DNA of 32,693 nt from a virus. The notes below the pieces were generated by a model, which was given only the letters and a program-made list of their open reading frames with translations, was not told the DNA's origin and did not search any database. Where the stretch lies: positions 1-32,693 of IMG/VR virus record IMGVR_UViG_3300037189_008829; one strand, written 5' to 3'. Numbering within the stretch: position 1 is the stretch's first letter; the number at the start of each line of letters is the position of its first letter. Of the stretch, positions 1 through 32,693 are shown one piece after another. Made by a program: the position numbers and the translations under genes.

Positions 1-87
1 CAAGGTAATATCAAATCAACTGACTAGTGATATAGAAACACTACCCACTATTACTAATAATACAATAAAGAATACGACTAATAATAC
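1..87. repeat. Left copy of 87-bp terminal direct repeat
   Basis: Bases 1-87 are identical to bases 32607-32693. The reading frame of the initiator gene passes through the repeat without a break when the ends are joined. This is what a closed circular contig looks like when the assembler leaves a k-mer-sized overlap. A real short terminal repeat on a linear virion genome is possible but less likely, because the boundary falls inside a coding sequence. Confidence 0.95.
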
Positions 88-316
88 TGACCAAGCTGAA
101 CCAACATATTCATCTCAACTCGTAGATAATATGATTAGTAAGTTTGTAAATAAAATTAGTAATAAAACTCAGCTACACTTCTATATGAGTGAAATAGAAG
201 AAGATTATGGAGGTTGGGATAACCTATTAAACTTAGCATTTGGTAGTGATACATCAGTAATAAATAATTATAACAATAAACTAATAGAATACAAAAATGG
301 AATATTTGCAAAGTAA
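1..316 (+). CDS. Replication initiator-like protein, C-terminal part (gene starts at 32191)
   Basis: This is the 3' part of the gene that begins at 32191. After the circle is closed it continues from base 2 (codon AAG) to the TAA at 314-316 and adds 104 residues, for a total of 243 aa. The first half of this segment encodes an Asn/Thr/Ile-rich linker (residues about 140-180) that looks disordered. The last 60 residues form a compact segment with a 'GGWDNLLNLAF' core and may be an oligomerisation or partner-binding domain. The linker DNA is also part of the proposed origin. An internal ATG at 131 is in frame, but nothing suggests it is the start. The last 20 bases overlap the next gene in another frame. 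Confidence 0.85.
   Translation, partial: KVISNQLTSDIETLPTITNNTIKNTTNNTDQAEPTYSSQLVDNMISKFVNKISNKTQLHFYMSEIEEDYGGWDNLLNLAFGSDTSVINNYNNKLIEYKNGIFAK
53..87. other. AT-rich stretch with repeated 11-mer, candidate DNA-unwinding element
   Basis: The 11-mer 'actaataatac' occurs at 53-63 and 77-87, in a stretch almost free of G and C. It directly follows the iteron-like copies of the initiator gene (see 32511-32640; the last copies also appear at the start of this window). Iterons followed by an AT-rich unwinding region is the arrangement of the lambda origin inside gene O. Function is inferred from position and composition only. Confidence 0.4.
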
Positions 317-479
317 GTTCTTTGATATAGAACAAGTTGAAACACAGAAACAAAAGGTAAAGATACCGCATGTTGAAGGCATTATAGTTGACAAGAACCA
401 TAAAATATCAGAAGATATAAAGTTTGGTTGCCAGTTAGCAAAGGACAGTGAAGCATGGTATAGATACTTTGGATTATAA
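297..479 (+). CDS. Small hypothetical protein overlapping the initiator gene
   Basis: This 60-aa protein starts at ATG 297, inside the last codons of the initiator gene (stop 314-316), in a different frame. It contains a charged N-terminal half (Glu/Gln/Lys) and ends 'AWYRYFGL'. I do not recognise the family. It has no membrane segment and no cysteine pair; its only Cys is near residue 45. The overlapping start suggests translational coupling to the initiator, so a role in replication or its control is possible but not shown. The proposed early promoter at 508 lies downstream, so this gene would be transcribed with the initiator. Confidence 0.6.
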   Translation: MEYLQSKFFDIEQVETQKQKVKIPHVEGIIVDKNHKISEDIKFGCQLAKDSEAWYRYFGL

Positions 480-507
480 AATAAACCAATTATCTTTACT
501 AAAAAAG

Positions 508-543
508 TGGTTTTGGAAAAAAAAACAATATATATTAGTATAA
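508..543 (+). promoter_or_regulatory. Promoter P1, TTTTGG-N19-TAGTATAA
   Basis: TTTTGG at 511-516 is followed after exactly 19 bases by TAGTATAA at 536-543, with an A9 tract between them. Bases 508-535 are an exact 28-base copy of 32047-32074, both in noncoding DNA just upstream of genes. The upstream box and spacing resemble Bacteroidota promoters (TTTG, about 19 bases, TAnnTTTG), but the downstream box differs from that consensus. The first gene starts at 559, so the 5' leader would be only about 10 nt. Confidence 0.6.
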
Positions 544-558
544 ATAAAATTATATAAA

Positions 559-1020
559 ATGGCAAATCAACAATTATTACAATCACTATTCAATTACGAT
601 ATAACCAACGGAGGATTATATTGGAAAAACACAGGCAAACGTTTCGGATACACACAGAATAACCTTTACAGAAAAGGCATAGTTAGAGGTGTAGGAGATA
701 GAGAGCATCGTTTAGTATGGAAATACCACAACGGAGATATACCAGAAGGGATGCAGATAGACCATATAGATGCAGATGGTCCAAAAGATGACAACAGAAT
801 CGAAAATCTACGTCTAGCAACTCATGCAGAGAATATGCAAAACTCTAAATCAAACCTCAAAAAATACAAAGGAGTATTTAAGCATGGTAAGAATGTATTT
901 TATACTATGTGTAAAAACCAATACATAGGTTCATTCCCTACCGCAGAAGCAGCTGCATTAGCATACAACATAGCAGCAAGAGTATTCTTTGGAGAGTTCG
1001 CAAGATTAAACAAAATATAG
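559..1020 (+). CDS. HNH endonuclease with C-terminal AP2 DNA-binding domain
   Basis: This 153-aa protein looks like a homing-type HNH nuclease. The HNH_3-type core lies at about residues 50-95: an 'HRLVWK' segment, then 'MQIDHIDADGPKDDNRIENL' with the His-Asp-His and Asn residues of the beta-beta-alpha metal motif, then 'RLATHAENMQN'. The C-terminal 50 residues (Tyr-Lys-Gly-Val through 'YNIAARVFFGEFARLN') match the AP2-like DNA-binding repeat found in many phage HNH proteins. It is free-standing, not in an intron or intein. It is the first gene after promoter P1, separated by 2 bases from the next gene. Likely a selfish endonuclease; a role in genome processing cannot be excluded. Confidence 0.9.
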   Translation: MANQQLLQSLFNYDITNGGLYWKNTGKRFGYTQNNLYRKGIVRGVGDREHRLVWKYHNGDIPEGMQIDHIDADGPKDDNRIENLRLATHAENMQNSKSNLKKYKGVFKHGKNVFYTMCKNQYIGSFPTAEAAALAYNIAARVFFGEFARLNKI

Positions 1021-1022
1021 TT

Positions 1023-1160
1023 ATGAAAGAAGAAAAGAAGTACGCAATGATTCAGGTCCCAACAGAGATACACCAATTATTAAAAAACTATTGTGATACA
1101 AACGGATTTAAGATAGGAGCAATCGTTAGTATCTTAATCAGAAAGCACATAAAGAAATGA
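1023..1160 (+). CDS. Small ribbon-helix-helix-like protein
   Basis: A 45-aa protein starts at ATG 1023, two bases after the HNH stop, and ends at TGA 1158-1160. The sequence 'AMIQVPTEIHQLLKNYC' followed by 'KIGAIVSILIRKHIKK' has the pattern of a ribbon-helix-helix DNA-binding fold: a short beta strand (MIQVP), a first helix (TEIHQLLKNYC), a turn and a second helix with a basic end. RHH proteins dimerise and bind operators in the major groove, so this could be a transcriptional repressor of the early genes. The stop overlaps the next start as ATGA (1157-1160), which implies coupled translation. The fold is inferred from pattern only. Confidence 0.7.
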   Translation: MKEEKKYAMIQVPTEIHQLLKNYCDTNGFKIGAIVSILIRKHIKK

Positions 1161-1345
1161 TATGTATTATAAAAGTAGGTAATATGGTTGAAGGATTAAT
1201 CAACATTATTACATTAGGATGGGGTAAAGATTTAGCTATGTGGATAGCAAAAGGATTGGGATACAAAGATTGTAGATGTGAAGCACGTCGTATCTACTTA
1301 AACTCTATCTTCGGATGTAAAGAACAAACAATTAAATTAAAATAA
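1157..1345 (+). CDS. Small hypothetical early protein
   Basis: A 62-aa frame opens at ATG 1157 through an ATGA overlap. An alternative start at ATG 1184 gives a 53-aa protein beginning MVEGLINIITLGWGKDL, which looks the more natural N-terminus; the first nine residues of the longer form look like leader. There is a hydrophobic N-terminal half and a Cys-Arg-Cys-Glu-Ala-Arg motif followed by 'IYLNSIFGCKE', so three cysteines lie close together. I believe small proteins with this 'CxCEARR' pattern are common in Bacteroidetes phages, but I know no function. A single metal site or membrane association is possible. Confidence 0.65.
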   Translation: MICIIKVGNMVEGLINIITLGWGKDLAMWIAKGLGYKDCRCEARRIYLNSIFGCKEQTIKLK

Positions 1346-1346
1346 T

Positions 1347-1643
1347 ATGACACAGACAAACAATTTCGGTTATACTTTTGACCAAAAGGCAACCAAAGTA
1401 ACATTAGATGGCAAACCACAAGTAGACCCAAATGCATTATATGTGGTAGATTTCTCAAAGATAACATCGGTAAACGATTTAGTTTTAATCCTCGCATCTA
1501 TGGGTATTAGCTTCTCTGCTACACACCCACACTTTGAGCAGGTTAAAGGATTTCTTAATTTAGATAATCCTATTCAGCTAAACCAAGAAAGACCGGCAGA
1601 ATCAAAGCAAATGAATTTACCAAAATTAAAAGTTGTAAAGTAA
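1347..1643 (+). CDS. Hypothetical protein
   Basis: This 98-aa protein starts one base after the preceding stop and its stop overlaps the next start (TAATGG at 1641). The middle, 'YVVDFSKITSVNDLVLILASMGISF', predicts a beta strand and a helix. The ends are polar and rich in Lys, Gln and Pro. There are no cysteines, membrane segments or motifs that I can assign. Tight packing in the early operon supports it as a real gene. Function unknown. Confidence 0.65.
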   Translation: MTQTNNFGYTFDQKATKVTLDGKPQVDPNALYVVDFSKITSVNDLVLILASMGISFSATHPHFEQVKGFLNLDNPIQLNQERPAESKQMNLPKLKVVK

Positions 1644-1900
1644 TGGAAACAATCACAACAACAATATCACCCGAGCATTATTTTCTACCACTCACCTATG
1701 ATGAGTTTTGGGAATTAAAAGGAATTATAGAAGCTATTGGAGTTAATTTGCCAGAAAATAGATTAGCTTATCTTTGGGATAAGTATAATTATATTAGAGG
1801 AGTTAATCAACCAAGACCCTGTGCATGCCAATCAGCAGCAACCCATTGGATAGGATGTGTTGAGTTTCTTAAAGAGTGGGTTAAATCTAAAGGTATTTAA
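1643..1900 (+). CDS. Hypothetical early protein with a PRPCACQS motif
   Basis: This 85-aa protein has its ATG at 1643 overlapping the stop of the previous gene. The C-terminal half contains a distinctive 'QPRPCACQS' stretch followed by 'THWIGCVEFLKEWV', an amphipathic helix. I recall the pattern PRPCxCQS in small proteins of many Bacteroidetes phages, always without known function. The Cys-Ala-Cys plus a third Cys could bind a metal. The stop at 1898-1900 lies one base before the ATG of the sigma-like gene. Confidence 0.65.
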   Translation: METITTTISPEHYFLPLTYDEFWELKGIIEAIGVNLPENRLAYLWDKYNYIRGVNQPRPCACQSAATHWIGCVEFLKEWVKSKGI

Positions 1901-1901
1901 T

Positions 1902-2462
1902 ATGAATGAAGTAACCGGAAGTTTAAGTAAAGAGTGTGAAAGAAGATTAACTAATCTATACACCGAACATCACAAATGGTTATTACAAGCATCATATAAA
2001 GTAACGAAAAGTAAATTAGAAGCAGAAGATTTAGTGAGCGAGCTCTACGAGTGGCTTCATAAAAAGAAGAACCCCAAATTGTTTTGGGGTGATTCATATA
2101 ATATAATGTACTGCTCTAAATATCTTAAATGTAGGTATCTCAACAAAACAAAGAAACTAAATCGGACAACATATGTTGAAACAATTTTTGACAAGAATGA
2201 AGAAGATATAGAATACGATACAGAAAAAGATTTGCAAATACAAACTGCATTCGATGATGTAATGAGAGAACTCAAAAGATTAGAATCAACAAAGATGTGG
2301 GCATCATCAAAGATATTTCAGTTATACTTCTTTAGTGATAAGACATTAGATAGAGTAGCTGAAGATATAAAGATAAGTAAATCAACAACCTATTTGGCAG
2401 TAAAGAAAATCAAAGAACATCTTAATCAGTTATTAGACAACCCATTCAATGAATTTAGATAG
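1902..2462 (+). CDS. Sigma-70-like transcription factor
   Basis: A 186-aa protein with the layout of a small sigma factor. Residues about 13-85 resemble region 2, with a helix carrying 'LEAEDLVSELYEWL' (the sigma 2.1/2.2 core-binding pattern) and a following basic, aromatic stretch. Residues 147-172 ('KTLDRVAEDIKISKSTTYLA' and on) form a region-4-type helix-turn-helix. I chose ATG 1902 over an upstream in-frame GTG at 1857 because 1902 follows the previous stop directly and the longer form would overlap it by 44 bases. It may redirect host RNA polymerase to phage promoters such as the TTTTGG-N19 sites, or act as a related regulator. An 8-bp hairpin sits inside the gene at 2071-2090. Confidence 0.75.
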   Translation: MNEVTGSLSKECERRLTNLYTEHHKWLLQASYKVTKSKLEAEDLVSELYEWLHKKKNPKLFWGDSYNIMYCSKYLKCRYLNKTKKLNRTTYVETIFDKNEEDIEYDTEKDLQIQTAFDDVMRELKRLESTKMWASSKIFQLYFFSDKTLDRVAEDIKISKSTTYLAVKKIKEHLNQLLDNPFNEFR

Positions 2463-2874
2463 AAAATGTATAAAGTGTCAATCAGAGTTCCAACTAAAAT
2501 CAACAGATAAAGCATCTAACATATGTAGTAAATGTAAAACTGCATACCAAAGAGCATATGCAAGAAGAAAGGTAGCGGAACTGCCTGAAGAAGAAAGGTA
2601 TAAAGATTTGTATCCATATGGTGAAGGTATGAAATTAAGAAGATTTACTCAACTCAGACAAACATTAGATAAGATGCAAAGTAGAGAAGAATGGCAAACT
2701 TATTTTAAAGAAAGGTTAGAATATTTAGAAGAGAACGAAGCAGATTTATTAGTTTGGATATATGATAGAAGAGACCAGGAATCAAGAAAAGAAATAGATA
2801 GAATACCAAGAAAACAAAATAGTTATGAAGATACCCGAAGCACAAAACAAAACGATAAGTCTTGGTTTGATTGA
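2449..2874 (+). CDS. Zinc-ribbon protein
   Basis: A 141-aa protein starting at ATG 2449, overlapping the sigma-like gene by 14 bases. Residues 7-29 contain CxxC-16-CxxC (Cys-Ile-Lys-Cys and Cys-Ser-Lys-Cys), a classical zinc ribbon, followed by a basic stretch 'YQRAYARRK'. The rest is highly charged and helical, ending in a polar tail that overlaps the first methyltransferase by 50 bases. Such proteins usually bind nucleic acid or RNA polymerase. With the sigma-like gene directly upstream, a role in transcription or as an endonuclease cofactor is plausible, but no catalytic motif is visible. Confidence 0.7.
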   Translation: MNLDRKCIKCQSEFQLKSTDKASNICSKCKTAYQRAYARRKVAELPEEERYKDLYPYGEGMKLRRFTQLRQTLDKMQSREEWQTYFKERLEYLEENEADLLVWIYDRRDQESRKEIDRIPRKQNSYEDTRSTKQNDKSWFD

Positions 2875-3637
2875 ACCTTTATCTGTAATGTATTTTGACA
2901 AAAGTAATAATAAAAAATATTACTTTGATAAATCAGATTTAGATATAAAGCAATACAATGGTGGAATGAAGCCTGATGAGTATGGTGGTATCATTCGTTT
3001 AAGTGAATTCAATGCTCAACTATGTGAATGGATTGTAGAGTATTGGAGTAAAGAAGGAGATACAATCGTAGACCCATTTGCAGGTAGAGTAACAAGAGCA
3101 GCAGTAACTACTCATCTAAATAGAATCTATGAAGGTTATGAAATATCACCACAGACATACAATAGAAGTTTAGAACATTATCAGAAATGGAACATACCTG
3201 CTACTCTTCATTTAGGAGATGGTAGAAAAATGGACAATACAAAAAAAGAAACTGCTGATTTAATTATTACTTGTCCTCCTTACTTTAATTTAGAAAGGTA
3301 TGAGAGTGTAGAAGGACAGATAAGTGATAGGTTTAAGTATAGTGATTTCTTATATGATATAGATTTAACAATACGCAATTGTAAAAGAGTATTGAAGCAA
3401 GGTGGATACGGATGTTGGGTTGTAGGAGATTTTAGAAACTTTCATAGATGGGGTGGGTTATTATCATTCCATAGTGATTTAATAAAGATAATTAAAGATA
3501 ACGGATTACAACATTGGGATACAATCGTATTACCTTCTAAACCTTCTCCTATATTACACGCAGTTTTAAAATCAGCAAAGGCAAAACAATTCACTGCAAA
3601 GAAGCACGAATATCTAATAGTATTTAAAAAACAATAA
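2825..3637 (+). CDS. DNA methyltransferase, motif I before CPPY
   Basis: A 270-aa S-adenosylmethionine-dependent DNA methylase. The cofactor motif I is 'VDPFAG' at residues 82-87, followed by an acidic 'GYE' (about 104-106). The catalytic motif IV is 'CPPYF' at 150-154. Motif I ahead of motif IV differs from the two methyltransferases downstream, which have the reverse (beta) order. CPPY can occur in enzymes that methylate adenine N6 or cytosine N4. Motif I reads DPFAGRVTR, with Val where a Gly is usual. The start overlaps the zinc-ribbon gene by 50 bases. The next ATG in frame (residue 22) would remove only the variable N-terminus. No restriction nuclease is nearby, so this is probably an orphan enzyme used against host restriction. 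Confidence 0.9.
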   Translation: MKIPEAQNKTISLGLIEPLSVMYFDKSNNKKYYFDKSDLDIKQYNGGMKPDEYGGIIRLSEFNAQLCEWIVEYWSKEGDTIVDPFAGRVTRAAVTTHLNRIYEGYEISPQTYNRSLEHYQKWNIPATLHLGDGRKMDNTKKETADLIITCPPYFNLERYESVEGQISDRFKYSDFLYDIDLTIRNCKRVLKQGGYGCWVVGDFRNFHRWGGLLSFHSDLIKIIKDNGLQHWDTIVLPSKPSPILHAVLKSAKAKQFTAKKHEYLIVFKKQ

Positions 3638-3638
3638 T

Positions 3639-4964
3639 ATGACAACACAAAATCCTGGTTTGATTAAAGAAACCACACTCCTATTAGGAGATTGTTTAGA
3701 TAAATTAAAAGAGCTAGACGATAATAGTATAGATAGTATAGTATCAGACCCACCATACGGATTGGCATTTATGGGTAAGAAATGGGATTACGATGTTCCT
3801 TCACAAGAAATATGGAAAGAGTGTATTAGGGTATTAAAGCCAGGTGGACACCTATTATCTTTTGCAGGTAGTAGAACTTATCACCGAATGGCAGTAAGGA
3901 TTGAGGATGCAGGATTTGAGATTAGAGACCAGATTATGTGGATATATGGTAGTGGGTTTCCCAAATCCCACAACATCGGTAAGAGTATAGATAAGAAAGA
4001 AGGTAATGAAAGAGAGGTTGTTGGTATTAAAAAAAATCAAGGTGATATTCGTGGAAAAAATGGATTGAGTGGAGAAATACAAGCTAGTAGACCATATATA
4101 GATACTGAAATAACCAAAGGCAATAGTGAATGGGAAGGTTGGGGAACTGCTCTCAAACCTGCACACGAACCAATCGTTATGGCAAGGAAACCATTAGTTG
4201 GAACAGTTGCGAATAATGTATTAGAGTGGGGAGTAGGTGGTATAAACATAGATGGTTGTAGAATTGAAACAGATTGGAAAGCAGAAAGACCAGAGAGTTG
4301 GTTTAATAGTGGTAAATCTATAAGTGGAGAACCTACATATGGTGGTAATCTAAAAACTTTAACTGAAACAACATTAGGAGAAAGATTAAATGAAGGAGGT
4401 AGATTCCCAGCAAACATTATATTAGATGAAGAAGCAGGTAGGATATTAGACGAACAAAGTGGACTATCTAAATCAACAAATGCTATTAGAAAGAATAATC
4501 AAGCACAACACACAGGAGCTGAAAATGGTGCAACTTGTTATGGTAAATATAATAGTGTAGATACAGCTGGATATGATGATAAAGGTGGAGCAAGTAGGTT
4601 CTTCTATTGTCCCAAAGCAAATAAGACAGACAGAAACGAAGGTTGTGATTCATTAGAAGATAAAGGATATAGTATAAACCAAGCACATAACTCTAAAACA
4701 TTAGAAGAAAGATATGCATTAAAATCAAAGAATAACCACCCAACGGTAAAACCGACAGACCTAATGCAATACTTAATTCGTTTGGTAACACCCAAAGGAG
4801 GAATAGTATTAGACCCTTTTATGGGTAGTGGTTCGACAGGAAAAGCAGCAATCAAAGAAGGAATGATATTCGTAGGTATTGAAAGAGAAGATGAATACTA
4901 CCAAATAGCAAAACAAAGAATAGAATGGGAAGTAAGTAAGAAGCCTAACAATAAGTTTTGGTAA
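3639..4964 (+). CDS. Beta-class DNA N6-adenine methyltransferase (DPPY)
   Basis: A 441-aa enzyme with the beta-class order. Catalytic 'SDPPY' is at residues 36-40 near the N-terminus, after 'LGDCLDKLKEL'. The S-adenosylmethionine motif 'DPFMGSGSTG' is at 392-401 near the C-terminus. DPPY is typical of adenine-N6 methylation. The region of about 250 residues between the catalytic core and motif I is long and would hold the target-recognition domain; it includes a 'FFYCPKANKTDR' segment. It starts one base after the first methyltransferase and ends 'NNKFW', close to the 'NDKFW' end of the next gene. It probably protects phage DNA from host restriction; the target site cannot be read from the sequence. 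Confidence 0.92.
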   Translation: MTTQNPGLIKETTLLLGDCLDKLKELDDNSIDSIVSDPPYGLAFMGKKWDYDVPSQEIWKECIRVLKPGGHLLSFAGSRTYHRMAVRIEDAGFEIRDQIMWIYGSGFPKSHNIGKSIDKKEGNEREVVGIKKNQGDIRGKNGLSGEIQASRPYIDTEITKGNSEWEGWGTALKPAHEPIVMARKPLVGTVANNVLEWGVGGINIDGCRIETDWKAERPESWFNSGKSISGEPTYGGNLKTLTETTLGERLNEGGRFPANIILDEEAGRILDEQSGLSKSTNAIRKNNQAQHTGAENGATCYGKYNSVDTAGYDDKGGASRFFYCPKANKTDRNEGCDSLEDKGYSINQAHNSKTLEERYALKSKNNHPTVKPTDLMQYLIRLVTPKGGIVLDPFMGSGSTGKAAIKEGMIFVGIEREDEYYQIAKQRIEWEVSKKPNNKFW

Positions 4965-4965
4965 T

Positions 4966-5676
4966 ATGATATACAACGGAGATTGTTTAGAAGAATTAAA
5001 AAAGATAGATAGTAACACCATAGATTTGGTTGTTACATCTCCACCATATAATAAAAACTATTGGACAAGAAACAAAGAGCAAGGTAGTTTTAAGAGAGTT
5101 ATAAAATATGATAGTATAACAGATAGTTTAGACCCAAAAGAATACATCCAACAACAAACGGAAGTATTAAACGAATTGGTAAGAGTAATTAAACCAACTG
5201 GCTCTATATTCTACAACCATATAGACATACTACATAAACACAATACAATACATCCATCGTATGTGTATAACTTTAATGTAAAACAAGTTATAGTATGGGA
5301 TAGAGGCAATACACCTAAATTATCAAATACCTACTTTCTACCTACAACCGAATGGGTGTTTTGGATTAAAAAGGATTGGAATGCAGTTCCTTACTTTGAC
5401 AAATCTAAATGTGAGCATAAGAAAAACATATGGAGAATAAATAAAGAAAAAGACCAATCACATCCAGCACCATTTCCAATTGAATTAGTAAATAACATAG
5501 TAAATTCGTGTAGTGAAAAAGGTTCGGTTGTATTAGATTGTTATATGGGTTCAGGTACTACCGCAGTTAGTTGTAAGCAATTAAATAGAAATTTTATTGG
5601 TATTGAGATAAGTAAGGAGTATATAGAGATGACAAACAAACGATTAAATAGGGTAGCTAATGATAAGTTTTGGTAG
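4966..5676 (+). CDS. Beta-class DNA methyltransferase (SPPY)
   Basis: A 236-aa compact beta-class enzyme. The catalytic motif 'TSPPYN' is at residues 24-29 and motif I 'DCYMGSGTTA' at 191-200. SPPY is common in cytosine-N4 methyltransferases but also occurs in some adenine-N6 enzymes, so the modified base is uncertain. It starts one base after the preceding methyltransferase. The last codons (AAG TTT TGG TAG) contain TTTTGG at 5668-5673, which doubles as the upstream box of the packaging promoter. With the two genes before it, it makes a three-methylase operon without a partner nuclease. Confidence 0.92.
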   Translation: MIYNGDCLEELKKIDSNTIDLVVTSPPYNKNYWTRNKEQGSFKRVIKYDSITDSLDPKEYIQQQTEVLNELVRVIKPTGSIFYNHIDILHKHNTIHPSYVYNFNVKQVIVWDRGNTPKLSNTYFLPTTEWVFWIKKDWNAVPYFDKSKCEHKKNIWRINKEKDQSHPAPFPIELVNNIVNSCSEKGSVVLDCYMGSGTTAVSCKQLNRNFIGIEISKEYIEMTNKRLNRVANDKFW

Positions 5677-5700
5677 AGGTGTTATTATTAAATAATATAA
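5668..5700 (+). promoter_or_regulatory. Promoter P2 for packaging genes, TTTTGG-N19-TAATATAA
   Basis: TTTTGG (5668-5673) and TAATATAA (5693-5700) are separated by exactly 19 bases, the same boxes and spacing as P1 at 511-543. The upstream box lies in the last codons of the third methyltransferase. The terminase small-subunit ATG is at 5707, only 6 bases after the downstream box, so the mRNA could be leaderless or nearly so. Inferred from the match to P1 and from its position between early and structural genes. Confidence 0.6.
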
Positions 5701-5706
5701 CATAAT

Positions 5707-6000
5707 ATGCCATTCAAACCAGGACATAGTTTATCAAAGGGAAGACCATCGGGTGCATTAAACCGTTCTACGGAAGAGATGAAGCTTACTATAGCAAGAG
5801 CAGTTAATAATACACTCAATACAATCACAAAAGATTTAGAAGAGATTAAGAAGAGAGACCCCGAAAAGGCAATGGATTTAGCCCTAAAGCTAATGGAATA
5901 TGCTTTACCTAAGTTAAGTAGAACAGAGATGAAAGCTGAGATAGAACAAAGAGTTCAACAGATTAACATAAACATAAACAAAAGTGGAAGTAACGATTAA
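5707..6000 (+). CDS. Terminase small subunit
   Basis: A 97-aa protein directly upstream of the large terminase. It starts 'MPFKPGHSLSKGRPSGALNR', a Gly/Pro/Arg-rich N-terminus seen in small terminases of Bacteroidetes phages (DUF5681-like). Two or three helices follow, including 'EEMKLTIARAVNNTL' and 'PEKAMDLALKLMEYALPKL'. It would recognise phage DNA and recruit the large subunit for packaging. The short length suggests a minimal DNA-binding and oligomerisation unit. It overlaps the large-subunit start by 17 bases. Assigned by position and N-terminal pattern; no catalytic motif is expected. Confidence 0.8.
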   Translation: MPFKPGHSLSKGRPSGALNRSTEEMKLTIARAVNNTLNTITKDLEEIKKRDPEKAMDLALKLMEYALPKLSRTEMKAEIEQRVQQINININKSGSND

Positions 6001-7150
6001 CACTACGGTTACGTTTGAGCATCTGTTAGAATCACAAAGCAGAGTAGTACAATGTATAGGTGGAACTCGTAGTGGTAAGACTTATGCAATACTGCAGTTT
6101 CTCATTGTAAAGGGGCTAGAATCGAAGCAAACTATAACGGTAGTACGTCGTACCATTCCTTCTCTTAAACGTACCGTAATCAAAGACTTTAAGGATATAG
6201 TATCTGATTTGGGAATATGGAAAGATGATGATTTTAACACAACAGATAGAATATATACAATAGGTGAATCAACCATTCAGTTTATCAACTCAGATGACCC
6301 CGAAAAACTAAGAGGTCTTAAATCAGATATTTTATTCATAGATGAAGCATCAGAGATAGATGAAGAGAGTTTCTTTCAATTATCAGTTCGGACATCAGGT
6401 AAAATAATATTAGCTTACAATCCAACTGTATCACCATATCATTGGTTAAGACAGATGCAAGATTGTGAAAGATACGTTACAACATACAAAGACAATACAT
6501 ACCTACCTAAAGAGATGGTAGATGCTATTGAAGAATTAGAAATTAAAAACCCTAAATACTGGAAGATATATGGAAAAGGTGAATTTGCCCCTAATGATAA
6601 AGCTGTATTTCAGTTTGACATTATTGATGATACTGATGGTGAGTTTGTTGCCTTTGGCTTTGATGTTGGCTATAGCTCTGACCCCTCTGCATTGGTTGCA
6701 ATATACAAGAAAGATAATGAACTACATTTGGAAGAACTACTTTACGAAACAAAGCTCGTTACTTCTGACATCATTGACAGGCTTAAACGATTACAAATTG
6801 ACAAAACGCATGAAATCTTCTGTGATAGTGCAGAACCAAGACTCATCGAAGAAATCTACCGAAGTGGATTCAACATCAAAGCAGTTGTTAAAGGACCAGA
6901 TAGTATAAGATTTGGAATAGGTGTAATGCAGAACTATAAGATAAAGATTCTTAAATCATCACAGAATTTAATCAATGAGATGTATGCCTACCAATACATA
7001 ACGGATAAGTATGGTTATGTAACTGATAGACCTGAAGGAGGATTAGACCACTTAATAGATGCAGCAAGATATGCCTGTATGATGAAGTTATCAGTTAAAG
7101 CACAAGCAAAAGGAAAGTATGCAATAAGCATAGGAAACTACAAATACTAA
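5984..7150 (+). CDS. terL: Terminase large subunit
   Basis: A 388-aa packaging motor and nuclease. The ATPase part shows Walker A 'GGTRSGKT' (residues 26-33), Walker B with catalytic Glu 'ILFIDE' (116-121) and the coupling motif around 'AYNPT' (144-148). The RNase-H-fold nuclease has acidic residues in 'FGFDVGY' (Asp 227), 'FCDSAEP' (Asp 281) and 'GGLDHLIDAARYA' (Asp 355/359). This pattern fits the PBSX/Terminase_3 family. The start is the GTG at 5984, inside the end of the small subunit; no ATG lies before the Walker A motif, so a non-ATG start is required. The stop overlaps the next start (TAATG at 7148). Confidence 0.97.
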   Translation: MEVTINTTVTFEHLLESQSRVVQCIGGTRSGKTYAILQFLIVKGLESKQTITVVRRTIPSLKRTVIKDFKDIVSDLGIWKDDDFNTTDRIYTIGESTIQFINSDDPEKLRGLKSDILFIDEASEIDEESFFQLSVRTSGKIILAYNPTVSPYHWLRQMQDCERYVTTYKDNTYLPKEMVDAIEELEIKNPKYWKIYGKGEFAPNDKAVFQFDIIDDTDGEFVAFGFDVGYSSDPSALVAIYKKDNELHLEELLYETKLVTSDIIDRLKRLQIDKTHEIFCDSAEPRLIEEIYRSGFNIKAVVKGPDSIRFGIGVMQNYKIKILKSSQNLINEMYAYQYITDKYGYVTDRPEGGLDHLIDAARYACMMKLSVKAQAKGKYAISIGNYKY

Positions 7151-7329
7151 TGGAACAAACTTGGACAAGTGAAGAAATAAGAGACCTCCTACTATATGTA
7201 AAGGAGATGGATGAGATAAACGAAAACCTCAGAGCAGGTATCATACTGATGCAAGCTAAATTAGATAATGAAGAAGCAAAGACAAAGAGGTTATCTCTTT
7301 ATATAAAGCAATTAACAAATGTAAATTAA
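7150..7329 (+). CDS. Small coiled-coil protein after terminase
   Basis: A 59-aa protein starts at ATG 7150, which shares its A with the terminase stop, and ends at TAA 7327-7329. It is almost entirely helical and charged ('SEEIRDLLLYVKEMDEINENL' pattern) with heptad-like leucine and isoleucine spacing, so a short coiled coil is likely. No family recognised. The tight coupling to the terminase suggests a packaging or head-assembly accessory. Confidence 0.65.
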   Translation: MEQTWTSEEIRDLLLYVKEMDEINENLRAGIILMQAKLDNEEAKTKRLSLYIKQLTNVN

Positions 7330-7341
7330 CAATTGTAAATT

Positions 7342-7998
7342 ATGAAACAAATATTAGAAATACAAGTACCCAATGATTATTCAGCAATAACTCTAACACA
7401 GTTCTTAAAATTACAAAAGGATTTGAAGGTATATGGTGATGATGAAGAAGCTAAACTAGCAACTCTATTCTACCACTTATGCAATGTAGAGCCAGGTGTA
7501 ATGACAAAGATAGATACGGCAACATTCATTAAGATAAAAGAACAATTGCTTTCATTTATAGCAAGAGAAACATTTGACTTAAAACCATTCGTAACGATAG
7601 ATGGAGTAGAGTATGGGTTTGAACCAAACTTATCCCAAATTGCTTATGGTGCTTATGTAGATATATCAAAGTTCGATGAGCTGAACATAAATGATAATTG
7701 GGAAAAGGTAATGGCTATACTATACAGACCTGTTAAAAAGAAAATAGGTAAGTTATATGAGATAGAACAATATACAGGTAATGAACCTTCAGAGCATTGG
7801 AGAGAAGTTAATATGGAGATACATTTTGGAGCTCTGTTTTTTTTTATCAATTTGTCAAAGGTCTTATTGAAAAATACCCTGAAATCTTTGATTCAGAATC
7901 ATCAGGAGATACCTCCCAACATCAAATCAATTTTGGCCGCAAGTGGGGCTCTTATCAATCAATCATCACTCTTTGCGGAGGAGAACTCCTTAAAATAG
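7342..7998 (+). CDS. Tail-assembly-chaperone-like protein, zero-frame product
   Basis: A 218-aa soluble protein starting at ATG 7342. The N-terminus 'ILEIQVPNDYSAITLTQFLKLQ' and the middle 'FVTIDGVEYGFEPNLSQIAYGAYVDI' match a conserved phage protein family of Bacteroidetes siphoviruses as I recall it. Residue 168 falls at the end of nine T residues (7837-7845), where a -1 shift opens a second frame of 88 codons. Both frames downstream look like real protein for about 150 bases. This one-start, two-product arrangement is the hallmark of tail-assembly chaperones (lambda gpG/gpGT). Unusually, the gene sits in the head region next to the terminase rather than next to the tape measure. Confidence 0.6.
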   Translation: MKQILEIQVPNDYSAITLTQFLKLQKDLKVYGDDEEAKLATLFYHLCNVEPGVMTKIDTATFIKIKEQLLSFIARETFDLKPFVTIDGVEYGFEPNLSQIAYGAYVDISKFDELNINDNWEKVMAILYRPVKKKIGKLYEIEQYTGNEPSEHWREVNMEIHFGALFFFINLSKVLLKNTLKSLIQNHQEIPPNIKSILAASGALINQSSLFAEENSLK

Positions 7999-8111
7999 AT
8001 GAGGTAGTTAAACAACCATTGGAAAAGTGTCTGTTCTTCTTATCATATCATTCAGATTACAATACATTACAGAACTTAATGCATAAAGAATCCTTAAAGA
8101 AGGTGGGATAA
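7342..8111 (+). CDS. Frameshift fusion product of the chaperone-like gene (-1 at 7839-7845)
   Basis: If the ribosome slips back one base after TTT at 7843-7845, translation continues TAT CAA TTT from base 7845 to TAA at 8109-8111. The product would be 256 aa: 168 shared residues plus an 88-residue extension containing 'FGRKWGSYQSIITLCGG' and 'LEKCLFFLSYHSDYNTLQN'. The extension has no start codon of its own except one near the end, yet looks like a folded domain, so it must be made by frameshifting or come from an assembly error in the T tract. The extension stop lies inside the terminator hairpin. This corresponds to the gpGT type of product that binds the tape measure during tail assembly. 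Confidence 0.6.
7839..7845 (+). other. -1 slippery heptamer T_TTT_TTT
   Basis: In the zero frame the bases read T TTT TTT followed by ATC, a canonical X_XXY_YYZ heptamer inside a nine-T run (7837-7845). A slip of one base keeps both tRNA-Phe fully paired. I see no strong stimulatory hairpin directly after it. Inferred function: programmed frameshift to make the fusion at 7342-8111. Confidence 0.6.
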
Positions 8112-8130
8112 GTATAAATCCCACTTTCGT
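8103..8130 (+). terminator. Intrinsic terminator-like hairpin
   Basis: GTGGGAT (8103-8109) pairs perfectly with ATCCCAC (8118-8124) across an 8-nt loop and is followed by TTTCGTTGTT. A 7-bp GC-containing stem with a broken T run fits a moderate intrinsic terminator at the end of the chaperone-like gene. Readthrough into 8155 is likely. Confidence 0.55.
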
Positions 8131-8154
8131 TGTTATATGTAATAAACATTATAT

Positions 8155-8442
8155 ATGGCAAAGTGGAGCAACTCACGAAACGGAAACCTACGTTATTCTG
8201 TCAACAGAGAGAATGCGAGTGGTATCTATATAGGTCCTACACAAGGTCTATCATCTCCAAAGAATAATCGTAGAGGATGTCTATGTATAAACGAAGATAG
8301 ATACGGAAGAGATTGTTGTCAAGGAGCTTTGATACAACAAGGTATAGGTAATATACAAGGATACCCACCAATACCAGTATATCAATCATCAGGTTTCTCA
8401 AATGGTTTCTCATTAGGATTCAAACGATTTATAGAAGAATAA
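8155..8442 (+). CDS. Small Cys-containing protein, probable virion accessory
   Basis: A 95-aa protein starting at ATG 8155. The centre holds a cluster of four cysteines, 'GCLCINEDRYGRDCCQG', followed by 'ALIQQGIGNIQG' and a Gly/Ser/Pro-rich C-terminus. I recall similar 'GCLC...CC.G....QGIG' small proteins next to tail-fibre genes in Bacteroidetes phages and prophages, with no assigned function. The Cys cluster could bind metal or form disulphides. It lies just upstream of the giant fibre gene, so it may be a fibre-associated structural or assembly protein. Function is not established. Confidence 0.6.
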   Translation: MAKWSNSRNGNLRYSVNRENASGIYIGPTQGLSSPKNNRRGCLCINEDRYGRDCCQGALIQQGIGNIQGYPPIPVYQSSGFSNGFSLGFKRFIEE

Positions 8443-8458
8443 TAAATAAATTAGCAAT

Positions 8459-11400
8459 ATGGCGATTTTAACAAAAGCACAATTAGAAGCATTAAATCAG
8501 AGTTCTTTTCCTGACCAATCAACGGAAGCGATTACTCCTGCAATACTTCGAACATACAATACTGCAACGATAGATACGTTAGTAGATAGTTTAGATACAG
8601 GTAGTTTTGTAACATCTGCTATTACTGCATCATCTTTAATCACTGCATCGGTAAATCTTAATACAATTACTTTTACTAAAGGTAACGGTACTACGTTTGC
8701 AGTAACTGTTAATACAGGTAGTGGAGGAGGAACAACAGATATTAGTTCATTGAATGCTTTTACTGCATCTCAATTAACAATTAATAGTGGATTGAATGCA
8801 TCAACTGCTTCACAACAGATTAGTATAGATAACTTAAATACTACTACTGCATCAATCAATAGTTCTATAACTCAGTTGAATGCAAGTTCTGCTTCACAAC
8901 AGATTAGTATAAATGCATTAAATGCAGCTACATCATCGTATGTAACATCTGCTATTACTGCATCATCTTTAATAACTGCTTCATTTAGTGGTAATACTTT
9001 AACATTTACCAAAGGAAACGGAACTACATTCGGTGTAGTAATACCTGACGTTAGTGGTTCAACTTTACCAAGTGGATTATTAAGTTCATCGGTGACTAAC
9101 TTTACAGATTACTCTGCATCGGTAGATAGTAGAATAAACGCAATTACTGCAAGTGGTGGAATACCAGCAGGAACAGTTAGTTCATCAGCACAGATTCTAA
9201 ACTATGGTATCTTTGCTACAACAGGTAGTAATACATTTATTGGTAGTCAAACAATAAACGGAAATCTAAATTTAACTGGTAGTTTAACTGCAAGTGGTTT
9301 AGCTTACCCTACAACTGCAGGAATTGCAGGACAATTTATTACTACTAATGGAACTAATACATTATCTTTTGATGATGTGCATGTTTTATTAGAAGATGTT
9401 AGATATGGTGAAAATATCACAATTGGTGACCCTTTATATGTAAGTGGTAGTAATGGTACAAGACCGATAGTATATAAAGCAGATGCAAGTAATACTGCAA
9501 AGATGCCTGTAATTTATGTTGCAAGTTCAACAGCGGTAGCAAATACAAATACAACTGCACTTACATTAGGTTTAATTACAGGTGTAACAACAACAGGCTA
9601 TGCAGAAGGAACAACAATATATGTTGCAGAAGGTGGTGGTTGGAGTGCAAGTAGACCATCAGGTAGTGCATCAATCGTTCAATCATTAGGTATTGTAACA
9701 AAAACAGGAGCAGGTGGAAGTGGAAGAGGATTAATATTAAATCCAGGTCCTGCAACTTTACCAAACTTACAAACAGGATACGCTTGGGCAGGTAATGGTG
9801 GAAACCAACCTGTGGCAGTAGCAACATCATCATTTAGTACAACAATACCAAGTGGAACTATTAGTGGTTCTTCTCAAATAACCAATTTAGGATTTGTTTC
9901 ATCATCTGTAACGGCTAGTTCATTAGTAACTGCTTCATTTAGTGGAAACACATTAACATTCACAAAAGGTGATGCATCTACATTTGGTGTAGTGATACCT
10001 GATATAAGTGGTTCTACAATCAATACAGGTTCATTTGCAACTACTGGCTCTAACACATTTATAGGAGATGAAACATTCTCTAATACAGATGGTAACGGAA
10101 CTACTTTAACACCATTTAGTGGTTCATTAGTATTTACTCCAAAAGGAGGGTTAGCATCATCATCTTCATTACAAAATCATTTATTCATATCAGCATCTGC
10201 AACGGGACAAACTAATATAACAAATATTATATTTAATACTCTTTCACAATCATCTCCAAGTGGTAGTGTAATTATAAGTGGTTCGCAAAATATATTTAAT
10301 ATACCTGGTGGTAATCAAGCAGGATTTGTTAGAAGAATAACTACTGGTAATTTATCATTAGGTAATGGTACATTGCCTACATATACATCATCTATGAATG
10401 ATGTGCCAATTGTATATACTAATAATATAACCTTAAATGGTTCTGCAACATTTAGAGGTCCTATATCATCTTCCCAATATGTTTTCAATGGAAATAATTT
10501 AATGGGAGGAGCTAGTTTAGGTGATGCAACTGAAAGTATGGTTTCAGCATCAGCAGGTATAAACTTTCAAGGTAATCACTTTTTAGCATTAAAAACTTTT
10601 AGAGCAGCTAAAACACAATTATCATCTTCTGTTAATGCAACATCAAACTTATTTGGTAATACAGGTCATACAACTAATTTAGCTAGTTCATCTGTAACAT
10701 ACAATAATAACTCATTTTATGGAACAGGTATAGGATTTGTAAATGCTTACTTTGCACCTTCGGCAGTTGCGAATAACCAAAGAGTAGAGGTTTTATATAA
10801 TTTAGTAGGAGGACAATCCGCTCAACTTTATACAAGTGGTTCTAATACAACAACTACATTTAACAGACAAATAAACAATAACTTTATTGGAGGTAACTTC
10901 TGTATTGCATCAGCATCAGCAAATGGTGATAATAGTAGTTTATTAACTAATATCATATATGGTAATTACTTAAATGTAAATGGAAATTCACCATACAGTA
11001 GTGGTGTAGCAACCGTTGGGCATGGTTCTGCTTTCATAGGTAGATACAATGCTAATAATGGAACAAGAGCAAATTCAGCTGAAACTATATTTGCAGTAGG
11101 AACGGGAATATCAAATGGAGTAAGAAAGACAGGTTTCTTAATTGATTCTGGCTCTAACACATTCGTAGAAGGAACTCTAAACGTTAGTGGTTCAACATCA
11201 TTTAACGGAGCAGTAAATATAACAGGCTCATTAACATCATCTTTAACGCAAGGATATGTATGGGTAGGAGGAGCAGGTAATGTTTCTACATTAGTAGCAA
11301 CATCATCATTTAGTGGTGTAACATCTGCTATTACTGCAAGTTCATTAGTAACGGCATCTGTAAATCTTAACACAATTACTTTTACCAAAGGTGATGCATC

Positions 11401-12148
11401 TACATTCGCTATAACAGTTGATACTGGTAGTGGTGGAGGCTCTGTGCCAGCAGGAACTGTATCATCATCTGCACAGATAGTAGCATATAATAAGTTTGCA
11501 ACAACGGGTTCGAATACATTTAACGATTACCAAATCATTAAATCAAATTTATCATTCCAAGACGCAACTGGTTTAGAAGATAATAATATAGTATTATCAT
11601 CGTTGAATAAAGCCACTTTATATATTCAGAATACATCGGTATCATCTGGCTATAACTCAGGCTCTGTTCTTCAATTAACAACAACAACAGGCTCTACAGG
11701 ATATGGTAGTGGTTCTGCGGTATTCCAAATGGATGCAGTTTATGAAGGTAATACCGCATCATCAAAAGTTGGAAGTACAGTTGGTTTAGGAAGTTATGTA
11801 CAAGGATTAGCAGATAATATATTATTTGCAAAATCATTTGGTTTCCCTAATACACCTTCTACTACATTTAAGGTAGATGCGGCATCAATTGAATTGAGTG
11901 GTTCTGTTAAAGTAAATACAGGAAGTTCTGGCTCAGCAGGTATTGTATCTGTTGATGGTACTACAGGAACTACTGTAAATAATGGTTTAGTAACTTCTAA
12001 CTCAATTATATTAGCAACTACACAAGAATTAGGAGCAGGTAGTAAATATCCTGCGGTTGTATCAGGTAAAACAAATGGTTCATTTACATTAAACCATAAC
12101 TTTGGTGGAAACTTAGATGTAGGATACTTAATCATAAACCCAATATAA
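8459..12148 (+). CDS. Large repetitive tail fibre or spike protein
   Basis: A 1229-aa protein rich in Ser, Thr, Asn and Gly with few charged residues, typical of trimeric phage fibres. It is built from repeated beta modules: 'TASSLITAS' followed by 'NTITFTKGNGTTF' and variants occur at about residues 55, 165, 485 and 960, each ending in 'TGSGGG' or 'DISGST'. Residues about 570-910 are richer in short 'NNxF-G' turns, which suggests a beta-helix or beta-solenoid. Near the C-terminus, 'GKTNGSFTLNHNFGGNLDVGYLIINPI' may be the tip. It probably contacts the host surface. Its place between terminase and scaffold is unusual for a fibre gene. Confidence 0.8.
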   Translation: MAILTKAQLEALNQSSFPDQSTEAITPAILRTYNTATIDTLVDSLDTGSFVTSAITASSLITASVNLNTITFTKGNGTTFAVTVNTGSGGGTTDISSLNAFTASQLTINSGLNASTASQQISIDNLNTTTASINSSITQLNASSASQQISINALNAATSSYVTSAITASSLITASFSGNTLTFTKGNGTTFGVVIPDVSGSTLPSGLLSSSVTNFTDYSASVDSRINAITASGGIPAGTVSSSAQILNYGIFATTGSNTFIGSQTINGNLNLTGSLTASGLAYPTTAGIAGQFITTNGTNTLSFDDVHVLLEDVRYGENITIGDPLYVSGSNGTRPIVYKADASNTAKMPVIYVASSTAVANTNTTALTLGLITGVTTTGYAEGTTIYVAEGGGWSASRPSGSASIVQSLGIVTKTGAGGSGRGLILNPGPATLPNLQTGYAWAGNGGNQPVAVATSSFSTTIPSGTISGSSQITNLGFVSSSVTASSLVTASFSGNTLTFTKGDASTFGVVIPDISGSTINTGSFATTGSNTFIGDETFSNTDGNGTTLTPFSGSLVFTPKGGLASSSSLQNHLFISASATGQTNITNIIFNTLSQSSPSGSVIISGSQNIFNIPGGNQAGFVRRITTGNLSLGNGTLPTYTSSMNDVPIVYTNNITLNGSATFRGPISSSQYVFNGNNLMGGASLGDATESMVSASAGINFQGNHFLALKTFRAAKTQLSSSVNATSNLFGNTGHTTNLASSSVTYNNNSFYGTGIGFVNAYFAPSAVANNQRVEVLYNLVGGQSAQLYTSGSNTTTTFNRQINNNFIGGNFCIASASANGDNSSLLTNIIYGNYLNVNGNSPYSSGVATVGHGSAFIGRYNANNGTRANSAETIFAVGTGISNGVRKTGFLIDSGSNTFVEGTLNVSGSTSFNGAVNITGSLTSSLTQGYVWVGGAGNVSTLVATSSFSGVTSAITASSLVTASVNLNTITFTKGDASTFAITVDTGSGGGSVPAGTVSSSAQIVAYNKFATTGSNTFNDYQIIKSNLSFQDATGLEDNNIVLSSLNKATLYIQNTSVSSGYNSGSVLQLTTTTGSTGYGSGSAVFQMDAVYEGNTASSKVGSTVGLGSYVQGLADNILFAKSFGFPNTPSTTFKVDAASIELSGSVKVNTGSSGSAGIVSVDGTTGTTVNNGLVTSNSIILATTQELGAGSKYPAVVSGKTNGSFTLNHNFGGNLDVGYLIINPI
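8609..8729 (+). repeat. Fibre-gene module, copy 1 of 4
   Basis: A DNA module of about 120 bases beginning gtaacatctgctattactg is repeated, diverged, at 8942-9060, 9901-10016 (start less conserved) and 11318-11439. All copies are in the same frame and encode the TASSL-TFTKG beta module. Copies 1 and 4 share the '-VNLNTITFTKG-' version and copies 2 and 3 share the '-FSGNTLTFTKG-' version, which suggests pairwise duplication. Confidence 0.8.
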
Positions 12149-12211
12149 TAAAAATAACTATTTTTCAACCAACCTCTGTTATTAAGTAATAATAGAATAA
12201 AATTAACAAAC

Positions 12212-12925
12212 ATGAACTCAAAATCAGTATTAGGCAAAATAATGACACTTCTTTCGTTAGAAAATGAAGTTAATTTTACAGATGCAAAAGATGCACAAGG
12301 TAATATCTTACAATCACCTACATTTGATGTAGATGAATCAGTTGAAGTAATTTCAGAAGATGGAAGTAAATCTCCTGCACCAGATGGTGAGCATGAAATT
12401 GAACTAACAGACTCAGAAGGAAACAAAGTTGTAATCAGAATCGAAACTAAGGATGGTAAAATCGTTAGTAGAGAGAATGTTGAAGAAGCTAATCCTGCTG
12501 ATTTGGCAGATGCAGAAGTAGAAATAGAAGTAGAAAAAGAAGCTGAAATGGCTGATGCATCAACAGTAGAAGCACACCCATTACCAAACACTACTGATGA
12601 AGACCCTAGAAATCAAGTAGTAGATGATTCAGAAGAAACTGAAAAAGACCCATTGATTTCATTGGCTTATAGAATAGATGAAATGGAAAAGGTAATGGCA
12701 GGTTTAATTGAAAAGATGGAATCAGCATATCCCGAAGAAGGAGCACCTGAAGTAAGTTCATTAGACCCTACACAATTAGCAGCAGAAGAGGAAGAAGACC
12801 TTCCAAAATTAGATGGAGCACCTTTGGAAACAAAGTTATCAGCAGAACATCTACACACACCGAATAACTATGGTAAGAAAGTAAATAACCCACAGGGTAC
12901 ATTCTTATCTAAATTATATAGATAA
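12212..12925 (+). CDS. Capsid scaffold protein
   Basis: A 237-aa, very acidic protein directly before the major capsid gene. It has long runs of Glu and Asp (for example 'AEVEIEVEKEAEMADA'), a predicted coiled coil at about residues 150-175 ('LISLAYRIDEMEKVMAGLIEKME'), and a short basic, Tyr-containing C-terminus 'NNYGKKVNNPQGTFLSKLYR'. An acidic helical body with a basic C-terminal capsid-binding segment is the usual layout of scaffolding proteins. It would guide procapsid assembly and be removed, possibly by the protease encoded at 29484. No protease motif is visible in this gene itself. Confidence 0.75.
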   Translation: MNSKSVLGKIMTLLSLENEVNFTDAKDAQGNILQSPTFDVDESVEVISEDGSKSPAPDGEHEIELTDSEGNKVVIRIETKDGKIVSRENVEEANPADLADAEVEIEVEKEAEMADASTVEAHPLPNTTDEDPRNQVVDDSEETEKDPLISLAYRIDEMEKVMAGLIEKMESAYPEEGAPEVSSLDPTQLAAEEEEDLPKLDGAPLETKLSAEHLHTPNNYGKKVNNPQGTFLSKLYR

Positions 12926-12955
12926 AATATTTTTAACTCATTTAACAAAAACAAA

Positions 12956-13927
12956 ATGAAAGCAAAACAAAACTTTGCAACACAACCACAAATCACATCT
13001 ACCTACGCAGGTGAGTTTGCTGGTCAGTATATTGCAGCAGCTTTATTGAGTGCTAAAACTTTGGATAACAAATACATTACAATTCACCCGAATGTAAAGT
13101 ACAAAGAAGTAATCCAAAAGATAGCAGTTGATGGAATCGTTCAAGATGCTTCTTGCGATTTTACTACTTCTGGTTCTGTTGCATTAACAGAAGCAGTTTT
13201 AACTCCAAAAGAACTTCAAGTTAACTTACAATTGTGTAAGCAACAATTCGTAGCATCTTGGGAGGCATTACAATTAGGATATTCAGCATTTGATGAAATC
13301 CCTAAATCATTCAACGATTACTTAATCTCTTATGTAGGTGGTATCGTAGCACAAGCAACAGAACAATCTATTTGGACAGGTTCTGCATCTACTAACGGAC
13401 AATTCGGTGGATTCTTACCAGCATTCTCTGCTTCAATCGCAGCAGGTGGAGCAACTGCAGTATTAGCAGCTAAGAGTGGTTCAGTAATCATCTCTGGTTC
13501 AGTAACTTCAGCTAACGTATTATCAATATTGAATTCAGTAGTTGATACTATCCCTAACACAGTTTATGGTAAAGAAGATTTATTAATCTACGCTTCTACT
13601 GATGTTGCAAAAGATTACCAACAAGCATTAGCAGGTGGAGCAATCGGAGCAAATGGATGGAACAACCAAATGAACGTTGGTGAAAAACCATTCAACTTCA
13701 ACGGTATTGAAATCGTATTGTGTCCAGGTATGGCGCCAAATACAATCGTAGCAGCACAAAAATCTAACTTACACTTTGGTACAGGTTTATTATCTGATTA
13801 CAATGAAGTAAGAGTATTAGACATGGCTAACATTGATGGTTCTCAAAACTACAGAGTAATTATGAGATACACCGGTGGAACTACATTTGGTATCGGTCAA
13901 GACATCGTATATTACGGAGCTTACTAA
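12956..13927 (+). CDS. Major capsid protein, HK97-like fold
   Basis: A 323-aa protein after the scaffold gene. The N-terminal arm (residues about 1-40) is followed by 'FAGQYIAAALLSAKTLDNKYITIHPNVKYKEVIQKI', matching the start of capsid proteins in related Bacteroidetes phages as I recall them. The C-terminal part 'NGIEIVLCPGMAPNTIVAAQKSNL' and 'QNYRVIMRYTGGTTFGIGQDIVYYG' fits the P-domain strands and end of an HK97-like fold. The size suits a siphovirus head. It has its own short A-rich leader (12926-12955) and is followed by a GC hairpin at 13936-13955. There is no Shine-Dalgarno sequence before this presumably highly expressed gene. Confidence 0.88.
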   Translation: MKAKQNFATQPQITSTYAGEFAGQYIAAALLSAKTLDNKYITIHPNVKYKEVIQKIAVDGIVQDASCDFTTSGSVALTEAVLTPKELQVNLQLCKQQFVASWEALQLGYSAFDEIPKSFNDYLISYVGGIVAQATEQSIWTGSASTNGQFGGFLPAFSASIAAGGATAVLAAKSGSVIISGSVTSANVLSILNSVVDTIPNTVYGKEDLLIYASTDVAKDYQQALAGGAIGANGWNNQMNVGEKPFNFNGIEIVLCPGMAPNTIVAAQKSNLHFGTGLLSDYNEVRVLDMANIDGSQNYRVIMRYTGGTTFGIGQDIVYYGAY

Positions 13928-13935
13928 AAAATAGA

Positions 13936-13955
13936 TGGGGGTGTAAAATCCCCCA
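13936..13955 (+). other. G5/C5 hairpin after the capsid gene
   Basis: TGGGGG (13936-13941) pairs with CCCCCA (13950-13955) around an 8-nt loop, 8 bases after the capsid stop. No T run follows, so it is not a standard intrinsic terminator. It may protect the capsid mRNA 3' end or cause partial termination to raise capsid over tail expression. Confidence 0.5.
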
Positions 13956-13988
13956 CTATATTAACTAACATTTAAAACAAATACAGAT

Positions 13989-14525
13989 ATGGCTTGTTTA
14001 TTAACGCAAGGACGTCAGGAAGTATGTAAGGAATCAATAGGTGGCCTACAAGGTGCTTATTTCATTAACTACACAACTGGCTCTTTCACTAAAAACGCAA
14101 ATGGTGAAGTAACTGCTTTACCATCGGGTTCAACGGTATATTACTACCAGTTGAAAGGTTCTAGTGCATATACTGAAACAGTAAATACATCTCGTGATAA
14201 CGGTACAACATTCTTCTCACAAGAATTAACGTTGAACTTAAAGAAATTAACAAACGAGATGACAACTCAATTGAAGTTGATGGCATATGCACGACCACAA
14301 ATCGTAATATGGACAAACAACGGAGACTCATTGTTAGTTGGAGAACATTTAGGAGCTGATGTAACGGCAGGTACTATCCAAACAGGAGCTGCATTAGGTG
14401 ATTTGTACGGATACTCTGTAACATTTACAGGTATGGAACAATTGCCAGCAGCATTCTTATCTGGTTCAACTACTTCAAATCCATTCGCAGGATTAAGTTC
14501 TCAACCAACAATTGTGTATAACTAA
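13989..14525 (+). CDS. Putative major tail (tube) protein
   Basis: A 178-aa protein beginning 'MACLLTQGRQEVCKESIGGLQGAYFINY'. Structural proteins that start with a 'C-(x)n-C-K-(x)-GG' pattern like this are common next to capsid genes in Bacteroidetes siphoviruses, and I believe they are tail-tube-like. It contains a long beta-rich middle with 'FFSQELTLNLKKLTNEMTTQ' (a tube-type helix after a strand) and 'YGYSVTFTGMEQLPAAF'. It ends before a strong intrinsic terminator at 14551, so capsid and this protein are cut off from the portal operon, which fits high-copy virion proteins. A decoration-protein role is the alternative. Confidence 0.5.
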   Translation: MACLLTQGRQEVCKESIGGLQGAYFINYTTGSFTKNANGEVTALPSGSTVYYYQLKGSSAYTETVNTSRDNGTTFFSQELTLNLKKLTNEMTTQLKLMAYARPQIVIWTNNGDSLLVGEHLGADVTAGTIQTGAALGDLYGYSVTFTGMEQLPAAFLSGSTTSNPFAGLSSQPTIVYN

Positions 14526-14550
14526 TTCAGTATATCACATAGATTAATTA

Positions 14551-14583
14551 AAAACCTCTTAACTTCGGTTGGGAGGTTTTTTT
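14551..14583 (+). terminator. Strong intrinsic terminator with TTCG tetraloop
   Basis: AAAACCTCTTAAC (14551-14563) pairs along its whole 13-bp length, allowing two G-U pairs, with GTTGGGAGGTTTT (14568-14580). The loop is TTCG and the T run continues to 14583. This ends the capsid and tail-tube transcription unit. Confidence 0.92.
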
Positions 14584-14645
14584 ATTTGATGATAATTTAA
14601 AATTACTTTGTTATTATAGAGATAATACCAGGTAAATACTAGATA

Positions 14646-15005
14646 ATGCAAACATATCACATATCACAGAGTAATTCATATACCTTTAGAACAGAACCAA
14701 CTGCTTCTAATTCATTTACTATGAGTTTGCAAGATATGACAACTCAAAACAATACTACTGCATCTCTTTCAGGATTAACTTATGATGGGTATGAAAGTAT
14801 TTTAGCTTTTACTGCATCCATTAGTGGTGCAATCATTGGTGCTGAATATAGAGCAGTAATATATAATGGTGCAACTGATATATGGCATGGTTCTATTCAA
14901 GTGTATAAATCATCATCGTTATCAATACCTAAATCGGATTACGAAAATCAAAATACACAATACATTTCTAATACAAGCGAGAATAAGTTTGTAATATTGG
15001 ACTAA
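14646..15005 (+). CDS. Small beta-rich virion protein
   Basis: A 119-aa protein, starting at ATG 14646, about 60 bases after the terminator and one base before the portal gene. It has alternating polar and hydrophobic stretches ('QSNSYTFRTEPTASNSFTMSLQDM', 'YRAVIYNGATDIWHGSIQVYKSS') that predict beta strands, perhaps an immunoglobulin-like or beta-sandwich fold. No cysteine, no signal peptide. Phages of this type often encode such a protein near the portal, and head decoration or neck roles are possible. Function unknown. It is the first gene after the terminator, so a promoter should lie at about 14584-14645, but none is convincing. Confidence 0.55.
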   Translation: MQTYHISQSNSYTFRTEPTASNSFTMSLQDMTTQNNTTASLSGLTYDGYESILAFTASISGAIIGAEYRAVIYNGATDIWHGSIQVYKSSSLSIPKSDYENQNTQYISNTSENKFVILD

Positions 15006-15006
15006 T

Positions 15007-16293
15007 ATGAAACAACAACAAAACTTTGGAATTGTAAATACAAGCAATAACCAACTACCTATTATAGTAGAGGATACTAAAACACGTTATCAATATGTTC
15101 CATTCGGAGTGTATGGACAAGATGATTTCTTTGATGCAGTAGTAGGTGCATTTAATGTATCTACTACAACTTCTGCTTGTGTGGAAGGAATAGCTGATTT
15201 AATCTACGGTAAGGGATTATATTCTAAGCAAGAAGGGTTTGATACCATACTACAAAAGATAATCCCACAGGAGGAGACGAAACGTGTAGCATTCGATTTA
15301 AAATTGTTCGGTAATGCTGCTTATCAGGTATATTGGAATGATGACCATACTAAAGTAATTAAATTTTACCATGTGCCAGTTCAGTTTTTAAGAGCTGAAA
15401 AACTATATGGTAATCCAAAGATAGAAAATTATTACTACTGTCACGATTGGCAAGACCAAAGAGCAGTAAAGAACAAAAAGAAAATACCAACATTCGGAAC
15501 ATCAAATGAGAAGTGTGAAATCCTTTACATTAAAAACTATTTTCCAGGTTTATATTACTACTCCTTACCTGATTGGGTATCTGCAATGCAGTATTCTATA
15601 GCAGAAGGAGAGATTTCTAACCTACACATCAATAATATTACTAATGGTTTCTTACCTGCAGTAATGATTAACTTCAACAACGGAGTTCCTGCACCAGAAG
15701 AAAGAGAAACTATAGAGGATTTAATCCAAGCTAAATTCACCGGAACTGATAATGCAGGTAGATTTATGTTATCATTCAACGATGACCCATTAACTAAACC
15801 TACTATTGATGTTATCCAAATAGATAACCTACATGAAAAATACGAATATGTTGCGGAATATACGCAAGATAGAATATTGGTTGCTCATAGGGTCACTTCA
15901 CCGTTATTATTTGGTATTAGAACCGCTAATAATGGTTTTAGTTCTCAGTCTGAAGAAATGATGACGGCATTTAGTATTATGCAAACAATGACAATCTCAC
16001 CATTCCAAAATGTTATCTTAAACTCATTAGATATGGCATTGACAGAAGGTGGATATGAAGATGCACAATTATACTTTGACCAATTAACTCCATTAGCAAT
16101 TCTTTCACAACAAGCTGAAGATACTGATAAAACAGTTTCAGAAGTAGCAGATGAAACTAACAAAGAGTTAGAAAATCCTGCAACAGTTGATGAAACTGCT
16201 GATGCAACAACAGAAGACCAAATAACAGAACCTCGCTTTGTAAGACAATCACAAGCGTTTTTTCAAAAAGAATACGAAACATATAACGACTAA
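15007..16293 (+). CDS. Portal protein
   Basis: A 428-aa protein with the features of an HK97-type portal. N-terminal 'AVVGAFNVSTTTSACVEGIADLIYGKGLY' resembles the usual 'xxVxxCVxxIAxxxxxxxxxL' portal opening. Then come 'DLKLFGNAAYQVYWN', 'HVPVQFLRAEK', 'ISNLHINNITNGFLPAVMINF' and 'EYTQDRILVAHRVTSPLLFGI' (stem and clip segments). The C-terminus is acidic and Gln-rich. The portal forms the DNA-entry ring at one capsid vertex and docks the terminase. Its position after the capsid and tail-tube genes is the reverse of the usual terminase-portal-capsid order. The next gene is 3 bases away. Confidence 0.88.
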   Translation: MKQQQNFGIVNTSNNQLPIIVEDTKTRYQYVPFGVYGQDDFFDAVVGAFNVSTTTSACVEGIADLIYGKGLYSKQEGFDTILQKIIPQEETKRVAFDLKLFGNAAYQVYWNDDHTKVIKFYHVPVQFLRAEKLYGNPKIENYYYCHDWQDQRAVKNKKKIPTFGTSNEKCEILYIKNYFPGLYYYSLPDWVSAMQYSIAEGEISNLHINNITNGFLPAVMINFNNGVPAPEERETIEDLIQAKFTGTDNAGRFMLSFNDDPLTKPTIDVIQIDNLHEKYEYVAEYTQDRILVAHRVTSPLLFGIRTANNGFSSQSEEMMTAFSIMQTMTISPFQNVILNSLDMALTEGGYEDAQLYFDQLTPLAILSQQAEDTDKTVSEVADETNKELENPATVDETADATTEDQITEPRFVRQSQAFFQKEYETYND

Positions 16294-16295
16294 CT

Positions 16296-16814
16296 ATGGC
16301 AACTGCTTTATTTATTTCCCGTAACGATATAATCAAAAATACACCACTTATGGGTGCAATTGATGCTGATGCTTTATTACCTTTTGTTAGTGTAGCACAA
16401 ATCAAATATCTTAAAAATCTATTAGGAACAGTTCTATATGATTACTTAGATGCACAGATAATAGCAAATACGGTTGGTGGTTTATCTGTATTTTATCAAG
16501 ATTTATTAAATGACCACATTAAACCTTGTTTGATATGGCATGCTTGTGCAGAATATATACCATTCTCATCAGTTCAATTTAAATCAAATGGAGCAGTTAA
16601 ACAACAATCTGAACAAGGTATTGCTCCTTCAAAAGCTGAATTAGATTATCTATTAGCAAAAGCTAGTGAGAATGCAAATTACTATGATTTAAGATTACAA
16701 AATTATTTGATTGCTTATTCAAATCAAATACCTCAATACTTACAATCAGTAGGAAATCAAACACAGATTTATCCAGACCAAACAAATCAGTATTTCGGTG
16801 GAATACAACTATAA
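16296..16814 (+). CDS. Head-tail connector (DUF6712-like)
   Basis: A 172-aa mostly helical protein beginning 'ALFISRNDIIKNTPLMGAIDADALLPFVSVAQIKYLKNLLG'. This start is one I associate with the connector family of Bacteroidetes siphophages (DUF6712). The body contains 'YQDLLNDHIKPCLIWHACAEYIPF' and 'DYLLAKASENANYYDLRLQNYLI', packed helices as in gp6-like adaptor rings. The adaptor binds below the portal. Gene order portal, connector, tail-terminator-like and gp10-like genes supports this. The family name is from memory; the role is inferred from position. Confidence 0.65.
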   Translation: MATALFISRNDIIKNTPLMGAIDADALLPFVSVAQIKYLKNLLGTVLYDYLDAQIIANTVGGLSVFYQDLLNDHIKPCLIWHACAEYIPFSSVQFKSNGAVKQQSEQGIAPSKAELDYLLAKASENANYYDLRLQNYLIAYSNQIPQYLQSVGNQTQIYPDQTNQYFGGIQL

Positions 16815-16817
16815 TAT

Positions 16818-17339
16818 ATGAGCAATTTTTTAGTTAATAATACTGGCACCAACTATTCGTTATATTATAATGTATTGGATTATTTCAAGACCATTATGAA
16901 TAACCACCCGTCTATTACTGCGGTCTCACAAGGACCATTAAGTGAAGTAGATGATATACAATATCCATTTTATCCATTAGGTAATGTACAAATTGTAGGT
17001 GCAGAGTTTCAACCTTCATCAACTGATTATAAAATCCTTTTGATTGTTGCTGACAAGATAAAGAATAAAAATAATGAATCAGCAGATAGAACAAATGCAC
17101 TCATAGTTCCGTTCTATAATGTAGATGATTTAGTTGATATACACGCCAATACTTTGTCTGTAATGAACGATTTATTATCTTTTACACAATACTCCGTTGA
17201 ATCATTTCAAATCAATTCTACGATAGGTTTAGAACCATTTGCCGATAGATTTAACAATGGTTTAGCAGGATGGGCAGCATCATTTACACTTACTACACAC
17301 AATGCTAGAAATCGTTGTTTGTATGAATTATATCCTTAA
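16818..17339 (+). CDS. Tail terminator or tail completion-like protein
   Basis: A 173-aa protein with 'SLYYNVLDYFKTIMNNHPSITAVSQGPLSEVD' at the N-terminus and 'PLGNVQIVGAEF' and 'YKILLIVADKI' strands later. The alternating beta strands with an N-terminal helix fit a tail-terminator fold (gpU-like), which caps the tail tube and joins it to the neck. The position between connector and gp10-like genes agrees. Identification is by order and pattern rather than by a diagnostic motif. Its stop shares its A with the next ATG. Confidence 0.5.
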   Translation: MSNFLVNNTGTNYSLYYNVLDYFKTIMNNHPSITAVSQGPLSEVDDIQYPFYPLGNVQIVGAEFQPSSTDYKILLIVADKIKNKNNESADRTNALIVPFYNVDDLVDIHANTLSVMNDLLSFTQYSVESFQINSTIGLEPFADRFNNGLAGWAASFTLTTHNARNRCLYELYP

Positions 17340-17731
17340 TGAAAACTCTTGCAGATGTAGCAAAGGATTACAAATCTATAACACAAAAGTTAATTATAGG
17401 TGGATATCCTGGTTGGAAGAAACCTCCATACCTTACAGGTAATTTGTATAGGACTGTGGGTTCATTTAACGATGATAGAAGGATGATATTTACTCAAAAG
17501 GGTAAATCCTTCCTTACACTAAATTATGCTCCGCCAGGCGCAAAGTATGGAACGTATGTGGAGAAAGGAACTAGTAGAATGCCATCTCGTCCATTTGCTA
17601 TGATTGCAGCAAACTCACAAGATTTAAAAAGAAGTATATTTGAATATGAAGGTGGTAAAGTTGAAGAAGTTAGAGCAGAAGTTCAGAAAAGAATGACTGT
17701 AATATTCAAACCATTTAATCAAACCATATAG
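17339..17731 (+). CDS. HK97 gp10-like neck protein
   Basis: A 130-aa protein with the gp10 signature 'GAKYGTYVEKGTSRMPSRPF' at about residues 74-93. In HK97 gp10 and relatives the pattern 'YaxfvExGTsrmparPF' is highly conserved. gp10-like proteins take part in head-tail joining or tail completion. ATG 17339 overlaps the previous stop. After it, a 49-base gap holds an inverted repeat before the tail-tip genes. Confidence 0.85.
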   Translation: MKTLADVAKDYKSITQKLIIGGYPGWKKPPYLTGNLYRTVGSFNDDRRMIFTQKGKSFLTLNYAPPGAKYGTYVEKGTSRMPSRPFAMIAANSQDLKRSIFEYEGGKVEEVRAEVQKRMTVIFKPFNQTI

Positions 17732-17736
17732 TATCC

Positions 17737-17777
17737 AATACTTTTCAAAATAAAGTGGTTATAATAAGAAAAGTATT
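17737..17777 (+). other. 10-bp inverted repeat just before a start codon
   Basis: AATACTTTTC (17737-17746) and GAAAAGTATT (17768-17777) are exact reverse complements, separated by 21 bases. The ATG of the next gene is at 17781. There is no T run after it, so it is not a terminator. It could be an operator or an mRNA hairpin controlling start access. Confidence 0.45.
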
Positions 17778-17780
17778 TCA

Positions 17781-18950
17781 ATGGCCATTATAATAAATCA
17801 AACTCCTGCAACTGCTTCATTAGCACAATCACCGATTATCTTTTCGGTGTATGAAACTACTGCCGTTGTTGCCAATAATGGATTTCAATATATGGCAGAC
17901 CTGTACTATTGGACAGGTTCTGTTTCTAATTCAGGCTCATTAGATTATACATTAGCTAAGTATCCTAATACATCACTTAGAGGTATTTTTGACTTAAATA
18001 GAATTATAAATTCTACTTTAACTGATTTAGCTATACAGAATACATCAAACGTAATGTATTTTGCTTGTGATTTCTATTACCAATATCTTTCAGGCTCATC
18101 TCAATATACCTATGTAACTGGCTCACATACTAAATCACAAGTATATAAAGCATTAGATGGTTATGGTATATTTCAAGAAGCAATTGGGCAACCAATATAT
18201 GATAAAACCCCACATTGGCCTTTACTAACAGATGGACCAGCAACTCAATCGGTATTTACAACAGATACAGGTAATGCAGGTGTATATTTTGGTAATGCAG
18301 GAACGGGTAGTACCCCTACTAAAATAGTTTATACATCTAATTTAGGAACTGCCAATTATAATTTAACAGGCTCAACATCATCATCAGGTCAAATAGCACA
18401 ATATCCAATAGGACCAGCACAATCTGGCTTTCCATTAAGTGGTTCATTTACTTATTTCCAAACACAAGCATATAATGGAGCAACTCCTATGGGTTCTCCT
18501 ATTAGATATAACGTAGAGTGTATTCAAAAATACCCTAATGTTAGAATTAAATGGAAGAACAGATATGGACAATTTGATTATTTTGATTTCTATATGGTTA
18601 ATCGTCAATCCTTCTCTACGGAAAAGAGAACGTATCAACCACAATTAGGAACATGGCAAGCATCAACGTTATCATATAATGATTACGATAGTTCTACATT
18701 GAACTATATTGCTGATTCTAAACAAGCTATTTCAGTAAATACATTTTTTATATCAGAAGATTATAACGATATTCTAAAACAATTGTTAGTATCTGATGAA
18801 ATATATTGGATGTACGATGAAGCAAACGATAATGTTAGACCTTTAACTATAACAAATCAAAACATAGTATTCAAAACAGGTGTAGTTGATAAGTTAATTC
18901 AATATCAATTTGATTTTAACTTCGGACAGGCATATAAATTGATTATCTAA
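17781..18950 (+). CDS. Tail-tip or distal tail-like structural protein
   Basis: A 389-aa protein with a beta-rich N-terminus, a Ser/Gly/Thr-rich middle ('TSSSGQIAQYPIGPAQSGFPLSGS') and a more conserved-looking C-terminal half: 'RIKWKNRYGQFDYFDFYMVNRQSF', 'YIADSKQAISVNTFFISEDYNDILKQLLVSDEIY' and 'IQYQFDFNFGQAYKLII'. I recall this C-terminal pattern in structural proteins before the tail-hub gene in Bacteroidetes siphophages. It lies at the head of a cluster of tail-tip genes and its stop shares its A with the next ATG. No enzymatic motif. Probably a tail-tip component; the exact role is not known. Confidence 0.6.
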   Translation: MAIIINQTPATASLAQSPIIFSVYETTAVVANNGFQYMADLYYWTGSVSNSGSLDYTLAKYPNTSLRGIFDLNRIINSTLTDLAIQNTSNVMYFACDFYYQYLSGSSQYTYVTGSHTKSQVYKALDGYGIFQEAIGQPIYDKTPHWPLLTDGPATQSVFTTDTGNAGVYFGNAGTGSTPTKIVYTSNLGTANYNLTGSTSSSGQIAQYPIGPAQSGFPLSGSFTYFQTQAYNGATPMGSPIRYNVECIQKYPNVRIKWKNRYGQFDYFDFYMVNRQSFSTEKRTYQPQLGTWQASTLSYNDYDSSTLNYIADSKQAISVNTFFISEDYNDILKQLLVSDEIYWMYDEANDNVRPLTITNQNIVFKTGVVDKLIQYQFDFNFGQAYKLII

Positions 18951-21064
18951 TGGGTATTATATCTACACAAGGGTTTGTATTTAAGTTAATAGCAAATGGA
19001 CAACAGTTAGACCTATTTAAGGATGAACAAATTCTTTTATCAGATAACGTAACTGGTTTATTTGATTTAGGAGTTCTTCCTGCTGACTTTACACGCCAAA
19101 TAACAATACCTGGTTCAAAAGTTAATAATGCTTTCTTTGAGCATTGCTACGATATATCAATTCAATCACCATTTTTATTTAAATCAAACGTTAAAGTTCC
19201 AGCATACTTTGATTTTGGTGGTATATACCTTGCTAACGGATACTTACAATTAAATAAAGTAAATGTAATAGCAAATAAGTTTATTGATTCATACGAAGTA
19301 ACTATTTATGGTGGTTTATCTTCATTTGCTAGAGAAGTTAATAGAAGTTTCTTAACTGATTTAACCAGTTCGTTAGCACAATACAATCATACTGCATCTT
19401 TAAGTAATATATCTTCATCTTGGAATGGAGAATTGTTTAGTGGTAGTATAGTTTATCCAATGGCTGAATATGGACAAGAGATTGTTTATAATCCTTCAGT
19501 TGCAAACTATGGTATTGATGAACCGTCTGGTTCTTTATGTGTGCAAGATTATAAACCTGCTATTAGAGTAAAAGCAGTATGGGATGCAATTTTTGATACA
19601 TACGGATACACTTATTCATCTTCATTCTTTGAACAGAAGTGGTTAGATAATGTGTATATGATTTGTAATAACAAATTACGTTATCCAATAATGGAGAACA
19701 TAGATTTAGAAACCTATGGTTTATTTAGAATATCTCCTATTTCAGGTAGTGGTGGAACAAATGTAACTGCAAGTGTAGCTACTTTAGTTCCTTTAGATTG
19801 GTATAATATAGAAGCAAACCCTAATGGTAATTTAAGTTCATCTTTATCTTATACAACTGATTTCAGTTCATCTATTAGAGGTGAGATTAAATTAGATTTT
19901 GAAGTTAAACCACTTGCGGCAACTAACAATATGCCACAATTTGCATTAATAGTTTTAAGTGATGATGGGTTTAGTATAGTAGAATCATCTACAAACCTAA
20001 CTGCAATTAATGATTATATGAAAGAAGTTCAGACATATAATAATGGAACTACTAGAACTCAAAGATTTACTTTAACAAACCAATTCCAAACTCAAATATT
20101 ACCACCTGGTAATCATAGATTTTATTTATATTGGGTTGGTACTCCTTCAAATACAAACTTACAAGTAACTTTAAATCCACAGAATAGTGTATCATCTTAT
20201 TTGGAAATACAAAAAGTAAATCAAGGTGGAGATGGACAGATAATGGATATTGCATCTAACATGCCATTTGGTACTGTTGGTATAAAATTAATTGATTTTA
20301 TTTCATCATTGCAGAAAAAGTTTAATTTAGTAATATATCCTAACAAATTACGTCCAAAAGAGTTTATAGTTGAAACATTTAATACTTGGTATAAAATGGG
20401 ACAAGTAAAGAACTTTAACAGATACATTAATTTAGATAAAAATATTGCAGTAACTCTTGTAAATAACCTTGCAGTAAATAAGTTAAACTTTGGAGATACT
20501 TTAGATGGTGATTATGTTTCACAACAATTTAGTAAAGGAGCAGGTAGAGAATTTGGTAAATCTTATTATGTTGATACAGAAAATTACTTTTCACAAGGTG
20601 AGTTTAATGTTAAAACTAATTTTGCTTCATCTCCATTAGTTTATCTAAATGGAACTGGTACATCAGGTTCTACTAATATAAATCAAGCAGGATTTAGAGC
20701 AGGTGCAATTACTCAAACTAAAACATCGCCAGGTGGACTTTCTGAATCATTCTTACAAGTTCAAACAAACTATGTAGCAATTGCAGCAGCAGGTGTTAGT
20801 TCTCCATATACGGATGTATTTGATTTTGACCCAAATATATTAGGATACAATTATAGAAGTGTTACAATTGGAAATGATATAGTATTTACATCAGTTGCAA
20901 GTGGAACAACATATCAAACTGCACAACTAATAAAGACAACTGATAGCGGAAGTGTTAATCTATATAGTGGTAGTGCAAATACTACTTACACTTATACTTT
21001 AACTGCAAGTGATATGTCATCATCGGTATTGAATTTTATAGCACAAACTAGCGCAAGAGATTAA
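18950..21064 (+). CDS. Tail hub or baseplate-like protein
   Basis: A 704-aa protein with ATG 18950 overlapping the stop of the preceding gene. The N-terminus 'GFVFKLIANGQQLDLFKDEQILLSDNVTGLFDLGVLPADFTRQITIPGSKVNNAFFEHCYDI' (split over residues 8-70) is characteristic of tail-tip proteins in this phage group. The middle contains 'FQTQILPPGNHRFYLYWVG', a beta sandwich-like segment, and 'FISSLQKKFNLVIYPNKLRPKEFIVETF', like a tail hub domain that sits at the end of the tube. The C-terminus is Ser/Thr-rich. It would anchor the fibres made by the next two genes. No lysozyme motif is visible. Confidence 0.6.
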   Translation: MGIISTQGFVFKLIANGQQLDLFKDEQILLSDNVTGLFDLGVLPADFTRQITIPGSKVNNAFFEHCYDISIQSPFLFKSNVKVPAYFDFGGIYLANGYLQLNKVNVIANKFIDSYEVTIYGGLSSFAREVNRSFLTDLTSSLAQYNHTASLSNISSSWNGELFSGSIVYPMAEYGQEIVYNPSVANYGIDEPSGSLCVQDYKPAIRVKAVWDAIFDTYGYTYSSSFFEQKWLDNVYMICNNKLRYPIMENIDLETYGLFRISPISGSGGTNVTASVATLVPLDWYNIEANPNGNLSSSLSYTTDFSSSIRGEIKLDFEVKPLAATNNMPQFALIVLSDDGFSIVESSTNLTAINDYMKEVQTYNNGTTRTQRFTLTNQFQTQILPPGNHRFYLYWVGTPSNTNLQVTLNPQNSVSSYLEIQKVNQGGDGQIMDIASNMPFGTVGIKLIDFISSLQKKFNLVIYPNKLRPKEFIVETFNTWYKMGQVKNFNRYINLDKNIAVTLVNNLAVNKLNFGDTLDGDYVSQQFSKGAGREFGKSYYVDTENYFSQGEFNVKTNFASSPLVYLNGTGTSGSTNINQAGFRAGAITQTKTSPGGLSESFLQVQTNYVAIAAAGVSSPYTDVFDFDPNILGYNYRSVTIGNDIVFTSVASGTTYQTAQLIKTTDSGSVNLYSGSANTTYTYTLTASDMSSSVLNFIAQTSARD

Positions 21065-24000
21065 TGGCAAATAACAAAATATTTATTCCTACATTCATAA
21101 GCAGTATTGATTACAAACCTGCTCGTGTCTTGCCGCATATTTATTTTTACAACGGAACTAAACAAACTGATACATATTTTATAGAAGGATTCCAAAATGG
21201 TTCAACATCTTCAATAGAACAAAGAGCATTTAATGCCTTTCCATATTTTGATAATTATAGTGGGAATACACCTGATTCATCTTCATTATCTCTTTTATTT
21301 AATAACGAACCCGCTGCATATGGTACTGCACCTTCAGCATCTTTATACTCTACATATTGGGAAAGATATGTAAATTTATTATATAATCCTCAAACTCGTT
21401 TGTTAGATTGTGAAGCAATTATACCTTTAGCAGATTATTTCCAAATGGAACTTAACGATATAGTTGAGTTCAGAGGAAACTATTATCACCTTCGTGCAAT
21501 AAATGATTATAACTTATCAACGGGTGAGTGTTCTTTACAATTATTAGGGCCAATTCTAAACGATGTAATATCAACTATTATACCTGAATTGGCTTGTGAT
21601 TTTGATTATACATTTGCGTTGACAAGTTCATTAACAACTACTACAACTACATCAGGTCCAACTACAACAACTAGTACTACGACGGGAGCACCTACTACTA
21701 CTACACTTGCACCTACTACTACTACTACACTTGCACCTACAACAACAACAACTACAATTGCTCCTACTACTACTACAACAGTTGCTCCTACAACGACAAC
21801 TACTACGTTATATACGGCAAATTGTTATAATTATACTTTCTTCTGTGCTGCGGGTGGAGGTTGTAATTATTATTATATAAATTGTGGTCAAACTATACAA
21901 ACATCTGGAAGTATGGCATTTAATACTTCATTTACTGTATGTGCTACAGATGGTGATAAAGGATTAACTGGTGGTGGTTCAACTATTACTTTAGGAAGTA
22001 GTTGCGTACCTTCTACTACAACAACTACTACAACCGCAGCACCAACAACTACAACAACAACATTAGTACCAACAACTACTACCACAACAATTGCTCCTAC
22101 TACAACTACTACTACAATAGCAGGAACAACTACTACGACTACATTTGGTTCAACTACTACAACCACTTTAGCAACAACTTGTTATTTGGCTAGTAGATAT
22201 ACTTGTGCAGGTGGTATATGTTTCTTTGCAGAACAAATAGTAGTAAGTAATGCAGGTTCAGTTCCTACTGGTAGTTATTATTATGACCCAACCGGTGGAT
22301 ACATATTCTTTGTAATTCAATCAGCAGCTTGTTCTGGTTCTGTATATAATACAACAATGACAGGAACAGGAAGTGCAGTTTGTGCTACATTCTGTCCTAC
22401 AACAACTACTACAACAACTGCAGCACCCACAACTACTACAACTACGGTAACTCCGACTTGTACAAATTATACAGTATATAACTCTAATTTATCAGTTGCA
22501 GGACAAGTAGATTATGTACCTTGCGGACATGTAGGATATAGAAGTCAATTTGTTGGACAAGGAGAAACAATTACATTATGTGTAAGTAATAGTCAAATTG
22601 TAAATTCAGTTGGATATTCATCATCATCATTAACAAATACATTTACAAATTGTACATCTTCATTAGTAGATTGTATTACTTATACTGTACAAAATACAGG
22701 TTCTATTCAATATACATTTAGTGGAAAAGATTGTGCAGATTGTACTACTAAATTATTTCCAATAAATGCAGGAGCAACTCTTGTAAAATGTTTAGTATCT
22801 GGAACATTCACTACTGCTTATACTTCATCTGTTGGTGCAACTGCGGGAGCAACTTGTAATGTAAGTGGAAGTGGTTGTCCTGTTGTATTACCAACAACAA
22901 CTACAACAACCGTAGCACCAACTACTACTACGACAACAACCGCAGCACCGACAACAACAACGACAGGAGCTCCAACAACCACGACTACTACAACGGCAGC
23001 TCCTACTACGACAACCACAGGAGCACCAACAACGACAACCACAGGAGCACCAACAACGACAACAACGGGAGCACCAACAACGACAACAACGGGAGCACCT
23101 ACTACAACTACAACAACGGCTTGTTATGGATTTAATTTAACTCCTGTTTATGATACAACTTGTGATGCAAGTGCGCCTGATGTTACTGCATACAAAAATA
23201 CCTCGGGTTCAATTGTAATAGGAGATACATTATATAATAGTTGTGGAGGCTCTACATTAGCAACTGGATTTTATTCAGATGGAACTTGGAGATATGTAGT
23301 TGTTGTTGGAGTAGTAACTGATAAAATTAGTTGCCCTGCTCCTACAACTACCACTACATCAACTACTACAACTACGGCAGCACCTACAACAACTACAACT
23401 ACGTTGGCATTCCAATCGTATGATTTGTATTATCCTTGCGGAACTACAACTCCTGCAAGTTTAAGAGCAATATATGATGGAACTCAATCACCTGGTAATA
23501 TTATAAAAGCATCTAATGGATTATGTTATACAGTTGTTGCTCCTACAACGGTTGGTGGTGCAAGTTTAACTATTGTAAGTGAGCATAGCAGTTGTGCTGA
23601 TTGTAATATAACTACAACTACAACTACAACTGCATCACCTACAACTACTACTACAACTACGGTAGCACCAACTACTACTACAACAACATTAACTGCACTA
23701 ATAGTAACTGGATATAATGATTGTGCAACTTATCCTTCTGCTTGTGATGGAGCAATTAACATTACAAATATTACAGGTGGTTCGGGTACAGGATACCAAA
23801 CAAGATTAAATGGAGGAAGTTGGAATAACTACCCTGCAACTAACGCATATACTGGTGTATGTGGTGGAACTACTTACACATTAGATGCAAGAGATTCTGT
23901 TGGAACATTTGAAACATCAGGACCATTTAATTTATGTTCTAACACAACTACTACCACATCTACAACAACTGCTTCTCCGTATTATTTCTATAATGCACAT

Positions 24001-24213
24001 AGAGGAATTTGTGTAACTGGTAACCCTTGTACATCTGCAAGTGATGTTGTAATTCGTTCATCAACACCATTGAGTAATGGTTCTTGGTATAGTGAGGGAA
24101 CATTCTCTTATCAACCATATGGTTCTACATCAGGCCCATCTTATACTTATGATGTAGATGGTGTTATATATACACAGGCTTCTGATTGTGAAACTGCTTG
24201 TACCAATTATTAA
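21064..24213 (+). CDS. Thr-rich, Cys-rich modular tail fibre protein ('beads on a string')
   Basis: A 1049-aa protein. Residues 1-185 form a non-repetitive virion-anchoring domain ('FIPTFISSIDYKPARVLPHIYFYNG', 'YWERYVNLLYNPQTRLLDCEAIIPLADYFQMELNDIVEF'). The rest alternates linkers made of runs of four to seven Thr broken by AAP, GAP or VAP with about seven different Cys-containing domains of 50-90 residues. The main linkers are at 21634-21807, 22015-22179 and 22894-23118. The linkers resemble mucin-type O-glycosylated stalks, and three glycosyltransferase genes follow 600 bases downstream. The beads share a style ('C-x-x-Y-T') but differ in sequence. Likely a host-binding or surface-adhering tail appendage. 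It overlaps the previous stop by one base. Confidence 0.8.
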   Translation: MANNKIFIPTFISSIDYKPARVLPHIYFYNGTKQTDTYFIEGFQNGSTSSIEQRAFNAFPYFDNYSGNTPDSSSLSLLFNNEPAAYGTAPSASLYSTYWERYVNLLYNPQTRLLDCEAIIPLADYFQMELNDIVEFRGNYYHLRAINDYNLSTGECSLQLLGPILNDVISTIIPELACDFDYTFALTSSLTTTTTTSGPTTTTSTTTGAPTTTTLAPTTTTTLAPTTTTTTIAPTTTTTVAPTTTTTTLYTANCYNYTFFCAAGGGCNYYYINCGQTIQTSGSMAFNTSFTVCATDGDKGLTGGGSTITLGSSCVPSTTTTTTTAAPTTTTTTLVPTTTTTTIAPTTTTTTIAGTTTTTTFGSTTTTTLATTCYLASRYTCAGGICFFAEQIVVSNAGSVPTGSYYYDPTGGYIFFVIQSAACSGSVYNTTMTGTGSAVCATFCPTTTTTTTAAPTTTTTTVTPTCTNYTVYNSNLSVAGQVDYVPCGHVGYRSQFVGQGETITLCVSNSQIVNSVGYSSSSLTNTFTNCTSSLVDCITYTVQNTGSIQYTFSGKDCADCTTKLFPINAGATLVKCLVSGTFTTAYTSSVGATAGATCNVSGSGCPVVLPTTTTTTVAPTTTTTTTAAPTTTTTGAPTTTTTTTAAPTTTTTGAPTTTTTGAPTTTTTGAPTTTTTGAPTTTTTTACYGFNLTPVYDTTCDASAPDVTAYKNTSGSIVIGDTLYNSCGGSTLATGFYSDGTWRYVVVVGVVTDKISCPAPTTTTTSTTTTTAAPTTTTTTLAFQSYDLYYPCGTTTPASLRAIYDGTQSPGNIIKASNGLCYTVVAPTTVGGASLTIVSEHSSCADCNITTTTTTTASPTTTTTTTVAPTTTTTTLTALIVTGYNDCATYPSACDGAINITNITGGSGTGYQTRLNGGSWNNYPATNAYTGVCGGTTYTLDARDSVGTFETSGPFNLCSNTTTTTSTTTASPYYFYNAHRGICVTGNPCTSASDVVIRSSTPLSNGSWYSEGTFSYQPYGSTSGPSYTYDVDGVIYTQASDCETACTNY
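21634..21807 (+). repeat. Thr-rich linker 1 of the fibre gene
   Basis: About 58 codons, nearly all Thr interrupted by GP, GAP, LAP, IAP and VAP. All four Thr codons are used in irregular order, which keeps the peptide repetitive while the DNA is less so. Confidence 0.9.
22015..22179 (+). repeat. Thr-rich linker 2 of the fibre gene
   Basis: About 55 codons of Thr runs broken by AAP, LVP, IAP, IAG and FGS. A shorter linker of the same kind follows at about 22399-22452. Confidence 0.9.
22894..23118 (+). repeat. Thr-rich linker 3, containing 24-bp tandem repeats
   Basis: About 75 codons of Thr5-7 with VAP, AAP or GAP. From 23020 the DNA becomes a near-perfect 24-bp tandem repeat (units at 23020, 23044, 23068 and 23092; peptide GAPTTTTT). 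Further short linkers lie at about 23341-23404 and 23611-23693. Confidence 0.92.
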
Positions 24214-24216
24214 GAT

Positions 24217-24786
24217 ATGGGAAATGTAACAATACAAATAACTTTAAGTGCTGACGGGGGTAAATCTGGTCCATTATACAATGCCTACTATTCTACTGAT
24301 TGCGTAAGTTATTCAGAGTTTAGTGGTAGTACTAATTTATATTTGCCTGATTTAGGTTCAACTGTTAATATAACAATACCTGATACTACCAAATGTATTA
24401 AGTTAATAAATTTGTCTGCAGGATGTAATGAAAATGAAATAATAAAAACATTAAACTTTACTACAACTACTACTACTGCTGCACCTGCTACAACCACAAC
24501 TACATATTCAGGTCCTCCTACTACTACAACCACAGGAGCACCTACTACAACTACTACAGGAGCACCAACAACAACTACAACTACAACAGTAGCTCCTACT
24601 TGTAGAACTTATACTTGGGCTTGTGATAATGAATACGGAGTACCTTGTACTTTAAGTTGGACAAACTGTGATGGAACTCCTGGTGGTGATTTCGTATCAA
24701 ATGGTTCAGGTGGTACTCAATGTGCTCAACAAGGAACATTTGGTATTACAAATGCAACTTATCCAACAGAAGGTGGAACGTGTTAG
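24217..24786 (+). CDS. Second Thr-linker fibre protein
   Basis: A 189-aa protein 3 bases after the large fibre gene. A beta-rich N-terminal domain (residues about 1-80, with Cys-Val-Ser-Tyr and Cys-Ile-Lys) is joined by a Thr linker (about 82-128, 'TTTTTGAP' units) to a C-terminal Cys-rich bead 'CRTYTWACDNEYGVPCTLSWTNCDGTPGG'. The C-terminal bead resembles the beads of the preceding protein, so the two are probably parts of the same appendage or products of duplication. No secretion signal. It ends before a small gap that contains a hairpin and then the glycosyltransferase genes. Confidence 0.7.
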   Translation: MGNVTIQITLSADGGKSGPLYNAYYSTDCVSYSEFSGSTNLYLPDLGSTVNITIPDTTKCIKLINLSAGCNENEIIKTLNFTTTTTTAAPATTTTTYSGPPTTTTTGAPTTTTTGAPTTTTTTTVAPTCRTYTWACDNEYGVPCTLSWTNCDGTPGGDFVSNGSGGTQCAQQGTFGITNATYPTEGGTC

Positions 24787-24808
24787 TTTAACTACATAAT
24801 AGTAAAAT

Positions 24809-24832
24809 AGTTGTTAAATAATAAAAACAACT
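24809..24832 (+). other. Hairpin two bases upstream of the first glycosyltransferase start
   Basis: AGTTGTT (24809-24815) pairs with AACAACT (24826-24832) around a 10-nt A/T loop. The ATG is at 24834. It is not followed by a T run. It could sequester the start region or bind a regulator. Confidence 0.4.
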
Positions 24833-24833
24833 T

Positions 24834-25775
24834 ATGAGAAACCTACGATTCGTATGTGCTCAACCTGCTACTTTATACTATGCATGGCAAGTAGAAGTTA
24901 TGTTAAACAACTTTATAGCAATGGGAGTAAATCCCAATAATGTAGATATTGTATGTTGGAAACAAAATGGAGTAATTCCAGAAGAATGGAATAAATTAGC
25001 AAATGGTTATGCGGCACGTTTCTTTTTCTATGATGATACGAGAGAGACAAGACATTACATTTCATCAATAAGACCTAACATTTTAAAACAACATTGGTTA
25101 AAACATGCATACCTTTCAACAGATGCAATATTTTACCATGATTCAGACATTATATTTACCAAACCAATTCAAGATTGGATTACTGATGATATGATAAATG
25201 ATAATGAATGGTATGGTTCAGATACACGTTGGTATATTGCACACTCTTATATCAAATCTAAAGGAGATGATGTAATAAATGAGATGTGTAAGATAATGCA
25301 AATAGAAGAAAGTGTAATAGAAGAAAACGAAATGAATGCTATTGGAGCACAATATCTTATGAAAGGTGTTGATTTTCTATTTTGGAATAGAGTAGAATCT
25401 GATTCTGAAAATCTATACAAAGAAATTAGTGAGTTAAATAGAATTAAAAAAGAGTTAGACCCAACACATCACGAATTACAAATATGGTGTGCAGATATGT
25501 GGGCAGTATTATGGGGTGCATGGAGAAGAGGATATGTGACAAATTGTCATAGTAATTTTGATTTCAGTTGGGGAACTTCATCAACCTATGATTATCATAA
25601 AATGAACATAATGCACAATGCAGGAGTAACAGATTCAGTATCAGGTCTATTTTACAAAGCGGAATATATGAATCAACTACCATATAATACCGATTTAAAA
25701 ATAAAAGAAGATAGTGCTAGTTGGTACTATTGGAATTGGATACAAAAAACAAAACGAAAATCAGTATTATTATGA
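24834..25775 (+). CDS. Putative glycosyltransferase 1 (GT-A-like)
   Basis: A 313-aa protein with an N-terminal strand 'LRFVCAQPATLYYAWQVEVML' and a nucleotide-sugar metal motif 'AIFYHDSDIIF' (His-Asp-Ser-Asp at 102-105), like the DxD of GT-A enzymes. Between them, 'YAARFFFYDDTRETRHYISSIRPNILKQHWL' resembles retaining glycosyltransferases with a 'SxRP' segment; I recall an outline similar to plant hydroxyproline arabinosyltransferases, but this is weak. The C-terminus 'WCADMWAVLWGAWRRGY' is aromatic. No signal peptide or membrane segment, so it acts in the cytoplasm. It overlaps the next gene as ATGA. The substrate may be the Thr linkers of the fibre proteins just upstream. Confidence 0.7.
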   Translation: MRNLRFVCAQPATLYYAWQVEVMLNNFIAMGVNPNNVDIVCWKQNGVIPEEWNKLANGYAARFFFYDDTRETRHYISSIRPNILKQHWLKHAYLSTDAIFYHDSDIIFTKPIQDWITDDMINDNEWYGSDTRWYIAHSYIKSKGDDVINEMCKIMQIEESVIEENEMNAIGAQYLMKGVDFLFWNRVESDSENLYKEISELNRIKKELDPTHHELQIWCADMWAVLWGAWRRGYVTNCHSNFDFSWGTSSTYDYHKMNIMHNAGVTDSVSGLFYKAEYMNQLPYNTDLKIKEDSASWYYWNWIQKTKRKSVLL

Positions 25776-26467
25776 GATTAGGAGCAATGATGCGATTGGC
25801 ATCAATAGATGAAGTTAAAGTTGGATTAGATTTAATACATCTTTCAATAAAAGAGAATGCTAAACTATGTTCTCATTTGTATTTTTTAATAATGGATGAT
25901 AATGTATCAAAATCTACATTTGATTTAATAGATTCATTAGGTAAAAAAGTTAAATATCAGAGAGCAACAGAAGATTATGGAACTGGTTGGAACTTCAAAC
26001 ATAATGAAAGTATGGATGAATTAGTTAGAATGATTCCAAAAGATGAAGTAGATTGGGTTTTACATCATGATGCAGATAATTTACCAATAGATAATACATT
26101 AGAACTTATAGAACAAGCGGAGTTAGAAGGTGCTGATGTTATTAGAGCACATATGATAGAACATTGGGGTAGTTTAGACCAAATATTAGAAGTTAGTGAA
26201 GGATACCCTATTGGTCCTCATTATGTAATAGTAAAATGGGCTGAAGATATTAGATTTACAGGTTCAGAAGGATTTAGTGAAGCATTATCACACACAAGAA
26301 AATTAAAAAGATTAGAAACTGATTACTGTATTAGACACATGCGTTATGTATATAAGTGGCAATACGAAGAAAGAAAAGCAATTGGTTATGCACAGGATTA
26401 TTTTGGTAAAGAGCATAATACGATAGAATACAAACCAAATCAAAAAATCCAATACTATAGAAGATGA
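25772..26467 (+). CDS. Putative glycosyltransferase 2 (DxD type)
   Basis: A 231-aa protein starting at ATG 25772, where ATGA overlaps the stop of glycosyltransferase 1. An upstream TTG at 25721 in the same frame would lengthen it by 17 residues but overlap the previous gene by 55 bases, so I prefer the ATG. The motif 'VDWVLHHDADNLPID' (DAD at residues 100-102) fits the metal and nucleotide-sugar site of a GT-A fold. Later 'GSEGFSEALSHTRKLKRLETDYCIRH' includes an acidic residue in the usual position of a catalytic base. The protein is soluble. It overlaps the next gene by 4 bases (ATGA at 26464). Confidence 0.7.
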   Translation: MRLGAMMRLASIDEVKVGLDLIHLSIKENAKLCSHLYFLIMDDNVSKSTFDLIDSLGKKVKYQRATEDYGTGWNFKHNESMDELVRMIPKDEVDWVLHHDADNLPIDNTLELIEQAELEGADVIRAHMIEHWGSLDQILEVSEGYPIGPHYVIVKWAEDIRFTGSEGFSEALSHTRKLKRLETDYCIRHMRYVYKWQYEERKAIGYAQDYFGKEHNTIEYKPNQKIQYYRR

Positions 26468-27258
26468 AAAAAGTAAGTTTCGTATGTACAACATACAGAA
26501 GATTTAGTTGTGTTAAAAGAATATTAGCACAGTTCAACGCACAAACATATCCAAATAAAGAATTAATTATATTTAACACAGATGAAGAGTTCCCATACAC
26601 TATGGAGAACAAACCAGATAATGTTACAATTGTAAATAATGGAATAGATTATGTTACAAATGTAAATTATACTAATAGAGGTGATATATGTAGAGATGCA
26701 GTAACTCACGCAACAGGTGATTACTTTATGTTAGGGGATGATGATGATATTTATTTACCATTTCACTTACAACAAGCCGTAGATGGTATAGAAGAATTAG
26801 GAACTGATGCATGGAAACCACAAAAGAGTTTGTTTGCAGCACCTGGTAAAATAGAATTAACACAGAATACTTTGGAAGCATCTGTAATTGTAAAGATGGA
26901 TAGAATCAGAGAGATTGGTTTTAGAAACGATTTAACAGGATACGAAGGATTAAGTTGGTATACGAAATTAAGAGATGAAAAACAATTAGACGAATATAAT
27001 ACTAAATATGTTCCTTCATATTGCTTTAACTGGTCAGACCCTTCGGAAATTGCGGGACATAAACAGAGTGGTGATATAGATAACCCCAACAACTTTGACA
27101 ACCATAAAGAAGCATCGCTAGATAGGGCAGATTCTCCTCTGGTTGAATTATCTATTGAGGACTTACACATTGTATATGAACCATACTTTGAGTTCCTTAA
27201 ATCCAACAGGAATGAGTTTGATGAAGAACAATATAATCGGTATTGCTCCACTATATAA
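26464..27258 (+). CDS. Family-2-like glycosyltransferase 3
   Basis: A 264-aa protein with the GT2 signature. 'VSFVCTTYRRFSCVKRILAQFNAQTYPNKELIIFN' is the nucleotide-binding N-terminus. 'ATGDYFMLGDDDDIYLP' (residues 83-99) is the DxD metal site. The motif is close to 'DaDDxxxP' of family 2 enzymes. The C-terminal half is unlike standard GT2 and is rich in Asn, Asp and Glu. It is the last of three coupled glycosyltransferase genes (24834-27258), followed by a small gene and the tape measure. The donor sugar cannot be predicted. Confidence 0.85.
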   Translation: MKKVSFVCTTYRRFSCVKRILAQFNAQTYPNKELIIFNTDEEFPYTMENKPDNVTIVNNGIDYVTNVNYTNRGDICRDAVTHATGDYFMLGDDDDIYLPFHLQQAVDGIEELGTDAWKPQKSLFAAPGKIELTQNTLEASVIVKMDRIREIGFRNDLTGYEGLSWYTKLRDEKQLDEYNTKYVPSYCFNWSDPSEIAGHKQSGDIDNPNNFDNHKEASLDRADSPLVELSIEDLHIVYEPYFEFLKSNRNEFDEEQYNRYCSTI

Positions 27259-27281
27259 TTTGAATTATTTGTTATACAGAT

Positions 27282-27431
27282 ATGATTAAAAATATAATTG
27301 ACTTATTGAATGTTGATGAGTTCTACTCTGTTAATAAAAACATAGATAGAGCAAAAGGGTTATATGCTATTCCTTATACTTGGAAGCAAGGTGGAAAGCA
27401 AATTAAACGTATTTGGAAAAGTAAGAAATAA
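27282..27431 (+). CDS. Small basic protein before the tape measure
   Basis: A 49-aa protein, starting at ATG 27282 and ending at TAA 27429-27431, whose last A is the A of the tape-measure ATG. It has a helical N-terminus ('NIIDLLNVDEFYSVNKNIDRA') and a basic, aromatic end ('WKQGGKQIKRIWKSKK'). No family recognised. Position upstream of a tape measure is where tail-assembly helpers often lie, but the recognised frameshift pair is elsewhere (7342). Confidence 0.6.
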   Translation: MIKNIIDLLNVDEFYSVNKNIDRAKGLYAIPYTWKQGGKQIKRIWKSKK

Positions 27432-29452
27432 TGGCTGATAATACTACCACCTATACCACTATAATTGATACTCAAGTTAAAGGTGAAGACCAGATTAAAG
27501 ACTTAGGTGATGCTACGGAAGAAACCGAAGGTAAATTTAAATCTCTAAAATCACAGATTAGAGAAACAACTGTTGCTTTACAAAAATTAGCAGATGAGGG
27601 TAAAGATAGTGGTGCAGAATTCCAAAAGTTAAGAGCTAAATTGGATGATTTAAATGATGCGCAAGAAAGAGTTAATTTCCAAGCAGGTCAATTTGATGAC
27701 CAATTAGCATCTTTACCAGGTCCATTAGGTTCATTAGGTAATGGTATCAAAGGATTTAATGAAGGTCTGAATAAATTATCAACTGGATTTAAGGTTGCTT
27801 TTGGTGTGGTAGGTTTAATCGTATCAGCATTCTTTGCTCTAAAAGAATCATTGAGTAGAACTGAAGAAGGACAAGCAAAACTTACAAAGATTACAGAAGC
27901 ATTTGAGAAGATAATGAACGCATTATTTGCCGTTATTGAACCAATTGCTTTTCAATTAGCAGATTTAGCTGCACAATTCCTTAGTAATAAAACTGTATTA
28001 GATGTATTAGGTAAAACGGTTGCAGTAGTTGCAGGTGTATTTACAGGTCTATTAGGAACTTTAACCTCTGTTGGTAAGTTTATTTATGATGTTTTAATTA
28101 CAAACTTTAAGACACTGATAGGTGTTGCAAAAGGTGCAGGTGATGTCATCAAAGGTGTATTCACTTTTGATTGGGATTTAATTAAAAAAGGAGCTGAAGA
28201 TACATTTGGTGCAGTTAAAAAAGGTGTTGAATCACAAGTAGCTAACGCAAAAGGTTTAGTTAAAGGAGTAACCAAAGCAGTTGTAGATGGATATAATTCA
28301 GCTCAAAAAGGATTTACAGAAGGTTCTAAACGAATGACTGCTGCTGAATTAGAAGCATACAAAAAGAGACAAGAAGAATTAAAGAAAGCAAAAGAAGAAG
28401 CTGAGAAAAAAGCAGAAGCTGCAAGACTTAAAGCAGAAGAAGAACGTAAAAAGAACTTAGAAGCTGCACAGAAAGTACAGATAGATAACTACATTGCAAC
28501 CCTTGCAGCAAGAGATGCTGAGATATATAAAGCAGGTCAGAAACTACAAGAGGATTTATTAGCATTAGAAAAAGCAGGATTTAAAGATAGAAGTGGTGCA
28601 TTAGAAGCACACAGAATAACAACAGATGGCATCAACAAAAAGTATGATGATGAAGCTGCTAAAAAAGCTGAGGAAGAGAAAAAGAAGAAAGATGATGAGG
28701 CAAAAGCAGCAGAAGAAGAAGCTAAAAAGTTAGCAGAAGAGAAATTAAAGAAAGAAAATACTGCAAGAGAAGATTCAGCTAATTTATTAGAAGCAGATTT
28801 TGTATTAAAGAAAGCACACAATGAAGCAACTTATGAAGATGAGTTAGATTTATTTGATAAAACAACTGCATTAGGTAGAGAAACTATGGTTGCTAATGGA
28901 GCATCGCAAGATGCCATTACTGCATACGATGAAAAAGCTGCCGCAGCTAGAATACAAATTGAGAAAGCACAACAAGCTGCCAAACTCTCAATTATATCAG
29001 ATGCTTTAGGTTCAGTTGCAGATTTAGTTGGAAGAGATACAGTTGCAGGTAAAGCACTTGCCATAGGACAAGCCATAATTAACACATATTTAGGAGCAAC
29101 TGCGGCATTAGCTGCATCACCTCCACCATTTAACTTTATTGCAGCAGGTGCAGTTATTGCAACCGGTCTGATGAATGTTAAAAAGATTATAGAAACCAAA
29201 CTACCAGGTGTAGAAGGAGGAGGAGCAGGGGGAGCAGCAGCTGGTCCTTTACCCTCAATGCCTTCAATACCAAGTATGAATGCACCTAGAATTGAAACAA
29301 CAGGTGGAGCAAACCCAACACAACAATTAGCAGATACTTTATCAGCAACCACACAGAAACCAATTAAGGCATATGTAGTTAGTGGAGATGTAAGTAATCA
29401 ACAAGCTTTAGATAGAAGAACAAGCAGAGCCGCAACCTTTAGTGGTGGGTGA
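27431..29452 (+). CDS. Tail tape measure protein
   Basis: A 673-aa protein, largely helical. Residues about 25-90 and 300-480 are charged coiled coil, with long Lys/Glu/Ala runs at 310-345 and 415-450. There are hydrophobic segments at about 121-137 ('FKVAFGVVGLIVSAFFAL') and 195-215 that could insert in the host membrane at DNA ejection. The C-terminal region 'AIINTYLGATAALAASPPPF' and 'IAAGAVIATGLMNVKKI' (about 555-600) is the end I associate with tape measures of Bacteroidetes siphophages. At about 1.5 Å per residue the tail would be near 100 nm, which fits a siphovirus. No peptidoglycan hydrolase domain is visible. Confidence 0.88.
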   Translation: MADNTTTYTTIIDTQVKGEDQIKDLGDATEETEGKFKSLKSQIRETTVALQKLADEGKDSGAEFQKLRAKLDDLNDAQERVNFQAGQFDDQLASLPGPLGSLGNGIKGFNEGLNKLSTGFKVAFGVVGLIVSAFFALKESLSRTEEGQAKLTKITEAFEKIMNALFAVIEPIAFQLADLAAQFLSNKTVLDVLGKTVAVVAGVFTGLLGTLTSVGKFIYDVLITNFKTLIGVAKGAGDVIKGVFTFDWDLIKKGAEDTFGAVKKGVESQVANAKGLVKGVTKAVVDGYNSAQKGFTEGSKRMTAAELEAYKKRQEELKKAKEEAEKKAEAARLKAEEERKKNLEAAQKVQIDNYIATLAARDAEIYKAGQKLQEDLLALEKAGFKDRSGALEAHRITTDGINKKYDDEAAKKAEEEKKKKDDEAKAAEEEAKKLAEEKLKKENTAREDSANLLEADFVLKKAHNEATYEDELDLFDKTTALGRETMVANGASQDAITAYDEKAAAARIQIEKAQQAAKLSIISDALGSVADLVGRDTVAGKALAIGQAIINTYLGATAALAASPPPFNFIAAGAVIATGLMNVKKIIETKLPGVEGGGAGGAAAGPLPSMPSIPSMNAPRIETTGGANPTQQLADTLSATTQKPIKAYVVSGDVSNQQALDRRTSRAATFSGG

Positions 29453-29483
29453 TGATTTTTAATCATTTTAATGTTATTAAGAT

Positions 29484-30548
29484 ATGAAATTATACCAATT
29501 AACAGTAGAGGATGAAAACATAGATGAAATATTTGCTATTTCATTAGTGGAAAATCCTGCTATTGAATCTGATTTTATTTACTTCCATAATGAACAAGTA
29601 ATGTTTGCATCAGTTAGTGATGAAAAACATATTCTATTGGGACCTATATTGATTCCAGATAAGAAGATATTAAGAGTAGATGCAGCAGGAGAACCATACG
29701 AAGTGTTCTTTACAAAAGATACAGTTGCTCAACTAGCACAGAATTACCTTATGAAAGGTTATCAGAATAAATCTACATTAGAGCACGAAGATAAAATAAA
29801 TGATGTAACTTTAGTAGAGAGTTGGGTTAAAGAATCTAAACTGAATGATAAATCAAATATGTATGGGTTAAATTTACCTGTGGGAACTTGGGTTGGTATG
29901 TTTAAGATAAACAATGAGGATATTTGGAACAACTATGTTAAAACAGGTAAGGTAAAAGGGTTCTCTATTGAGGGAGCATTCGAACATCAGTTAGTAAAAG
30001 CATCTAAAGAATTAGAAATATTAGAAAAAGAAATTCAAAAATTATCAGAAGTAGAAGCTGATGTTGTGTTAAATCACATCAAAAAGATAATTAAAAAAGA
30101 TAAAAGATATTCCAAAGGTCAAACATTGGTAGAACAATCACATTCTGATTATCCTGATAGTGTAAAGAATAATGCAAAAAGAGCATTAGAATGGGCAGAT
30201 AAGAATGGTTGGGGTAGTTGCGGAACACCTGTTGGAAAACAACGTGCTAACCAACTTGCCAAAGGAGAACCGATTTCGGTAGATACGATTAAACGCATGT
30301 ATTCATTTGTTAGTAGACATGAAAAAGATTTAGAATCATCTAAATCATTTGGAGATGGATGTGGTTATCTTATGATGATGGCATGGGGTGGATTAGCAGC
30401 AGGTGCATGGGCACATAACAAATTAAAAGAGTTAGGTGAAATAGATTTAGAAGGAGCACAACCATCAGTTGCTTCATCATATCCAGGTCAAGGACCTACT
30501 AAAAAGAAAGATTATACACATCCTGCATTGTTAGGACAAAAGAAATAG
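29484..30548 (+). CDS. XkdF-type capsid maturation protease with extra C-terminal domain
   Basis: A 354-aa protein. Residues about 1-170 look like the XkdF/Peptidase_S78_2 protease: 'FAISLVENPAIESDFIYF' near the N-terminus, 'FFTKDTVAQLAQNYLMKGYQ', 'TLEHED' with a possible catalytic His, and 'VGTWVGMFKINNEDIWNNYVKTGKVKGFSIEGAF', a Gly-Phe-Ser nucleophile context. Residues about 215-310 form a separate Cys-containing helical domain 'YPDSVKNNAKRALEWADKNG', 'GSCGTPVGKQRANQLA', 'DGCGYLMMMAWGGLAAG'. I recall this second domain from phage protease fusions, function unknown. It would cleave scaffold and capsid arms. Oddly it is 16 kb downstream of the capsid gene, after the tape measure. Confidence 0.78.
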   Translation: MKLYQLTVEDENIDEIFAISLVENPAIESDFIYFHNEQVMFASVSDEKHILLGPILIPDKKILRVDAAGEPYEVFFTKDTVAQLAQNYLMKGYQNKSTLEHEDKINDVTLVESWVKESKLNDKSNMYGLNLPVGTWVGMFKINNEDIWNNYVKTGKVKGFSIEGAFEHQLVKASKELEILEKEIQKLSEVEADVVLNHIKKIIKKDKRYSKGQTLVEQSHSDYPDSVKNNAKRALEWADKNGWGSCGTPVGKQRANQLAKGEPISVDTIKRMYSFVSRHEKDLESSKSFGDGCGYLMMMAWGGLAAGAWAHNKLKELGEIDLEGAQPSVASSYPGQGPTKKKDYTHPALLGQKK

Positions 30549-30549
30549 T

Positions 30550-30924
30550 ATGGCTAGTATAGTAGAAATAGTATCTTATTTTAATTCAGCAAAGCAACAA
30601 GCTATTGTCTGGCACCACCAAACAACATCTAAAAGTGAGCATAAGGCTTTACAAAAGTTTTATGAAAGAATTGTAGATTTATTAGATGATTTGTCTGAAT
30701 CATACGCAGGTATATATGGTAGATTAGAAGGATTTGAAGTGCATGATACGCCAGATTGGACAGGATTAGATGCAACAATAGCATACTATAAAAATTGCTA
30801 TATGTGGTTGCAAGAAGAAAGAAAAACTGCACCACAAGATTCATACATTCAAAACCAATTAGACGAAATATCACAACTATTAGGTTCAACCCTTTATAGA
30901 TTATCATTAAGAACTAATGGATAG
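30550..30924 (+). CDS. Small helical phage protein (DUF5856-like)
   Basis: A 124-aa helical protein, ATG one base after the protease stop. The pattern 'QAIVWHHQTTSKSEHKALQKFYERIVDLLDDLSESYAGIYGRL' suggests a four-helix, ferritin- or Dps-like bundle and recalls the phage family DUF5856. The His-His and spaced Glu residues could bind metal. Function not known. It overlaps the next gene by 8 bases. Confidence 0.6.
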   Translation: MASIVEIVSYFNSAKQQAIVWHHQTTSKSEHKALQKFYERIVDLLDDLSESYAGIYGRLEGFEVHDTPDWTGLDATIAYYKNCYMWLQEERKTAPQDSYIQNQLDEISQLLGSTLYRLSLRTNG

Positions 30925-31231
30925 TAACTCAGTATATAGTAAGATAAACAATTTTGCTTCTAAAACTAAAAGAATTAGTTTAAGTGAAGCAAAAGATATT
31001 GTCCTTACATGGTATGAACCATTTCAGATATGGTCTGATAAATTATACTCAGGAAAGATAAGTGGTAGAGAAATGGAATCCATAGCAGGTCCTTCAGGAG
31101 ATGCAGTGTATGATTACGAATCAAAAGGGTATATGGTTTTATATGATTTCTCTGTAAATGATTTCAGAACTATTGTTTGGTCAAATGTAACCAAATTAAA
31201 AAAAGACGGAATAACATATTATATAAACTAA
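30917..31231 (+). CDS. Hypothetical protein
   Basis: A 104-aa protein starting at ATG 30917, overlapping the previous gene. N-terminal helices ('SKINNFASKTKRISLSEAKDIVLTW') are followed by a Gly-rich turn and strands ('GYMVLYDFSVNDFRTIVW'). No motif identified and no membrane segment or Cys. It is tightly packed between small genes, so it is likely expressed. Confidence 0.55.
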   Translation: MDSNSVYSKINNFASKTKRISLSEAKDIVLTWYEPFQIWSDKLYSGKISGREMESIAGPSGDAVYDYESKGYMVLYDFSVNDFRTIVWSNVTKLKKDGITYYIN

Positions 31232-31235
31232 AATT

Positions 31236-31586
31236 ATGCCATTACCAAAACCACAACAAGGAGAAGATAAAGATAAGTTCGTTAGTAGATGTATCTCGGA
31301 GATATACCCGTCTGAATACGGACAAAGAGAAGCATTAGCTATTTGCTACAACATTTACGAAGGTAAAACAGTACAAGCAACTAAAACAATATCTCCATTC
31401 CAAAGAAAAGCAGAAGAGTTTCAATTACTATCTGCTGAAAAAGATATTAGATTAAAAGGAATAGAATTAGCAGATTACCCATGGGATGAATGTGTTTCTG
31501 ATATGACCGAAAGATATGGTGATGAAGAAACTGCGAACAAAGTATGTGGTATGATTAGAGCTAAATACGGAAACGCAAAAGGATAA
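31236..31586 (+). CDS. Small protein with two related Cys-containing helix motifs
   Basis: A 116-aa protein. The N-terminal segment 'FVSRCISEIYPSEYGQREALAICYNIYEG' and the C-terminal segment 'WDECVSDMTERYGDEETANKVCGMIRAKYG' share a pattern of C-x-S, a Tyr-x-(x)-E turn, Cys and a final Tyr, so the protein appears to be an internal duplication joined by a linker. Motifs of this kind occur in capsid-protease-linked proteins of phages as I recall. It is the last gene before a strong terminator. Function unknown. Confidence 0.6.
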   Translation: MPLPKPQQGEDKDKFVSRCISEIYPSEYGQREALAICYNIYEGKTVQATKTISPFQRKAEEFQLLSAEKDIRLKGIELADYPWDECVSDMTERYGDEETANKVCGMIRAKYGNAKG

Positions 31587-31629
31587 AGTAAAATATTGGA
31601 TTGCCATTCAATATAGTATGTGTGTTGTG

Positions 31630-31662
31630 AAAACCGTTGGACTTATAGTTCAGCGGTTTTTT
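31630..31662 (+). terminator. Strong intrinsic terminator
   Basis: AAAACCGTTGGACT (31630-31643) pairs over 14 bp, with G-U pairs, with AGTTCAGCGGTTTT (31647-31660) around a TAT loop, and the T run reaches 31662. It ends the structural and tail operon. Confidence 0.92.
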
Positions 31663-31713
31663 ATGCTCAAAAAAATAAATAAAATAGTGCTAGGAATTAC
31701 AGAAAAAAAGTGT

Positions 31714-31721
31714 TATGTTTG
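31714..31721 (+). promoter_or_regulatory. Candidate host-type promoter -7 box TATGTTTG
   Basis: TATGTTTG is an exact match to the Bacteroidota -7 box TAnnTTTG. It lies 40 bases before the ATG of the next gene, just after the terminator. The expected upstream TTTG about 19 bases before (about 31691) reads TAGG, so the -33 part is weak. Confidence 0.4.
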
Positions 31722-31760
31722 TATTGTAAATAAATAATTAAACTTTAAACACAAACAGTT

Positions 31761-32033
31761 ATGAACACATTACAAAACACAAAATTACCAATTTATTACA
31801 AAATTCAAGATTCTATATTTGAATTTGATGTAAATCATAATCCAACAAATGAATCTATTCACAAAGAATTTATGAGATTAGTTAAATTAAGAGATGAATG
31901 GGAAGATATCTGGCACAGTTCAACAAACCCTTATGAAAAATCACATGCTCATAGAGAATTCAATGTTTGTTTGGATTGGTTTAGAAGATTTCTAGATACA
32001 TTTGATGAAGATATTTTATTTAATAAAAAATAA
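31761..32033 (+). CDS. Hypothetical acidic and aromatic protein
   Basis: A 90-aa protein starting at ATG 31761, in its own unit between a terminator and the next promoter. The pattern 'EFMRLVKLRDEWEDIWHSSTNPYEKSHAHREFNVCLDWFRRFLDTFDED' predicts two helices with many Trp, Asp and Glu. No known motif. Its isolated transcription suggests a separate regulatory or host-takeover role, though this is a guess. Confidence 0.55.
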   Translation: MNTLQNTKLPIYYKIQDSIFEFDVNHNPTNESIHKEFMRLVKLRDEWEDIWHSSTNPYEKSHAHREFNVCLDWFRRFLDTFDEDILFNKK

Positions 32034-32046
32034 ATAAAATAAAATA

Positions 32047-32081
32047 TGGTTTTGGAAAAAAAAACAATATATATACTAAAT
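32047..32081 (+). promoter_or_regulatory. Promoter P3, same 28-bp box as P1
   Basis: TTTTGG at 32050-32055 followed by an A9 tract. The first 28 bases (32047-32074) are identical to 508-535. Possible downstream boxes are TACTAAAT (32074-32081, spacing 18) or TATACTAA (32072-32079, spacing 16), so the transcription start is uncertain, at about 32082-32088. It would transcribe the structured leader and then the initiator gene. Confidence 0.6.
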
Positions 32082-32180
32082 GGAGTGTGAGATACTCTAT
32101 AAAGAAACTGAACGATATGTTCACCTCAACCCCAAACATAGTTGGTAATCTCACTACCGATTATGATTTGGGGTTTTTTA
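32081..32180 (+). ncRNA. Structured leader RNA with kissing-loop and terminator, before the initiator gene
   Basis: Three hairpins lie between promoter P3 and ATG 32191. H1: TGGAGT (32081-32086) pairs with ACTCTA (32094-32099), loop GTGAGAT (32087-32093). H2: TGAAC (32109-32113) pairs with GTTCA (32119-32123). H3: 32128-32147 pairs with 32155-32175 through about 20 bp with one bulge (A 32166), including CCCCAAA/TTTGGGG at its base, loop ATCTCAC (32148-32154), followed by T to 32179. H3 is a strong intrinsic terminator. The H1 and H3 loops are exact reverse complements over all 7 nt, so a kissing interaction is predicted. Inferred role: attenuation of the initiator gene or a terminated small RNA. 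Confidence 0.7.
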
Positions 32181-32190
32181 TTAAAGATAT

Positions 32191-32693
32191 ATGAAAGAAT
32201 TAAAAAGAAAGTTACTGAGTAAATCCATAGGAAAGAACTCCTACTGGTCTCTAAACAAACACTTAGTTAGAAAGATAGGTTTAGAATCAACACTTATCCT
32301 ACAACACATTATAGATTTACAGGAGGTGTTTAAGAAGAACGAGATATTCCAATCACAACCCAATATGGCTGAGGAATTAGGAATTACTGAATATGCGATA
32401 AAAACCAAAATAGTAGAGTTAACTAAGGGGGGTTATATAAATGTAATTAAAAAGGGAATACCATGCAAAAACTACTACTCCACCAATGATGATAAAATTA
32501 TAGATATTCTAGTCACCGAACTAGTGGATACGAAATCAACGGACTTGTTAGAGGTTGATAATACTAATGATGAACTCAACGGACTAGTGGATACGAAATC
32601 AACGGACAAGGTAATATCAAATCAACTGACTAGTGATATAGAAACACTACCCACTATTACTAATAATACAATAAAGAATACGACTAATAATAC
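32191..32693 (+). CDS. Replication initiator-like winged-helix protein, N-terminal part
   Basis: ATG 32191 opens a gene that runs off the window end and, through the 87-bp overlap, continues to 316 (243 aa in all). Residues about 30-97 form a winged helix-turn-helix: 'ESTLILQHIIDLQEVF', 'NMAEELGITEYAIKTKIVEL' (recognition helix) and 'GGYINVIKKGIPCKNYY' (wing). A polar Asn/Thr/Asp linker and a short C-terminal domain follow. Winged-helix N-terminus, disordered linker and small C-terminus, with repeats in the linker DNA, is the layout of lambda O-type initiators, which bind the origin inside their own gene and recruit a helicase loader. No helicase or polymerase is encoded, so host enzymes would be used. 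An alternative is a transcription regulator. Confidence 0.75.
   Translation, partial: MKELKRKLLSKSIGKNSYWSLNKHLVRKIGLESTLILQHIIDLQEVFKKNEIFQSQPNMAEELGITEYAIKTKIVELTKGGYINVIKKGIPCKNYYSTNDDKIIDILVTELVDTKSTDLLEVDNTNDELNGLVDTKSTDKVISNQLTSDIETLPTITNNTIKNTTNN
32511..32640. other. Iteron-like repeats inside the initiator gene, candidate origin
   Basis: Five related units of about 20 bp around the core TCAACGGACTAGTGGATA start, by their TCA, at 32513, 32536, 32576, 32599 and 32622 (spacing 23, 40, 23, 23). Two 24-bp segments, 32521-32544 and 32584-32607, are identical. The AT-rich stretch with a repeated 11-mer follows at 53-87 in circle coordinates. They fall in the disordered linker (residues about 107-150), so protein sequence constraint is low. 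Origin function is inferred by analogy to lambda. Confidence 0.6.
32607..32693. repeat. Right copy of 87-bp terminal direct repeat
   Basis: Identical to bases 1-87. It closes the circle at a unique length of 32606 bp and restores the initiator reading frame without a gap. Confidence 0.95.

Follow-up and report, generated by a model that had tools for sequence, protein, structure and literature searches.

A conserved leader RNA with mutually complementary hairpin loops ahead of replication-initiator genes in uncultivated phages

In the virus record analyzed here (IMGVR_UViG_3300037189_008829; 32,693 bases, hereafter the window), the replication-initiator gene is preceded by two hairpins whose apical loops are exact complements of each other. 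This arrangement raises two questions, namely, whether the loops pair in an RNA that is under selection and, if so, whether such a contact controls the gene behind it. Plasmids offer classic cases of RNA control over replication initiators; to our knowledge, such control is little known in phages apart from the P4/P1-type RNAs.

Anatomy of the leader in the window

The window carries an 87-bp terminal repeat (1-87 = 32607-32693) and is therefore probably circular, so that the gene starting at 32191 runs on at 1-316. The leader and its surroundings comprise the following features, all on the + strand:

32048-32074, +: 27-bp block GGTTTTGGAAAAAAAAACAATATATAT, with an exact second copy at 509-535
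32080-32100, +: hairpin H1, 7-bp stem (32080-32086/32094-32100) that covaries in relatives
32087-32093, +: kissing loop, 5' partner GTGAGAT, exact complement of 32148-32154
32109-32123, +: small linker hairpin H2 (TGAAC/GTTCA), seen by folding and in relatives
32128-32175, +: hairpin H3, 48 nt, 20 bp with one bulge, intrinsic-terminator-like; upper and lower stem covary
32148-32154, +: kissing loop, 3' partner ATCTCAC, exact complement of 32087-32093
32174-32179, +: T6 run, the expected 3' end of the transcript; T runs stand behind H3 in nearly all relatives
32191-32693, then 1-316, +: replication initiator gene (O-like/wHTH), assigned from PHROGs matches and the terminal repeat

The sequences and coordinates agree with the first-pass annotation, which had described an exact 7-nt complement that fills both loops and stays out of the stems; the match ends precisely at both loop edges, where the next opposed letters are T-T and A-A. 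For this reason, an alternative anti-terminator duplex was rejected. Folding of the 116-nt segment yields -37.4 kcal/mol (z = -5.65), and none of 200 shuffles did as well. Its unconstrained minimum-free-energy structure contains two weak extra pairs (U-A and G-U) within the H1 loop, both of which the kiss would need to open. By itself, GTGAGAT is no rarity, the window having 4 copies where 3.9 are expected. An element that unites a 7-mer loop complement with two stable hairpins and a T5+ tail is found once on the + strand, never on the - strand, and in none of 150 dinucleotide shuffles of the window. Compared with Rfam, the window has no hit that reaches the gathering score, and a 321-nt stretch has none at E <= 5.

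The promoter named P3 in the first-pass annotation could not be recognised in the window, which has no TTTG/TAnnTTTG pair there. The two copies of the 27-bp block, for which 0 copies are expected by chance and which occurs in none of the related loci, precede an HNH gene (509-535) and the leader RNA (32048-32074); the block is probably a phage-specific promoter or operator, at 32048 that of the leader RNA. Elsewhere, the window contains three consecutive DNA methyltransferase genes (N6_N4_Mtase; 2825-5676) and codes for two proteins (21064-24786) in which long repeats of the PTTTTT type take turns with Cys-rich stretches; these probably belong to the tail or are adhesins.

Relatives and compensatory change in the loops

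The initiator of the window has one near relative, L004 (72% identity), whose leader has a different sequence and forms two hairpins with loops complementary over 8 nt (GCTCTCAC/GTGAGAGC), the purine-rich loop sitting in the second hairpin. A sigma-factor-like protein encoded nearby (1893-2462) was used as the query to collect 80 related loci from IMG/VR, and a blind scan of these loci repeatedly found the same anatomy with other loops. This protein is conserved in related contigs, is without a counterpart in sequenced phage isolates at the cut-off applied, and is a possible phage transcription factor. After enlargement by covariance model, DNA pattern, and protein searches, the final set comprised 32 elements with 18 distinct hairpin cores, all from uncultivated phage contigs and with a single copy per genome wherever the element was found. 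All members have in common two hairpins with complementary loops approximately 60 nt apart, the second terminator-like, and then an ATG. Linker hairpin H2 occurs in the versions GAAC/GTTC, GGAA/TTCC, and GCAA/TTGC, and is absent from L004 and L031.

Nine different loop pairs were observed among the 32 elements, and every pair is fully complementary. The loops, each accompanied by its exact complement, are GTGAGAT, GTTGGAT, GTAGGAT, GTAGGAA, ATCTCAC, ATCGCAC, CCGTAAT, GGTCAG (6 nt, L051), and the 8-nt loop GCTCTCAC. Across 15 distinct elements, all 105 cells of the kissing helix (105/105) are paired, Watson-Crick throughout and without G-U, and the helix has undergone 29 two-sided changes over five of its seven positions and no one-sided change. 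Its covariation score is 0.776, compared with 0.219 after shuffling and at most 0.21 with the partner slid; the stems of H1 and H3 covary as well. Since the set had been found partly via complementarity, loop-blind tests were run. A DNA pattern consisting of the linker and H2 only gave 25 hits in IMG/VR, 24 of them elements and all 24 complementary, while a covariance model with both loops masked returned 30 hits at E < 0.001, all complementary, most of these 30 being also training sequences.

Closely similar elements document individual changes. L046 and L097 differ at exactly 2 of 98 positions, the mutually paired loop positions 10 and 73, where T.A has become A.T. L048 and L118/L119 have both stems in common, and GTGAGAT and ATCTCAC are swapped between H1 and H3. 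L099 differs from L118 at 14 of 98 positions, 10 of which are among the 14 loop letters. Such an exchange may arise when the loop inverts inside each palindromic stem, a process in which the contact survives only a flip of both hairpins. Thus, complementarity is preserved by compensatory change, as in kissing-loop RNAs, and the kissing loops proposed by the first-pass annotation are strongly supported, compensatory change having been looked for in relatives and found. Judged by this covariation, the loop-loop contact is real, approximately 30 related contigs keeping the match while the letters change on both sides.

The stems contain 26 G-U pairs on the + strand vs. 1 A-C, and in all cases compared (17/17) folding is better for the + strand than for its complement. 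In most lineages, the diverged L004 and L031 among them, a promoter of the form TTTG-N20-TAnnTT[T/A][G/C] is located 17-21 nt before H1; the form in relatives is TTTG-N20-TATATTTG, which in L008 lies 33 nt before H1. The excess of G-U over A-C and the upstream promoter place the RNA on the sense strand, with a start expected approximately 14-18 nt before H1 from the promoter position. TTTG/TAnnTTTG is the Bacteroidota sigma-A consensus, in which the -7 box spans -12 to -5 (PMC6847099, PMC9723704). The terminase is similar to those of Bacteroides and Flavobacterium phages, and from promoter type and terminase similarity together we infer Bacteroidota as the host phylum. By the measures of covariation and strand bias, the element is shown to be conserved and selected as a + strand RNA with three hairpins, and its loop-loop helix to be under pairing selection.

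The element is missing before the initiators of six related loci (L015, L016, L018, L021, L061, and L025) and is hence not essential to the phage group. It was not found by DNA search among isolates and plasmids (INPHARED, PLSDB), and a protein scan of bacterial genomes gave no relative. A loop-blind linker pattern had 22 chance matches and 0 elements in bacterial genomes. The 199 genomes of one Flavobacterium's family yielded no element in a scan of low sensitivity, with few candidates scored per genome.

The gene behind the leader and the proposed attenuation

As judged by profile matching, the downstream gene is consistently of the replication-initiator or replisome-organiser type, with several unrelated N-terminal families. 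It is O-like in the window (PHROGs replication initiation matches, E 1e-5 to 8e-5), Lin1244_N in L017, L051, and L105, DUF6291, itself a family of unknown function, in L005 and L048, a DnaA/DnaD-like replisome organiser in L043, phrog_4707 replication initiation in L068, and, by eye, a DUF1376-like protein in L124; the L023/L046 family has no profile match. The initiators look modular, with unrelated N-terminal DNA-binding domains on shared C-terminal segments (e.g., YGGFDN...GIFA) behind an unchanged leader, an observation made on the window (32191-316, across its ends), L005, L105, L115, L118, and L124. Iteron-like direct repeats ATACGAAATCAACGGAC are located inside the initiator gene of the window (32513-32544, 32576-32607, and 32599-32630), and similar repeats occur in that of L004; by analogy with lambda O, they perhaps mark an origin located inside this gene.

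Start codons are found 6-13 nt behind the T run (11 nt past T6 in the window, with the ATG at 32191; immediately in L031), leaving no space for another promoter, so that transcription of the gene has to pass through the element. We consider it probable, on comparative grounds, that the leader RNA of approximately 100 nt is a transcription attenuator of the replication initiator, in which the terminator loop is held by the kissing contact. The stable hairpin and U run typical of an intrinsic terminator or attenuator leader are present before the gene (H3, T6), and the order of parts, i.e., promoter, H1, predicted terminator, and an ATG within 13 nt in the elements measured, supports the earlier suggestion of an attenuator before the initiator. 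The loop-to-loop distance is 59-62 nt in all elements but L004 (55 nt), even where linkers are unrelated (L031, L051), a constancy that suits contact within one molecule. By a rough estimate, H1, the 7-bp kiss, and H3 stacked coaxially can just be spanned by the linker of approximately 28 nt; a contact in cis is therefore feasible and would explain the spacing. Counted against the attenuator are the atypical promoter of the window, the failure of a simple terminator scanner to list H3 (probably because of the bulge), the range of the initiator calls from weak to strong profile matches, and L031, in which the element precedes a 108-aa ORF of unknown function and the DUF6291 initiator-like gene comes next.

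According to the proposed mechanism, RNA polymerase would make H1 and then H3, whereupon the H1 loop would pair with all of the H3 loop in the same molecule, forming a coaxial helix of 7 bp, and the kiss would fix the terminator hairpin in one folded unit. Most transcripts would then stop at the T run, short of the start codon. The few read-through mRNAs would carry a very stable hairpin in the ribosome landing zone, approximately 20 nt from the start codon, and would be translated poorly; structure near the start codon lowers initiation in Flavobacterium (PMC6847099). Termination at H3, contact within one molecule, and low, tunable initiator synthesis as the outcome are what we infer for this leader. 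The released short RNA may, with less assurance, compete in trans and provide dose-dependent feedback. As loop pairing and terminator pairing are mutually compatible, the sequence by itself fits either raised or lowered termination.

Alternative readings and relation to known systems

The proposed attenuator has its closest functional counterpart in the CI RNA and seqA-seqB-seqC immunity of phage P4, with which it has in common a replication-operon leader, short complementary segments, and, as predicted here, premature termination. As in P4, the complementary segments lie within the leader transcript of a replication gene. P4, in which termination is Rho-dependent, uses a processed RNA directed at seqA and seqC; here, by contrast, both partners are apical loops of 6-8 nt, one of them capping a terminator of intrinsic type immediately ahead of the initiator's ATG. 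The CI RNA is derived from the leader, pairs with segments of the same transcript, and terminates transcription of the replication genes (PMC4825925).

This precedent favors a reading in which the terminated RNA is a regulator in trans, free copies kissing the loops of nascent leaders and raising termination. The result would be copy-number control or superinfection immunity with the loop sequence as the type, comparable to plasmid incompatibility and the P4 CI RNA. We regard such a role, in its copy-number form also proposed by the first-pass annotation, as possible but doubtful. Nine loop types exist, they change on otherwise identical elements, and the pairs are largely orthogonal (cognate pairs -6.6 to -12.6 kcal/mol, most non-cognate ones weaker than -4.2), which is what makes action in trans possible. 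Against it, the constant spacing of 59-62 nt is not required, no second copy is present in any genome searched, and the mean pair difference is 0.43 for the loops, 0.55 for H3, and 0.45 for H1. The loops being no more variable than the stems, there is no general sign of diversifying selection, and hypervariable loops were dropped as proof of specificity in trans. More tentatively still, the self-complementary loops may constitute a replaceable specificity code by which the released leader RNA recognises leaders of its own type in trans.

Several plasmid systems use related logic. In the attenuators of pT181 RepC and pIP501 RepR, a rep-leader terminator sets the initiator level and a counter-transcript is made from the opposite strand. 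The logic is the same here, but there is no conserved antisense promoter (within approximately 280 nt downstream, the minus strand has no TTTG/TAnnTTTG-like site that is conserved), so that the counter-transcript model does not apply and an antisense attenuator of this type was rejected. ColIb-P9/IncB and IncFII Inc/CopA employ loop-loop contact before the rep gene, with the loop sequence setting the type, and act on translation via antisense RNA, IncB/IncI also through an activator pseudoknot. Here, unlike in these plasmids, the partner loop belongs to the same transcript and lies in the terminator. The fully paired loops of ColE1 RNA I/RNA II (7 nt) and TAR-TAR* (6 nt) have the geometry found here (7 nt; 6 nt in L051) and pair between two RNAs.

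The element might instead be a free-standing RNA that, in the manner of phi29 pRNA or ROOL/GOLLD, assembles into a kissing dimer or ring, its position reflecting no more than synteny. Two mutually complementary loops per RNA would permit closed dimers or chains, ROOL, GOLLD, and phi29 pRNA likewise have kissing loops, and phage RNAs assembled in this way are known, the ROOL/GOLLD contacts being supported by covariation (PMC7357161, PMC12286853). GOLLD and ROOL are, however, far larger than this leader, and all three RNAs are multimeric and are not leaders of replication genes. As the start codon lies so close behind the terminator that the initiator must be read through the element, as the leader is retained before initiator-like genes of different families, and as the constant spacing fits a monomer, we consider self-assembly improbable.

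Slightly less credible is a riboswitch-like leader sensing a ligand or protein, in which the kiss only supports the fold and the factor binds the A-rich linker. Loop-loop contacts do support riboswitch folds, and one large subgroup has a well-conserved linker, AAAGATAAC..GGAAGAAATTCC..AAAAC. Yet L004 and L031 show no conservation of linker and H2, and the window, L017, and L051 retain them only loosely, with perfect loop pairing in all five, and the Rfam search stayed empty. It is very unlikely that the loops are inverted protein-binding DNA sites (operator or iteron) or the hairpins a cruciform origin: several loops have GTnnGA in common in one or the other orientation, but CCGTAAT and GGTCAG contain nothing of it, the iteron-like repeats lie elsewhere, inside the initiator gene, and the G-U bias indicates selection on a one-strand RNA. 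Unrelated loop sequences and strand bias thus led to the rejection of DNA sites. Chance complementarity in an ordinary terminator, refuted by the shuffles and the nine covarying loop pairs and left with nothing in its favor after the comparison, merits practically no credence.

RNA control of replication initiators is already known, and no description of the present architecture was found in literature covering few subscription journals. The first-pass statement that no phage RNA of this form had been described stands for the exact form, as far as searched, but had missed the P4 CI RNA as a close functional precedent. The contact between the loops probably controls the amount of starter protein made. 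Since the compact leader persists as unrelated families replace one another in the DNA-binding half of the initiator, the RNA looks like portable dosage control for phage replication. Natural loop variants on near-identical backbones (a single pair, a full exchange, a different length) make cis and trans action directly testable, as well as the effect of a terminator-loop contact on termination. If the specificity code were true, phages of different loop types would replicate independently in one cell and like types would limit each other, and the element would represent a new class of phage regulatory RNA and an RNA-based incompatibility system of phages.
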